Source of the DNA: Fretibacterium sp.
GTDB lineage: Bacteria; Synergistota; Synergistia; Synergistales; Aminobacteriaceae
Direction: 5' to 3'
NCBI GenBank assembly: GCA_024695065.1
Contig: JAILIX010000025.1
Span: 1 to 53,419 of the forward strand
Length of the DNA: 53,419 nt
This document shows, piece by piece, positions 1 through 53,419 of the stretch. The notes under the pieces are model-generated. The model was given only the letters and a program-made list of their open reading frames with translations, did not search any database and was not told the DNA's origin. Position numbers and translations under genes: made by a program. Every line of letters starts with the position of its first letter. Positions within the stretch are counted from its first letter, which is position 1.

Positions 1-205
1 TCCCTCTTTCCCCATGGCTCCCCTCTCCTGTTCTGTCTGCATCAGGGGAGAGGGCTGCCTGCCCGCCGGGAAAAGCGGAGCGTGAGAGGCTGTAATCATG
101 AAGAAAAAAGCTGATGTATACTGACTTATAAAATCACACGAAAGGATGGGCCCGGGGAATCAGACGCGAAACTTGTGCCCCCTCCTGCTGGGGATTCCCA
201 GCAAT

Positions 206-233
206 GAAAAAGGGATGCCCCGAAGGACATCCC
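206..233 (-). terminator. Intrinsic terminator of the rplM-rpsI operon
   Basis: Read on the minus strand, a 9-bp stem (one G-U pair) closes a TTCG tetraloop and is followed by a run of five T. It lies about 45 nt past the rpsI stop codon. I see no gene in the stretch from 1 to 205. Confidence 0.85.
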
Positions 234-277
234 CATACCAAAACACGATTGTTTCCAACCAAACGCCGGACCGCGGT

Positions 278-670
278 TTAACGCTTCGAGAACTGCCTCT
301 TGCCACGGGCGCCTTTCTGACCGAACTTTTTGCGCTCGACCATACGCGGGTCGCGGGTCAGAAGCCCCTCCTTCTTCAGTGCGGGGCGCAGATCCGGATT
401 CATTTTAATGAGAGCGCGTGCGATACCCATCCGCACCGCTCCGGCCTGACCGGTCAGCCCGCCGCCGGAGGTGTTGACAAACACGTCAACCTTCCCCTCC
501 AGCCCGGCAACCTTCAGGGACTCCATCACCTGAGCCTGCCATATCATGCGCGGGAAGTAATCCTCCACCGTGCGGTTGTTAATCTTCAGCTCACCGCTGC
601 CCGGGCAGAGCCTGACGCGGGCCAGGGCGTTCTTGCGGCGGCCGGTTCCCCAACTGAAAGTGCTGTCCAT
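278..670 (-). CDS. rpsI: 30S ribosomal protein S9
   Basis: S9 is a small-subunit ribosomal protein whose basic C-terminal tail reaches the P-site tRNA. The 130-residue product has the normal family length. It begins with the typical GTGRRKNALARVRL segment and ends in the conserved basic tail KRQFSKR. It lies 22 nt downstream of rplM on the same strand, the usual rplM-rpsI operon, and is followed by a clear intrinsic terminator. Confidence 0.97.
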   Translation of the reverse strand: MDSTFSWGTGRRKNALARVRLCPGSGELKINNRTVEDYFPRMIWQAQVMESLKVAGLEGKVDVFVNTSGGGLTGQAGAVRMGIARALIKMNPDLRPALKKEGLLTRDPRMVERKKFGQKGARGKRQFSKR

Positions 671-692
671 CGGATATCCTCCTGTTCAAAAA

Positions 693-1124
693 CTAGATAT
701 CAAGTGTCTCAGGAGCCTGCGCCGCATGGGGATGGCTGGGGCCCGCGTAGACCTTGAGCTTACTCGCGTACTTCAGGCGGTTTCTGGGGAGCATTCCCCG
801 CACGACGTGCTCGAACAGGAACTCCGGTTTATTCTCGAGCGCACGGCTCCAGGGAATAGCCCGATAGCCCCCCGGATGCCCTGTGTGGTAGTGCCAGTGG
901 GACTGGGACGCCTTGTGCCCCGTCAGCCTGACCTTCTCCGCGTTTACGATGATGACATAATCGCCCGTATCCACGTGCGGCGTGTACGTCGGCTTGTTCT
1001 TGCCCGTCAGAATACGGGCAACCGCCGCGGCCAGACGCCCAATGGGCCTGTCCGTCGCATCAATAACATACCATTTTCTCTCCACCTGACCCGGCTTGAC
1101 CAGGTAGGAACTGCTGCCCACCAT
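693..1124 (-). CDS. rplM: 50S ribosomal protein L13
   Basis: L13 is an early-assembling large-subunit ribosomal protein. The 143-residue product matches the family length and carries the recognisable segments KWYVIDATDRPIGRLA near the start and RAVRGMLPRN-like VRGMLPRNRL near residue 107. An AGGAGG-like ribosome binding site precedes the ATG. It is the first gene of the rplM-rpsI operon. The 190-nt leader holds an 8-bp GC-rich hairpin listed separately. Confidence 0.97.
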   Translation of the reverse strand: MVGSSSYLVKPGQVERKWYVIDATDRPIGRLAAAVARILTGKNKPTYTPHVDTGDYVIIVNAEKVRLTGHKASQSHWHYHTGHPGGYRAIPWSRALENKPEFLFEHVVRGMLPRNRLKYASKLKVYAGPSHPHAAQAPETLDI

Positions 1125-1239
1125 CTTGTTTCCTCCTCAACATCGCCCCGCAGGACGGGGGCCGTTATGCTTGTATCGTTATGTCTATAAACTCAATAAG
1201 GACGCGCTCACTCCAAAACACGCGGCACCACTTCAATTC

Positions 1240-1266
1240 TCCGGGCCTGTGGCAGGGGGGCCCGGA
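1240..1266 (-). other. GC-rich hairpin in the rplM leader region
   Basis: An 8-bp perfect inverted repeat (TCCGGGCC / GGCCCGGA) with an 11-nt loop lies between the pncB terminator and rplM. It has no T-run on the minus strand, so it is not a canonical terminator for rplM-directed transcription. It could be part of an L13-type autoregulatory leader, but I cannot match it to a known leader family. Confidence 0.3.
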
Positions 1267-1274
1267 AAGAGAAG

Positions 1275-1297
1275 AAAAACACCGCCTCGCTGCGGCA
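1275..1297 (-). terminator. Probable terminator after the nicotinate phosphoribosyltransferase gene
   Basis: On the minus strand a short CCGC/GCGG stem with a 6-nt loop is followed after two bases by five T. It lies about 20 nt past the pncB stop. The stem is short, so confidence is moderate. Confidence 0.45.
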
Positions 1298-1313
1298 CGC
1301 TCCTCACAAGTTT

Positions 1314-2342
1314 CTATTGTATCCGAACAAGACGTTTATTTTCAAGTATCCCCGGCAGCCTTCCGCGCTTTGCCAGCGGCTTGCCGTTGACCTCCTTCAG
1401 ATCCATCGTCATATCCATCGGGACCGCGTGCGCGATGTAGCTTCCTACGCCGAACACATCTGCTCCCACGGCGGAGAGCTCAGCGATACGGGCCGGGTTC
1501 AATCCGCCGGAGACCACAATCTTCACCTTGTTGAATCCCGACTGATCAAGACGCCAGCGCATCTCGCGCACCAAATCAGCGGTAACGCCGCCGCGCTCGC
1601 CTGGGGTGTCAAGGCGCACAGCGCCAAGACGGTCTCCCAGCGCCTCCGCCAGACGCAGGGCCTCCTCACACTCATCCTTAAACGTGTCCACAAGGAAGAT
1701 ACGCCCTATCCCGTCCGGCAGAGTGTTGTCATAGGCCTGGGCCAGTTTCACCGTATCTCCGACGATGAGAACCGCTGCGTGGGGAATGGTCCCGGAGGGC
1801 TCCCGGCCGCACAGCTTCGCGCCCAGAATACAGCTTGCCCCCGCACAGTGTCCCACCTGAACCGCAATGGACTCCATCACGGGCGCAATGGCGGGATGAA
1901 GATGCCGCGCCCCGAAGCAGAGCACAGGCTTTCCCGCAGCCGCGTCCACACACTCGCGGGCTGACGTGGCCCACGCGCAGGAACTGGACAGAATACCCAG
2001 CAGCGTCGTCTCGTAGACGCCAAAGGCACCATAGGGGCCGCGAATCCGGACCACTGTTTCCTTGGGAGAAAAAGGCTCGCCCTCTGGCAGGGCCTCCACC
2101 TGGACGGGAAGGCCGCGCAGGAGCTCTTTGAGTTCTCTGATACCGGCAAAAAGCCCGGTGGAACGGGTGAATATCTCAGCCGTCACAGGGGTGTCCAGCA
2201 GACCAACGGAGCGGAGCACATCGCGGGTGTTGACAAAGTAAATATCCGTGGTCGCTCCTGACCGGATCTCCTCGTGAGTGGCACTCAGAAAACGCCCATC
2301 TTCCGCCTTGAGGGCCGTGGCTTCCTTAAGGGAGTCTAACAC
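1314..2342 (-). CDS. pncB: Nicotinate phosphoribosyltransferase family protein
   Basis: The enzyme would convert nicotinate and PRPP to nicotinate mononucleotide in NAD salvage. At 342 residues it belongs to the shorter NAPRTase type rather than the roughly 400-residue E. coli type. Visible features are the N-terminal SGATTDIYFVNTRDVL segment, the EALPEG strand near residue 84, the GARHLHPA segment near 144 and the C-terminal phosphate-binding VSGGLNP near 278 followed by GVGSYI near 300. It follows secG by 13 nt, so the two are probably cotranscribed. A related quinolinate-type activity cannot be excluded from sequence alone. Confidence 0.85.
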   Translation of the reverse strand: MLDSLKEATALKAEDGRFLSATHEEIRSGATTDIYFVNTRDVLRSVGLLDTPVTAEIFTRSTGLFAGIRELKELLRGLPVQVEALPEGEPFSPKETVVRIRGPYGAFGVYETTLLGILSSSCAWATSARECVDAAAGKPVLCFGARHLHPAIAPVMESIAVQVGHCAGASCILGAKLCGREPSGTIPHAAVLIVGDTVKLAQAYDNTLPDGIGRIFLVDTFKDECEEALRLAEALGDRLGAVRLDTPGERGGVTADLVREMRWRLDQSGFNKVKIVVSGGLNPARIAELSAVGADVFGVGSYIAHAVPMDMTMDLKEVNGKPLAKRGRLPGILENKRLVRIQ

Positions 2343-2355
2343 TCCTGAGGCCTCC

Positions 2356-2577
2356 TTAGCTTAAAAGAACAAGGCAAACCGACGTGACCATGAAAGTCAC
2401 AGCCAGTACGATTGTCACCTTTGTCAAACCGGAAAAGCGCTGCCACTGACCAGCATCAGCCTGTGTGCCGCCTCCAAACACACCGGAAAAACCGCCCTGT
2501 TTGCGCTGCTGGGCCAGAACCACGATCATCAGCAGAACGGAGATGACAATATGTAACGCTGATAAAAAAATACGCAC
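2356..2577 (-). CDS. secG: Preprotein translocase subunit SecG
   Basis: SecG is the small membrane subunit of the SecYEG translocon. I chose the GTG start because a GGAGG lies 8 nt upstream of it. The resulting 73-residue protein has the family length. An in-frame ATG 54 nt further out would add an unrelated N-terminus that contains that ribosome binding site. Two hydrophobic segments (about residues 3-20 and 51-72) flank the conserved AQQRKQGGFSGVFGGG loop. An extended -10 element lies about 85 nt upstream. Confidence 0.92.
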   Translation of the reverse strand: MRIFLSALHIVISVLLMIVVLAQQRKQGGFSGVFGGGTQADAGQWQRFSGLTKVTIVLAVTFMVTSVCLVLLS

Positions 2578-2661
2578 TCCCAATTCCTCCCGTCTCCACA
2601 TTACAGTGTTCGTCAATGAGGTCATGTTCAATTTACGCCCCCTGCAGGGCTACAGTTTGTT

Positions 2662-2667
2662 ATTGTA
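2662..2667 (-). promoter_or_regulatory. Extended -10 element upstream of secG
   Basis: On the minus strand TACAAT is preceded by TGG, an extended -10 arrangement. No good -35 hexamer is visible at 17 nt. It would give a 5' leader of about 80 nt for secG-pncB, in the gap after rdgB. Confidence 0.4.
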
Positions 2668-2691
2668 CCATATTAAGAGAAATAAGCGATA

Positions 2692-3282
2692 TCATTCTGA
2701 ATCCTGCTCAAAAATCTTCAGCAGCGCCCGGACCGCAGCAGCGCGGTGCGAGATGGCGTTCTTCGTCTCTGGGGGGATATCCGCGAAGGAAGCGTCAAAA
2801 CCATCGGGGAGGAAAAGCGGATCGTAGCCAAATCCCCCCGCGCCTGACGGAGCCCCTGCGATACGCCCGGGACACTCCCCCTCGCAGATAAATTCCTTTC
2901 CCCCCGGAATGACCAGAGCAAGGGCAGCAACGAAACGGGCGCTGCGATCCTCCCTGTTCCCCAGCTCAGAGAGCAGCCACGCATTCCGGGCGCCGTCATC
3001 TCCCGGCACAGCCCGGGCGGAGTGTACGCCGGGAGCGCCGTCCAGGGCGGCGACCTCCAGCCCGCTGTCGTCCGCAAGGCTGGGCAGTCCTGAGGCCGAG
3101 GCCCAGGCGCGGGCCTTCAGGAGCGCGTTCTCCGTGTAGGTTGCGCCTGTCTCATCCACCGAGAGTTTGGAAAGCTCTGGTGCAAACACCAGCTCCCCCA
3201 CGAGGGAGCGGGGCAAAAGCGCCGCGAATTCCCGATATTTCCCCTGATTGCCTGTTGCCAGAACCAGCCGCTCAAAGAACAT
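2692..3282 (-). CDS. rdgB: XTP/dITP diphosphatase (RdgB/HAM1 family)
   Basis: This housekeeping pyrophosphatase hydrolyses non-canonical purine NTPs such as XTP and dITP to monophosphates, keeping them out of nucleic acids. The 196-residue length is typical. Signature segments are the N-terminal LATGNQGKYREF substrate loop, the SLADDSGLEV motif near residue 68, PGVHSAR near 84, GGFGYDPLFLP near 148 and the C-terminal ISHRAAAVRAL. It lies 15 nt after the GerMN gene, in an operon running from cheW. Confidence 0.96.
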   Translation of the reverse strand: MFFERLVLATGNQGKYREFAALLPRSLVGELVFAPELSKLSVDETGATYTENALLKARAWASASGLPSLADDSGLEVAALDGAPGVHSARAVPGDDGARNAWLLSELGNREDRSARFVAALALVIPGGKEFICEGECPGRIAGAPSGAGGFGYDPLFLPDGFDASFADIPPETKNAISHRAAAVRALLKIFEQDSE

Positions 3283-3297
3283 GGACGGTTTCCCTTC

Positions 3298-4005
3298 TTA
3301 TGACCGTGAGGGCATCTTCCAGGGCACGGTCAGGTCCACAACGCTGCCCGATGGAGGGGTTTTGGAATCAATGAGGAACCGCACCTGCGTGATGGGAGAG
3401 AAGTTGTCCTGCATGGTGCGGACGATGCTCGTGAGCAGAAGCAGGCTCTTTCGCTGTCCCAGGGAAGAGAGTGTGGAGACGAACCCGGAGGAGAAGTCGA
3501 GGAATGCGGTCTCCGCGTTCCGGAAAACGTGGAGCAGCCGGACCTGATCGGCACCGGGAATCCCGCTCAGAGAGAACACCGTGTCCAGAGCGTCCTTGAT
3601 GTTGTCCTCCTTCGTGCGGGCGACAAATTTACGCTTTTCCTCCACCACTGTATCTCCCTTGACGTGATAGAGGGAGAGGGCAATCTGCTGAATGCTCTCG
3701 CCGCTTGCCGGCGATGCCGGACGATTTCTCTCAGCTTCCTCCATCGCCCTCAGGTCCTCCTGGTTCTCCACCCGGTTCTCCGGCTTCAGCAGGAGTTTTT
3801 TGTTGAGGGTATCCGTCAGGATATTCGTGCCCAGATAGCCCAGCACGAAGCAAAGCAGAATGACCCCCATCCAGGAGAAACATTTAAGAAGAAGAGGCGT
3901 CCTCCTCCTCGGCTCCGGGGGGACCCTCCGTGAACGCCGCTGCTTTCGTTCCACTAACGCTTCGTACTCATCCTGATAAGGATTCCGACGAACCATACTC
4001 ATCAC
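3298..4005 (-). CDS. GerMN-domain membrane-anchored protein
   Basis: GerMN (sporulation/spore-germination GerM-like) domains occur in exported or anchored proteins, often next to cell-wall amidases; their molecular role is not settled. This 235-residue protein has a basic cytosolic N-terminus, one transmembrane helix at about residues 37-59 and a C-terminal GerMN-like region from about 105. That region includes the LYHVKGDTVVEEKR strand, LLHVFRNAETAFLDFS and TQVRFLIDSK. It begins 16 nt after the amidase stop, so both are probably made together for peptidoglycan work. The domain alone is not evidence for sporulation. Confidence 0.75.
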   Translation of the reverse strand: MMSMVRRNPYQDEYEALVERKQRRSRRVPPEPRRRTPLLLKCFSWMGVILLCFVLGYLGTNILTDTLNKKLLLKPENRVENQEDLRAMEEAERNRPASPASGESIQQIALSLYHVKGDTVVEEKRKFVARTKEDNIKDALDTVFSLSGIPGADQVRLLHVFRNAETAFLDFSSGFVSTLSSLGQRKSLLLLTSIVRTMQDNFSPITQVRFLIDSKTPPSGSVVDLTVPWKMPSRS

Positions 4006-4021
4006 CCTATCTCAAATGATT

Positions 4022-5818
4022 TTATTTCAGATAATTCCGGATGCCTTTGGCCATGGCCCGGGCAATCCGCTGCTGATAGCCGGAGTGGGACAGAAGTTTG
4101 GCCTCCGTGGCGTTCGTGACAAACCCGGTCTCCAGCAGTACAGCCGGCATCCCTGCCCCCCGCAGCACGAAGAAGGGGGCCTGGGCAACGCGCCGCATGG
4201 GGATACCGTCCTGCTTGCCCGCCGAGAACAGCACCTCGGCCAGCTCTGTGCTCTCGCTGATCTTGTTGTTCTGCTGCATATCGCCCAGAATGCGGAGCAG
4301 CATTTCCGTCCGGCGGTCCACTTCCGCGGCATTTGTCCCCTTCTCTTCCAGATACTCGCGGTTCTCAATCTTAGCCAGAGCCAGGGCGTCCTTGTCCGTG
4401 GGCAGGGCCATGATGTAAATCTCAAACCCCGACGCGCGCGACGCGGAGGGCAGGGCGTTGACATGGACACTGACGAAGAGATTGGCCCCCGCGTTGTTGG
4501 CGATGTCCGTCCGCTCCTGAAGTTTCAGGTAGACATCTGTCCGGCGCGTCATGAGCACGTCAAAGCCCATTGCCTTGAGTTCCTGCTCCAGGAAAAGTCC
4601 AACCTTGAGGTTGACATCCTTCTCACGGACGCCGTTGGCTGATGCCCCGGGGTCCTTGCCGCCATGCCCCGGATCCACCACCACAAGCCTGCGTCCCCCG
4701 GGGCCCGACGGCTGAGGTGCGGGTCTGGGGCGGGACGGCGGCTGCGGCAGTTCCGGTTTGCCGGCGGGCTGCGGTGCAGGGGAGGGCGAAATCGCTTTGG
4801 CCTTTAGAATACGTGTCTCCCTGGGAAAGTAGAAGTCAAGCACAATTCTCCTTGGCGAGTTCAGGACTATCTTATCCACCTTGACGCTCTGGGAGGCAAA
4901 GGCAATCTCCACACCGCCGGTATCCCGCTTTGCCGTCACTTTCACGTTTTCGTAGGGAGCGGCCAGCTCACTGGAGGATGATTCTGAGAACAGCATATGA
5001 ATCACTCCGTCCGCCGTCATCCAGACCTGAGGGTCCGCTCCGTCGCCTGCGTCGGCCACGGCCCGTATCCGGTTGTTTGACGTGCTCCAGCGGAGACGCT
5101 GGATGATGCCGGGGTTCAGGCTGGGATGGGTGTCAGAAGGGATTCCGGACTGAGGCTGAAAAATCTCACGCCTCGCCTGCGGCCGGGCCTTTCCCCGTAC
5201 CTGTGCCGGCGCGGGGATTTGAGGCCTGACAGGCGGAGCTGATGGCTCCACAGCCGGCTGCTCAGGCTGTGCCGGGGGCTCCTGAATGGCAGGCGCCGGT
5301 TCCTCTGCCGGCTGACGGGCCGGCGGCTGATCTGGCGGGGCCACGGGGTCATCCGTGGCAATATTGCCGAAGCGGAGACGGCCTCCGGTTCCTTTTTTCA
5401 GCGTTTTCTGAAAGAGCGAAACGGCACTTTGCGCGTCCATCCAGCACTGGCCGTTTTTTTCAAAGGGCGCGGCATAGAGCGGGATGAGGGAAAAATCACG
5501 CCAGGCTGCAGCGGCGCCTATGATGAGACGGAGCTGGGTGCCCTCCCTGGTCAGGCTCAGCTCTTCATCCGTCTTGGACGCGGAAAACCCCAGCAGCTCC
5601 GCCACGTCCTGAGCAGAAACCCAGAGCCCTGAGGACGGACCGTTTATTGTGGCAACGGTTCCCAGCACATTTGCCCCGTGATAGAGTGAAGCGCTGCCCC
5701 AGGCCGGGGACAGCGTGACGAACAGCAGCAGAAGACAGGTCAAATACGCCAGGGACGAGGTAAAACAGGAGGAAAAAGAAGATTTATACCGTTCGCCTTT
5801 CCTTTTTGTACTCCTCAT
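4022..5818 (-). CDS. Exported N-acetylmuramoyl-L-alanine amidase with AMIN-like domain
   Basis: This 598-residue envelope enzyme would cleave the amide bond between MurNAc and the stem peptide. It has a signal segment ending near ALA/SPAWGS at about residue 42, then a copper-amine-oxidase-like N-terminal domain to about 155. A long Pro/Ala/Gln-rich linker follows (about 155-235), then an AMIN-like beta domain (about 250-335), a second Pro-rich linker, and a C-terminal Amidase_3 domain. The zinc site is recognisable from VVDPGHGGKD near 383 and SVHVNA near 448, and the catalytic Glu lies in LLETGF near 563. It sits between the PHP gene and the GerMN gene with short gaps. Confidence 0.93.
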   Translation of the reverse strand: MRSTKRKGERYKSSFSSCFTSSLAYLTCLLLLFVTLSPAWGSASLYHGANVLGTVATINGPSSGLWVSAQDVAELLGFSASKTDEELSLTREGTQLRLIIGAAAAWRDFSLIPLYAAPFEKNGQCWMDAQSAVSLFQKTLKKGTGGRLRFGNIATDDPVAPPDQPPARQPAEEPAPAIQEPPAQPEQPAVEPSAPPVRPQIPAPAQVRGKARPQARREIFQPQSGIPSDTHPSLNPGIIQRLRWSTSNNRIRAVADAGDGADPQVWMTADGVIHMLFSESSSSELAAPYENVKVTAKRDTGGVEIAFASQSVKVDKIVLNSPRRIVLDFYFPRETRILKAKAISPSPAPQPAGKPELPQPPSRPRPAPQPSGPGGRRLVVVDPGHGGKDPGASANGVREKDVNLKVGLFLEQELKAMGFDVLMTRRTDVYLKLQERTDIANNAGANLFVSVHVNALPSASRASGFEIYIMALPTDKDALALAKIENREYLEEKGTNAAEVDRRTEMLLRILGDMQQNNKISESTELAEVLFSAGKQDGIPMRRVAQAPFFVLRGAGMPAVLLETGFVTNATEAKLLSHSGYQQRIARAMAKGIRNYLK

Positions 5819-5850
5819 AATGTTTCCTCATTCCTGCTATAGTATAGTTT

Positions 5851-6684
5851 TCATCGCCCGCCGCAGAAGCGGGCCCAGGGGAGGAGATCATCTTCCACCA
5901 CATGCCCCGCAATCCCCGCTCCGTGCCCCCGGCCGTGGAAATCTGTTCCTGCCGTGGCATACAGACCACGCCGCCCCGCCTCGTTCAGGCAGAGAAGCGT
6001 CTGAGCGGAGGATGAGCCGTGGAACCAGCACTCCACCCCCCACAGGCCAGACTCTTTGAGAGTGTCCAAAACAACCGGGAACCTGTCGGTGTCTGAGAGG
6101 GATTTCAGGGGATGGGCCCATACGGGCAGCCCTCCGGCTTCGAGGATCAGACGGATAACATCCTCCGTCGGGGGAAGGTCTCTTGGCACGAACGCCGCCG
6201 CCCCCGTTCCAAGGTAACGCACAAACGCCTCATGGAGCGTTGAAACGCGCCCCTTGTCCCGGAGGACCTGAGCGATGTGGGGACGCCCCACAACCTGCCC
6301 CCCCGACCGGGCCTCAGCTTCCTCCAGGGTGACAGGAAGCCCAAGAGAGGTCAGTTTCTCGCAGATGGCCGCGTTTCGGGCTGTGCGGGCTGACTGGTAA
6401 CGGGCAAGGGCTTCCTGGAGAGCCGGTGCTCCCAGATTGAAACGATAGCCCAGGATGTGCAGCTCGTCCCCCTCTGTTGAGCGCGAGGAGAACTCACATC
6501 CCGCCACTCCCCGTATCCCCCGGCTGTGGCAGGACGCGAGGAAAACCGGCACCCCCGTCACCGTGTCGTGGTCCGTCAGTGCCGCAACAGCAACCTTGTG
6601 GCGGGATAACAAATGCACCAGTTCCGATGGAGAAAAATCCCCGTCGGAACAGGTGCTGTGCGTATGCAGGTTGATGCGAATCAA
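5851..6684 (-). CDS. PHP-domain phosphoesterase (RNase AM/TrpH-like)
   Basis: The 277-residue protein carries the full set of PHP metal-binding motifs: HTHSTCSDG near residue 7, TDHD near 37, the Glu of GCEFS near 62, the His of ELHILGY near 74, VWAHP near 188 and DFHG near 257. Length and layout match the YciV/TrpH group. Members have been shown to be 5'-to-3' exoribonucleases or 3',5'-nucleoside bisphosphate phosphatases, and I cannot tell which applies. It starts 3 nt after the cheW stop and is followed by the amidase gene after 32 nt. Confidence 0.88.
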   Translation of the reverse strand: MIRINLHTHSTCSDGDFSPSELVHLLSRHKVAVAALTDHDTVTGVPVFLASCHSRGIRGVAGCEFSSRSTEGDELHILGYRFNLGAPALQEALARYQSARTARNAAICEKLTSLGLPVTLEEAEARSGGQVVGRPHIAQVLRDKGRVSTLHEAFVRYLGTGAAAFVPRDLPPTEDVIRLILEAGGLPVWAHPLKSLSDTDRFPVVLDTLKESGLWGVECWFHGSSSAQTLLCLNEAGRRGLYATAGTDFHGRGHGAGIAGHVVEDDLLPWARFCGGR

Positions 6685-6687
6685 AGG

Positions 6688-7227
6688 CTACTCATTCTCC
6701 TCCTGAAGAATCTGGTCCAGGTCGAAGAGGCTGGAGATGTCCAGAAGCAGGATCAGCCTGTCATCTGTGGGCTTTGCCACCCAGAGGACATAGCGTCTGT
6801 CCATGGCAGAGGAAAGCTTGGTGGCCGGCTCAAGCTGCGTGTCATAAATTGTGCGCACCTCGCGGACCGCGTTCACGATGATGCCGAAGGTGACGTCGTT
6901 CACGCAGAGAACGATGATACGGGCATCCTCCGTCAGCGGAGTTGTGGGCATGCCGATTTTGAGCTGCATATCGAAGACGGGGACAATCGTTCCCCGCAGA
7001 TTGATAACCCCGCGGATATACATCGGCGCGTTGGGAACCCTCGTGATGAACGACGGAACCCTCACAATCTCACGGACGATATTCACGTCCACGCCGAAAT
7101 TCTCCCTTCCCAGCGTGAATACGAGGTTGATATGCTCCTCCCCAAGGGATTCGACATCAATATCCTTAAGGTCCTGTTGGGGATTGTTGACAACTTCCAC
7201 GTTCTCAGTTTTAACCTGCTCAGCCAA
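6688..7227 (-). CDS. cheW: Chemotaxis coupling protein CheW
   Basis: CheW couples chemoreceptors to the CheA kinase. The 179-residue protein has an extra N-terminal segment of about 30 residues before the CheW fold. That fold is recognisable from VFTLGRENFGVDVNIVREI near 36, NAPMYIRGVINLRGTIVPVFD near 65 and the C-terminal ILLLDISSLF. No cheA or receptor gene is in the window. cheW heads the operon that continues into the PHP, amidase and GerMN genes, an unusual setting for a chemotaxis gene. Confidence 0.93.
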   Translation of the reverse strand: MAEQVKTENVEVVNNPQQDLKDIDVESLGEEHINLVFTLGRENFGVDVNIVREIVRVPSFITRVPNAPMYIRGVINLRGTIVPVFDMQLKIGMPTTPLTEDARIIVLCVNDVTFGIIVNAVREVRTIYDTQLEPATKLSSAMDRRYVLWVAKPTDDRLILLLDISSLFDLDQILQEENE

Positions 7228-7310
7228 AACCCATTCGCCTCCTTACGGAAGCTTTGAGCTTCCGTTCTTCCGCGCCGGTGGGGCGGAACTTCTCATTTAT
7301 TCTATGACTT

Positions 7311-7316
7311 ATTATA
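7311..7316 (-). promoter_or_regulatory. -10 element upstream of cheW
   Basis: A perfect TATAAT hexamer on the minus strand lies about 85 nt upstream of the cheW start, in the only gap large enough for a promoter before this operon. No convincing -35 hexamer is visible. Confidence 0.4.
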
Positions 7317-7360
7317 GCGCATATTTAGGGATTGGGGAGGAACTTGCGGCCCGGCCCTGC

Positions 7361-8131
7361 TCACCGGCCGGGCAAAACCTCTCCCATCCAGTAGTAACCC
7401 CAGGCCGTGGCCTGCTGAGAGAGGACGGGCATGTCCTCCTCGTACCAGACAAACTGGTTGCGTTTCACCATCCGAGTGATGTTGTAGAGTTCCCTCCTCA
7501 GCGCGCTCAGCGGCGTCTCGGATTCCCGGGGCGATACCTGATACCAGCTCTGCCCCGTCCAGACGTAAATCATCCGGGGGGAATTTCCCTTCCATGCCAC
7601 GGGGGTGGAGGGTTTATGCAGAACGCCGATGCGGTCCACACTGGCCTTCCACGAACCGATGGCCATGAAGTGTGTGTTGTAGGTCCAGTCGGGAATCCAT
7701 GTAGAATGTGTCTGGCCCTGAGCAAGGGTTGAGAGGGGAGGGGCAGGCTGACGGACAGTCATCGTCTCCGTGTTGGGCAGGCTGCGGAGCGAGGATATCT
7801 GTGCAGGCTGCACCCATGGAGTGATGCCCGCCATGGAGGGGACAACGGACCCCACAATATAGTTGGTCGGCGTCAGGCTGGGACCGTTGGAGGTCCCGTA
7901 GACCCAAACCCCGTCAGGGTTCTTCCGGACCGGGTAGCCGTCAAAGGTGACGTACCAGTCCTTGGGCATATTATAGGGACGGCAGACATAGAACGTCATC
8001 CCCGCGTAGGTCGGCTGGGCGACCAGCAGGGGCTCCGTTACGTAAACCTTCGCCCCGGCCCCCGTGAGAGGCCACAGGCCAAGAATCACCAGAATCAGGA
8101 CAGATAACCGGCGCAAAGAATGTGACATCAT
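7361..8131 (-). CDS. Exported protein of unknown function, paralogue of its upstream neighbour
   Basis: I do not recognise the family. The 256-residue product has a signal peptide ending near GAGA at about residue 27. It shares long, nearly collinear blocks with the product of the preceding gene, so the two arose by tandem duplication. The blocks are a YAGMTFYVCRP-like strand, a DWYVTFDGYPV segment, TNYIVGSVVPS, VDRIGVLHKPSTPVAWKG, IYVWTGQSWYQ and an ending AWGYYWMG. The spacing of aromatic residues suggests a beta-rich extracytoplasmic domain. It is the last gene of the four-gene exported cassette, 10 nt after its paralogue, with GGAGG just upstream of the ATG. Confidence 0.8.
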   Translation of the reverse strand: MMSHSLRRLSVLILVILGLWPLTGAGAKVYVTEPLLVAQPTYAGMTFYVCRPYNMPKDWYVTFDGYPVRKNPDGVWVYGTSNGPSLTPTNYIVGSVVPSMAGITPWVQPAQISSLRSLPNTETMTVRQPAPPLSTLAQGQTHSTWIPDWTYNTHFMAIGSWKASVDRIGVLHKPSTPVAWKGNSPRMIYVWTGQSWYQVSPRESETPLSALRRELYNITRMVKRNQFVWYEEDMPVLSQQATAWGYYWMGEVLPGR

Positions 8132-8141
8132 GCTTCCCTCC

Positions 8142-8879
8142 TCAGTAGGCAGGCCAGGAAGGCCGCAGCAGGGTTATCTGCCCCATCCAGGCGTATCCCC
8201 ACTTTGCCGCGCAGCGAACCAGCGCAGTTGTGTCCTCTGCGCGCCAGTCCCCCCCGCTTTTGTTTATCCGGAGGGTCAGATCATAGAGCTGGCCCTTCAG
8301 CACGCTCAGGGGGCGGGCCCACTCTCCCTCTGTTGTGATCTGGTGCCAGCGGCTGCCCGTCCAGACATAAATCACCTTTGGATGATCCCCGCGCCACGCC
8401 ACCGGGGCGGCTGGCTTGCTCAGAACCCCGATGCGGTCCACGCTCTTTTCCCACTTCTCAATGGCGAGGAAGGCGGGATTCCGGAGCCAGGCCTGAGAGG
8501 AATAAGAGGCCGGATAGGGAAGAAGCTCAGGCGCAGAAGTCTCCGGCACGGGGAGAGAGGCCACGGGCATCCTCTCCGCGGGCGTCAGGCCCAGAAGGGA
8601 GGGGACCACGGACCCCACGATGTACTCCGTCGCAATGCAGGCGGCCCCGTCTTTTGAGCCGTAGCGCCACACGCCGCCGCTGTCCCTGTAAACAAGGTAG
8701 CCGTCAAAGGTTGCGTACCAGTCCTGGGGAACGCCGGCGGGCCGGTAGACGTAGAACTGCATCCCGCTGTAGAACGGCTGGGAGACCAGAAGCGCATCCG
8801 CCCCCAGAGTCTCTCCGGCGAGGGCCAGCAGGCCGATTAGGCTGAACAGTGCGAGGCGAAGTCCCCTACGCATTGCCAT
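8142..8879 (-). CDS. Exported protein of unknown function, paralogue of its downstream neighbour
   Basis: Unknown family. The 245-residue product has a signal peptide ending near ETLGA at about residue 27. It carries the same blocks as its paralogue: YSGMQFYVYRP, DWYATFDGYLV, TEYIVGSVVPS, VDRIGVLSKP, IYVWTGSRWHQ and the ending KWGYAWMG. The start overlaps the end of the TPR gene by 14 nt. A second ATG two codons in has better spacing from the AGAGGA ribosome binding site and may be the true start. Overlap and order indicate translational coupling within the cassette. Confidence 0.8.
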   Translation of the reverse strand: MAMRRGLRLALFSLIGLLALAGETLGADALLVSQPFYSGMQFYVYRPAGVPQDWYATFDGYLVYRDSGGVWRYGSKDGAACIATEYIVGSVVPSLLGLTPAERMPVASLPVPETSAPELLPYPASYSSQAWLRNPAFLAIEKWEKSVDRIGVLSKPAAPVAWRGDHPKVIYVWTGSRWHQITTEGEWARPLSVLKGQLYDLTLRINKSGGDWRAEDTTALVRCAAKWGYAWMGQITLLRPSWPAY

Positions 8880-10074
8880 TATCCTCCTCTGAAGGCTGGC
8901 TTTGCTGCGGAGGGGTTTCCTTTTCCACGGACTCCTTCTGTCCCACAGGAGGCAGAGGCCTGGTTTCCAGCCTGTCCTGTGGAACCTGCCCCACAGGAGG
9001 CAGGTACTCCAGGCCCCGTTTGGGCGGAGTCTCGGGCTGGGGCTTTGGCGGTGTTTCTTCTTTGGGCGGAGCCGGGGGCTCCTGGGCCTTGACCGTCGGC
9101 TGAGCGGCCGCCGCGGGCTTTTTGGGAGCGGCCTTGCGCGATGAAGATCTTTTCTTCACGGCTTTCTTTCTGGGGGCCGGCTTCACAGCCGCCGCTTTCT
9201 GCGGTTTGGAAGCGGGCTGGACTGCCGCGGCGCGCGGAGCCGGCTGCGGCGGCTGGTACACAGGGTCCGCGGTCACCGGAGACACCGCCGGCGTTCCTCC
9301 TCCCGGGATGGAAGGCGGAACATAGACGGGGGTTTCCTCGTCCCTGCCGGGGACAATGCTGTTCATGGTTGGCGGGACGTACACGGCGGGGTGCCATGCG
9401 TCTCCATCCTGAGGCATGGCACCGGGCTCCGGGGGAATATAGGCGGGAACCCTGGGCAGCTCAGGATCAGGCGCCGGACGGGAGGGCCGCTTCCGTGCCT
9501 GCGGGGAATCCGGCGGAATGATGGTTACGCTCCGTCCCGGCGTCCCCATGACGTTGTCCGTGGGCACAGGGTAGACCCGGGCGGGCCGTCTGGGATCCCA
9601 CAGCGGCGTCTTGTCTCCGCCGTTGGGGTAGGTGACGACCCGGGACAACGGCTCAAAAGTGGGATCGCACTCCACGGCCTTTGAGTAGAAGTACTGTGCT
9701 TCGTAGAAACGCCCCGTCTTCTCGTGGCACATTCCGTACCAATACCATGCGGCGGCGCTGCGCCGGTTTTGCTGCACCGCCCTCTGCAGCCAGGGCTGGG
9801 CCGCCGAGTAGCGTTCCTGCTTCATGAAAGCAATCCCCCGGTCCAGTGCACTGACAGGCGCGGGCTTGGGGGCCGGTTTTGCTGCTGTCTTTTTCACGGG
9901 CCTGCTGGTCCTCTTTTTGACGGGCCTTGGGGCCTTCACTCTGCGCACCGATTTTTTGATGGGTGCGGGAGGTTCGTTATTTGCCGCGGTGTTCCCGTTC
10001 GCCAGAGCCTCTCCTGAGAAAAGGAGGCTGACCAGCGTCAGGACTGCCAAAAACGGACTTTTTCTCGCAAGCAT
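8866..10074 (-). CDS. Exported TPR protein with long basic and proline-rich linkers
   Basis: The 402-residue product has a signal peptide ending near ALA at about residue 25. A strongly basic Lys/Pro/Ala/Arg linker follows (about 38-73), then one or two TPR-like helical repeats (about 75-145, with AAAWYWYGMCHEKTGRFYEA). After these comes a Pro-rich tract with repeated VPP-type motifs, a second very basic Ala/Lys/Pro tract (about 285-345) and a Pro/Glu-rich tail. TPRs mediate protein contacts; the basic tracts could bind anionic wall or LPS polymers (inference). The start codon overlaps the previous stop by one base (TGATG), so translation is coupled. Confidence 0.75.
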   Translation of the reverse strand: MLARKSPFLAVLTLVSLLFSGEALANGNTAANNEPPAPIKKSVRRVKAPRPVKKRTSRPVKKTAAKPAPKPAPVSALDRGIAFMKQERYSAAQPWLQRAVQQNRRSAAAWYWYGMCHEKTGRFYEAQYFYSKAVECDPTFEPLSRVVTYPNGGDKTPLWDPRRPARVYPVPTDNVMGTPGRSVTIIPPDSPQARKRPSRPAPDPELPRVPAYIPPEPGAMPQDGDAWHPAVYVPPTMNSIVPGRDEETPVYVPPSIPGGGTPAVSPVTADPVYQPPQPAPRAAAVQPASKPQKAAAVKPAPRKKAVKKRSSSRKAAPKKPAAAAQPTVKAQEPPAPPKEETPPKPQPETPPKRGLEYLPPVGQVPQDRLETRPLPPVGQKESVEKETPPQQSQPSEEDNGNA

Positions 10075-11327
10075 CAGAGGATTCCCTTCTTTCCCGACCG
10101 CGAGACGGCGGTCTTCTTAATCACCATATCCTTCAGGCTTATGGGCTCCTTCTTATTATCCTTGACGACGCGGACAACCGCGTTTTTCTCGTAGACTTTG
10201 ATGACCTTCACCTGACCGATGACCTCCGGCAGGACAACCACCGGCTCATCCGGAACGACGGTCACGTAGGTGTCGCTGCGTACGACGTCCAGCACGTCGC
10301 CCACCCGCACCGCATCCCCGCCGGGCGTCGCCTGACTGCCCAGAGAGATGATGTACTCCCGGCGGCGTCGCCTGGAGTTGGCCGTGGGAGCCAGAATATA
10401 TCCCACCGTGGAGAAGTGGGGGGAGAAGTTGTCCTGCGCCATGAGGGCGGAGCTGGGATCGTTGCTGTGTATGGCGTTTGTCACCTGGGCCATCGACTGG
10501 TTGTATACTTCCTCAATGGCGTTTTTGAACGCCTGCCAGTGTGATGTGTTCCGGAACTGGTTCCAGGTGGGGCGGCTCATCTTCTGCCCCTTGTAGCTCG
10601 ACTGAGTCAGGCCGAACAGGTCCAGGCCGTTCTCAAAGGGGATGGGCAGACCGGCGACCGCCATGTCCAGCCAGAAGATGTCCTCGTCGGAGTCCAGGGT
10701 GAAGCGTTTGTCCCGTCCCTCCGTGGTGCGCGTGGCAATCTGCCGCACGTTGGCGGTATCGAAGACCCGCAGCCTCAGACGCACCCTTCCCGTCTCCATG
10801 GTGCCCACCACGTGCTTTTCCTTTAAGATGGCGTCGTAGAGCTCCATCTGTATGGCCATGTCGTCCCCCCGCCGCCCGCCGGACAGCCAGCGGTTCATCC
10901 CTGCCTCGTCCAGCACGCGCACATCGATGAGAGGCGAATGCTTGAAGAGGGATTCCAGATAGTCCGACATTTTCTGCTCCAGCACGTTGTAGGGATAGTA
11001 CTTGCTTTCCCAGACTTCCATGCCTGTTGAGTTCAGTGTGGGAAAGATGACAACGGACAGCCGCCGCTGCGCCGGCCAGGCGGGGGACAGCTCCACGGGC
11101 TCCGCAGGACTGGCTGGGGCGGCGGCTGTCCTTTTCACCGCGGACTTCGCGGCCGGTTTTTTCCTGGGGGAAGGAAGTTTCCGGAAGGAATCCTCCACAG
11201 GCTCTTTTCCGGGGTAGCCGTCTGCCCAGGCGGCAGGGACACTCTGGAACAGGCCAAAGCCCCACATCATCGCTGGCAGCAATAGCAGAAGAATGGAATT
11301 AAATTTTTTTAAGAGAACACCGCGCAC
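10074..11327 (-). CDS. Exported FlgT/CsgG-like protein of unknown function
   Basis: The 417-residue product starts at GTG with GGGAG 9 nt upstream and has a signal peptide ending near AWA at about residue 36. A basic Lys/Ala/Pro linker (about 50-75) leads into a domain opening with VVIFPTLNSTG and a long helix (YNVLEQKMSDYLESLF) then a VRVLDEAG strand. This recalls CsgG/TolB-type exported domains. The C-terminal part (RVGDVLDVVRS near 345, then VIGQVKVIKVYEKNAVVRV) resembles the FlgT C-terminal domain. No flagellar gene is nearby, so a flagellar role is not implied. It is the first gene of the cassette. The family assignment is a resemblance by eye only. Confidence 0.65.
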   Translation of the reverse strand: MRGVLLKKFNSILLLLLPAMMWGFGLFQSVPAAWADGYPGKEPVEDSFRKLPSPRKKPAAKSAVKRTAAAPASPAEPVELSPAWPAQRRLSVVIFPTLNSTGMEVWESKYYPYNVLEQKMSDYLESLFKHSPLIDVRVLDEAGMNRWLSGGRRGDDMAIQMELYDAILKEKHVVGTMETGRVRLRLRVFDTANVRQIATRTTEGRDKRFTLDSDEDIFWLDMAVAGLPIPFENGLDLFGLTQSSYKGQKMSRPTWNQFRNTSHWQAFKNAIEEVYNQSMAQVTNAIHSNDPSSALMAQDNFSPHFSTVGYILAPTANSRRRRREYIISLGSQATPGGDAVRVGDVLDVVRSDTYVTVVPDEPVVVLPEVIGQVKVIKVYEKNAVVRVVKDNKKEPISLKDMVIKKTAVSRSGKKGIL

Positions 11328-11379
11328 GGCACGTCACTCCCAGTTCAAAATACGGCGATGAGAAACGCCATATTTATAG

Positions 11380-11385
11380 TATAAT
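11380..11385 (+). promoter_or_regulatory. -10 element for the superoxide reductase gene
   Basis: A perfect TATAAT lies 45 nt upstream of the start codon in the divergent intergenic region. The -35 position is poor, and a small GGCG/CGCC inverted repeat occupies that place, which would fit an activated promoter. Confidence 0.45.
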
Positions 11386-11430
11386 ACAAAGTGCCTCTGA
11401 GAGGGGACAATTTTTGAGGGGGAATTCTTT

Positions 11431-11796
11431 ATGGAGAGGTTAGACGTCTATAAGTGCGCCAAGTGTGGCAACATCGTCGAGGTTATGCACGTGGGCGGCG
11501 GTGAGCTGGCCTGTTGCGGCGAACCGATGAAGCTCCTGAAGGAGAACACGACGGACGCGGCTCAGGAAAAGCATGTTCCTGTGCGCGAGGGCATGACGGT
11601 CAAGGTCGGCAGCGCCGTGCACCCCATGGCGGAGGACCACTACATCGAGTGGATTGAGGTTATCAATGGCGAGCGGGTCTGCCGCCGCTTCATGAAGCCC
11701 GGCGAGGAGCCCAGTGCGGATTTCGACAGCGCGGAGGCCGGCGCCAAGGCGCGGGAGTTCTGCAACAAGCACGGGCTCTGGAGTGCAAAGATCTGA
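11431..11796 (+). CDS. dfx: Desulfoferrodoxin (two-iron superoxide reductase)
   Basis: This enzyme reduces superoxide to peroxide without releasing oxygen, a defence typical of strict anaerobes. The 121-residue product has the complete two-domain form. The N-terminal desulforedoxin Fe(Cys)4 site is formed by CAKC (residues 9-12) and the vicinal CC at 28-29. The catalytic Fe(His)4Cys site is in the C-terminal domain: EKHVPV near 47, the [14 protein letters not shown] segment near 68, and the terminal CNKHGLW. GAGGGGG precedes the ATG. It stands alone, followed by a strong terminator. Confidence 0.96.
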
Positions 11797-11835
11797 AAAT
11801 CTTTGACCGTCGGCCCTGTTTTAATGGCTGAAGGA

Positions 11836-11861
11836 GGGGATGGTTCGGGCCATCCCCTTTT
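11836..11861 (+). terminator. Intrinsic terminator after the superoxide reductase gene
   Basis: An 8-bp perfect GGGGATGG/CCATCCCC stem with a 6-nt loop is followed by TTTT. It separates the superoxide reductase gene from dxs. Confidence 0.85.
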
Positions 11862-11890
11862 GTTGAAATTTTGCAGACTTGGAGAGGGAC

Positions 11891-13753
11891 ATGACTTTTT
11901 TAACACCTGACTTTAAGCATGAGGACCTGCTGAAGATGGATCCGGAGGATTTGCCTGCCCTTGCCGGTGAGGTGAGGGAACGTATTATTGAGACTGTCAG
12001 CAGAAACGGCGGGCATCTGGGCTCATCCCTGGGTGTTGTGGAGCTGACCATCGCCATGCTCCGCCATTTTGACCCTTTTCAGGACCGTATTATCCTTGAC
12101 GTCGGACACCAGTCCTATCCCTATAAACTCCTCACCGGCCGCGCCGGACAGTTCCACACCCTCCGGCTGAAGGGAGGAATCTCCGGCTTTCCCCGGCGGA
12201 ACGAAAGCCCCTGTGACCATTTTGATACCGGGCACAGCAGCACCTCGATCTCCGCGGCGCTGGGGTATGCCAAGGCCCGGGATCTTCTGGACGAGAAGCG
12301 CCACGTTGTGGCCTTCATCGGCGACGCGGCTCTCATCAACGGGCTGGCCCTGGAGGCTCTGAACTACGTTGATGAGACGAATACGAAGCTCATCATTGTC
12401 CTGAACGACAACAAGCATTCCATCAGCAACCGCGTGGGGGGCTTCTCGACGATGCTGGCGCGCCTGTCGGCCAACACGTCCTATAACCGGATCAAGACAG
12501 CTATCAAGGAGTGCTGCAGGATCCTTCCGGCAGGCGATGCGCTTCAGCGGAGCCTTGAGGGCATTCGCGACCAGATTAAGAGCCTCGTGAAGCCGGAGAA
12601 TATGTTTGACGATCTGGGCATCAACTACTGGGGCCCCTTTGACGGACACGATATCCGCTCCTGCGGGATGATCTTTGAGCTGGCGAAGAACTACGAGCAC
12701 CCTGTCCTGCTGCACTTCAACACTGTCAAGGGAAAGGGAATGGCCGAGGCGGAGGCGAACCCGACGAAGTATCATCAGCTTTCCCCCCGGTCTCAGGGGG
12801 CCCCTGCCGCTCCGCGGCGGACCTGGAGCGAGGCGGCGGCCTCCGCGATGGAGGAGCTGGCTGCGAAGGATCCGCACATCGTCTGTTTCACAGCGGCGAT
12901 GGCCACGGGCGTGAAGCTGGATCACTTCCGGTTCCCCGACCGGGTTTTCGACGTGGGCATCGCGGAGAGCCACATGCTCACCATGGCCGCGGGGCTTGCC
13001 GCCGGGGGAATGCGTCCCTGGGTCTTTATCTACTCGACCTTCCTTCAGCGGGCCATGGACCAGCTCGTTCACGATATTGCGCTGCAGAATCTGCCCGTTG
13101 TCCTGATGGTGGACCGCGCAGGCCTTGTGGGGTCTGACGGTGAAACACATCAGGGGCTTCTGGACATTCCCTGGGCGCGGTCTGTTCCCAACCTGGAGGT
13201 TTACTCTCCGGCCGACGAACCCGCCCTGCGTCAGATGATGGATTATGCCGCGGGCCGAAACGGCCCGACGCTGATCCGTTACCCCCGAGGCGGTCTGCCC
13301 TCCCGTATCTTCACGCCCTCCGGGGAAGAACCCCTGCAGAACATGGGGACACTGCGTGAAGGGACAGGCTGGGCGCTTCTGGGGCACGGAGCGATGATCC
13401 CCCTGCTGACCGCAGCGGGGGAAGCGGCTCAGGCGGAGGGGCTGCCCGCTCCGGCGGTGCTGGATATCCGGCGGTTGAAGCCCCTGGACCTCGACGCACT
13501 GGATGCTGTTTTGCGGCGCTTTCCGCTCATCGGCGTGGCGGAGGAGAATTACCTCGCCGGAGGCGTGGGAGAGGCCGTCGCCCTGCGCATCGCGGAGACA
13601 GGCTGCGGGGCTCTGCTTCGTCGTTTTGGCGTTCCGGACGTCTGTGTTCCCCAAGCCACGACGGAGGAACAGCGGGAGCTTTACGGACTGACCGTCGAAA
13701 ACATCCTTGAGACCTTCAGACCGCTGCTGGCTGCTGTCAGGGAGAAGCGATAA
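11891..13753 (+). CDS. dxs: 1-deoxy-D-xylulose-5-phosphate synthase
   Basis: DXS condenses pyruvate and glyceraldehyde-3-phosphate to DXP, the first step of the non-mevalonate isoprenoid pathway. The ATG has GGAGAGGG 3-9 nt upstream. The 620-residue product carries the family blocks GGHLGSSLGVVELT near 43, DVGHQSYPYKLLTGR near 70, TGHSSTSISAALG near 115, GIAESHMLTMAAGLA near 354, FIYSTFLQRA near 379 and DRAGLVGSDGETHQG near 412. The thiamine-diphosphate motif reads GDA rather than GDG before the usual LNDNKHSIS, and the Gln after the catalytic Glu is Ser. The gene is divergent but intact. Confidence 0.93.
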   Translation: MTFLTPDFKHEDLLKMDPEDLPALAGEVRERIIETVSRNGGHLGSSLGVVELTIAMLRHFDPFQDRIILDVGHQSYPYKLLTGRAGQFHTLRLKGGISGFPRRNESPCDHFDTGHSSTSISAALGYAKARDLLDEKRHVVAFIGDAALINGLALEALNYVDETNTKLIIVLNDNKHSISNRVGGFSTMLARLSANTSYNRIKTAIKECCRILPAGDALQRSLEGIRDQIKSLVKPENMFDDLGINYWGPFDGHDIRSCGMIFELAKNYEHPVLLHFNTVKGKGMAEAEANPTKYHQLSPRSQGAPAAPRRTWSEAAASAMEELAAKDPHIVCFTAAMATGVKLDHFRFPDRVFDVGIAESHMLTMAAGLAAGGMRPWVFIYSTFLQRAMDQLVHDIALQNLPVVLMVDRAGLVGSDGETHQGLLDIPWARSVPNLEVYSPADEPALRQMMDYAAGRNGPTLIRYPRGGLPSRIFTPSGEEPLQNMGTLREGTGWALLGHGAMIPLLTAAGEAAQAEGLPAPAVLDIRRLKPLDLDALDAVLRRFPLIGVAEENYLAGGVGEAVALRIAETGCGALLRRFGVPDVCVPQATTEEQRELYGLTVENILETFRPLLAAVREKR

Positions 13754-13775
13754 GGCGGTCCGGTCACGGACAGCG

Positions 13776-13804
13776 GGAGCCTCATAAGGGGGCTCCTGTG
13801 TTTT
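13776..13804 (+). terminator. Probable intrinsic terminator after dxs
   Basis: GGAGCC and GGCTCC form a stem with a short loop, followed by TGTGTTTT. It lies about 25 nt past the dxs stop, just before the TlyA-family gene. Confidence 0.6.
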
Positions 13805-13830
13805 AGAAGGGGTTCCCCCGGGGAGCCTTT

Positions 13831-14721
13831 ATGCAGGCGGATAGAGGAGAAGGGGAGGAGAGCGTGGCGGCAAAATCGGCAGGGAACTCATCACAGGGAG
13901 CGGCAGGAACCCCCCAGCGGGGGCGGGAGCGGCTGGACAAGATAATGGTTGACCGCGGGCTTGTGGAAACGCGGAGCCGGGCTCAGGCCCTGATTATGGC
14001 GGGCAAAGTGCGTGCCGGCGGTCAGCCTGTCACGAAGGCGGGGACGCCTGTCCCCCTTGATGCGGAGATATCCGTGGATGAGGGGCAGCGATGGGCCAGC
14101 CGGGGGGCTTATAAGCTCCTGGGGGCTTTCGATGCGTTCCCTTCCCTGACGGCGGAGGGCCGGGTCTGCGTCGACATCGGAGCCTCGACGGGCGGCTTCA
14201 CGGATGTTCTGCTGGACCGTGGGGCGCAGAAGGTCTACGCTGTGGATGTGGGGTACGGACAGCTTATCTGGCGTCTGGCCTCCGATGAGCGTGTCGTCGT
14301 GAAGGACCGGACAAACGCCCGTAACCTTGTGGCGTCGGACTTCGGGGAGGCCGTTTCGCTGGCCGTCTGTGACGCCTCCTTTATCTCCCTGAGGCTGATT
14401 TTGCCTGCCATTGACGGGTTTCTTTCGCCGGAGGGCGAGGCCGTTGTTCTCATAAAACCTCAGTTCGAGGCGGGGCGTGAGCGCATGAGCGGAACGAAGG
14501 GCGTCATCCGCGACCCGGCGCTCCACGCGGCGGTTCTGGGCGAAGTGACGGACTTCATCCGGGAGGAGACTGCCCTGAACGTCGCGGGGCTTACGTGGTC
14601 ACCCATTCTGGGGCCGGAGGGCAACCTGGAGTTCCTCTGCCATCTGACGCGGGACGACCGGGATTTTGCCTTCAGTGTGGAGGAAATTGTCTTTGCCGCC
14701 CATCAGGTGCTGAAAAAATGA
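13831..14721 (+). CDS. tlyA: TlyA-family rRNA 2'-O-methyltransferase (S4 + FtsJ-like)
   Basis: TlyA proteins methylate ribose 2'-OH groups of rRNA cytidines; older annotations call them hemolysins. The product has an N-terminal S4 RNA-binding domain (RLDKIMVDRGL, then RSRAQALIMAGKV) and an FtsJ-like SAM-dependent methyltransferase domain. In the latter, DIGASTGGFTDVLLDRGA near residue 112 is the SAM-binding loop, followed by the AVDVGYGQL strand and the LIKPQFEAGRE segment near 208. Two starts are plausible: the ATG used here (296 aa) or a GTG 33 nt later with a better GGAGGAG ribosome binding site, which would remove a low-complexity N-terminus. Confidence 0.9.
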   Translation: MQADRGEGEESVAAKSAGNSSQGAAGTPQRGRERLDKIMVDRGLVETRSRAQALIMAGKVRAGGQPVTKAGTPVPLDAEISVDEGQRWASRGAYKLLGAFDAFPSLTAEGRVCVDIGASTGGFTDVLLDRGAQKVYAVDVGYGQLIWRLASDERVVVKDRTNARNLVASDFGEAVSLAVCDASFISLRLILPAIDGFLSPEGEAVVLIKPQFEAGRERMSGTKGVIRDPALHAAVLGEVTDFIREETALNVAGLTWSPILGPEGNLEFLCHLTRDDRDFAFSVEEIVFAAHQVLKK

Positions 14722-14940
14722 CGCACACCGCAGGAAAAAAATTTGATGCAGTGTGAAATTTGCCGGAAGAGTCAAATAAAATGCAGCGGGCGAAGCCGCA
14801 AAAGCTGAGAAGAATCCATGGACGGCGGAGGCCTTTATCCTTGAAGGAGTGCACAGCTGCTCTATACCCTTTGTTATTTTTGCACGTAAGCTGAGGAATT
14901 TTTTGATGAGAAATCTGATCAGGGAGAAGGGGAGGTTGTC

Positions 14941-16170
14941 ATGATAGCGCGGACGCTTCTGGAACGGGTGTTCTCTGCCGCGAGCATGGAACGCTGGAAT
15001 GATCATCCTCACCCCGCCGTCTTCACAGAACTGGGGAAACAGGCCCACAAAATGGCTGCGGCGTGGGTGCTGGGCAAGTGCGAGGAGGACCGGGGCAATG
15101 CCGTGGACTGGGAAGCGCTCATCCGGGGCGGCATCTTCGAGTTTCTCTACCGCGTTGTGGTGACGGATATCCGGCCGCCTGTGTTTCACAAGCTGGTGCT
15201 GGATCCCGAAACAAAAGCCCGGCTGGACGAATGGGTGGCCTCACGCCTTGAGCCGGACCTCTCTGCCCTTCCGGCTGGAATGGGGCGGGCCTTTCGGGAA
15301 TATCACCGGGCGGAGGAAAACTCCACGCTGGAGCGGCGTATCCTGAGCGCGGCGCATTACATGGCCACGAAGTGGGAGTTCAGTTTCATCCTTCACTGGA
15401 GTGCGGGTATGTACGGCGTCGGGCGGACACGGCGGGAGGTGGAGGCCAACATCGCGGCAATCACCCTGCCCTCCGCACGGAGAATGCTGGATGACCCTGA
15501 TGGGTCGCCGCTTTGGGGCTTCATATCCATGGTGGGGCAGCTTACCTTTCAAAAGCGGTGGGCTCAGACCTCCCGGATGCCGTCGACCTCCGTGCTGGGG
15601 CATCTGCTGTTTGTTGCTGTCACAGCCTGGCTGCTGTCACACGAGGCCGGGGCCTCCCTCCCTCAGGGGCGGCTTTGTCCCCGGCGGATTTACAACAATT
15701 TCTTTGGCGGGCTCTTCCATGATCTGCCGGAGGTACTGACGCGCGACATTATCTCGCCGGTAAAGGCTTCCGTTGAGGGGCTGGACGACATGATCCGCCG
15801 CTATGAGCGGGAGGCGATGGAGGAACGTATTCTTCCCCTGCTTCCGGCCCACTGGCACAGGGAACTGCGCTGGTACACCGAGGAAGAGTTTACCAATAAG
15901 ACATGGCACGATGGGGACCTCATTGACCCCATTGAGCGCCACGATGGAGACATTCCCGACGCCCTGAACGAGGACCGTTTCAGCCCCATGGACGGACGCC
16001 TGATTGAGCTTTGCGACAAACTGGCCGCCTACCTGGAGGCCTCTGCCTCCATCAGCACGGGCATCCGCTCCCCGGAGCTGGAGTCTGCCAAACGGCAGCT
16101 CTACGCCCGCTTCCACGCTTCCCGTGTGTGCGGCCTCCCTCTGGGGTATCTGTTCGAGTACTTCCGCTGA
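14941..16170 (+). CDS. HD-domain phosphohydrolase-like protein
   Basis: The 409-residue product is an HD superfamily protein of the YfbR/HD_3-like type, whose known members hydrolyse nucleotides or related phosphoesters. The metal site is suggested by GHLLFVAVTAWLL near residue 220, the HD doublet in GLFHDLPEVLTRDIISPVK near 260 and a later Asp in ELCDKLAAYLEAS near 357. A long N-terminal region (about 1-200) also looks helical. GGGGAGG precedes the ATG. The 220-nt upstream gap contains no convincing gene. Its substrate cannot be read from the sequence. Confidence 0.75.
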   Translation: MIARTLLERVFSAASMERWNDHPHPAVFTELGKQAHKMAAAWVLGKCEEDRGNAVDWEALIRGGIFEFLYRVVVTDIRPPVFHKLVLDPETKARLDEWVASRLEPDLSALPAGMGRAFREYHRAEENSTLERRILSAAHYMATKWEFSFILHWSAGMYGVGRTRREVEANIAAITLPSARRMLDDPDGSPLWGFISMVGQLTFQKRWAQTSRMPSTSVLGHLLFVAVTAWLLSHEAGASLPQGRLCPRRIYNNFFGGLFHDLPEVLTRDIISPVKASVEGLDDMIRRYEREAMEERILPLLPAHWHRELRWYTEEEFTNKTWHDGDLIDPIERHDGDIPDALNEDRFSPMDGRLIELCDKLAAYLEASASISTGIRSPELESAKRQLYARFHASRVCGLPLGYLFEYFR

Positions 16171-16183
16171 AATACCGGGAAGC

Positions 16184-16222
16184 AAGGGCGTTTAGCGCTT
16201 TTTTCGCGTAACGCCCTTTTTT
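16184..16222 (+). terminator. Terminator between the convergent HD gene and the basic exported-protein gene
   Basis: A 9-bp AAGGGCGTT/AACGCCCTT stem with a small inner GCG/CGC pairing is followed by six T in the plus direction. The stop codon of the minus-strand gene lies inside the loop, so the hairpin is shared by both convergent genes. Confidence 0.75.
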
Positions 16223-16842
16223 GTGGTGCGTTTCGTGGTTTTCTTCCTGATGGGGGTACTCTTCCTTGGGGTTGAGCCCTTTTTCGAAGGCACCGTTTTT
16301 TGGAGGGTCTTCTTTGGGGCCTGCGGGAGAACGAGCCTTGGCAGAGAGCCGGCGCCCTCCTTTAAAAAACCCTTCATCAGCTGAGGAAGTCCCTTGTCCG
16401 CCAGGAGCTCGCGTCTGATCTGCGAAGCCCGCTGGGAATCTCCCTGAGGAGCGCTGCCGATCTTCACGCTGTAAAGGTCAAGAAGACGGCACTTCACCTG
16501 AGTTGTCCACCGGGAGTCCGGGTATTGCTTCAGAAAAAACTCCAGCACCTCACGGGCCTTCTTCACCTCGGGGCTGGCAAAGGCGTTCAGATAAAGGTCG
16601 GAAAGAGACCAGCAGGCAGCCTCCGCGGACTCTGTCCCCTGGCACTCATTGATGAGCCGGCGGAGCAGTGTCTCGCGTTCCAGCGGATCCCCCGACGAAC
16701 CGAGGCGGTTCAGTTCCACCTGAAGTTCAAGTCCCGTGTTCTCGCGTTCGCTCAGTTCCTCCCCTGCGGCAAGGGCTGGGGGCAAAATTAAAAGGAGGGC
16801 AAACGCTGTCCCCCTCAGAAAGATTTTCGGATTCCACTTCAA
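16192..16842 (-). CDS. Small exported protein with helical repeats and very basic C-terminus
   Basis: I do not recognise the family. The 216-residue product starts at TTG with GGAGG 9 nt upstream and has a signal peptide ending near ALA at about residue 25. Its central region (about 45-110) is helical and TPR/YfiO-like, with KKAREVLEFFLKQYPDSRWTTQ. The last 45 residues are dominated by Lys, Arg, Thr and Ser. The architecture echoes the TPR member of the 7-11 kb exported cassette, so the two may share an envelope role (inference). Confidence 0.75.
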   Translation of the reverse strand: MKWNPKIFLRGTAFALLLILPPALAAGEELSERENTGLELQVELNRLGSSGDPLERETLLRRLINECQGTESAEAACWSLSDLYLNAFASPEVKKAREVLEFFLKQYPDSRWTTQVKCRLLDLYSVKIGSAPQGDSQRASQIRRELLADKGLPQLMKGFLKEGAGSLPRLVLPQAPKKTLQKTVPSKKGSTPRKSTPIRKKTTKRTTKKGVTRKKR

Positions 16843-16863
16843 CCCTCAACACCTCCGTAAACC

Positions 16864-16894
16864 AAAAAAGCTCCAGGAGGAAAACTCCTGAAGC
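16864..16894 (-). terminator. Terminator-like hairpin after the decayed tRNA copy
   Basis: On the minus strand CAGGAG/CTCCTG, extended by GCT/AGC around one mismatch, is followed by a T-rich run. It resembles the terminator of the intact tRNA-Val in sequence and position, which supports a duplicated tRNA-plus-terminator unit. Confidence 0.6.
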
Positions 16895-16906
16895 CTTGAT
16901 TTTTCA

Positions 16907-16978
16907 TGACGGGCGATACAGGGTCCAAACCTGTGACCTCTTCCGTGTGAACCAAAAAGACAGGGTTTTCCAATCCCC
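16907..16978 (-). pseudogene. Decayed tRNA-Val(CAC)-like gene
   Basis: The 3' half aligns base for base with the intact tRNA-Val nearby: an anticodon loop TTCACAC (anticodon CAC), the GGAAG stem strand, the AGGTC variable region, a compensated ACAGG/CCTGT T-stem and the ATCGCCC acceptor strand. The 5' half is degenerate: the D-arm cannot form, the 5' anticodon strand no longer pairs and the 5' acceptor reads roughly GGGGATT. The T-loop has lost its conserved C and the 3' end reads TCA instead of CCA. At 72 nt it is nearly full tRNA length, so I read it as an eroded gene. Confidence 0.65.
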
Positions 16979-17356
16979 GCAATAATCATAACTCTTCACC
17001 TGAATAATTGCAAGCACTGATTTTATGCTGAATATCGCTTCTGGCTTTTTCTTCCTTTTGTCTGTTTTTTATAAGGGCCTGTGAGTAAATATCGGGCAAC
17101 TGGGCGGGACAGCAGGAAAAGCAAGGCTGTCCCTGTGAACCGGAAGGGGGCTGGCCTTTTATAGCTGGAGGGGCGCGACGTTCCTGTGCGTGGTTCTATC
17201 CATTTTTGCCTGTGTGTCAGCTACTGGGCTGGGATACCGCGGTTCTATTAATTTGTAAGCAAAAGGTCAGAGATTAAGTCTTAAGACGACCTCGAGGTCC
17301 GGCTCCGCAGGGAAGCGGGCCTCGAGGTGGAATGAGCAAAAATTGAGTAACGGAAA

Positions 17357-17391
17357 GGAAAAGAGCTCAGGAGTTTTTCTCCTGAGCTCTT
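17357..17391 (-). terminator. Intrinsic terminator of tRNA-Val
   Basis: A 13-bp perfect stem (AAGAGCTCAGGAG and its complement) with a 5-nt loop is followed on the minus strand by a T-rich tract. It lies 10 nt past the tRNA 3' end. Confidence 0.8.
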
Positions 17392-17400
17392 GATTATTCA

Positions 17401-17475
17401 TGGTGGGCGATAGAAGAATCGAACTTCTGACCTCTTCCGTGTCAAGGAAGCGTTCTACCTCTGAACTAACCGCCC
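17401..17475 (-). tRNA. tRNA-Val (anticodon GAC)
   Basis: The 75-nt minus-strand sequence folds as a standard cloverleaf. The acceptor stem is 7 bp (GGGCGGT with ATCGCCC, one G-U). The D-arm is GTTC/GAAC, the anticodon stem CTTCC/GGAAG with loop TTGACAC, and the T-stem AGAAG/CTTCT with a TTCGA loop. The CCA end is encoded. The GAC anticodon reads GUC and GUU valine codons. Confidence 0.95.
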
Positions 17476-17580
17476 TCAAAAGACGCAAGACAACCTTTCT
17501 GTCTCAACCGCTGATTATTATAACAGGCTGCTGTCTTTTGTCAAATTAAAATGTGTTTTTCTCCGGGGCGGCAATCGCAG

Positions 17581-18261
17581 TTAAAGCGTGACACACTTCT
17601 CCGCGTTGTTGATTGCCGCGATAATATCCTGCATATTGGCCAGGACGCCCGTCCCAATGCTGTCTGTGATTCCAAAATGCATGGCGCAGGTGCCGCTCAC
17701 GAGAATACGCACGTCCTGTGCCTCCAGTGCCTTTAAGTGGTCACAGGTTGAAGTGTTGAAAAGGGCGAGCTTTACCCCCTCATTCATCAGGATGACGGCT
17801 TCAGGAGGTGTGGATGCCTTTGTGAGCGTATTCAGAAAGCTTTTCATCAGAATTTCTCCCAGTTCAGCGGGCTTGCTCTCCGCTGAGCTGTCCCCTCCCA
17901 GCCTCCTGTTCAGGATGAGAAATGTGGGGCGCGGACGGCGGGCAGGGTACGGAGAGAATTGGCTTCTTCGGGGGCCCACAACGGGGCCCGCAAGTCCCGG
18001 CGGAGTCGAAGGGGTTTTTGAGGGGGCGGTCCTCCGCCCGCCGGACCCTGAAGAAGACTCATCCTGAGATCCGAACAGCATCAGCCGGCCGTTGTCGTCC
18101 TGTATCTGGACGTTGAATCCCCTGTCCTCCAGGAGCTGCTTGATTTTCAGTGCGGCTGTCGTGTCTTCGGCTGTGACCTGAATTTCCTTCACGCCCTTTT
18201 CCAGGGCCTGCATAATCATCGCCAGCGAGTCCGAATCCCCCGCAGCATTGAGCTTTATCAT
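17581..18261 (-). CDS. yedF: YedF-like selenium-metabolism protein lacking the CPxP motif
   Basis: YedF proteins accompany selenium-utilisation genes. They combine an N-terminal TusA/SirA-like domain with a C-terminal DsrE-like domain. Here the 226-residue product has a recognisable TusA-like fold at residues 1-65 (KLNAAG, then the ALEKGVKEIQV helix-strand), but the loop that should carry Cys-Pro-x-Pro reads GDSDSLA. A flexible Ser/Pro-rich linker (about 70-105) leads to the C-terminal domain with FNTSTCDHLKALE and the conserved SGTCAMHFG near 192. It is divergent from selA-selB, which supports the selenium link. A role in selenium delivery is inferred. Confidence 0.85.
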   Translation of the reverse strand: MIKLNAAGDSDSLAMIMQALEKGVKEIQVTAEDTTAALKIKQLLEDRGFNVQIQDDNGRLMLFGSQDESSSGSGGRRTAPSKTPSTPPGLAGPVVGPRRSQFSPYPARRPRPTFLILNRRLGGDSSAESKPAELGEILMKSFLNTLTKASTPPEAVILMNEGVKLALFNTSTCDHLKALEAQDVRILVSGTCAMHFGITDSIGTGVLANMQDIIAAINNAEKCVTL

Positions 18262-18538
18262 GACAGCAATGTCCCTCTTTCGTCCTGTCTTGCTATAATG
18301 ATATCATGACTGGGAACAGCGGCAATGGCGGCGAAGGATGACCGGCTCCATTGAAAAGAGGACATGGACCGGCAGGGGCTGTGCCTCAGGGCATAGTTCA
18401 CAGGGAAAAATCCATAAGTTGAAAATTACCAGAAAGTATTTTTTCATCTGGATTGAGCCTGTCTTTTTCAGTCTCTGAGATTCGGACGAATTTTTGGGAG
18501 GAACAGCAGCTAAAACATAAGGATAAGGGCGTGGCAGA

Positions 18539-19963
18539 ATGGGCGTTGAGGAGATCAGAAAGAGAATGCGGACGATTCCGGGCATGGACATCCTGCTTGC
18601 GCAGGAGTGGGCGTTGCCCTGGATTGAGAGGATGGGACGGGAGGCGGTCAAGAGGGCCTTCAACACGGAGCTGACGTCCCTCCGGCGGCGTATCCTTGCC
18701 GGGGAGATTGAGCCCGGCGATGGGTTCATGGAGCGTGTGAAAGAGCTCTGTCTGTCCTCTCTGGCGGCGGCGGGCAAAGACAACCTGCGCCGCGTTATCA
18801 ACGCGACGGGGGTTGTCATACACACCAACCTTGGACGCTCCCTCCTTGCGGAGGAGGCTGTGAAGGCAATGACCCGCACGGCGCGGGGCTACTCCAATCT
18901 GGAGTATGACCTGAAGAAGGGGGCACGGGGACAGCGCAACACGCATATCGAGGAGCTCCTCTGTGCCCAGACCGGCGCGGAGGCGGGCCTGGTGGTCAAC
19001 AACAATGCCGGAGCTGTTCTTCTTTGCCTTTCCGCACTGGCGCGCGGCACAGAAGTTATTGTCTCCCGGGGGGAACTGGTGGAGATTGGCGGGTCCTTCC
19101 GGGTGCCGGACATCATGGCTTTCTCCGGCGCGAAACTCGTGGAGGTGGGAACCACCAACCGCACTCACCTGGAGGACTACGCCAGCGCCATCACGGAGAA
19201 CACGTCAATGCTTCTTAAGATTCACCCATCCAACTTCCGTATTGAGGGCTTTACCCTGGCCCCGGAGAGGGAGGATCTGGCGAAGCTGGCTCACGACCAC
19301 GGACTCCTTTTTATGGAAGACGCCGGCAGCGGCCTTCTTGTGGAGAGCGAAGCCCTGGGACTGCAGGGGGAGACCAGCGTGAAAGCCTGCCTGGAACAGG
19401 GGGCGGACATTGTGACCTTCTCCGGGGACAAAATGCTGGGCGGTCCGCAGATTGGGGCCGTTGTCGGAAGGAAATCCGCTGTGGACCGGCTCAGAAAATA
19501 TCCCATCCTGCGGACGCTGCGTGTGGATAAGCTCACCCTCGCTGCTTTTGAGGCAACCCTGCGTCTTTACAGCCGGGGGGCCCTGGACGATATCCCCACA
19601 ACCGCAATGCTTCGCCTTTCTCAGGAGACACTGAAGGCTTGTGCGGAGAGTCTGGCGGAAAAGCTGCGGGCACGTATCCGCGCGAAGGTGGAGGTTGTTC
19701 CCGTGGAGGATGCGGTGGGGGGCGGCTCCTACCCGGAGAGGCCTCTGAGCGGCTGGGGCGTTGCGGTGAGCGGACACCCGGCAGGAGGAGCCGGGCATCT
19801 TCAGGCGCTTCTGCGGGAGCAGGATCTCCCGGCGCTCTGCGGGGCCCGCGAGGATGCGCTGATTCTCCACGTGCGGACGCTGCGGGAGGGGGATGCGGAG
19901 GCCCTTGCTGACGCTTTATCCCGGCTTGAGAAGGAGGCGGCGGGACATGGCGCAGAATGCTGA
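18539..19963 (+). CDS. selA: L-seryl-tRNA(Sec) selenium transferase
   Basis: SelA is the PLP enzyme that converts seryl-tRNA(Sec) to selenocysteinyl-tRNA(Sec) using selenophosphate. The 474-residue product has the family length and blocks: IPGMDILLAQEWA at the N-terminus, RRVINATGVVIHTNLGRS near 85, NNNAGAVLL near 155, EDAGSGLL near 258 and the PLP-lysine segment FSGDKMLGGPQIGAVVGRK with the Lys near 298. The ATG has only a weak upstream AAGG. selB starts inside the last codons of this gene. The 277-nt gap to the divergent yedF-like gene contains no selC. Confidence 0.97.
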   Translation: MGVEEIRKRMRTIPGMDILLAQEWALPWIERMGREAVKRAFNTELTSLRRRILAGEIEPGDGFMERVKELCLSSLAAAGKDNLRRVINATGVVIHTNLGRSLLAEEAVKAMTRTARGYSNLEYDLKKGARGQRNTHIEELLCAQTGAEAGLVVNNNAGAVLLCLSALARGTEVIVSRGELVEIGGSFRVPDIMAFSGAKLVEVGTTNRTHLEDYASAITENTSMLLKIHPSNFRIEGFTLAPEREDLAKLAHDHGLLFMEDAGSGLLVESEALGLQGETSVKACLEQGADIVTFSGDKMLGGPQIGAVVGRKSAVDRLRKYPILRTLRVDKLTLAAFEATLRLYSRGALDDIPTTAMLRLSQETLKACAESLAEKLRARIRAKVEVVPVEDAVGGGSYPERPLSGWGVAVSGHPAGGAGHLQALLREQDLPALCGAREDALILHVRTLREGDAEALADALSRLEKEAAGHGAEC

Positions 19964-21890
19964 CGGGCGTGAAGTATCCCTTGTCATCGGCACAGCGGGG
20001 CACATAGACCATGGCAAGACGACGCTGATCTCCGCCCTGACAGGCCTGGACTGCGACCGTCTCATTGAGGAGAAGAAGCGCGGCATCACCATAGAACTGG
20101 GCTTTGCTCCTCTCCGGCTGGAGGATGGCCGGGTTGTCAGTGTCATCGACGTCCCGGGGCACGAGCGTTTCATCCGTCAGATGGTAGCCGGGGCCTCCGG
20201 CATTGACGCAACGCTTCTGGTTGTGGCGGCCGACGAGAGCGTCATGCCCCAGACCCGGGAGCATCTGGCCATTATGGAACTCCTGGGGGTAAAGGAGGGC
20301 CTGGTGGCTGTCACAAAAATTGACCGGGTGGAGGAGGGGATGGCCGGTCTGGTGGTGGAGGACGTGGCGGAATTCGTCCGTGGCACCTTCCTTGAGGGCA
20401 AACCCATTATCCCTGTCTCCGGCGTTACGGGTGAAGGGTTGGAGGCGCTCCGGCGCGAGATCGCGGCGCTGGTGGACCGGGTGAAGCCCCGGCCGCGCAG
20501 CGGAGCGCTGTTTCTGCCCATTGACCGTGCCTTCCCCATCTCGGGTTTTGGAACGGTCATCACAGGTACAGCCTATCATGGCATTGCCCGTCTTGGGGAT
20601 GAGATCGAGGTCTTTCCCTCAGGGCGGGAGGGCCGGATCCGCAGTCTGCAGGTCCACGGGCACTCCGTGGAGACCGCCTGCGCCGGGCAGCGTGTGGCGG
20701 CGAATCTCTCCGGCATCGCTGTCGATGAGCTCAATCGGGGCGATGTGGTCTGTCACAAAGGAATATACGCCCCAACGTCCTGTTTTGACGCCGTGCTCAC
20801 GCTTCTGCCCGCGGTGAAAGAGGGGCTGAAACACTGGCAGCGGGTTCACCTCTGCATTGGGACCTCTGAGGTTCTGGCGCGTGTGGCCCTGCTCAAAGCA
20901 AAACAGATAACCCCCGGCGGCGAGGAACCTGTGCAGCTTGTCCTGGAGGAGCCTGTGGTCTGCACATCCGGTCAGCGTTTTATCATTCGCTTCTACAGCC
21001 CGCTCATCACCATTGGAGGGGGACAGGTGATTTATCCCTACTCCCATAAGCCGAGGGGAGCACAGGCCCGTGCCAGAGTCCTGGCACGCATCGAGGGCCT
21101 GAAGACTGCAGACACTGCGGCCCTTCGCCTGGAGCGTCTGACTGCGGATGCCGGGATGCTGGAGGCCTCTGCGGCCGCCATTGCCATTCAGGAGACGCCG
21201 GCGAACCTCTCCCAGATTGCTGCCGGGCTGATAAAACAGGAAAAGCTGGTTGAATTGAAGGGAGATCGTCCCCTCTACCTCTCTCCGGCGCGTTTTAAGG
21301 AGCTGATGTCGGAGCTGCAGTCCGCCGTGGAACAATATCAAAAGGCATTCCCGGCCGAGGCGGGGCTGCCTCTGGATGAGGCGCTTCGTCAGGTTCCGCT
21401 CCCCGATGCAAAGGCCCTGCGTTCACTGGTTGTCCTGATGGCGGAGAAGGGAGCTCTGGCTCTGGATGAGAACAAACTGCACACGCCGGACCATGTGGCA
21501 AAGAACGAGGGAGAGTTTCTGAAGAACAGCCAGGCCCTGATGGATATCTGCCGCCGCCGCGGCTGGCAGCTGGCTACGCTTGATGAGGTGCGGGCTGAGA
21601 TGGGACTTCCGCCCAAGGTCTTCAACGCGCTCGTCCAGAGCATGAAGAACTCCCGGGGGCTTGCTCTTCTGGAGAACACCTACGTCCTGACGGCGGAAAT
21701 GGAACAGACGATGCTGGATATTCTCCGGGGCATTGGAGAAAGTGTTACGCTGGCCGCTGTGCGGGACGCGACCCAGAGCTCCCGAAAGTTCATCCTCCCC
21801 GTTCTTGAGTATTTTGATTCGAAGGGTTATACCCGCCGGGTTGGGGATGTGCGGGTCGTCAGGGGAGACGGCAGAGCTTCGCAGAATTAA
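19947..21890 (+). CDS. selB: Selenocysteine-specific translation elongation factor
   Basis: SelB brings Sec-tRNA(Sec) to UGA codons that are followed by a SECIS element. I chose the ATG preceded by AAGGAGG; it overlaps selA by 17 nt. The 647-residue product has the G1 motif GHIDHGKT at 18-25, the switch region KKRGITIELGF near 51, DVPGHERF near 73 and a TKID motif near 130. EF-Tu-like domains 2 and 3 follow, then winged-helix repeats from about residue 380 to the end that bind SECIS RNA. A strong terminator closes the operon. Confidence 0.97.
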   Translation: MAQNADGREVSLVIGTAGHIDHGKTTLISALTGLDCDRLIEEKKRGITIELGFAPLRLEDGRVVSVIDVPGHERFIRQMVAGASGIDATLLVVAADESVMPQTREHLAIMELLGVKEGLVAVTKIDRVEEGMAGLVVEDVAEFVRGTFLEGKPIIPVSGVTGEGLEALRREIAALVDRVKPRPRSGALFLPIDRAFPISGFGTVITGTAYHGIARLGDEIEVFPSGREGRIRSLQVHGHSVETACAGQRVAANLSGIAVDELNRGDVVCHKGIYAPTSCFDAVLTLLPAVKEGLKHWQRVHLCIGTSEVLARVALLKAKQITPGGEEPVQLVLEEPVVCTSGQRFIIRFYSPLITIGGGQVIYPYSHKPRGAQARARVLARIEGLKTADTAALRLERLTADAGMLEASAAAIAIQETPANLSQIAAGLIKQEKLVELKGDRPLYLSPARFKELMSELQSAVEQYQKAFPAEAGLPLDEALRQVPLPDAKALRSLVVLMAEKGALALDENKLHTPDHVAKNEGEFLKNSQALMDICRRRGWQLATLDEVRAEMGLPPKVFNALVQSMKNSRGLALLENTYVLTAEMEQTMLDILRGIGESVTLAAVRDATQSSRKFILPVLEYFDSKGYTRRVGDVRVVRGDGRASQN

Positions 21891-21940
21891 TTTTAATTTT
21901 AAGAGAAAAATATCGGGTCCCCCCTGCGGACAGACGAAAA

Positions 21941-21971
21941 AACCGGGAGCCATCAATCTCCCGGTTTTTTT
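21941..21971 (+). terminator. Intrinsic terminator of selA-selB
   Basis: A 9-bp perfect AACCGGGAG/CTCCCGGTT stem with an 8-nt loop is followed by a T-run. A-rich sequence upstream may let it also work in the other direction. Confidence 0.9.
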
Positions 21972-22045
21972 GCATTGCGTCGTAAAGACCCGTTTGCTGA
22001 CAGTCTCCCAGCCGTTTAAAAGGGGGACTGTGTCTGAGGATGTTT

Positions 22046-22825
22046 TTATCTGGATGCCTTTTTTGACACAGATTTCAGGACGTTGATGACGTCCCTGCTG
22101 TCCCTTTCCAGGGCCCAGTCAAGGGCCGTCCTGCCGGTGTTGTCCTTTGCGCCGAGGTCAGCCCCGGCCTGCAGCAGAAGTGAAACCGCCTCAGGTCTGT
22201 TGAACATTGCGGCCAGTATCAGTGCCGTTTTGCCGTGCACGTTCTTTGCGTTGACATCTGCCCCGCACCTCAGAAGAAGGGAGATGACTTCAGGGTTTTT
22301 ATTGCTCAGGGCGGCCAGTATCAGCGCTGTCCCTCTGTTCTCATCCCTCACGTTGATCTCGGCTCCGGCTTTCAGGAGGAGGGAGAGCACCTTGGGGTTG
22401 GTATTTCTCCAGGCGCACCACATCAGTGCAGTCACGCCGTCCCAGTCCTTTGCATTGACCTCGGCGCCGGCATTCAGCAGCAGGGAGATCACTTCAGGGC
22501 TTTGATTCCTCTCAGCGGCCCACATCAGCGCTGTCCAGCCGCCGCTGTCCCTTGTGTTGACTTTCGCTCCGGCCTTTAATAAAAGAGAGGTGACTTTTGG
22601 GTTTGGATTTTTCCAGGCGGCCCACATCAAAGCCGTCCTGCCATATTCGTTGGCTGCGTTTGGAGTGGCCCCCTCCAGCAGCGCAATCAGAACCTCCCGG
22701 GGGGATCCTCTTCCGCAAAGCCCGATAAAATCTTCATCCGGCATCGCGGCCCATACTTCTTCAGACACAGGCGCCGCCGCCGTCAGGCAGAGGGCCAACA
22801 GTACACTCAAAAAGAACTTTTTCAT
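22046..22825 (-). CDS. Exported ankyrin-repeat protein
   Basis: The 259-residue product has a classic signal peptide (MKKFFLSVLLALCL, cleavage near VWA at residue 26). After it come six clear ankyrin repeats plus a degenerate first one, each with a G-x-TALMWAA-type helix start and an EVISLLLxAGAxVN-type second half. Ankyrin stacks bind other proteins; the periplasmic location suggests an envelope or secreted partner that cannot be named. An upstream in-frame ATG 18 nt earlier is possible, but the chosen start gives a normal signal peptide. It is monocistronic. Confidence 0.9.
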   Translation of the reverse strand: MKKFFLSVLLALCLTAAAPVSEEVWAAMPDEDFIGLCGRGSPREVLIALLEGATPNAANEYGRTALMWAAWKNPNPKVTSLLLKAGAKVNTRDSGGWTALMWAAERNQSPEVISLLLNAGAEVNAKDWDGVTALMWCAWRNTNPKVLSLLLKAGAEINVRDENRGTALILAALSNKNPEVISLLLRCGADVNAKNVHGKTALILAAMFNRPEAVSLLLQAGADLGAKDNTGRTALDWALERDSRDVINVLKSVSKKASR

Positions 22826-22946
22826 GTTGTGTCGTCCCTTCATTCTTAAATGTGTGTGTCTATATTACCATATGCTCCAGAACCGGCACTGCGGGGCATG
22901 GCGCCGATGTCCTCCTGGCTGCGGCTGCGTCCGGGAGCAAAACATT

Positions 22947-22977
22947 ATAAACAGGACCCCCTTTTGAGCGGGGGCCC
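22947..22977 (-). terminator. Terminator at the end of the glycogen cluster
   Basis: On the minus strand an 8-bp stem (GGGCCCCC-type strand with one G-U) and an 8-nt loop are followed by TGTTTAT. It lies about 20 nt past the glgC stop. Confidence 0.5.
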
Positions 22978-22998
22978 CGTTGCTGCAACTCCTCTGTT

Positions 22999-24324
22999 CT
23001 ATCCCAGGGTGTCCCAGGACTGAGCTTCCTCGTCATTGTCGTGCCCGGACTGATAGAACACCTTGGGCACGCCCATCACCACCAGGCCGGACTTCGGGTC
23101 CACGTAGTAATTTTTCGCATCCGCCTCCGGGTCCTCTCCAATAACCGTCCCGTCAGGGATGATGTTGTGGCCGTCGATGATTGCCCGCTTGATGCGGCAG
23201 TTCTTGCCGACGACAACGTCGTGACCGATGATACTCTCTTCGATAATGCTCCCGGCCTGAATGAGGCAGTTCCGTGACAGAACGGAATTCCTCACATCCG
23301 CCCCAAAAATGCGGCCTCCCTCTGAGAGTAGCACCCGGGAGATTGAGCAATTATATCCGCTGTCGGGATAGCAGTAGGAGGGGGGATCCCCAAAGGAAAC
23401 CGTGCGGATAGGCCACATGGGGTTGTAGAGTGTCATCTCAGACTCATGGCTGATGAGCTCCATGTGTGCCTGCCAGTAGGCCTGAAGCGTACCCACGTCG
23501 CGCCAGTAAGGCATATCCTTGCGCCACTGGTGTGCCCCCTCCGTATCTGTGTTGGGGTGCGGGATAACGTTGGTCGAGAAGTCATAGGCGCAGACTTTCA
23601 TCCCTGCTGCCACGAGCTTGGGGATGATGTCCTTGCCAAAATCGTGGCTTGTCTCCTGCATGGAGTCGTCGTTCAGCGCCTCTTCCAGGATTTTTCGCTC
23701 AAAGATATAGTTCCCCATCGAGACATAGCAGAAGCCTGGCCGTCCGGGGATCTCCGGCGGATTTTTGGGCTTTTCCATGAACTCGATGATGCGGCCGTTG
23801 GCGTCGGTCTTGATGCAGCCAAACTGGCTGGCTTCGGCAGCCGGCACAACGTTGGCCGCGATGGTGACGTCCGCATGCTGGGCCATGTGCCATTCCAGCA
23901 TCTGGTTGACATCCATCTTATAGATGTGATCCGCCGCAAAGATGCACACACGGTCCGCCCGGTAACGGGAGATGAGGTGCGATGCCTGGAACACTGCGTC
24001 CGCTGTCCCCTGGAACCAGTGCTCCCCGCTCCACATCTGCGCGGGCACCAGCGTGACGAAGAAGTCTCTGCCGCGCATGGCTCCGCCGAACTGCCAGCCG
24101 CGCTCAATGTGCTCATTCAGGGACTGGCTCTTGAACTGCACAAGGACATAAATGGAGTAAATGCCGCTGTTGACTAGGTTGGAGAGGGCAAAGTCGATGA
24201 TGCGGTACTTTGCGGCAAAGTAAACAGCCGGCTTCGCCCGGTAGCGCGTCAGAGGCATCAGCCTCTCCCCCTTGCCGCCGGCAAGGACGATTCCAAGTAC
24301 CCTTCCGTGCTTCCCTACGTACAT
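22999..24324 (-). CDS. glgC: Glucose-1-phosphate adenylyltransferase
   Basis: GlgC makes ADP-glucose from glucose-1-phosphate and ATP, the committed step of bacterial glycogen synthesis. The 441-residue product has the nucleotide-binding GGKGERLMPLTRYRAKPAV loop near residue 17, DFALSNLVNSGI near 44, the ADHIYKMD segment near 130 and a C-terminal left-handed beta-helix. Order on the strand is glgP, glgA, glgC. The gap from glgA is about 90 nt. Allosteric control is known for the family but cannot be read here. Confidence 0.96.
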   Translation of the reverse strand: MYVGKHGRVLGIVLAGGKGERLMPLTRYRAKPAVYFAAKYRIIDFALSNLVNSGIYSIYVLVQFKSQSLNEHIERGWQFGGAMRGRDFFVTLVPAQMWSGEHWFQGTADAVFQASHLISRYRADRVCIFAADHIYKMDVNQMLEWHMAQHADVTIAANVVPAAEASQFGCIKTDANGRIIEFMEKPKNPPEIPGRPGFCYVSMGNYIFERKILEEALNDDSMQETSHDFGKDIIPKLVAAGMKVCAYDFSTNVIPHPNTDTEGAHQWRKDMPYWRDVGTLQAYWQAHMELISHESEMTLYNPMWPIRTVSFGDPPSYCYPDSGYNCSISRVLLSEGGRIFGADVRNSVLSRNCLIQAGSIIEESIIGHDVVVGKNCRIKRAIIDGHNIIPDGTVIGEDPEADAKNYYVDPKSGLVVMGVPKVFYQSGHDNDEEAQSWDTLG

Positions 24325-24412
24325 GCGATTCTCCCCTTTATCTCTGATTTGGCCCCGCCCGCGGAAGGGGCTTACCGTCCATGGGCGGGAACCACAGAAA
24401 ACTCACAGGTGC

Positions 24413-25969
24413 TTATGCTGTCATATCCTGGTACAACGTCTTGTAGAGGTCGGCGGAACGGTTCCATGTGAAGTCCTGCTCCATGGCGCGTGTGACGATC
24501 TTCTGCCACTCGGCTCCGTCCCGATAACGTTTAATAGCCCTGGTGAGTGCCCAAAGCATCCCGTCCCGGTCGCAGGTCTGGAAGGTGAATCCATCTCCGC
24601 CCTCCGGGGAATCCGCGTCGGTGACCGTGTCCCTCAGTCCGCCCACCTCGCGCACCACGGGGATGGTCCCGTAGCGCATGGAGATCATCTGAGAGAGGCC
24701 GCAGGGCTCGAACACCGAAGGCATGAGGAAGATGCTCCCCCCTGCGTAGAGCAGGTGAGACAAGGGCTCATCGTAACCCCTGAAGAATTTGATGCAGTCC
24801 GGATGGGCCTCAGCGGCCTGAGTCAGACCGTTCTCCAGCCAGTCCTGCCCGCTTCCGAGGAACACGAACTTCGCTCCCAGAGTGGGCAGGACATCCATTG
24901 CCTCCAGAACGAGGTGAAAGCCCTTCTGCTCCACCAGCCGGCTGACGCAGACCACAATGGGATCCTGCGTCTTGACATCAAACCCCGCCTTTCTCAGCAG
25001 CTCTTCCCGGCAGCGGTTCTTGCCCTCCGGGTTCTTCAGTGAAAACTTCTCCGGCGTCATGGAATCCCGCTCCGGGTTCCAGTATGCCGTATCAATGCCG
25101 TTGAGAATACCCCGCAGCTTGTGGCGCTGCTGGTAGATGACGCCGGACAGCTCCCGTGTGGACTCGTAGGTCTGTATCTCCGAAGCGTAAGTGGGGGACA
25201 CGGTTGTGACTGCCGTGGCGGCCACGATTCCCCCCTTCAGCAGGTTGACCTGCCCGTAAAACTCCATTGTCGACGGACTGAAGCTCCAGGGTTCAAGCCC
25301 CGAGGCCTGCATGAAGGGATCCGGCTCAAACACTCCCTGATAGGCCACATTGTGCAGCGTCATAACGCTGCGTCCGCCCTTTTGGCGGTAGTGTCGGTGC
25401 CATGCCAGGGCGCAGGGAAGGAAAGCAGAGGTCCAGTCGTGGCAGTGGTAGATGTCCGGCTCCCAGTCAATAACCCGATGAAGCTCCAGCGCCTGCATAC
25501 AGAACACGGCAAAGGGCGAAGCGGTCCAGAAGTTGAGATGCGCAGGGTACATATCTCCGTTGTAGTCCTCAGCCTGGAGGAAGTAGATGGGCACGCCGTC
25601 CACCTCAGACCTGATGACCGAAGCCTCACGAAGCTGCCAGTCGTAGGCAGCGTAAACATGCTGGGGCAATATCGTGGTCCTCAGCCCCGCTGCGGCGGCC
25701 TTGTCCAGAACACCGGGCCACGCGGGGGTCACCACCCGCACATCCACTCCTGCCTGGCGCAGGGCCTTGGGGAGAGACCCCGCCACATCGCCCAGACCGC
25801 CCACCTTGGAGAAGGGGGCAATTTCCGTTGTGACAAACAGAACCTTGACTGCCCCGCTGCTCAGGGGGCTCCCCGCCGGCCCGCTCACCGGGCCTGATTC
25901 CTGCCTGCGGGACGGATCCTTTACCGCCCCGCGGTGTGGATTTCCACCTGATCTGCCACCTTTAGACAT
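24413..25969 (-). CDS. glgA: Glycogen synthase (ADP-glucose dependent, GT5)
   Basis: GlgA extends alpha-1,4-glucan chains from ADP-glucose. The 518-residue product carries the substrate-loop motif KVGGLGDVAGSLPKAL at residue 55. It also has YHCHDWTSAFLP near 170, the NGIDTAYWNPERD segment near 293 and the C-terminal EPCGLSQMISMRYGTIPVVREVGGL block near 420. The first 40 residues are an extra Gly/Ser/Pro-rich extension ahead of VKVLFVTTEIAPF, so a later start is possible, although no better ribosome binding site is evident. It lies 48 nt after glgP. Confidence 0.96.
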   Translation of the reverse strand: MSKGGRSGGNPHRGAVKDPSRRQESGPVSGPAGSPLSSGAVKVLFVTTEIAPFSKVGGLGDVAGSLPKALRQAGVDVRVVTPAWPGVLDKAAAAGLRTTILPQHVYAAYDWQLREASVIRSEVDGVPIYFLQAEDYNGDMYPAHLNFWTASPFAVFCMQALELHRVIDWEPDIYHCHDWTSAFLPCALAWHRHYRQKGGRSVMTLHNVAYQGVFEPDPFMQASGLEPWSFSPSTMEFYGQVNLLKGGIVAATAVTTVSPTYASEIQTYESTRELSGVIYQQRHKLRGILNGIDTAYWNPERDSMTPEKFSLKNPEGKNRCREELLRKAGFDVKTQDPIVVCVSRLVEQKGFHLVLEAMDVLPTLGAKFVFLGSGQDWLENGLTQAAEAHPDCIKFFRGYDEPLSHLLYAGGSIFLMPSVFEPCGLSQMISMRYGTIPVVREVGGLRDTVTDADSPEGGDGFTFQTCDRDGMLWALTRAIKRYRDGAEWQKIVTRAMEQDFTWNRSADLYKTLYQDMTA

Positions 25970-26017
25970 TCCACTGACATCCCTTTCATGACGCGATTTC
26001 TTGCTGTATTTTGTGTG

Positions 26018-27763
26018 TTACATCCCCCTGAAGTCGATGGAATATGCTTTGGAAGCGTACTCCTTCACCACCCGATGGGTGTTGAAGAAACTGGCGTCCA
26101 GCGCGATGGTGTGGCGCATCATATCGACCCATTTGTCATGGTCCTTGTAGTAGGTGGGGATAACCTTTTTCTCCAGCTTATCGTAGAGGTCCACGGCGTC
26201 CAGAGACTCGTCGTAGTGGGCGTCAGCCTCTGTCTCCGTCGGTTCCGGCCCGATGGACCAGCCTGTCACGTCCTCAATCCATCCCTCAATCCACCAGCCG
26301 TCCAGTACAGAGAAGTTCATAATGCCGTTCATGGCACACTTCATGCCGCTGGTGCCGCTGGCCTCTCTCGGCCGGATGGGGGTGTTGAGCCACACGTCCA
26401 CGCCCTGAGTCAGAAGCGACGCAATCTCCATGTTGTAGTTGTCGATAAAGACAATGGGAATATCCCCCTCCAACTCCTTGGCCTTGCGGCGAATCTTCTG
26501 GAGGATGGCCTTGCCGCCGTCGTCGTGGGGGTGAGATTTGCTGGAGAAAATGAACTGCACCTTTTTGTTCCCGGCAATCTTCCTGAAGCGCTCCATGTCG
26601 TAGAAAAGCAGGTCGGCGCGCTTGTAGGTGGCGGCGCGGCGGGCGAAGCCCAGCGTCAGAATATCCGGGTCAAGCTGTACGCCGTTGGTCTCCAGAACGC
26701 GGGCAAACAGGCGCATCTTCGACGCCTGGTGCGCCGTCCACAGCTCGTCCTTGGGAATCGTCAGAGCCTGGACGAGACGCCCGGGATCCTGCTCCCAGCC
26801 GGGGATGTGCTTGTTGTATATCTTTCTCATGCCGGAGCTGATCCACGTGGCCGGGTGAATGCCGTTGGTGATCCAGTCCACCGTCTCCATCCTGAACATG
26901 GCGTTGCTGACCTCAGCGTGCTTCTTGGCCACCCCGTTGACGTAGCGGCTGTACCGCAGCCCCAGCTCCGTCATGGAGACGCCGGGCATATTGGGCATCA
27001 TGCGGCGGATGGTGGACAGGGCGTCCGGCGGGAAGACCTGGTCGATAAGGCCAAACTCAAAGTAATCATGTCCTGCCGGGACGGGCGTGTGCGTGGTGAA
27101 TACCACCTGATCGCGGATCTTCTCGGGATCGTAATAGCCCTGCTCGCGCATGAGCTCCAGAGTGAGGAACCCCGCGTGACCCTCGTTCAGATGGAAAGTG
27201 TCGATATTCATGTAGCCCAGATCACGCAGCATACGGAGACCGCCCACCCCCAGAATGAACTCCTGACACAGGCGGTAGCGGTTGTCGCCGCCGTAGAGGT
27301 ACCAGCAGAGCTTGCGGTCATCCGGGTGGTTGGGTTCGATGTCCGTGTCCAGGAAATAGACAGGCAGAGGATACCCCGTGGCCCCAATGAGTTCATAAAC
27401 CCACACGGCCACCTGGATCTCCCGCCCCTGAATGGTAACCTGAATGCGGTTGGGGAGCAGTGTCAGCTCCTTGTTGGGGTCCCAGATCACGGGCTTTTCC
27501 TTCTGCCAGTCGTCCGAGTTGAACTCCTGAACGAAATACCCCTTGCGGTAAAGCAGTGTAACGCCCGCCATGGGAACCCCCAAATCCGCGGCGCTCTTCA
27601 GGATGTCTCCGGCCAGGACGCCCAGTCCGCCGGAGTAGGTGGGAATGGATTCCTTCAGTCCCACCTCCATAGAGAAATACGCCACGGGACGGAAGGCCGG
27701 GTCGTTTTCCATCAGGGTTCTGAGCGAATTGCCGAGGTCGCTGCGGTGCAGTCGCTGTATCAT
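26018..27763 (-). CDS. glgP: Alpha-glucan phosphorylase (GT35, short type)
   Basis: This PLP enzyme releases glucose-1-phosphate from glycogen. I start it at an ATG with AAGGAG 10 nt upstream; an open frame 96 nt longer has no comparable site. The 581-residue product is of the short alpha-glucan phosphorylase type. It has YFSMEVGL and TYSGGLGVLAGD near residue 28-45, HLNEGHAGF near 195, FTTHTPVPAGHD near 225, and the PLP-lysine segment EASGTSGMKCAMNG near 475. It heads the glgP-glgA-glgC run. No branching or debranching enzyme is in the window. Confidence 0.95.
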   Translation of the reverse strand: MIQRLHRSDLGNSLRTLMENDPAFRPVAYFSMEVGLKESIPTYSGGLGVLAGDILKSAADLGVPMAGVTLLYRKGYFVQEFNSDDWQKEKPVIWDPNKELTLLPNRIQVTIQGREIQVAVWVYELIGATGYPLPVYFLDTDIEPNHPDDRKLCWYLYGGDNRYRLCQEFILGVGGLRMLRDLGYMNIDTFHLNEGHAGFLTLELMREQGYYDPEKIRDQVVFTTHTPVPAGHDYFEFGLIDQVFPPDALSTIRRMMPNMPGVSMTELGLRYSRYVNGVAKKHAEVSNAMFRMETVDWITNGIHPATWISSGMRKIYNKHIPGWEQDPGRLVQALTIPKDELWTAHQASKMRLFARVLETNGVQLDPDILTLGFARRAATYKRADLLFYDMERFRKIAGNKKVQFIFSSKSHPHDDGGKAILQKIRRKAKELEGDIPIVFIDNYNMEIASLLTQGVDVWLNTPIRPREASGTSGMKCAMNGIMNFSVLDGWWIEGWIEDVTGWSIGPEPTETEADAHYDESLDAVDLYDKLEKKVIPTYYKDHDKWVDMMRHTIALDASFFNTHRVVKEYASKAYSIDFRGM

Positions 27764-27888
27764 TATATCGAAACTCCTTCCTGCCCCCGCGAAGGGGGTT
27801 TCTGCCGTCCCCAGAGGGGCCCTGCTGTGCAGAACGTGGTGCGTGCCCCACATAGGCACACAGCACCTTGTTAAATTATCTCATAAAT

Positions 27889-30800
27889 TTACTTTTTCCA
27901 CCACAGCCGGATTCTCCAAACGACTTTATAGGCCGCAGGGATAGAAATCATGGCCAGCATTCCGCCCGCGATGAGTCCCCCGATGGCCACCACGGCAATG
28001 GGCAGCTTCATCTCTGAGCCGCGCCCCGACGACAGCAGGGGGATCAGAGACATGACGGACGTGACTACCGCCATCAGCAGGGACTTGAACCGCACATGAC
28101 AGGCCTCCTCCACCGCCTCGTAGGGGTGTCTGCCGTCCTTCCGCAGGACCTCTGCGTAATCGATGACGACGATGGCGTTGTTGACCACCATGCCCACCAG
28201 CATAATCATGCCGATGAGCGCGAAGATGGAGATGTTTACCCCTGAGATGAGCATTGCCGGAACGACGCCGATAGCCGCCATGGGCACCGTGAACAGGATG
28301 ATCGCCGCATATACCCATGACTCCAGGATGGAGGCCACCACCAGGTACGTTACCACAATGGCAATAACCATCGTGCGGATGAGCTCGATGAAGTTCTCCG
28401 CCATGTCCTCCTGCTCGCCGCCGAAGTTGACCGCTACCCCTTCAGGGATACGGCCCTCCGCTTTCATCTGTTCCACCACCGCGCGCATTTTTACGTTGCC
28501 CTCGCCTGCTGTGATATAGCGCACACTTCCGGTCACAACGACAGCCCGCTGGCGCTCCACACGGCGAATCTCCGTCGGTGCGTCGCTCCAGGCCACGTCA
28601 GCCATCTCGTCCAGAGGCACGAGGCCATAACCCGTCATAATGGGCAAATCATGGGCCGTGAAAATGTCGCTGGCCTTGCTGCGCTCAATCCGCGCCTTGA
28701 TGTCGTACTCATAGCCGCCCTGGCGGAATTTTCCCGCGTCGCGGCCGATCAGATAGCCCCGGATGATGCTGGAGAGATCAGAAATGTTCAGTCCCAGCGG
28801 CGCCAGACGCCACCGGATAGGATGAATCTGAAGCTCCGGCTTGCCCATTTCCATCTCTGTCCGGAGGTCCCGAACCCCTGGCACGTTCCTGCCCCGGGCG
28901 CGGATTTCCTCCGCGACGTTGTAAAGCAGGTTCAGGTCCTCGCCCTTCACCTGAATTTCAATGGGATTGCTGAAGCCGCTTCGTGTGGCTGCCGTCTGCG
29001 TCTGCACGCCCGGCAGCGTTGCAAGCCATGGACGAATTTTGTCCGCCACGAACTCCGACGAGGGGCGTTTGGGGTCGTTGTTCATGTAAAGGGCAATCTG
29101 CGCCTCATTGATGGCCTGGCTGCGCATGGAGCTTGCGACTGTCGAAACAACGTTGCGGATGTACTTCCGCTCCGGCAGTGTGTTGATGAAGTCCTCCACC
29201 TGATAAACCATGTCCATGGTACGGGCTATGGAGGAGTTGTTGTCCAGCGTCAGAGTGATGCGGATTGTGCCGTCGTCCATAGTGGGGGTAAACTGTGTCC
29301 CCAGGAACCCGCCCAGTTTCAGCGAGCCCCAGGTGGCCAGAACCGTGAGCAGGACGGTGGTCATCGGGAACTTCATCGCCAGGTGCAGCACAATGAAGAA
29401 CAGGTCCCGGAATCCGTCGAAAAACCAGTTCCACCAGCCCGTCAGGATTTTCCCGACCAGGGACAGCTCGCCGGTGTCGCCGGGGCGTTTTTTAATCCTT
29501 GCGGCCAGGCAGGGGGTTACCGCCATCGTCACCCACAGGGAGAACACCGTGGCATACACAATCGTCACGGCGTAGGGTTTCAGGAACTGCCCCGCGATGG
29601 TGCTCATCAGGGCCACAGGCATGAACACGCCGAGGTTGGTCAGAACGCCCGCCAGAACGGACATCGATATCTCCAACGTGCCCTCCTCCGCCGCTTCAAA
29701 GGGTTCGTAGCCCATGTCGCGGAAGCGGTAGACGTTCTGGATAATCAGAATCGCGTTCATGACCAGCGTGCCCATCGAAAGCGCCAGCCCCAGGGTGCTC
29801 ATGAGGTTCAGTGTGTAGCCATGAATCTGGAGCGGAACAAAGGTCGCAGCGAAGGCCACGGGCATGGAGAACGCCACGATGAAGGTTGCCGAAAAGCGTC
29901 CCAGGAACAGATAAATCACCAGTGCCGTCAGCGCGATGCCGATGGCCGTGTCCCGGATGATGTTCTTCACCGAGGACTCGACGAAGGACGTATCGTCGTG
30001 GGTGTACTGATACTCAAAGTCCGGGAAGTTCTTCATCTCCCGGGCCATGAGACGTTTTATCTCCTGTCCTGCCTTCACCACGTCCGCGTTGGACCGCGGG
30101 CTGATGCGGAGCTGAACCACGGGATGCCCGTCCGCCCTGGCCAGGGCGCGCTGGTCGGCCTCCGCGTCCAGCACCTCGCCCAGCATGGAGAGACGCACCG
30201 GAGTTCCTGATTTTGTAGGTATCAGGATATTCTCCAGCTGCTCCACGTCGTTGAACTCTCCCATCAGACGGAGAGAAACCTCATCTTTTTTCTGCGTGAT
30301 ATAGCCGGACGGTGTGGTCTCGTTGTTGGAGGAGACCACGTTGCACACCTGAAGATAACTTATCCCGTAGTCGCTGAGGGCTGCGGGGTCCAGCATGATC
30401 TGCACCTCTCGGTCGCGTCCGCCCGTTACGTCCACGCGCCCCACGCCTTCCACGCGCGCCACGATGGGCTGTATCCTGTCCTCAATGATTTTCTTTGCTG
30501 TCTTCTCCGGCAGGCCCGACGTGAAGGAGATGATCAAAAAGGGCTGGGAGCTGAGGTCGAACTTTGATGAGACCGGCTCCTTGGCGTCTTCCGGCAGGTC
30601 GGGAACCTTGGCCTTGACCTTGTTGTTTACGTCCACCAGGGCCAGGTCCGGGTTGGTGCCTGACTCCATTTCAACGGCCACCATGGAGGTGCCTTCGACG
30701 GAGTAGGTCTCAATCGTCTTGAGTCCCTCCAGGTCCGCCAGAGCATCCTCCAGGGGCTTGCTGATGAGCTGCTCAATTTCATTGGGTCCCGCCCCTGTAT

Positions 30801-30954
30801 AGGTGGTGCGGACAAGGACGAAGGGCAGTTCCACGTTGGGATAAAGTGTCACGCCCAGCGTGAAGTAGCTGCTGATGCCCAGCAGAATCCATATAATGAC
30901 AGAACACCCCGTGAAGACGGGGTGGTAGATGCAAAAACGGATAAAGCCCCGCAT
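27889..30954 (-). CDS. RND-family efflux pump, inner-membrane subunit (HAE1-like)
   Basis: The 1021-residue product is a full-length RND transporter. It has TM1 (residues 10-32), a large periplasmic domain, TM2-6 (about 335-500), TM7 near 540, a second periplasmic domain and TM8-12 at the end. The ATG begins one base after the fusion-protein stop, so the pair is translationally coupled. The TM4 segment where HAE1 pumps have a proton-relay Asp-Asp reads LVMNAILIIQNV (Met399-Asn400), so the canonical relay acids are missing. The TM10 segment VVNNAIVVIDY is typical of the non-Lys branch. No TolC-type gene is adjacent. Confidence 0.92.
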   Translation of the reverse strand: MRGFIRFCIYHPVFTGCSVIIWILLGISSYFTLGVTLYPNVELPFVLVRTTYTGAGPNEIEQLISKPLEDALADLEGLKTIETYSVEGTSMVAVEMESGTNPDLALVDVNNKVKAKVPDLPEDAKEPVSSKFDLSSQPFLIISFTSGLPEKTAKKIIEDRIQPIVARVEGVGRVDVTGGRDREVQIMLDPAALSDYGISYLQVCNVVSSNNETTPSGYITQKKDEVSLRLMGEFNDVEQLENILIPTKSGTPVRLSMLGEVLDAEADQRALARADGHPVVQLRISPRSNADVVKAGQEIKRLMAREMKNFPDFEYQYTHDDTSFVESSVKNIIRDTAIGIALTALVIYLFLGRFSATFIVAFSMPVAFAATFVPLQIHGYTLNLMSTLGLALSMGTLVMNAILIIQNVYRFRDMGYEPFEAAEEGTLEISMSVLAGVLTNLGVFMPVALMSTIAGQFLKPYAVTIVYATVFSLWVTMAVTPCLAARIKKRPGDTGELSLVGKILTGWWNWFFDGFRDLFFIVLHLAMKFPMTTVLLTVLATWGSLKLGGFLGTQFTPTMDDGTIRITLTLDNNSSIARTMDMVYQVEDFINTLPERKYIRNVVSTVASSMRSQAINEAQIALYMNNDPKRPSSEFVADKIRPWLATLPGVQTQTAATRSGFSNPIEIQVKGEDLNLLYNVAEEIRARGRNVPGVRDLRTEMEMGKPELQIHPIRWRLAPLGLNISDLSSIIRGYLIGRDAGKFRQGGYEYDIKARIERSKASDIFTAHDLPIMTGYGLVPLDEMADVAWSDAPTEIRRVERQRAVVVTGSVRYITAGEGNVKMRAVVEQMKAEGRIPEGVAVNFGGEQEDMAENFIELIRTMVIAIVVTYLVVASILESWVYAAIILFTVPMAAIGVVPAMLISGVNISIFALIGMIMLVGMVVNNAIVVIDYAEVLRKDGRHPYEAVEEACHVRFKSLLMAVVTSVMSLIPLLSSGRGSEMKLPIAVVAIGGLIAGGMLAMISIPAAYKVVWRIRLWWKK

Positions 30955-30955
30955 A

Positions 30956-32131
30956 TTATCCGCGGGCCTCCTGAACCCTTGTACGGGATGACTGCGGAGC
31001 CTCCGCCACGCCGGCATTCTCGGGTTCAACCGTCCGGGCTGCACGGCTGGGCTTTGAGATGTCCACCCCGTCGTAAAGCACGCGATTGCCGCTGACAATC
31101 AGTTCGTCCCCGGCCTTCAGGCCCGACGTGACGATGACCTGTCCGTCCCGCCCCTCGCCCGTGGTGATGGGGATGAGCCTGGCCACAAACCCCGAATCAG
31201 ATTTGACGGCAACGTAGACGGACTGCGTGTCGCCGCGATAGATGACGACGTTTGAGGGAATGACGATGACATCCGCCTGGTGCTCCACCCGGAACCGGCC
31301 CTCAAGGTAGGTGCCGGGCAGAATGCCGCTTTCCGCCGGCAGACCCACCACAACAGGGTACAGGCCGGAGCCGGACTGCGCCTCAGGGCTGACACGCTTC
31401 ACCCATCCTTTGCTGGCCGTGCCGTCTACAATAATATCAATGGGCGTGTTCTTGTTGATCTTGGAGATATCCTTTTTGGAGACCATCAGTTCCGCCTCCA
31501 TCACATTGGGGTCCACGATGGAGAGCAGAACAGCCCCGGCCTCCGCAATCTCTCCCGGCTCCACGTTGCGGGCTGAGACGATGCCGTCGATGCTGGCCTT
31601 GAGCTCCGTCCTCTGGAGCGTGGACTGGGACCCCTTCAGCATGGCTTCGACGGACTTCAGCGTCGCGTAGGCTGAATCCACTTCCGACTGGGAAATTCCG
31701 CCCTTGGACTTCAGTTCCTTTTTGCGGTTATAGTTCAGCAGGGCCTCCTCGTAGGCGGTGCGTTCCGCCAGAACCTTGGCGCTCCTGTCTGCCACCTGAA
31801 GCGTGATGAGGGTCTGCCCCGCCTTGACAGGGGATCCGATATCCACCTTCACGGCCTCCACAATCTCGCGCTCGTAGGTCTTGACATTTTGAGTGTGGGC
31901 GGACTTGGCCTGGCCATAGTAGCTGCGCCACGTCTCCCAGTCCGAGGTCTTCAGCAGCTCTGTTGTCACAGGGTAGACGGGCTTTTCCGTCGTCTCCAGC
32001 GAGCGGAGATTGGCCTCCGCCTGATGCAGGCGCGCCATAACCTGAAAGCCGACGCCGACCCCTACGGCGGCCAGAATGACCACCCAGAGCAGAATTCTTG
32101 CCTTATTCAGCACTAAAAGCAGTTTCTTCAT
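30956..32131 (-). CDS. RND efflux membrane fusion protein (HlyD/AcrA family)
   Basis: The fusion protein links the inner-membrane pump to an outer-membrane channel across the periplasm. The 391-residue product has one N-terminal transmembrane anchor (about residues 12-32), then a split lipoyl-type domain (KVDIGSPVKAGQTLI near 95 and ELKASIDGIVSARNVEPGEIAEAG near 180). The helical hairpin between them (about 110-175) is rich in Ala/Glu/Lys. A beta-barrel and membrane-proximal domain finish with SGLKAGDELIVSG. The order TetR, fusion protein, pump indicates a regulated efflux operon. Confidence 0.93.
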   Translation of the reverse strand: MKKLLLVLNKARILLWVVILAAVGVGVGFQVMARLHQAEANLRSLETTEKPVYPVTTELLKTSDWETWRSYYGQAKSAHTQNVKTYEREIVEAVKVDIGSPVKAGQTLITLQVADRSAKVLAERTAYEEALLNYNRKKELKSKGGISQSEVDSAYATLKSVEAMLKGSQSTLQRTELKASIDGIVSARNVEPGEIAEAGAVLLSIVDPNVMEAELMVSKKDISKINKNTPIDIIVDGTASKGWVKRVSPEAQSGSGLYPVVVGLPAESGILPGTYLEGRFRVEHQADVIVIPSNVVIYRGDTQSVYVAVKSDSGFVARLIPITTGEGRDGQVIVTSGLKAGDELIVSGNRVLYDGVDISKPSRAARTVEPENAGVAEAPQSSRTRVQEARG

Positions 32132-32193
32132 CTTATATTTCCTCCTTATTAAAACAGCAAGTCCTCAGTTGCGCCGATTATCTTATCAGTAAG

Positions 32194-32910
32194 TTATGGA
32201 GAATCTGTGAATTCCCCCGGTTCCAGCAGCCTGTGAATCAAATCCTGAAACAGACGGGTGTAATCCCGGGATCTTTCCTCCCGTTCAGCCGGGGATAGCT
32301 TTTCTATATCCTCCACGTTGCGCCCGAAGAACTGAACGCATAATGACCGGTCCACCGTCCCCATCAGTTTAAGAATGACGTCCACACTCAGGTCGTTCCG
32401 CACTGCACCGAGTTTCTGCCCCCGGGCAATCATGGCTTTCTGCCGGCGGATGAGGCGCACCAGCGGCGGGCAAACCTCCTCCACGTGTTCCTCTGTCTCC
32501 GGCTCATTGTTCCCCAGGGACAGGATAAGCACCCGTCCCAGTGCCACGTTGGAGGCGAAGAAATCGAACTCCCGCTTGCGGTAGTCCCAGACAGCCGGCC
32601 AGAATTCCTCCCGCGTCTCAGGCAGGGGACGCTCCGGGACGGCCTCAAGAACCCGGGTGCCGATGTCCTCCATCACCGCGCCCATCAGGGCATCCTTGTT
32701 GTCGAAGTAATAATAGACGGAGCCCTTGCTGAGGCCGGAACGCTCTATAATGCGGTTGTACGAAGCGTTGTCCAGCCCGTAGTCGTTGAACTCCTCAATG
32801 GCAGCTTCCACCAGCCTGTGCCGTTTCTCCGGCTTCAGATTGAAACGCTCACGCCGCGTGGATTTTTTGAACTGCCCGCGCCGCGTGACCTGTGCTGTGC
32901 TCACCGTGTT
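32194..32910 (-). CDS. TetR-family transcriptional regulator
   Basis: The N-terminal helix-turn-helix is clear: RHRLVEAAIEEFNDYGLDNASYNRIIERSGLSKGSVYYYFDNKDALMGAVMEDI. Here the stretch SGLSKGSVYYYF is the recognition-helix region. The C-terminal ligand-binding half is diverse, as usual for the family. I use the ATG that begins MNTVSTAQ; a GTG 33 nt upstream is possible but lacks a ribosome binding site. A perfect TTCGACC/GGTCGAA inverted repeat and a promoter lie just upstream, so autoregulation of the efflux operon is likely. The gap to the fusion protein is 62 nt. Confidence 0.93.
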   Translation of the reverse strand, partial: NTVSTAQVTRRGQFKKSTRRERFNLKPEKRHRLVEAAIEEFNDYGLDNASYNRIIERSGLSKGSVYYYFDNKDALMGAVMEDIGTRVLEAVPERPLPETREEFWPAVWDYRKREFDFFASNVALGRVLILSLGNNEPETEEHVEEVCPPLVRLIRRQKAMIARGQKLGAVRNDLSVDVILKLMGTVDRSLCVQFFGRNVEDIEKLSPAEREERSRDYTRLFQDLIHRLLEPGEFTDSP

Positions 32911-32967
32911 CATGACGATGCCCTTCACCTCCTCTGTCCCCACCGATTACAATTTTCAACTTACCGG

Positions 32968-32985
32968 TTCGACCGCCTGGTCGAA
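32968..32985. promoter_or_regulatory. Probable TetR operator (7-bp inverted repeat)
   Basis: TTCGACC and GGTCGAA form a perfect inverted repeat around a 4-bp GCCT spacer. It lies between the predicted -10 element and the tetR start codon, where a bound dimer would block the polymerase. Its size and symmetry fit TetR-family operators. Confidence 0.6.
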
Positions 32986-32999
32986 TTTATGATTTTGTT

Positions 33000-33027
33000 A
33001 TTATATCCAGTTTTCTCTAAAAAGCAA
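33000..33027 (-). promoter_or_regulatory. Promoter of the TetR-efflux operon
   Basis: On the minus strand TTGCTT and a perfect TATAAT are separated by 16 nt. The palindromic operator begins about 15 nt downstream of the -10 element. Confidence 0.6.
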
Positions 33028-33315
33028 GGGGGAAAAACAGGACCCTGGCGCCCAGGGGGCTGCTTCGTTCTTTTCCCTGATTCATTTTCTGGGCTGCTCC
33101 TGAGTTAGGGGGCAGCCGGAGTTAAAGGTGAATAAAGATTAGTAGTTTTATACACTCAATTTGACCTGAAATCCAGAGGCGTTGTGCCTCTGGAGCCCAT
33201 GGATCCCGGAACCGCCAGATGGGGGCTGAGCGGCGCGACATCAGCCTTTAAGGCCCCCGAGTGGTGAGGGCATGGTCTGACCTCAGCGGCCTTTGGGGCC
33301 GAAGTGAAAATAAAT
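33028..33315. other. Hairpin-rich noncoding interval upstream of cstA
   Basis: No protein gene is visible. A 9-bp TCCAGAGGC/GCCTCTGGA hairpin sits at 33172-33194. Between about 33215 and 33262, GGCTGA/TCAGCC and GGGGGC/GCCCCC can pair in alternative ways. A small GGCC/GGCC stem lies near 33290. The GC content and density of inverted repeats differ from other intergenic gaps in the window. No known RNA family is recognised. Confidence 0.45.
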
Positions 33316-33344
33316 TTGACAAAGAGTTTCGTCGGTGATAGACT
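33316..33344 (+). promoter_or_regulatory. Promoter of cstA
   Basis: A consensus TTGACA is followed after exactly 17 nt by TAGACT. It is the best sigma-70-type promoter in the window and points at cstA, about 97 nt ahead of the start codon. Confidence 0.75.
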
Positions 33345-33363
33345 CCTGAAACGCGTTAAAGGG

Positions 33364-33396
33364 GACGGCCCCGCCGGACAGGCGGGCCGTCTTTTT
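33364..33396 (+). terminator. Promoter-proximal terminator hairpin in the cstA leader
   Basis: An 11-bp GC-rich stem (GACGGCCC-GCC with GGCGGGCCGTC, one bulged C) closes a 5-nt GGACA loop and is followed by TTTTT. It lies only about 20 nt past the -10 element and 45 nt before the cstA start. It would therefore stop most transcripts from this promoter unless antitermination occurs. Confidence 0.7.
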
Positions 33397-33440
33397 ATTA
33401 AGGGGCATCAGGTTTTACTTTGGAAGGAAGGTTTTTGGCA

Positions 33441-35129
33441 GTGAACGGTTTAACGATTATTGTTCTCACCATTGTTGTCCTGCTCATCGCCTACGTCTTT
33501 TACGGCCGCTGGCTTGTGAAGACGTGGGGCATTGATGAGAACGCGCGGACCCCGGCCTGGCGGTTTGAGGACGGCCAGGACTTCGCTCCCGCGTCGCGCT
33601 TCACGGTCTTTGCGCATCAGTTCTCCTCCATCACGGGGGCGGGCCCTGTGACGGGTCCCATTATTGCTGCTATGTTCGGCTGGGTCCCGGCGTTCCTGTG
33701 GCTCCTGATCGGCGGCGTGTTTTTTGGTGCTGTGCAGGACTTCACGGCGCTGTATGCCTCCGTCAAGAACGACGGCAAGTCGATGGGCCTGCTTATTGAG
33801 CGCTACGTCGGCCGGACGGGCCGCCGGCTGTTCCTGCTGTTCTGCTGGCTCTTTACGCTGCTGGTCATTGCGGCATTCTCGGACATCCTCACCGGTACCT
33901 TCAACGGCTTCACAGCGGACGGCGGTCAGAACGTGCCAGGCGCTGCTGCAGGCTCCATTTCCATGCTCTACATCTTTGTGGCGGTGGCCTTTGGTTTCTT
34001 CATCCGCTGGGTCAAGCCGGGCGAGGGGCTTAAGCTGCTGGTGGGCGTTGCCCTGATTGTTGGGATGCTTGCGCTGGGCATTATGAACCCGCTGTATCTT
34101 GATGTTCCCAAGTGGCGTTATGTGGTGTTCGCCTACTGCTTCATCGCGTCGGTGCTGCCGATGTGGATGCTGATGCAGCCCAGGGACTATCTCAGTTCCT
34201 TCCTGCTGCTGGGCATGATTGCCGGCGGCGTTATCGGTGTTCTGGCGACGAACCCCTCCATTGACGGGATGCCGGCCTTTGTGAGCTTCACCGTGAAGAA
34301 TCAGCCGCTGTTCCCCATTCTGTTTATCACTATTGCATGCGGCGCTGTCTCCGGGTTCCACAGTCTGGTGTCCTCCGGCACCTCCTCCAAGTCCATCTCC
34401 ACTGAGCGTGACATGCTCTCCGTGGGCTATGGCTCCATGCTGGTGGAGACGCTGCTGGGTGTCGTGTCCCTTGTGATTGCCTGCTCCGTGGCCCAGGGCG
34501 GCGCGCTGCCCGCGGGAAAAACTCCCTTCCAGATTTTTGCGGGGGCTGTGGGCGGTTTCTTCACGATGTTCGGCCTGCCTCAGAGTGTCTCCGTCGCCAT
34601 CATGACAATGTGCGTGTCGGCCCTGGCCATGACCACCATCGACTCCGTGGCGCGCATCGGAAGAATGTCGCTTCAGGAGCTGCTTGTCCCTTCCGAGGGA
34701 CGTGAGATGGGCGCGCTGGCGAAGTTCATTGCCAATAACTACGTCGCGACGGCTCTGACCCTCGCCCTGAGCTACGCGCTCTGCCAGGCAGGCTACATGA
34801 GCATCTGGCCGCTGTTCGGTGCGGCGAATCAGCTTCTCTCCGCGCTGGTGCTGGTGTCTCTGGCGGTGTTCCTGCGGGTGACCGGGCGCAAAGGATGGAT
34901 GCTCTACGTGCCGATGACTTTCATGTTCGTGGTGACCATGACGGCCCTGGCCATGAGCGTCTACGGGATCTTCAGCAAGCTGTCCGGCGGGACCTTTGTG
35001 TTCATGGTGGATGGGCTTCAGCTTATCCTCGCGCTGGCGCTGATGACCCTGGCGGTGCTGGTGGTTTCGCACTGCGGCCGCGAGCTCGTGACCGGCAAGC
35101 TGGAGGAAAACACGGCCGCCGCAGACTAG
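33441..35129 (+). CDS. cstA: CstA-family peptide/pyruvate-type transporter
   Basis: CstA (carbon starvation protein A) family members are multi-pass inner-membrane transporters, reported to import peptides or pyruvate. I start at GTG with GGAAGGAAGG upstream. The 562-residue product has about 15 hydrophobic helices. Near its start it carries conserved blocks: YGRWLVKTWGID near residue 24, the SSITGAGPVTGPIIA block near 64 and GVFFGAVQDFTALYASVKNDGKSMG near 92. GAVSGFHSLVSSGTSSKSI lies near 307. It is flanked by a promoter-proximal hairpin and a strong terminator, so it is transcribed alone. Confidence 0.94.
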   Translation: MNGLTIIVLTIVVLLIAYVFYGRWLVKTWGIDENARTPAWRFEDGQDFAPASRFTVFAHQFSSITGAGPVTGPIIAAMFGWVPAFLWLLIGGVFFGAVQDFTALYASVKNDGKSMGLLIERYVGRTGRRLFLLFCWLFTLLVIAAFSDILTGTFNGFTADGGQNVPGAAAGSISMLYIFVAVAFGFFIRWVKPGEGLKLLVGVALIVGMLALGIMNPLYLDVPKWRYVVFAYCFIASVLPMWMLMQPRDYLSSFLLLGMIAGGVIGVLATNPSIDGMPAFVSFTVKNQPLFPILFITIACGAVSGFHSLVSSGTSSKSISTERDMLSVGYGSMLVETLLGVVSLVIACSVAQGGALPAGKTPFQIFAGAVGGFFTMFGLPQSVSVAIMTMCVSALAMTTIDSVARIGRMSLQELLVPSEGREMGALAKFIANNYVATALTLALSYALCQAGYMSIWPLFGAANQLLSALVLVSLAVFLRVTGRKGWMLYVPMTFMFVVTMTALAMSVYGIFSKLSGGTFVFMVDGLQLILALALMTLAVLVVSHCGRELVTGKLEENTAAAD

Positions 35130-35151
35130 CGGACCGGCGTTTCCTATAGAG

Positions 35152-35178
35152 AAGTCCCCCCATCCCGGGGGGACTTTT
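35152..35178 (+). terminator. Intrinsic terminator after cstA
   Basis: A 10-bp perfect AAGTCCCCCC/GGGGGGACTT stem with a 5-nt loop runs into TTTTAATT about 25 nt after the cstA stop. Confidence 0.9.
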
Positions 35179-35306
35179 AATTATAAATAAAAATTTAAAA
35201 GAAAATTCTCTGGCCGGATTCTTTTTCGTGAGATTCCTCTCCAGTACAGCGGTTCTGCGCCTCTGGCTGAAATACGAACAGGAAAATTTTTTTCAGTGTC
35301 TTATTA

Positions 35307-35335
35307 TTCCATTTTCTTAAGTTAAATGATATAAT
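35307..35335 (+). promoter_or_regulatory. Promoter of the amino-acid ABC operon
   Basis: TTCCAT and a perfect TATAAT are separated by 17 nt, with TGA directly before the -10 hexamer (extended -10). It lies about 80 nt upstream of the binding-protein start codon, after the cstA terminator. Confidence 0.65.
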
Positions 35336-35418
35336 CACGATATTATTAGAAGGCGCGTGGAATCAGAATTTTTGCGCACTTTCGGACAATAATAAACATG
35401 ATTGAGGAGGATTTGATG

Positions 35419-36243
35419 ATGAAGTGCAACAAGGGTTTTCGGGTGCTGTGTCTGGTGCTGGCAGCCTTTATTTCCATGGCGGTGTGTGCTTCTGCGGGTG
35501 AGAAACTGAGGGGATTGGAGCAGCTCAAAACGTCGTATCTGGCGGTTCAGCGCGGCACGGTGGGGCAGTTTATCGCTGAGGATCTGCTGGGCGACAAAAA
35601 GGGTGAATTGCTGACGACCTATGAGAAGTATGTGGATGCCATCGCCTCGCTCCGGCTGGGCAAGGTCCGTGCCGTGGTGATGGACGAGCTGCCTGCCAGA
35701 CGTTTCCTGAATGAGGTGAAAGGGCTGGCAATCATGAGTGAAGCCCTGTCGGAGGAGAGCTACGCCATTGGCTTCAGGAAGGGCAACGCGGAGCTTCTCG
35801 GCCAGGTGAACAAGATTCTCGCTGAGCTCAAGGCAGACGGAACTCTGGAAGCTATCTTTGAAAAATATCTCACCGGGAACCTCCTGGAAATCAAACCGGA
35901 GAGCATCGACATGAACAAAGGAGCCGCAAAGGGGCGCCTTGTTGTGGGAACAGAGGCCGGTTTTGCGCCCTATGAGCTGAAGGTGGGCAGCGGCTACATT
36001 GGCATCGATATTGAGATGTGCGCGGCCATCGCCAAAAAGCTGGACCGGGAGCTGGTTATCGAGAACATGAACTTTGATGCGCTGCCCATGGCCGTGTCCA
36101 CGGGCAAGGTGGACATGATCTGCGCCGGAATCACTGTCACGGAGGACCGCAAAGAAAATATGGATTTTTCCGACGAATACGTAGAGGGCGCGCGGCAGGT
36201 TGCAGTTGTGCGTGCGGACGACTACGAGGCCCCGGGGAAGTAG
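35419..36243 (+). CDS. Amino-acid ABC transporter substrate-binding protein with permuted lobes
   Basis: The 274-residue product has a signal peptide (cleavage near ASA, residue 26) and belongs to the SBP_bac_3 family, but its lobes are in reversed order. Residues 33-151 match the family's second lobe: VQRGTVGQFIAEDLLGD, then GKVRAVVMDELPA, YAIGFRKGN and LAELKADGTLEAIFEKYL. Residues 172-265 match the first lobe: GRLVVGTEAGFAPYEL, then IGIDIEMCAAIAKKL, FDALPMAVSTGKVDM, ITVTEDRKENMDFSDEY and QVAVVRAD. The ligand Arg of TEDR and Asp of VMDE are both kept. GGAGG lies 8 nt upstream of the ATG used; another ATG is one codon earlier. The permease follows directly. Confidence 0.92.
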   Translation: MKCNKGFRVLCLVLAAFISMAVCASAGEKLRGLEQLKTSYLAVQRGTVGQFIAEDLLGDKKGELLTTYEKYVDAIASLRLGKVRAVVMDELPARRFLNEVKGLAIMSEALSEESYAIGFRKGNAELLGQVNKILAELKADGTLEAIFEKYLTGNLLEIKPESIDMNKGAAKGRLVVGTEAGFAPYELKVGSGYIGIDIEMCAAIAKKLDRELVIENMNFDALPMAVSTGKVDMICAGITVTEDRKENMDFSDEYVEGARQVAVVRADDYEAPGK

Positions 36244-36244
36244 G

Positions 36245-37057
36245 ATGAGTGCAAACGTAAATTCCAGACGTGGTGCAGGCCGCGGGGACGCTGTCCTCGC
36301 GGTCTGTGCTGCTGTTCTGCTTTTCCTGCTGTTCCGGTCCGGCTTCTTTACGGCGGAGGCCTGGGACGACTTTGGCCGCCGGTTTTACCAGAACTTTGTC
36401 AAGGATAATCGCTATATGATGCTGGTGGACGGCCTGAAGGCAACGATTTTCATGACGGGTTTTGCAACCCTGATAGGGCTGGCCGTCGGCCTCATCCTGA
36501 GCGTCATCCGGGTGGCCTATAAGGGGGGCGTTCCCATCCGGTTCCTCAACGCCTTCGCGGAGTGCTACATCACCGTTCTGCGGGGAACTCCGGCGATGGT
36601 GCAGCTTCTGATCTGGAACTTCACCATCTTCGCCTCGGCCAGGGACCTCAACACGCAGTATATTGCCATTCTGGCCTTTGGACTCAACTCCGGGGCCTAC
36701 GTGGCAGAGATTTTCCGCGGGGGCATTGAGTCCATTGACTCCGGTCAGATGGAGGCAGGGCGCTCTCTGGGGCTGTCCTATGGCACGTCCATGCGCTTCA
36801 TTGTTCTGCCTCAGGCCCTGCGGAACGTTGTCCCCATGCTGTTCAATGAGTTTATCGCCCTGCTGAAGGAGACTTCCGTGGCCGGTTACATCGGCATCGA
36901 TGACCTGACCCGGGCCGGACAGAACATCCAGGCTCTGACTCTGGAGCACTCCCAGCCCCTGGTGATGGTGGCCATTATCTATCTGGTGATCGTGATGTTC
37001 CTGACGGGCTGCGTGCGCCGCCTGGAGCAGTGGCTGGGCCGCAGCAGAAGGGGGTAG
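36245..37057 (+). CDS. Amino-acid ABC transporter permease (HisM/GlnP family)
   Basis: The 270-residue product is the membrane subunit of a polar-amino-acid importer. It has an extra N-terminal helix (about residues 16-35), then the family core starting at [21 protein letters not shown] near 57. The [22 protein letters not shown] segment near 160 is the EAA-type loop that docks on the ATPase, and [17 protein letters not shown] near 208 is also conserved. The ATG begins one base after the binding-protein stop, so translation is coupled. Confidence 0.95.
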
Positions 37058-37062
37058 GGACA

Positions 37063-37812
37063 ATGGACAACGCAGGCGTCCCGATGATAGAAGTGAGGGA
37101 CCTTCGCAAGGTCTTTGGAAATCTGACTGTTCTGAATGGCATCAACACGGGTATCCGAAAGGGTGAGAAGGTGGCGGTCATTGGCCCGTCCGGCTCCGGC
37201 AAGAGCACGTTTCTGCGATGCCTGAACCGCATGGAAGAGCCCACCTCCGGCGTCATTCGCTTCAAGGGAGAGGACATTACGGCTCCCGGATGTAACATCG
37301 ACAAGGTCCGCCGCCATGTGGGGATGGTGTTCCAGCATTTCAACCTCTTCCCGCATCTCACGGTTCGCCACAACATCACTCTGGCCCCAACGCAGCTTAA
37401 AATGATGAACCAGACGAAGGCGGACAAACGCGCCGAGGAGCTGCTGGCCCGGGTGGGGCTGGCGGACAAGGTGGACGAGTGGCCGGAGCGTCTTTCCGGC
37501 GGGCAGAAACAGCGCGTCGCCATTGCCCGCGCCATGGCGATGGACCCGGATGTCCTGCTCTTCGACGAGCCCACCAGCGCGCTGGATCCGGAGATGATCG
37601 GCGAAGTGCTGGAGGTCATGAAGGAACTGGCCGACGACGGCATGACGATGTACCTTGTCACGCACGAGATGGGGTTCGCCCGGGAAGTGGCCGACCGCGT
37701 GCTTTTCATGGACGGAGGGCGCATCACCGAAGAGGGCTCGCCGGAGGACGTCTTTGATCATCCGAAGGAGTCCCGCACGGTGGAGTTCCTCTCCAAGGTG
37801 CTGAGACGGTAA
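37063..37812 (+). CDS. Amino-acid ABC transporter ATP-binding protein (GlnQ/HisP family)
   Basis: This 249-residue ATPase energises the importer. Walker A is GPSGSGKST near residue 42, the Q-loop is [14 protein letters not shown] near 90, the ABC signature is [15 protein letters not shown] near 143 and Walker B is [12 protein letters not shown] near 167. The switch His lies in [11 protein letters not shown] near 200. It starts 5 nt after the permease stop, and an M20 hydrolase follows 13 nt after its own stop, in one operon. Confidence 0.97.
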
Positions 37813-37825
37813 AGGGGAGGGCGTC

Positions 37826-39037
37826 ATGGGAGATTTCAAGGGACTGACCCCGTCTGCGGCGGGGCGCTACGTCGATAAAGTGGTGGCATGGCGGCGTGAG
37901 ATTCACCGCCGCCCTGAGCTGAGCCAGCATGAGGAGCGCACGGCAGCCCTCGTTGCGGAGGTGCTGTCCGGGCTGGGCCTGGAGGTGCGGCGCGGCGTGG
38001 GAGGCCATGGTGTGGTCGGTCTGCTGCGGGGGAAAACCGGCGGCAGGACTGTGGCGCTCCGGGCGGATATGGATGCCCTGCCCCTGAAGGAGGAGACGGG
38101 GCTGCCCTATGCCTCGGAAGTGGAGGGCGTCATGCACGCCTGCGGTCACGATACCCACACGGCCATGCTGCTGGGGGTGGCCTGTGCTCTGGCGGACAGC
38201 CGCGAGGCGCTGAACGGGAATGTGAAGTTTCTCTTCCAGCCTGCCGAGGAGCTGAACCCCACTGGCGGCGCGCCTGGCATGATTGCGGAGGGGGCGCTGG
38301 AGGATCCCCATGTGGACGCGCTCTTTGCACTGCACGTCTGGCCCCGGTATGAGACGGGGACGGTGGCCCTGAAGCCGGGGCCCCAGATGGGGGCGTCGGA
38401 CCGGCTTTTCCTGACAGTTCACGGCAGATCCGCTCACGGCTCCGCGCCGGACCAGGGGGTGGACGCCATTATGATCGCTTCCCAGGTGGTCTGCGGTCTC
38501 CAGAGCATTGTGAGCCGCAGCATCTCACCGCTGGACTCCGCGGTAGTCACCGTCGGCACCATCAGGGGCGGCTGGCGCTATAACGTTATTCCTGACTGCG
38601 TGGAGATGGAGGGGACGGTCCGCACTCTCCGGGAAGAGACCCAGGCACTCATGCCGGAGCTCATCACCCGCACGGCCTCGGGCATCGCGGCATCGCTGGG
38701 CGGAAGCTGCGACGTAAAGTACGTCAAGGGGTATCCTCCCATGGTGAATGACCCCGCTATGTTTGAGCTGGCGTCGGAGGCTGTCCGCGGGGCGATGGGG
38801 CCTGAATCTCTGGTTGTGGTGGAGCAGCCGGAACTGGGGGCGGAGGATTTTGCTTTCTTTGCACGGGAGAGGCCTGCGGTGATGGGCTGGCTGGGCTGCC
38901 GTCCCAAAGGGGCGCGCCCGGAGGACACCGCTGTTCTGCACAACACGCGCTTCTGCCCGGATGAGGGCTGTTTCCCCTTTGGAGTAAGCTTCCTTGCTTC
39001 CTGCGCGCTGGGTTTCCTGAACAGGGCTGAACTTTAA
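37826..39037 (+). CDS. M20-family amidohydrolase (N-acyl-amino-acid hydrolase type)
   Basis: The 403-residue product is a zinc-dependent amidohydrolase of the M20D/hippurate-hydrolase group. It has RREIHRRPELSQHE near residue 28, ALRADMDALPL near 76, HACGHDTHTAMLLG near 102 (metal ligands), FQPAEELNPTGGAPGMI near 136 and the dimerisation domain in the middle. A C-terminal GAEDFAFFARERPAVMGWLG carries the last part of the site. Placed at the end of an amino-acid ABC operon, it probably frees amino acids from acylated forms brought in by that system (inference). Substrate is not determined. Confidence 0.92.
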   Translation: MGDFKGLTPSAAGRYVDKVVAWRREIHRRPELSQHEERTAALVAEVLSGLGLEVRRGVGGHGVVGLLRGKTGGRTVALRADMDALPLKEETGLPYASEVEGVMHACGHDTHTAMLLGVACALADSREALNGNVKFLFQPAEELNPTGGAPGMIAEGALEDPHVDALFALHVWPRYETGTVALKPGPQMGASDRLFLTVHGRSAHGSAPDQGVDAIMIASQVVCGLQSIVSRSISPLDSAVVTVGTIRGGWRYNVIPDCVEMEGTVRTLREETQALMPELITRTASGIAASLGGSCDVKYVKGYPPMVNDPAMFELASEAVRGAMGPESLVVVEQPELGAEDFAFFARERPAVMGWLGCRPKGARPEDTAVLHNTRFCPDEGCFPFGVSFLASCALGFLNRAEL

Positions 39038-39368
39038 AAGCCTGAGACACTCCATAAGAACGGGTTCCGGCGGGCATCTGCAGCAGGGCAGGCGCCCGCC
39101 GGGATGCATTGAGGGCCCTTCCCAAATCTGTACTCTCGCCTGAAGAATCCTGCAGGAATGGGCACGGCGTCCGGTATTGAGAGTGAGAACGCCCATCTTT
39201 CCGTCATTTTTGCTATAATAGAATAAAAAGGACACAGGGGCTTACGCCCCGCACCCGCAGAGCCTGTGCCCGGAAAGGTATGGCGGGCGGTGTGCAGTTG
39301 TGCCCTGAGAGTGCTTGTACCCTGTGGGTGCCGGTGCCCTCCAGGTATGAAGAATGGGGGAGCGGAAG
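39038..39368 (+). other. Noncoding interval between the M20 gene and cheV
   Basis: The interval has a 9-bp CCGGCGGGC/GCCCGCCGG hairpin at 39067-39102 without a T-run, possibly marking the end of the ABC operon. An extended -10 element follows, and then a leader of about 140 nt. In the leader, CACAGG/CCTGTG and an inner GGGGC/GCCCC stem (about 39232-39268) could fold. I see no gene. Confidence 0.5.
39214..39219 (+). promoter_or_regulatory. Extended -10 element of cheV
   Basis: A perfect TATAAT is preceded by TGC (extended -10), about 150 nt upstream of the cheV start codon. The -35 region is weak, and no flagellar sigma-28 motif is visible. Confidence 0.5.
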
Positions 39369-40301
39369 ATGAGCGAAATCGGCAAACTGGAAAGCAAAAC
39401 CGTTGCGACGGCGAGCAAGAAGTGGGAAGTTGTTATCTTCATGCTGGGCGACGAAGCCTACGCCATCAACGTCAACAAGGTTCGTGAAATTCTGCGCTGG
39501 ACGGGCTGCCGTCCCATTCCGACAGCGGCACCGGCTTTCGTCGGCATCACCACGATCCGCGGGACAACAATGCCTCTCATTGACCTGAGGATATTTCTGG
39601 GTATCGAGTCGCCGGTGCCGATGGAGCAGACCAAGGTGATGATTGTGGAGTTCAACGACCTCCAGCTGGGGTTCCTGGTGGACGGCGTGGAGCGTATCCG
39701 TCAGGTTAACGCCGACGATCTGGATGCCTCCAAGATGAGGGGCGTCTCGCTGAAGTGGGTGCTCTACATCATTCGCAAGGACGAGCGAAACATCGTGCTT
39801 CTGGACTACGAGGCTATTATTCAGGATACAGCGCCGGCGGTGGCCAAGCATATGTTTGATAAGTCCAAAATTGACTCCTTCCACTCTCAGGTGGGGACCG
39901 TGGAGGGATTCCACATCCTTGTGGCGGACGACTCGCCGCTGCTGCGCCAGCAGACCTGCGATGTCCTCCAGCAGTCCGGTTTCTCCAGCGTTTATCCTGT
40001 TAAGGACGGGGCTGAGGCCCGGGAGCTCCTGCTGAACAAAAGTGAGAATTTCGATCTGCTGGTCTCAGACATTGAGATGCCCATAATGGATGGAATAACT
40101 CTGGTGGAGCATCTGCGGGCTGATCCCCGTACAGAGAAAATGCCGGTGATTCTCTTCTCCTCCATCATGGTGAAGGACCTTCTGGACCGTGCGGAACAGC
40201 TCAACATTCATCATGTCCTCAAACCGGATGTCTATAAACTTGTAGAGGTTGTCCTCAGCATCTATCAGGAAAAACGCGCAAAAACACACAAAGAGGAATG
40301 A
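39369..40301 (+). CDS. cheV: Chemotaxis protein CheV (CheW + receiver domain)
   Basis: CheV couples receptors to CheA like CheW and can be tuned by phosphorylation of its receiver domain. The 310-residue product has an N-terminal CheW domain (WEVVIFMLGDEAYAINVNKVREIL near residue 18, TTIRGTTMPLIDLR near 65). From about 180 it has a response-regulator domain with acidic pair VADDS, the phospho-acceptor Asp in LLVSDIEMP near 234, the Ser in ILFSSIM and the conserved Lys in VLKPD. GGGGGAG lies upstream of the ATG chosen here. It is monocistronic with no kinase or receptor nearby. Confidence 0.95.
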   Translation: MSEIGKLESKTVATASKKWEVVIFMLGDEAYAINVNKVREILRWTGCRPIPTAAPAFVGITTIRGTTMPLIDLRIFLGIESPVPMEQTKVMIVEFNDLQLGFLVDGVERIRQVNADDLDASKMRGVSLKWVLYIIRKDERNIVLLDYEAIIQDTAPAVAKHMFDKSKIDSFHSQVGTVEGFHILVADDSPLLRQQTCDVLQQSGFSSVYPVKDGAEARELLLNKSENFDLLVSDIEMPIMDGITLVEHLRADPRTEKMPVILFSSIMVKDLLDRAEQLNIHHVLKPDVYKLVEVVLSIYQEKRAKTHKEE

Positions 40302-40322
40302 TGGAGGGGATTCCGCCCCTCA

Positions 40323-41030
40323 TCAACGGCCGATTTTCACGGTCTCCGGAGGAATTTCGATCTTGAGCCGCACTCCGTCTCCGCTGGGACGGAGTTTTGC
40401 TTTCTCCGGCCTGGCAACGTTGCCCAGAACGCGCTGTGCGGCGTCAAGCGTGGTGGCGTCCATGGAGTCGAGGAGGCGTTTGCCCCCGCGGTAGATATCT
40501 CCAATTAACCCCTTGCCGCCGTCAAATCCTTTTCCCTTTTTTGATTTTTCCCCTTTCAGCTGAGCGTTCAGGTCCTCCGCGGAGAGGCTGGTATCTCTCG
40601 GCAGAAATGTCTCCCCTTCTGAGCTGTGCGCTTTGACCCTGTAGGCTGAAAGATCCAGCTCCTTCTTTTTCGCCCCCTTTTGTTCCGGTTCCCGGGTCGT
40701 TGACACGGATGGTCTGGAAGCCTGAGGCGAAAGGACCGGCTCTGAGGCGGGGGCCTCTTCCCCACCGTCCTGACGAACCGCCGGCGCGGCAGATTCCTCA
40801 GGGGTTGCTGTAACTTCAGGGACCGCAAATATTGTTTCTGCGTGTTCCGGGACGGAAGCTGCCTCCAGTGCCGGAGCTTTTGTCCCCGGTTCGGTCCTCA
40901 CCCGGGGCAGCACCGTGTTCAGAAGGCAAAGCCATGCCCCGCCCAGGGCCGCCGCCAGGCAGAGGACAATGGACAGCAGCCTTCCAGGATTGTGCTTCTC
41001 TTTTCTCTTCAAAGCGACCTGCCCCCTCAC
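40323..41030 (-). CDS. Membrane-anchored or exported protein of unknown function
   Basis: I do not recognise the family. The 235-residue product has a basic N-terminus and one hydrophobic helix (about residues 17-38). A long Glu/Ala/Pro-rich, probably disordered stretch (about 45-120) follows, then a Lys-rich region ending in a short conserved-looking segment (DGVRLKIEIPPETVKIG). The annotated GTG has no ribosome binding site; a TTG 18 nt downstream has a GGGGG tract in place and may be the real start. It is convergent with cheV and divergent from the patB-like gene. Confidence 0.65.
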   Translation of the reverse strand: MRGQVALKRKEKHNPGRLLSIVLCLAAALGGAWLCLLNTVLPRVRTEPGTKAPALEAASVPEHAETIFAVPEVTATPEESAAPAVRQDGGEEAPASEPVLSPQASRPSVSTTREPEQKGAKKKELDLSAYRVKAHSSEGETFLPRDTSLSAEDLNAQLKGEKSKKGKGFDGGKGLIGDIYRGGKRLLDSMDATTLDAAQRVLGNVARPEKAKLRPSGDGVRLKIEIPPETVKIGR

Positions 41031-41105
41031 GATTTTTCGTTAAATAAGATATCATAAAAAAGGCAGATTTAAAGAACCTATCTTGCTGTAATGGAGGAAG
41101 ATTTC

Positions 41106-42305
41106 ATGGCATACGATTTTGACAGGATTATTGATCGGCGCGGCACGGATTCCTGCAAGTGGGACAGCGATCCAAGGACGATTGAGGGCGCGGATTATCC
41201 GCTGGAAGACGGGCTTCTGCCCATGTGGATTGCGGATATGGATTTTGAGGTGGCGCCGGAGATTAAGGAGGCGCTTGTGCATAGGGCTGAGCACGGCGTC
41301 TACGGCTATACCCTCGTGCCGGACTCCTGCTATGAGGCCATTATCAGCTGGATGGAACGGCGGCATGGATGGCGCGTGAAGAAGGACTGGATGCGCTTCG
41401 TCCCCGGGGCGGTGATGGCGGGGCACATGGTGATCCAGGCCTTCTGTCATCCTGGGGATAAGGTCATCATACAGACTCCCGTCTACTATCCCTTCTACCG
41501 GATGATTTTCAACAACGGAGCCCGGATTTCACGATGCCCCCTGACGCTGAAGGGAGACCGCTATGAGATAGATTTTGAGGAGTTCGAGCGGTGTGCAGCG
41601 GACCCGCGGGCCTCATTTTTTATCCTGTGCAGCCCCCACAACCCTGTGGGCCGGGTCTGGACCCGTGAGGAGCTCACCCGCCTCGGCGAGATATGCCGCC
41701 GCAACCATGTCCATGTCCTCTCGGACGAACTGCACTGCGACATCATTATGCCGGGGCATAAGCACATTCCCTTCGCGTCCGTCAATGAGGAAAACAGCGC
41801 CGGATCCATCACGGCCATTGCGCCCAGCAAGACCTTTAACCTCGCGGGGCTTCAGGCCACGGTCATCATCACCCCCGACCCGGAGCTGCGAAGGCGCCTT
41901 GACAACGTCCTGGAAAGCAACAGCGTCTCCCGTCCCAACCTTTTCGCCATCACGGCAATGGAGGCGGCCTATTCCCGCTGTGAAAAATGGGTGGACGAGA
42001 TGAACGCCTATGTCAGCGGCAATTATGAGTATCTGAAAAAGGCCATGGCCCAGCGTCTGCCAAAAGTGCGGGTGATGCCGCTGGAGGGAACCTATCTTGC
42101 CTGGCTGGACTTCCGGGCCATGGAGCCTGACGGGAAAAAACTTCAGCAGCGGATGCTGACCAAAGCGAAGATCTGGCTGGACGAGGGCTGGCTGTTCGGG
42201 CCGGAGGGCAGTGGCTTTGAGCGCGTTGTGCTGGCCTGCCCGCGGCGTTATGTGGAGGACGCTGTCGACCGTTTTGCGGAAGCATTCGCAGCGGCTTCGT
42301 TGTAG
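41106..42305 (+). CDS. patB: MalY/PatB-family PLP-dependent C-S lyase or aminotransferase
   Basis: The 399-residue product is a fold-type I PLP enzyme of the MalY/PatB group, whose members cleave cystathionine or other cysteine conjugates. It begins with the group-specific FDRIIDRRGTDSCKWD and has PMWIADMDFEVAPEI near residue 40. FILCSPHNPVGRVWT lies near 175, SDELHCDIIMPGHKHIPF near 210 and the PLP-lysine segment IAPSKTFNLAGLQ near 240. The ATG follows GGAGG. Its 3' end overlaps the convergent DUF4230 gene by 58 bp. Sulfur amino-acid catabolism fits the lifestyle, but the exact substrate is open. Confidence 0.92.
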   Translation: MAYDFDRIIDRRGTDSCKWDSDPRTIEGADYPLEDGLLPMWIADMDFEVAPEIKEALVHRAEHGVYGYTLVPDSCYEAIISWMERRHGWRVKKDWMRFVPGAVMAGHMVIQAFCHPGDKVIIQTPVYYPFYRMIFNNGARISRCPLTLKGDRYEIDFEEFERCAADPRASFFILCSPHNPVGRVWTREELTRLGEICRRNHVHVLSDELHCDIIMPGHKHIPFASVNEENSAGSITAIAPSKTFNLAGLQATVIITPDPELRRRLDNVLESNSVSRPNLFAITAMEAAYSRCEKWVDEMNAYVSGNYEYLKKAMAQRLPKVRVMPLEGTYLAWLDFRAMEPDGKKLQQRMLTKAKIWLDEGWLFGPEGSGFERVVLACPRRYVEDAVDRFAEAFAAASL

Positions 42306-42961
42306 AGAGAAAGCGGGGGTGCCCCAAGAGCCGGGACAGTGCCTGAGCCCAGGGAGGCCGGAGACTCCGTCTTGCCTGTAAAGATGACCTCCGCCTCCAT
42401 GCCCGTGGACGCGGCGACGGAGGTCAGAATGCGGCGCACGTTCTCGTCTGCCTGGGCCAGAATGCCGTTCCTCAGCGCATGACGGCGCACTTCCTCCATG
42501 TCCGTCGTCACCTCACGGTTCTGGTCCTCAAGCCGGATGGAGGTGAAGATTCCCGCGCTCTGGTCGTAGACCTCAAAGCTGTGCATGTCCGCGTAAATAT
42601 CCAAAATCCGGCTGTGGGGGACCGTGATGCGGACCCGGTTGACGTCAAAGCTCTCCGATACCTCCACATTTGAGAGGTCGCAGCCGCAGACGATGGTGCC
42701 GGAGTAGCGCATCATGAACCGGCGGGTAGTGCCGGGGAAATTCATCTGAAGCAGGGGCACCTTCCAGCCCTCGGAGAAGGACACAATGGACTGAAAACGC
42801 TCGCGAACCGTGGCCAGCTCATTGACATCCTGTATCCCCGACAGGATGGCTGTGCGGATGGAGCGGTTCTGGTCCGGCCTCCGTCTGCGCACCAGCCACA
42901 GCGCCAGGAGCACATTGACGGCCACGGACAAAACAAGAATGAAGACGACGCTCAGAGACAT
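42248..42961 (-). CDS. DUF4230-like membrane-anchored protein
   Basis: The 237-residue product has one N-terminal transmembrane helix (about residues 3-25). A DUF4230-like domain follows: residues 45-190 with NELATVRERFQSIVSF, FMMRYSGTIVCGCDLS, a VRITVPHSRILDIYAD strand and ENVRRILTSVA near the end. The function of the family is not known. The start overlaps larC by 10 nt, so it is the last gene of the ftsH-comB-larC run. Its last 58 bp overlap the patB-like gene on the other strand. Confidence 0.8.
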   Translation of the reverse strand: MSLSVVFILVLSVAVNVLLALWLVRRRRPDQNRSIRTAILSGIQDVNELATVRERFQSIVSFSEGWKVPLLQMNFPGTTRRFMMRYSGTIVCGCDLSNVEVSESFDVNRVRITVPHSRILDIYADMHSFEVYDQSAGIFTSIRLEDQNREVTTDMEEVRRHALRNGILAQADENVRRILTSVAASTGMEAEVIFTGKTESPASLGSGTVPALGAPPLSLYNEAAANASAKRSTASST

Positions 42962-44388
42962 GATTTCTTTGAAGCGGGGGCGGTCGTCAGGTCGCCCGCG
43001 ATGCGGACTCTTGCCTCCGCCATGGACAGGCTGTGCTGTCCGGCGAGGCGTTTCAGGTCCTCATACTCCGGCGTGCGGCGAAGGAGCTCCGGCCCCATAA
43101 AGGCGGATTTAACCGCCATCTCGCCCAGAGAGGTCTGTACTCTGTCGATCTTCCACTTCAGCCTTGAGCGCGTGGCCTCAAGGATACGTACCCCCTGAGA
43201 GGTGGTCTCCCTCAGCATAATGACTGTCAGATCCCGTGCCCGGTCCGGCCCGGCCAGACAGCAGAAACGCACGCCCGGACGGCCCTTCTTCATATAGACA
43301 GGCTCGGTCCAGACATCCAGCGCCCCGGCTTTGAAAAGGTGTTCGCTCACCGGCTCGAAGTCCTGGGGATTCATATCGTCGATGTTGCATTCCAGCAGCG
43401 CCAGCCTCTCGTGAATGAGGCCATCCTCTTCCTCTGTGTCCGTGTCTGCCGCGGAGGGCCGGGCGCCTTCCCCCTGAGCATCAATCAGCAGCGCCCGCAA
43501 CGCGTTGGGCATATCCGCCGACGTGCGGTTGCCCAGACCAAAGCCCGATGCCACAATCCGCCCCGGAGGCATGGAACAGAAGCCGTCCGCCAGCATCTTC
43601 ACCAGCAGCGCACCGGTGGGGGTGGTGCGTTCCATGGGTTCGCCCCGGGAGAACACCGGCAGGCCATGAAGCAGAAACTCCGTCGCCGGGGCCGGCACGG
43701 GCAGCACGCCATGGGCACAGGTCACGGTGCCGGATCCCACATTGATGGGAGAGCAGAGCACACGGGGCCAGCCCAGCTCCTCCATAAGGATAAAAGTCCC
43801 AACGATGTCGATGATGGAGTCCACGGCCCCCACTTCATGAAAATGAACCTGATCCGGCGTTGTGCCGTGGACACTGGCCTCAGCGTCTGCCAGCAGTGAG
43901 AAGGCCCTCAGCGACTCGCGCTTCACGCGGGGAGGCAGGGTGCTGGAGGTGATCATGGCCTCGATGTCGCGAAGATGCCGGTGGGGATGATGATGCTCCT
44001 CATGATGATGTTCATGTTCACCGTGGTCGTGTTCATGATGATGCTCGTGTTCCCCGTGGTCGTGTTCATGATGATGCTCGTGTTCACCGTGGTCGTGTTC
44101 ATGATGATGCTCATGTTCCCCGTGGTCATGTTCATGATGGTGCTCATGTTCCCCGTGATCATGAAGGCGGACGTCGAAGTTCGTTCCCGCGATGCCGTTT
44201 GCCGTGCCGGGTTCTGCCACCAGTTCATATTCCTCCGGGCTCAGGGCGGTCAGCTTCAGCAGTCCCTCCCGCAGCACATCCGCCGAGGGGGCAACCCTGC
44301 TTCCCAGCGGCGGAAGAAAGTTCAGCAGGGCCCCGATGAGCATATCGCCCGCGATGCCCGCAAAACAGTCAAGATAAATCGTTCTCAT
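42952..44388 (-). CDS. larC: LarC-family nickel-insertion protein with a His-rich repeat
   Basis: LarC inserts nickel into the pincer cofactor of lactate-racemase-type enzymes. The single uninterrupted 478-residue frame starts with LDCFAGIAGDMLIGALL and contains FHEVGAVDSIIDIVGT near residue 182, GSGTVTCAHGVLPVPAPA near 215, ERTTPTGALLVKML near 252 and NIDDMNPQDFEPV near 336. Between residues 76 and 130 there are five consecutive His/Asp/Glu/Gly 11-mers, followed by more His, an obvious nickel-binding insertion. No larA, larB or larE is in the window. It starts 3 nt after comB. Confidence 0.93.
   Translation of the reverse strand: MRTIYLDCFAGIAGDMLIGALLNFLPPLGSRVAPSADVLREGLLKLTALSPEEYELVAEPGTANGIAGTNFDVRLHDHGEHEHHHEHDHGEHEHHHEHDHGEHEHHHEHDHGEHEHHHEHDHGEHEHHHEEHHHPHRHLRDIEAMITSSTLPPRVKRESLRAFSLLADAEASVHGTTPDQVHFHEVGAVDSIIDIVGTFILMEELGWPRVLCSPINVGSGTVTCAHGVLPVPAPATEFLLHGLPVFSRGEPMERTTPTGALLVKMLADGFCSMPPGRIVASGFGLGNRTSADMPNALRALLIDAQGEGARPSAADTDTEEEDGLIHERLALLECNIDDMNPQDFEPVSEHLFKAGALDVWTEPVYMKKGRPGVRFCCLAGPDRARDLTVIMLRETTSQGVRILEATRSRLKWKIDRVQTSLGEMAVKSAFMGPELLRRTPEYEDLKRLAGQHSLSMAEARVRIAGDLTTAPASKKSCL
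43999..44163 (-). repeat. Five 33-bp tandem repeats in larC encoding a His-rich 11-mer
   Basis: Five consecutive in-frame 33-bp units encode HDHGEHEHHHE. The units differ by only a few, mostly synonymous, bases, which points to recent slippage or expansion. The length is a multiple of three, so copy number can vary without breaking larC. Confidence 0.95.
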
Positions 44389-44391
44389 TGT

Positions 44392-45291
44392 CTATTGTCC
44401 TTTTCTCTTATTTTTCCCAAGGAAGAAGTGCGCTTCGTTCCCTTCCTCCTGCGCGTACTGGAGGAGCTGAACGAAATCATCCGGCTCCGGCTCCGGCGCT
44501 GGCCTGGGGGGACGCGGCCGGGTGTTGCCCGGAACGGCATGCAGTATGGCCCGCATTCCATTTCCCTCCGGTTCCTCGTGAAGCAGGGGGACGACGGAGG
44601 CTGCGTCCTGCTCGCAGGCAAAATCGACATCCGGCCCGTAGCCGATTCTCTCCAGAAAGACCGCGTGGTCCGCCGACCTCATCGACTCCGAAAGGCGGCC
44701 CTGAGAGGACTGCAAGGTCAGCAGAGCCAGACGGGCGCTGTCGGCCAGAAGTACTTCGGGATGGCTTTCTCTGAGCTCATTCAGAATGAGCCCCGCGCAG
44801 AGGGTATCATCCCAGGCGGGACGCTTCCTCCGCCCTGCACAGAGAAGCCCCAGCCGGGGGCCAATGGAAAGCGCATGATCCAGCGCAGCGGAGGCATTCC
44901 GCACACAGGCGGCAATAACAGGGACGCCGGTGGCGGCGGCCGACAGCAGGGCCACCGTCCCGTTGCTTGTTGACATGACGGCGCGGGGATGGGACCGCAC
45001 ACACTCCCGGGAGAGGTCCAGCGGCGAGTTCCCCAGGTCAAAGCCCTCCGGAGGAATCGCGTTCTCCTCTCCCATCAGCAACGGGGGCGTTCCTTCCTCT
45101 GAGGAGAGACGGCGCGCCAGTTCCCGCGCTTCACGGGTGGAGGCGACAGGGTACAAATCCCCTCCGCCCAGCTCGAACCAGCGGGTGATGACCGTCGTTG
45201 CGCGCAGAACATCGATGACAAGCCAAACGTCCACAGCTGGCAGGTGCTCACCGCAGGCCAGGACGACATCGGCCTCAACAGGACGCGCCAT
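44392..45291 (-). CDS. comB: ComB-family 2-phosphosulfolactate phosphatase-like protein
   Basis: ComB hydrolyses 2-phosphosulfolactate in coenzyme M synthesis in methanogens, but relatives in bacteria have uncertain roles. The 299-residue product has the family blocks VWLVIDVLRATTVITRWFELGG near residue 22, MGEENAIPPEGFDLGNSPLDL near 74, MSTSNGTVALLSA near 107, CAGRRKRPAWDDTLCAGLI near 150 and the C-terminal half with VDFACEQDAASVVP. The chosen ATG overlaps the ftsH end by 17 nt. I find no other coenzyme M gene here, so the substrate is open. Confidence 0.85.
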   Translation of the reverse strand: MARPVEADVVLACGEHLPAVDVWLVIDVLRATTVITRWFELGGGDLYPVASTREARELARRLSSEEGTPPLLMGEENAIPPEGFDLGNSPLDLSRECVRSHPRAVMSTSNGTVALLSAAATGVPVIAACVRNASAALDHALSIGPRLGLLCAGRRKRPAWDDTLCAGLILNELRESHPEVLLADSARLALLTLQSSQGRLSESMRSADHAVFLERIGYGPDVDFACEQDAASVVPLLHEEPEGNGMRAILHAVPGNTRPRPPRPAPEPEPDDFVQLLQYAQEEGNEAHFFLGKNKRKGQ

Positions 45292-47224
45292 GGGGTTCCC
45301 CCTGTGCCTCCTGCTCCGTGGGGGCTGCCTCCGGGATGGGGAGAGGATCGGGATTATGGTCCGGGGGATCCACTCCCTCCACCCGGCGGATGATATCCTG
45401 AATGTCGCTGCCGGTGATGGCCTCACATTCCTGAAGGACGCGGGCCACCTCGTGCAGCACGGCCTCATGCTCCTCCAGGACGCCCTTCGCGCTCTCCTGG
45501 GCCTCGCTCACCAGTGCGCGGATCTCCTCATCAATGAGGTCCATGATGTCGCTGCCAAGGTCGTCCCGGTTCTCCGAAGCGCCGCTCAGGTAGGTCATGG
45601 CCGGCATGGCGTAGCGGACGGGGCCAAGACGGGCGGACATGCCGAACTCCGTCACCATGCGGCGGGCTGTCTCCGTGGCGCGTTCCAGGTCGTTGGACGC
45701 GCCGGTGGAGGGCTCGCTGAACACCAGAAGTTCCGCCGCCCGGCCCGCCAGCATCACTGCCATCCGCGACTTCAGCTCCGTTTCGCCCACCAGGTACTGG
45801 TCCTCCGTGGAACGTTGCATGGTGTAGCCCAGCGCCCCCTTGGCCGTGGGGATAATGCTGACCTTGTGGACGGGGTCCGTTCCGGGCAGGAAGCAGGCCA
45901 CGAGGGCATGGCCCGTCTCGTGGTAGGCCACCTTGCGGCGAACCTCCGGCGTCAGGGGCGTCTTGCGCTGAAGGCCGGCCACGACGCGCTCAATGGCGAG
46001 GTCAAAGTCTGTGGTCGAGACCTTCTCCGCCTTGCGCCGCACGGCCAGAAGCGCCGCCTCGTTGGCAATGTTCGCCAGGTCTGCCCCGGAAAAGCCGGGG
46101 GTCACCTTGGCGATAGCCTTGAGATCCACCGAGTCATCCAGCGGCAGAGAGGCCGTGTGAATCTTCAGGATTTCCAGCCGCCCCTCCTCGGTGGGCAGCA
46201 CCACCTGAATCTGACGGTCGAAGCGCCCCGGGCGCAGCAGCGCCTGATCCAGAATTTCCGGCCGGTTGGTGGCGCCCATGATGACGACGCCGGAGTTGGT
46301 GTTGAAGCCGTCCATTTCCGCCAAAAGCTGATTCAGCGTGTTTTCCTGCTCACTGTTGCTGCTGATGGTGTGAGCGCGGGACTGTCCGATGGCGTCAATT
46401 TCATCCACAAAAATGATGCAGGGGGCCTTCTTCTTGGCCTGTTCAAAAAGGTCACGCACCCGCGCGGCCCCCACGCCCACGAACATCTCCACAAAACTGG
46501 AGCCCGTGATGAAGAAGAACGGCACGCCCGCTTCGCCGGCCGCGGCCTTGGCCAGCAGCGTCTTGCCCGTGCCGGGAGGCCCGACAAGCAGCACGCCCTT
46601 GGGCAGTTTGGCCCCGAACTTGTTGTAGCGTTCCGGCTCCTTCAGAAAGTCGATGATCTCTCTCAGCTCCACCTCCGCCTCGCCGACACCTCCAAGGTCC
46701 TTGAAGTGAACGCCTGTCATCTCTCCCTGGAGCTCCCGCGCGCGGCTCCGTCCGAAGTTGAAGATGCCGCCGCCGCTGCCGCCCCGCATATTGCGGAAGA
46801 TGAGATACCAGATGATGAGCAGCGGCAGCAGGGGCAGCAGAACCCCCATCAGCATATCCAGAAGATCGCTCTTTTCTGCGATGCCTGAAAAAGCGACATC
46901 CGCACTCAGCAATCTCTCCACCAGGAAGGGATCAGGAATGCGGACCACGCTTTTCACTGCAGGGGACTGGGGCTTATTGCTCAGAATGATGCCGCCGACG
47001 ATGGGCCGCTTGTCAACGCTGGTTGGCTTCAGTGCGTAGGTGATGCGGCTGTCCATGAGGTTGACCTCGGCGATGGCTCCACTCTCCAGCTCTGCCAGGA
47101 AATCGCTGTATGGAACCTCGCTCCGGCTCTCCATATAGGGCTTGTAGATGTAGTCCGCAAAGAGCCATGCCAGCAGAAGGGCAATGAGGAAATACCAGGT
47201 CGAGAACTTCTGTCCTTTGTTCAT
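45275..47224 (-). CDS. ftsH: ATP-dependent zinc metalloprotease FtsH
   Basis: FtsH is a membrane-bound AAA+ protease that degrades misfolded membrane proteins and some regulators. The 649-residue product has two transmembrane helices (about 9-28 and 122-144) around a periplasmic domain. Walker A is GPPGTGKT near 214, Walker [12 protein letters not shown] near 272, the second region of homology [20 protein letters not shown] near 320 and the zinc site HETGH near 434. It is followed by comB with a 17-nt overlap. Upstream, a 10-bp inverted repeat separates it from the small membrane-protein gene. Confidence 0.97.
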
Positions 47225-47330
47225 TATGTTTCGCTCTTCCTCCTGAATGATGGGGGGATATATATCCCCCTGTGCCTTCTTCGCTTTTGTGCCTCATGGG
47301 GCTTGTTTCCAACGGCCCCATGAGCTTTAA

Positions 47331-47792
47331 TCAGAGCCGCCTGCTGCGGATGAGGGCTATGCCGCCCTCGCTGCGGCGCATGCGGCCTTTGAGACGGTTG
47401 AACTCCTCCTTCAGCTCCCCGCGGTGGTCGGAGGGAACGCCCATGTGATCCAGCATGGAGTTTGTCCGCTCCTCAAGCTGTTCAATTTCCTTTGTTGAGG
47501 GGGGCACCGTCCGTCCCACGCCCCGGAGACTGGCGACAGCCAGGTCCGCGACAAGCAGCGCCATCTCGTTCAGGGCCGCGTCGTCAATGATGCCGGGGCT
47601 GCGCTCCGGTTCCTCCTCTGCGGCATCCGTCTCCGACGGCTGACGCATGCCAAACCACAGGAACAGGGCTGTCATGGCGAAGTATGCCATGCCGGGGGCG
47701 ATGAATCCATGATAAAAAAGCTGCGCGGCCCCCCCGGCTGTGAGCATCCCTGCCAGAAACAGGATAAAGCGTGCCGCCTTCCGCCAGTTCAT
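47331..47792 (-). CDS. Small membrane protein of unknown function
   Basis: I do not recognise the family. The 153-residue product has two N-terminal hydrophobic segments (about residues 7-27 and 30-48) and a cytosolic-looking, charged C-terminal half. That half has a helix-rich stretch (about 70-130) including EIEQLEERTNSMLDHMG. The start overlaps the end of the abgA-like gene by 4 nt (ATGA), so they are coupled. An inverted repeat of 10 bp (47293-47324) follows its stop before ftsH, without a T-run. Confidence 0.7.
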   Translation of the reverse strand: MNWRKAARFILFLAGMLTAGGAAQLFYHGFIAPGMAYFAMTALFLWFGMRQPSETDAAEEEPERSPGIIDDAALNEMALLVADLAVASLRGVGRTVPPSTKEIEQLEERTNSMLDHMGVPSDHRGELKEEFNRLKGRMRRSEGGIALIRSRRL

Positions 47793-49084
47793 TGTTCTCC
47801 GCCCGCGGCCAGCAGGGCCTCCGTGATGGCCGTCATGGCCCGCACGCCCAGCAGCATGCTGCGCTCGTCCAGATCAAAGCGCCCGTTGTGATGAGGTGCC
47901 GTGATGTCCGACCCCAGCCCCATGTAGGTGGCCTGGCCGCCGTTCTCCTGCACGCGGCGCATCATCCAGGTGGCGTCCTCGCTGCCCCCGGCGCGCACGT
48001 TTTCCTCCACGTGTTCAAACAGATTCAGCGCCCTCACAGCCTCAAGAGCCTGCCTGACCAGCGGCTTATCCCCCCGGGCGGTGGTCCCCTGACCGGCCTT
48101 CGTCAACTCCACCTTCACGCCGTACATGGCGGCGGCCCCGTTCAGCACCTCCACCGCGCGGCCGTACACGTAGTCCGCAATCTGCTGGGTCTCACCGCGG
48201 GTCTCCACCTTCATCAGGGCGTCGGCGGGGACGACGTTGCGGCCTGTTCCCGCCTGGAGGACGCCGACATTGAGGCGCATGACCCCGCCGCTGTGAGGGG
48301 CAATGGAGTGGAGCCCCAGAGCGGCGGAGGCGGCCGCCAGCAGCGCGTTGCGTCCCAGGTGGGGAGCCCCCGCCGCGTGAGCCGGAACGCCCGTGAACCG
48401 CGCGTCAAATTTCGTGGTGGCGAGGTAGCCCAGGGCGTTGATCCCGAAGGTCCCCGTGGGCACGCCGCTGCCGATGTGCATGGCCAGGAAAAAGTCTGCG
48501 CCGTCCACCACGCCTCCGTGAGTCATGGCGTAGGCGCCGCGGCAGCCCTCCTCGCCCGGCTGGAAGATGAGCCGCACCTTCCCGCCCTTCAGCAGACCCT
48601 CTTTGGCCATCAGCGTCTCGGCCACGCCGAGCCCGATGGACGTGTGGGCGTCATGCCCGCAGGCGTGCATCAGGTGGGGGTTGAGGCTGGCGAAGTTCTC
48701 CCGGACGGGCCTGTGCTCCGGGGAAGTGTCCTCGTCCACATCCACGCAGTCGATGTCGAAGCGCAGCGCCACAGTGGGGCCGGGCTTCCCTGTATCCAGC
48801 TCCGCCACAACGCCGGTGTAACGCTCCATTTCCTTTATCCAGCCCTCATTGCCGCCCTGCATCACGGCCCGCCGGATGTGCTGGTCGATTTCTTCCTCTG
48901 AGGGACGTCCCATCACGGATTCTTTGTCTATCACCGCCGCGCCCACGCGGGGTTTGTATCCCAGGCGCTCCAGCCGCTCGGCCACCAGCGAAGACGTGCG
49001 GAACTCCGTCCAGGCCGCCTCGGGGTAGCGGTGCAGGTCGCGCCGCGTGCGGATCATTTCTGCCTCAAGTTCTCTCCAGTTCAT
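47789..49084 (-). CDS. abgA: AbgA-like p-aminobenzoyl-glutamate hydrolase subunit (M20D)
   Basis: E. coli AbgA with AbgB hydrolyses p-aminobenzoyl-glutamate, a folate breakdown product. The 431-residue product matches AbgA closely in layout. It has EFRTSSLVAERLERLGY near residue 23 and a characteristic insertion containing VMGRPSEEE. FASLNPHLMHACGHDAHTSIGLG lies near 131 (metal ligands), and FQPGEEGCRGA near 173. VNVGVLQAG- and SGRNVVPA-like stretches near 255 read LNVGVLQAGTGRNVVPA, and GSEDATWMM lies near 360. No abgB or abgT is adjacent, so a general aminoacyl-hydrolase role is also possible. Confidence 0.85.
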   Translation of the reverse strand: MNWRELEAEMIRTRRDLHRYPEAAWTEFRTSSLVAERLERLGYKPRVGAAVIDKESVMGRPSEEEIDQHIRRAVMQGGNEGWIKEMERYTGVVAELDTGKPGPTVALRFDIDCVDVDEDTSPEHRPVRENFASLNPHLMHACGHDAHTSIGLGVAETLMAKEGLLKGGKVRLIFQPGEEGCRGAYAMTHGGVVDGADFFLAMHIGSGVPTGTFGINALGYLATTKFDARFTGVPAHAAGAPHLGRNALLAAASAALGLHSIAPHSGGVMRLNVGVLQAGTGRNVVPADALMKVETRGETQQIADYVYGRAVEVLNGAAAMYGVKVELTKAGQGTTARGDKPLVRQALEAVRALNLFEHVEENVRAGGSEDATWMMRRVQENGGQATYMGLGSDITAPHHNGRFDLDERSMLLGVRAMTAITEALLAAGGEQ

Positions 49085-49279
49085 AATGCTCAGCTCCTTC
49101 TGCCTTGTTCAAGCTGCGCTTCAAAATATTCCCTATCATTATATACTTTAGCACATTTCAATACGACAGGATGAGAGCAATTCTCCGGGGTTAACCTCTT
49201 TTTCCTCATCTCCCCGCGCAGCCCGTGCGGTCGGAAAAAGTCAGGGGCCAATCAGGGCTGGATCAAAGAGGAGACTCCC

Positions 49280-49308
49280 TTTCGGGGGACTGCCGCGTCG
49301 TGTACAAT
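49280..49308 (+). promoter_or_regulatory. Promoter of the yifB/comM gene
   Basis: TTTCGG and TACAAT are separated by 17 nt, with TG one base before the -10 hexamer (extended -10). It lies 23 nt upstream of the start codon. Confidence 0.55.
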
Positions 49309-49331
49309 AGACCTGAGAGGGGGAGCGGAAC

Positions 49332-50831
49332 ATGGGCGGGATTTTTGGCGTGACGCTGCGGGGAATGGAAGCATTGTCCGTGGAGGTTGAGGTGGAAATC
49401 ACCGGCGGGCTCTTCGCCATCTCCATTGTCGGGATGCCGGATGTCGCCGTCCGGGAGTCAAAGGAGCGTGTCCGTGCCGCGCTGCGCACCCTGGGGCTGA
49501 CGCTGAAGGGCCACGTCTCGGTCAACCTCGCCCCGGCGGACATCCCCAAGGAGGGGGCGCTGCTGGATTTGCCCATTGCCCTGAGCGCCATGGCCGCCTC
49601 CGGAGCCCTGAAAGAACCTCCCCATGCCCTCTGCATGGGGGAACTGGCCCTGGACGGGCGGCTGCGCCGTGTGCGGGGAGCTGTGCCGGCGGCGTTTCTG
49701 GCCCGTGAACTGGACGTGCCTCTCTATGTCCCGACGGAGAACGCCGGGGAGGTGGCGCTGGTGAAGGGCGTCCGGGCTTACTGCGCCGGAACTCTGGCGG
49801 AGCTGGCCGCCGTGCTGAGAGGGGAGAAAGAACCCACTCCCGTGCCGTCGGCCTCCATTCCGGGCCTGCCGGAGGCGGCAGATCCGGACTTTGCGGATAT
49901 CAAGGGGCAGGCCGCCGCGCGCCGTGCCGCGGAGATTGCGGCCGCCGGACATCACAACCTGCTTCTGGTGGGCTCCCCCGGCAGCGGCAAGACGCTGATT
50001 GCCCGCGCCCTTCGGGGCATCCTTCCGCCCCTGACGGATGAGGAGATGGTGGAGACCCTTTTGGTCCGCAGCACTCTGGGAATGCCCGTGGAGCCCTCCC
50101 GGGAGCGCCCGTTCCGCACGGTCCACTTCAGCGCCAGCACCGTCTCCGTCTGCGGCGGCGGGACATCCCTCCGGCCGGGAGAGGTGTCCCTGGCCCATCG
50201 GGGGGTGCTGTTCCTGGATGAGTACACAGAGTTTCGGCGGGACCTGACGGAAAGCCTTCGCGCGCCTATTGAAGACGGACAGATTGTGGTGAGCCGCGCG
50301 GCCGGGACCGTCAGCTATCCCTCACGGGTGCTGCTGGTTCTGGCGGCAAACCCCTGCGCCTGCGGCTTTGCCGGGGACCCCGTGATAAAGTGCACCTGCT
50401 CCGGCGTGGAGCTGGAACGCTACCGGCGCAAGCTTTCCGGCCCCATTCTGGACCGCATTGACCTGCAGATATCCGTTCCGCGTCTGACGCCTGAAGAGCT
50501 GCTGTCCTTCTCCGGGACCTCGGAGCCCAGCTCCGCCATACGGCAGCGCGTCATCCGGGCGCGGGCTGTCCAGCAGGAGAGATGGGCTCCCTATGGTCTT
50601 GTCTGCAATGCGGAGCTCCCGGAGAGGCTGGTCCGCCGGTGCCTGAAGCTTCCCGCCGACTCCCGCGCCTACCTGACGGACATGGCGGGGAGGCTGAACC
50701 TCTCCGGACGCGGCCTCAGCCGTGTGCTGAAGGTGGCGCGCACCATCGCGGACCTTGCGGAGGAGCCCGATATCCGGACGCCGCACCTTGCAGAGGCACT
50801 GATGTACCGCCAGGGATTCGGCCGGGTGTGA
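49332..50831 (+). CDS. comM: YifB/ComM-family Mg-chelatase-like AAA+ ATPase
   Basis: ComM-type proteins act as hexameric helicases that promote branch migration during natural transformation; many bacteria keep them without known competence. The 499-residue product has an N-terminal Lon-protease-like domain (EITGGLFAISIVGMPDVAVRESKERVRAAL near residue 22). The AAA+ domain has Walker A GSPGSGKT near 215 and Walker B VLFLDEYTEF near 295, preceded by the GGGTSLRPGEVSLAHRGVLF block. Four Cys near 336-357 (PCACGFAGDP, then KCTCS) match the family zinc-finger-like loop. GGGGGAG precedes the ATG. Confidence 0.95.
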   Translation: MGGIFGVTLRGMEALSVEVEVEITGGLFAISIVGMPDVAVRESKERVRAALRTLGLTLKGHVSVNLAPADIPKEGALLDLPIALSAMAASGALKEPPHALCMGELALDGRLRRVRGAVPAAFLARELDVPLYVPTENAGEVALVKGVRAYCAGTLAELAAVLRGEKEPTPVPSASIPGLPEAADPDFADIKGQAAARRAAEIAAAGHHNLLLVGSPGSGKTLIARALRGILPPLTDEEMVETLLVRSTLGMPVEPSRERPFRTVHFSASTVSVCGGGTSLRPGEVSLAHRGVLFLDEYTEFRRDLTESLRAPIEDGQIVVSRAAGTVSYPSRVLLVLAANPCACGFAGDPVIKCTCSGVELERYRRKLSGPILDRIDLQISVPRLTPEELLSFSGTSEPSSAIRQRVIRARAVQQERWAPYGLVCNAELPERLVRRCLKLPADSRAYLTDMAGRLNLSGRGLSRVLKVARTIADLAEEPDIRTPHLAEALMYRQGFGRV

Positions 50832-50851
50832 GCCCCCTTAATTAAACCATA

Positions 50852-51577
50852 TTAAATAAGAAGAGCCCTCACGACCTCCAGATCCTCCGGCGTATCCACG
50901 CCCCGGCCTGCGCAGGTACAGGCTGTGACCTTCACACGGATCTTATAGCCGTGTTCCAGCACTTTAAGCTGCTCCAGAGACTCCGCCTCCGCGAGGGGCG
51001 TCATGGGCAGCTCCACGTAGCGCCGGAGGAAGGCGGCCGTGTAGCCGTAAATGCCGATGTGCTGGTAAATGGGGACAGTGGGCTCGTGCCGCGGATAGGG
51101 GATGAGCGAGCGGCTGAAGTACAGCGCATCCCCGGCCTGAGACCTCACGACCTTGACCACGTTGGGGTTGTCCCTGTCCGCCTCCGAAAGCGGACGGCAC
51201 AGAGTGGCGCAGACGACGTCCGTTTCGTTCAGCGCCTCAGCCACCTCGTCAATCATCATGGGGTCCATCAGCGGCTCGTCGCCCTGAATATTAATGATGG
51301 CGTCCGCGTTCCGGCCCCGGGCAGCTTCCTCCGCGCGGCTGGAGCCGTTGGGGTGATGGGGGGAGGTCATGACCGCCTCTCCGCCGAAGGCCCGCACAGC
51401 GTTCAGAACCCGCTCATCATCGGTCGCCACAACAACGGAGGCAAGGGATTTTGACTGTTGGGCCCGCTCGTAGACGTGCTGAATCATGGGTTTTCCGCAG
51501 AGGTCAGCCAGGGGTTTGCCCGGCAGCCGTGTCGAGGCCCACCGGGCAGGAATGACGCCGAGGATTTTCTTTGCCAT
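50852..51577 (-). CDS. kdsB: 3-deoxy-manno-octulosonate cytidylyltransferase (CMP-Kdo synthetase)
   Basis: KdsB activates Kdo with CTP for lipid A-core synthesis. I use the ATG with AAAGGAG upstream; an open frame 105 nt longer runs into kdsD without a site. The 241-residue product starts with KILGVIPARWASTRLPGKPLADLCGKPMIQHVYERA. It then has VVATDDERV near 50, the NIQGDEPLMDP motif near 90 and YGYTAAFLRRYVELP near 180. It follows kdsD by 16 nt as the third gene of the Kdo operon. Confidence 0.97.
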   Translation of the reverse strand: MAKKILGVIPARWASTRLPGKPLADLCGKPMIQHVYERAQQSKSLASVVVATDDERVLNAVRAFGGEAVMTSPHHPNGSSRAEEAARGRNADAIINIQGDEPLMDPMMIDEVAEALNETDVVCATLCRPLSEADRDNPNVVKVVRSQAGDALYFSRSLIPYPRHEPTVPIYQHIGIYGYTAAFLRRYVELPMTPLAEAESLEQLKVLEHGYKIRVKVTACTCAGRGVDTPEDLEVVRALLI

Positions 51578-51593
51578 TTTGTGTGCTCCTTTC

Positions 51594-52607
51594 TCACGCG
51601 ATCCCGGCGCGGAGGAGCTCATGAATGTGGACCATGCCCACAGGGCAGCCGTCCTCCACGGCGATAAGGACACTGATCTCACGCTGTTCCATGATGCGCA
51701 CGGCCTCTGCCGCCAGCCCGTCCGGGCTGATGGTTGTGGGCGTCTTTGTCATTGCATCCTCGATTTTGATATTGAAAGCCTCTCCTCCGCGGCGCTCCAT
51801 CAGGCGCCGCAGGTCGCCGTCGGTGAAGATGCCGTCAAGCCGGCCCTCTCCGTCCACCACGCAGGTGGCGCCGTAGCCTCCGCTGGTGATGGAAAAGAGC
51901 GCGTCCTTCACCAGCACGCCGCGGGGCACCACCGGAAGCCTTTCGCCGCTTCCCATCACGTCCCGTACCCGGGTCAGCAGGCGGCGTCCCAGCGCCCCGC
52001 CCGGGTGGAACAGGGCGAAGTCCTCCCGCTTCAGCCCCCGCAGGATGGTCACGAGGGCCGCCAGCGCGTCCCCGATGGCGAGCTGAAGCGTTGTGCTGCT
52101 CATGGGCGCAAGCTGCAGGGGATCGCCCTCCTGCTCCACATGGGAGTTCAGAAAAATGTCCGAGTGGAGCGCCAGGGGCGATTCCACTCCCCCTGTGATG
52201 GCAATCACCTTCGCGCCAAGCCGGTGAAAGTGCGGCAGAAGGGATACCACCTCGGAGGTTGTGCCGCTGTTGCTGATGAAGAGTCCCATGTCCTCGCGCC
52301 GTACCATTCCCAGATCGCCGTGCAGGGCCTCCGCCGCGTGGAGGAAGAAGGACGGCGTGCCCAGGGAGGCCAGCGTTGCGGAGATTTTGCGCCCCACGTG
52401 GCCGGACTTTCCCAGCGCCGCCACGACAAGCCGACCCCGGCACTGATAAATCTCCCGCGCGGCCTGAACCAGCTCCTGGCCGATCTCCCCCGCCGCGCGG
52501 AGAATCTCCTCTGCCTCGGTCCGCATCAGTTTCCGGCCCGCGTCCAGAAGCTCCGCGTCTGTGTGACGCTCCCCGGCCCTCTCGCAGGGCAGTTCTTTCC
52601 GGCTCAT
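51594..52607 (-). CDS. kdsD: Arabinose-5-phosphate isomerase (Kdo pathway)
   Basis: KdsD converts ribulose-5-phosphate to arabinose-5-phosphate, the first Kdo precursor. The 337-residue product has an N-terminal SIS sugar-isomerase domain: GRLVVAALGKSGHVGRKISATLASLGTPSFFLHAAEALHGDLG-type blocks near 58-102, with LFISNSGTTSEVV near 105. A pair of CBS domains follows from about 205 to the end (DALFSITSGGYGATCVVD, LDGIFTDGDLRR). The start overlaps the kdsA stop by 4 nt, and kdsB follows, so the order is kdsA-kdsD-kdsB. Confidence 0.96.
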   Translation of the reverse strand: MSRKELPCERAGERHTDAELLDAGRKLMRTEAEEILRAAGEIGQELVQAAREIYQCRGRLVVAALGKSGHVGRKISATLASLGTPSFFLHAAEALHGDLGMVRREDMGLFISNSGTTSEVVSLLPHFHRLGAKVIAITGGVESPLALHSDIFLNSHVEQEGDPLQLAPMSSTTLQLAIGDALAALVTILRGLKREDFALFHPGGALGRRLLTRVRDVMGSGERLPVVPRGVLVKDALFSITSGGYGATCVVDGEGRLDGIFTDGDLRRLMERRGGEAFNIKIEDAMTKTPTTISPDGLAAEAVRIMEQREISVLIAVEDGCPVGMVHIHELLRAGIA

Positions 52608-53419
52608 TTCCCGTTCCCCCTCAGGGTGAATTTCCGCGCGGCGTTGTGAATGGCCAGCACCTGGTCAAGGAAGTCACCCATCTCGTCCAGCGGAATCATA
52701 TTGGGCCCGTCGCTCTTGGCCTCTTTGGGGCTGGGATGAGTCTCGGCGAAGAGGGCGTCGATGCCCACCGCTGCCGCCGCCCGCGCAAGGGGCAGAGCCA
52801 GGCGGTAATCTCCGCCGCTCATCCCTCCCAGTCCGCCCGGCCGCTGAACGCTGTGGGTGGCGTCGAACATCACGGGGTAGCCCAGAGCCCGCATGGCAGG
52901 CAGCCCGGTCATGTCCACAACCAGGCGGTGGTAGCCCATGACCGTGCCGCGCTCGCAGAGGATAACGCGGTCATTGCCTGCTTCCCGGCACTTCGCCGCG
53001 GCGTATTCCATATCCTCCGGGGCAAGAAACTGCGCTTTTTTGATGTTGATGATCCGCCCCGTTTTCGCAGCTGACACCAGAAGATCCGTCTGGCGGCAAA
53101 GGAAGGCGGGAATCTGAAGGATGTCCGCGACTTTGCCGGCGGGTTCCGCCTGACAGCTTTCATGGATGTCTGTCAGGATGGGAACGCCCACCTCCTGTTT
53201 TATCTGCGCAAGCTGCTCCAGCCCTTTTTCAAGCCCCGGCCCGCGCCATGCGTGGATGGAGGTGCGGTTGGCCTTGTCAAACGAGGCCTTGAACACGTAA
53301 AGCAGTCCTCTCTCCGCGCACAGCGCCTTCATCGTCCGCGCCACTTCCAGCCCCAGCTCCAGACTTTCCAGCGAGCAGGGCCCCGCCGCCACCGCCAGGT
53401 CCCCCGTGCCGATGACGTG
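52604..53419 (-). CDS. kdsA: 3-deoxy-8-phosphooctulonate synthase, 5' end beyond the window
   Basis: KdsA condenses arabinose-5-phosphate and phosphoenolpyruvate to Kdo-8-phosphate. The frame stays open to the right edge of the window, so the first residues are missing; 271 residues are visible. Recognisable parts are AAGPCSLES at the N-terminal side, FKASFDKANRTS, HAWRGPGLEKGLE, ILTDIHE, IPAFLCRQTDLL, KKAQFLAPEDM, the FDATHSVQRPGG block and LFAETHPSPKEAKSDGPNMIPL. It is the first visible gene of the Kdo operon and shows the organism makes LPS-type Kdo. Confidence 0.95.
   Translation of the reverse strand, partial: HVIGTGDLAVAAGPCSLESLELGLEVARTMKALCAERGLLYVFKASFDKANRTSIHAWRGPGLEKGLEQLAQIKQEVGVPILTDIHESCQAEPAGKVADILQIPAFLCRQTDLLVSAAKTGRIINIKKAQFLAPEDMEYAAAKCREAGNDRVILCERGTVMGYHRLVVDMTGLPAMRALGYPVMFDATHSVQRPGGLGGMSGGDYRLALPLARAAAAVGIDALFAETHPSPKEAKSDGPNMIPLDEMGDFLDQVLAIHNAARKFTLRGNGK

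Follow-up and report, generated by a model that had tools for sequence, protein, structure and literature searches.

The gene at positions 35419-36243 (+) of the window, the whole stretch of 53,419 nucleotides of Fretibacterium sp. DNA that we analyzed, encodes a substrate-binding protein (SBP) of the SBP_bac_3 family whose two lobes stand in reversed order. We are highly confident in the explanation as a whole, namely that this is the SBP of a polar amino-acid ABC importer, permuted at hinge 1, with ligand binding and a duplication route being inferred and recurrence of the event being supported. The window gene is fixed in the permuted order across its orthologous set, where the SBP-permease-ATPase operon is kept. 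Beyond the single circular permutation that an earlier note on this DNA had read from the letters, our results support that the event is recurrent and show that a second cut site exists.

The reading frame begins at an ATG at 35419, with a second in-frame ATG at 35416, and ends with a TAG at 36241-36243, giving a protein of 274 residues. A ribosome binding site, gaggagg, was read from the sequence at 35404-35410 (+), and a signal peptide (35419-35496, +) was assigned by eye, with cleavage inferred after ASA. The frame, the start and the stop are as in the earlier note, which had described a frame bracketed by a clean ribosome binding site, the signal peptide and the stop codon. One base separates the stop codon from the ATG of a permease gene (36245-37057, +; BPD_transp_1), which is followed by genes for an ABC ATPase of the polar amino acid type (37063-37812, +) and an M20 amidohydrolase (37826-39037, +). 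The permease and ATPase qualify as a PAAT-type importer, with matches to the HEQRo-type permease model TIGR01726 at 57.3 bits (cut-off 42.2) and to ABC_tran at 138.9 bits. The best NCBIfam models for the ATPase were EhuA, GlnQ and TcyN, all below their cut-offs. A copy of the downstream M20 amidohydrolase is also present in the two closest relatives (L001 and L002). Directly upstream of the operon lies a gene for a CstA-type carbon starvation transporter (33420-35129), and a terminator-like hairpin (35155-35172, +) stands between it and the SBP gene. No consensus sigma-70 promoter was found at the locus, nor was a riboswitch or other Rfam element that might name the ligand.

After the signal peptide, the protein runs through lobe 2 and the C-terminal helices (residues 30-151; 35506-35871, +), which form the second part in the canonical order, through a 22-residue linker from the old C-terminus to the old N-terminus (35872-35937, +) and then through lobe 1 (residues 174-263; 35938-36207, +), the first part in the canonical order. 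In alignments with SBP_bac_3 members, this reversed order was returned by Pfam, phmmer and lobe-specific HMMs alike. Pfam PF00497 (SBP_bac_3) matched in two stretches at 111.8 bits (cut-off 26.4), residues 174-268 corresponding to profile positions 1-94. By phmmer, residues 24-151 aligned with positions 103-231 of the AncQR chain (4zv1) and residues 171-268 with positions 9-107. HMMs built separately for the two lobes from PDB sequences placed lobe 2 at 30-151 (71 bits), followed by lobe 1 at 174-263 (78 bits). These matches bear out the second-lobe blocks that the earlier note had seen in residues 33-151 and the first-lobe blocks that it had seen in residues 172-265. PF00497 was the only family that Pfam found in the protein, with no match to the OpuAC family or to the type I sugar-binding family.

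The family course of lobe 1, lobe 2 and a return to lobe 1 is not followed by the window protein. Since its order is lobe 2, lobe 1, we class it as a circularly permuted variant and not as an ordinary SBP_bac_3 member. Among the PDB matches listed, the sole end-to-end match was 6h30, a tandem of two canonical domains, and it runs from lobe 2 of the first domain into lobe 1 of the second. No single-domain structure with the permuted order end to end was found among these matches. A chance origin of the reversed order is excluded because of the scores and the identical order in all full-length orthologues. Nor was an extra lobe detected in the flanks, in agreement with the earlier note: the approximately 290 nt back to the stop of cstA hold no such frame, and on the other side the permease follows immediately.

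Both ligand residues that the earlier note had pointed out are present, as Arg244 of a TEDR motif (36148-36150, +) and Asp89 of a VMDE motif (35683-35685, +) align with R75 and D157 of E. coli GlnH. In GlnH, R75 holds the ligand carboxylate and D157 the ligand amino group. The window protein further has F, F, G and T at the positions of F13, F50, G68 and T70, with substitutions of E for D10 and Q for K115. The R75 and D157 equivalents were found in all representatives of the lobe-2-first proteins (CP1; 17/17) and of a second type of permutation described below (CP2; 6/6). The retention of GlnH ligand positions supports binding of a free amino acid by the window protein; there are no binding or transport data, and the exact ligand is not named. 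By analogy, the ligand would be held through its carboxylate by Arg244 in lobe 1 and through its amino group by Asp89 in lobe 2. The two lobes would close around an amino acid, and the closed complex would dock on the permease dimer.

A scan of GTDB genomes returned 29 relatives of the window protein. These included 23 Synergistota orthologues and one protein from a MAG labelled Clostridiaceae (L024), all with 58-85% identity to the window protein. The rest were a lobe-2-first protein of the isolate Ructibacterium gallinarum with 39% identity to that of the window, three proteins in canonical order (L027-L029) and a fragment of 93 residues that lies at the end of a contig (L025). Apart from L023, whose frame is broken in lobe 1, the orthologues all show lobe 2 in full ahead of a full lobe 1, which makes more than 20 orthologues with this order. 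Within the Synergistota, 50 of the 188 genomes, from 5 of the 63 genera, carry one to five copies, nearly all of which match the whole profile, and one copy lies on the single 2.73 Mb contig of a single-contig genome (G039). In the Clostridia, the class of R. gallinarum, lobe-2-first proteins were matched over their whole length in 22 of 391 genomes, three of them as fused L2-L1-permease proteins, and a search with the Pfam model alone yielded permuted genes in 9 of 60 genomes. The survey was limited to the phyla of the window and of R. gallinarum, and most source genomes are MAGs. A tblastn search of plasmids with the R. gallinarum protein matched 894 records, only one of which spanned 80% or more of the query. 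That match appears to be an SBP-permease fusion in Enterococcus faecalis.

The genome that contains the window encodes ordinary canonical SBP_bac_3 proteins as well as a close paralogue of the window gene (contig 112) and two divergent paralogues (contigs 69 and 52). In the divergent lobe-2-first paralogues, L152:3052-3981 (+) and L153:3786-4757 (-), the TEDR-type Arg and the lobe-2 Asp could not be recognized by eye, so these proteins may have a different ligand or serve an accessory role. Genes like them lie just upstream of the main gene in three relatives (L004, L007 and L011). A separate lobe-2-first protein, L182:1019-1870 (-), is related to the GlnP SBDs and ends just after lobe 1; it is either a further independent case or the remnant of a tandem fusion.

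The CP2 proteins are cut inside lobe 2: they start with its second half, continue with lobe 1 and end with the first half of lobe 2. A further 34 genomes of the R. gallinarum class gave matches confined to lobe 1 and the second half of lobe 2, and those examined were CP2. The CP2 loci are L108-L115, L154, L159-L180, L184 and L200, nearly all with a lipobox-like N-terminus, and three CP2 genes are located on contigs of 3.0, 4.9 and 3.8 Mb (genomes G383, G412 and G538). Three other candidates with Pfam matches to lobe 1 only (L155, L156 and L183) proved canonical, with the order L1-L2a and a weak end. Nearly all CP1 and CP2 loci of the main set with enough flanking sequence show the SBP-permease-ATPase order, as genes or fragments, on one strand; the exception is L150, which has no permease or ATPase neighbor.

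Permuted units also occur in arrays. Two ORFs of the window's own genome (G000), of 764 and 916 residues on contigs C32 (L033:541-2832) and C11 (L032:703-3450), read L2-L1-L2-L1 followed by a permease domain and then by an ATPase gene, and are tandem SBP-permease fusions in a permuted register. The R. gallinarum class likewise contains (L2-L1)2-permease and (L2-L1)3-permease arrays, such as a 1000-residue ORF with three L2-L1 units and a permease domain (L147:3206-6205, -). That many sources are MAGs and that tandem SBPs exist (L202, 6h30) could suggest an assembly artefact or the decaying remnant of a tandem SBP gene, but we give this almost no credence. The order is repeated at 58-85% identity in independent assemblies, in the single-contig genome G039, on the multi-megabase contigs with CP2 genes and in an isolate, while frames are intact and ligand residues and operons are conserved. 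The independent genomes, the intact frames and the lack of leftover lobes thus rule out an assembly artefact, a frameshifted tandem pair and a pseudogene.

AlphaFold (25 sequences) modeled the window protein as one confident globule (best of five models: pLDDT 92.7, pTM 0.87; mean pLDDT across the five: 77 to 93) and gave a pLDDT of 89.7 and a pTM of 0.82 for the R. gallinarum lobe-2-first protein. The old C-terminal helices are followed by a linker, 19-30 residues long in lobe-2-first proteins, that leads to the old N-terminal strand, and lobe 1 comes last in the window protein, ending at the former hinge strand. The earlier note had claimed that the circular permutation is natural and places the new termini at a hinge; profile alignments, orthologues and the structure model agree with it. 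Full-length Foldseek TM-scores to known SBPs were only ~0.3-0.5, and among the long matches were 6h30 and glycine-betaine proteins, OpuAC for example. Because Foldseek aligns in sequence order, the scores are low and a superposition remains unconfirmed; the usual SBP fold is inferred from sequence homology and model confidence, without a permutation-aware superposition. On its own, a single chain would be expected to adopt the usual Venus-flytrap fold, in which only one hinge strand would still be covalently continuous and each lobe would carry one of the chain ends.

Alternatively, the lobes might pair between chains, lobe 2 of one with lobe 1 of another, in a domain-swapped dimer; the protein would then be a half-register part of an oligomer and not a monomeric permutant. 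A linker of 19-30 residues would permit pairing within or between chains, the pairing of lobes is ambiguous inside the L2-L1-L2-L1 arrays, and domain-swapped dimers are reported for the family member TmArgBP (PMC4022495). However, the AlphaFold models are confident (pTM 0.82-0.87), albeit as monomers only, and the two termini that the linker connects belong to lobe 1 in canonical family members (PMC5087393). We consider the swapped dimer unlikely and favor the monomeric permutant.

A phylogenetic tree of 69 sequences reordered to lobe 1 + lobe 2 (LG+C20+F+G4, 211 columns) revealed that canonical and permuted proteins interleave. Sequences that were too divergent or broken were excluded: L083, the divergent paralogues and the arrays from the main tree as a whole, and L181 and L195 from its final version. 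Parsimony requires ten changes, at least seven of which are forced by well supported branches, and none of the bootstrap trees had one origin of the permuted proteins. The window protein falls in a supported lobe-2-first clade whose members come from Synergistota and from some R. gallinarum-class genomes. The AU test rejected a single clade for all permuted proteins (2e-28), for CP2 (8e-5) and for CP1 without the GlnP-like L182 (6e-4). These p-values are indicative only because the tested groups were named after the first tree was seen, and the backbone of the tree is weak in the key clade. Close pairs lead to the same conclusion independently of any tree: the CP2 protein L108 and the canonical protein L143 are 78.6% identical across lobe 1 together with the first half of lobe 2, and 73.5% identical in the remainder, and their operons have identical order, with permeases 76% and ATPases 72% identical. 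Further canonical/permuted pairs are L093/L194 and L184/L132. The tree and the tests thus support repeated origins of such permutations within SBP_bac_3, and two or more cut sites were used.

Change counts cannot separate gain from loss, which leaves room for one old permutation followed by several reversions to the canonical order. We find such a history very improbable, as a reversion would itself require a permutation, the cut sites differ between CP1 and CP2, and CP2, which is placed next to canonical sisters, alone requires five changes in the tree. In addition, no single-domain PDB relative among the matches listed covers the permuted profile end to end. Considering that outside relatives are canonical, the canonical order is the likely start from which repeated permutations departed.

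The earlier note had proposed tandem duplication followed by loss of the outer halves, and we likewise infer that a canonical gene was duplicated in frame and then lost its outer halves. The point at which the tandem gene was trimmed would decide between CP1 and CP2, and L2-L1-L2-L1 arrays are the product expected from shifting a GlnP-like tandem by half a unit. Permutation by duplication predicts fused tandem genes, and L202:1591-3174 (-) is one. This 528-residue ORF, likely a recent intragenic duplication, contains two complete canonical domains that are 79% identical, is followed by separate permease and ATPase genes, and belongs to a broad subfamily that also includes the CP2 protein L184. 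The affinities of lobe 1 and of lobe 2 of the permuted proteins to canonical proteins are also correlated, with rank correlations of 0.47-0.79, all positive. L202, the (L2-L1)n-permease arrays and these correlated halves support the route, which is still an inference; a duplication intermediate in the window's own lineage was not found. An origin as a chimera, with the two lobes drawn from different SBP genes, is suggested by the window protein, where the best canonical relatives of the two lobes differ and the rank correlation is moderate (0.58). Yet the correlations are positive throughout, and both parts share one best canonical relative in the recent cases L108, L184, L182 and L200. A chimeric origin seems quite unlikely to us, and permutation through duplication remains our preferred explanation.

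To our knowledge, natural circular permutations are mostly old and observed once per family. Here, one widespread family offers several permutations, two cut sites, a tandem-duplication intermediate and a 73-79% identical canonical/permuted pair in matching operons, so that how permutation comes about, and what it costs in hinge motion, binding and transport, can be tested directly. Permuted SBPs are missed by annotation that is blind to domain order. A natural permutation in SBP_bac_3 was not found in the open full-text literature, most subscription papers being outside its scope. The earlier note knew of no described example in the family, and this holds for the open literature, although other SBP families do have published examples of comparable permutations.

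The window protein shares its Pfam family, its lobes, its ligand residues and its operon with a PAAT permease and ATPase with canonical SBP_bac_3 or cluster F proteins (GlnH, ArgBP, LAO), whereas its lobe order is reversed, its old termini are joined by a linker and its new ends lie at hinge 1. TpMglB-2 (Tp0684) is likewise a naturally permuted ABC-importer binding protein, named Type Ic or Cluster Bc, but it belongs to a different family with a type I sugar-binding fold, and only part of its N lobe is at the C-terminus, which leads to a fourth crossover (PMC4990184). Natural permutation relationships among binding proteins were also reported for the glycine-betaine binding proteins OpuAC and ProX by structure comparison with CPSARST; these are again of a different family, and the compared proteins have <24% identity to each other (PMC2395249). 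In the tandem SBDs of GlnP (6h30), the stretch from lobe 2 of SBD1 to lobe 1 of SBD2 aligns end to end with the window protein, but there are two domains and the register is canonical. Essentially the same design as in the window protein was engineered in the cpLAO-BP sensor, a LAO-binding protein that was cut at one hinge, with (GGS)4 bridging the old termini and the ends on different lobes, and that still binds lysine (PMC5087393). The sensor paper cites Okada 2009 (PMC5087393). Unlike the window protein, this permutant is man-made and of reduced affinity, with a Kd for lysine of 107 uM versus 3 uM reported for the native protein, a 36-fold decrease (PMC5087393). Where the hand-made hinge-cut permutant lost affinity, the permuted SBPs described here provide natural templates for biosensors.
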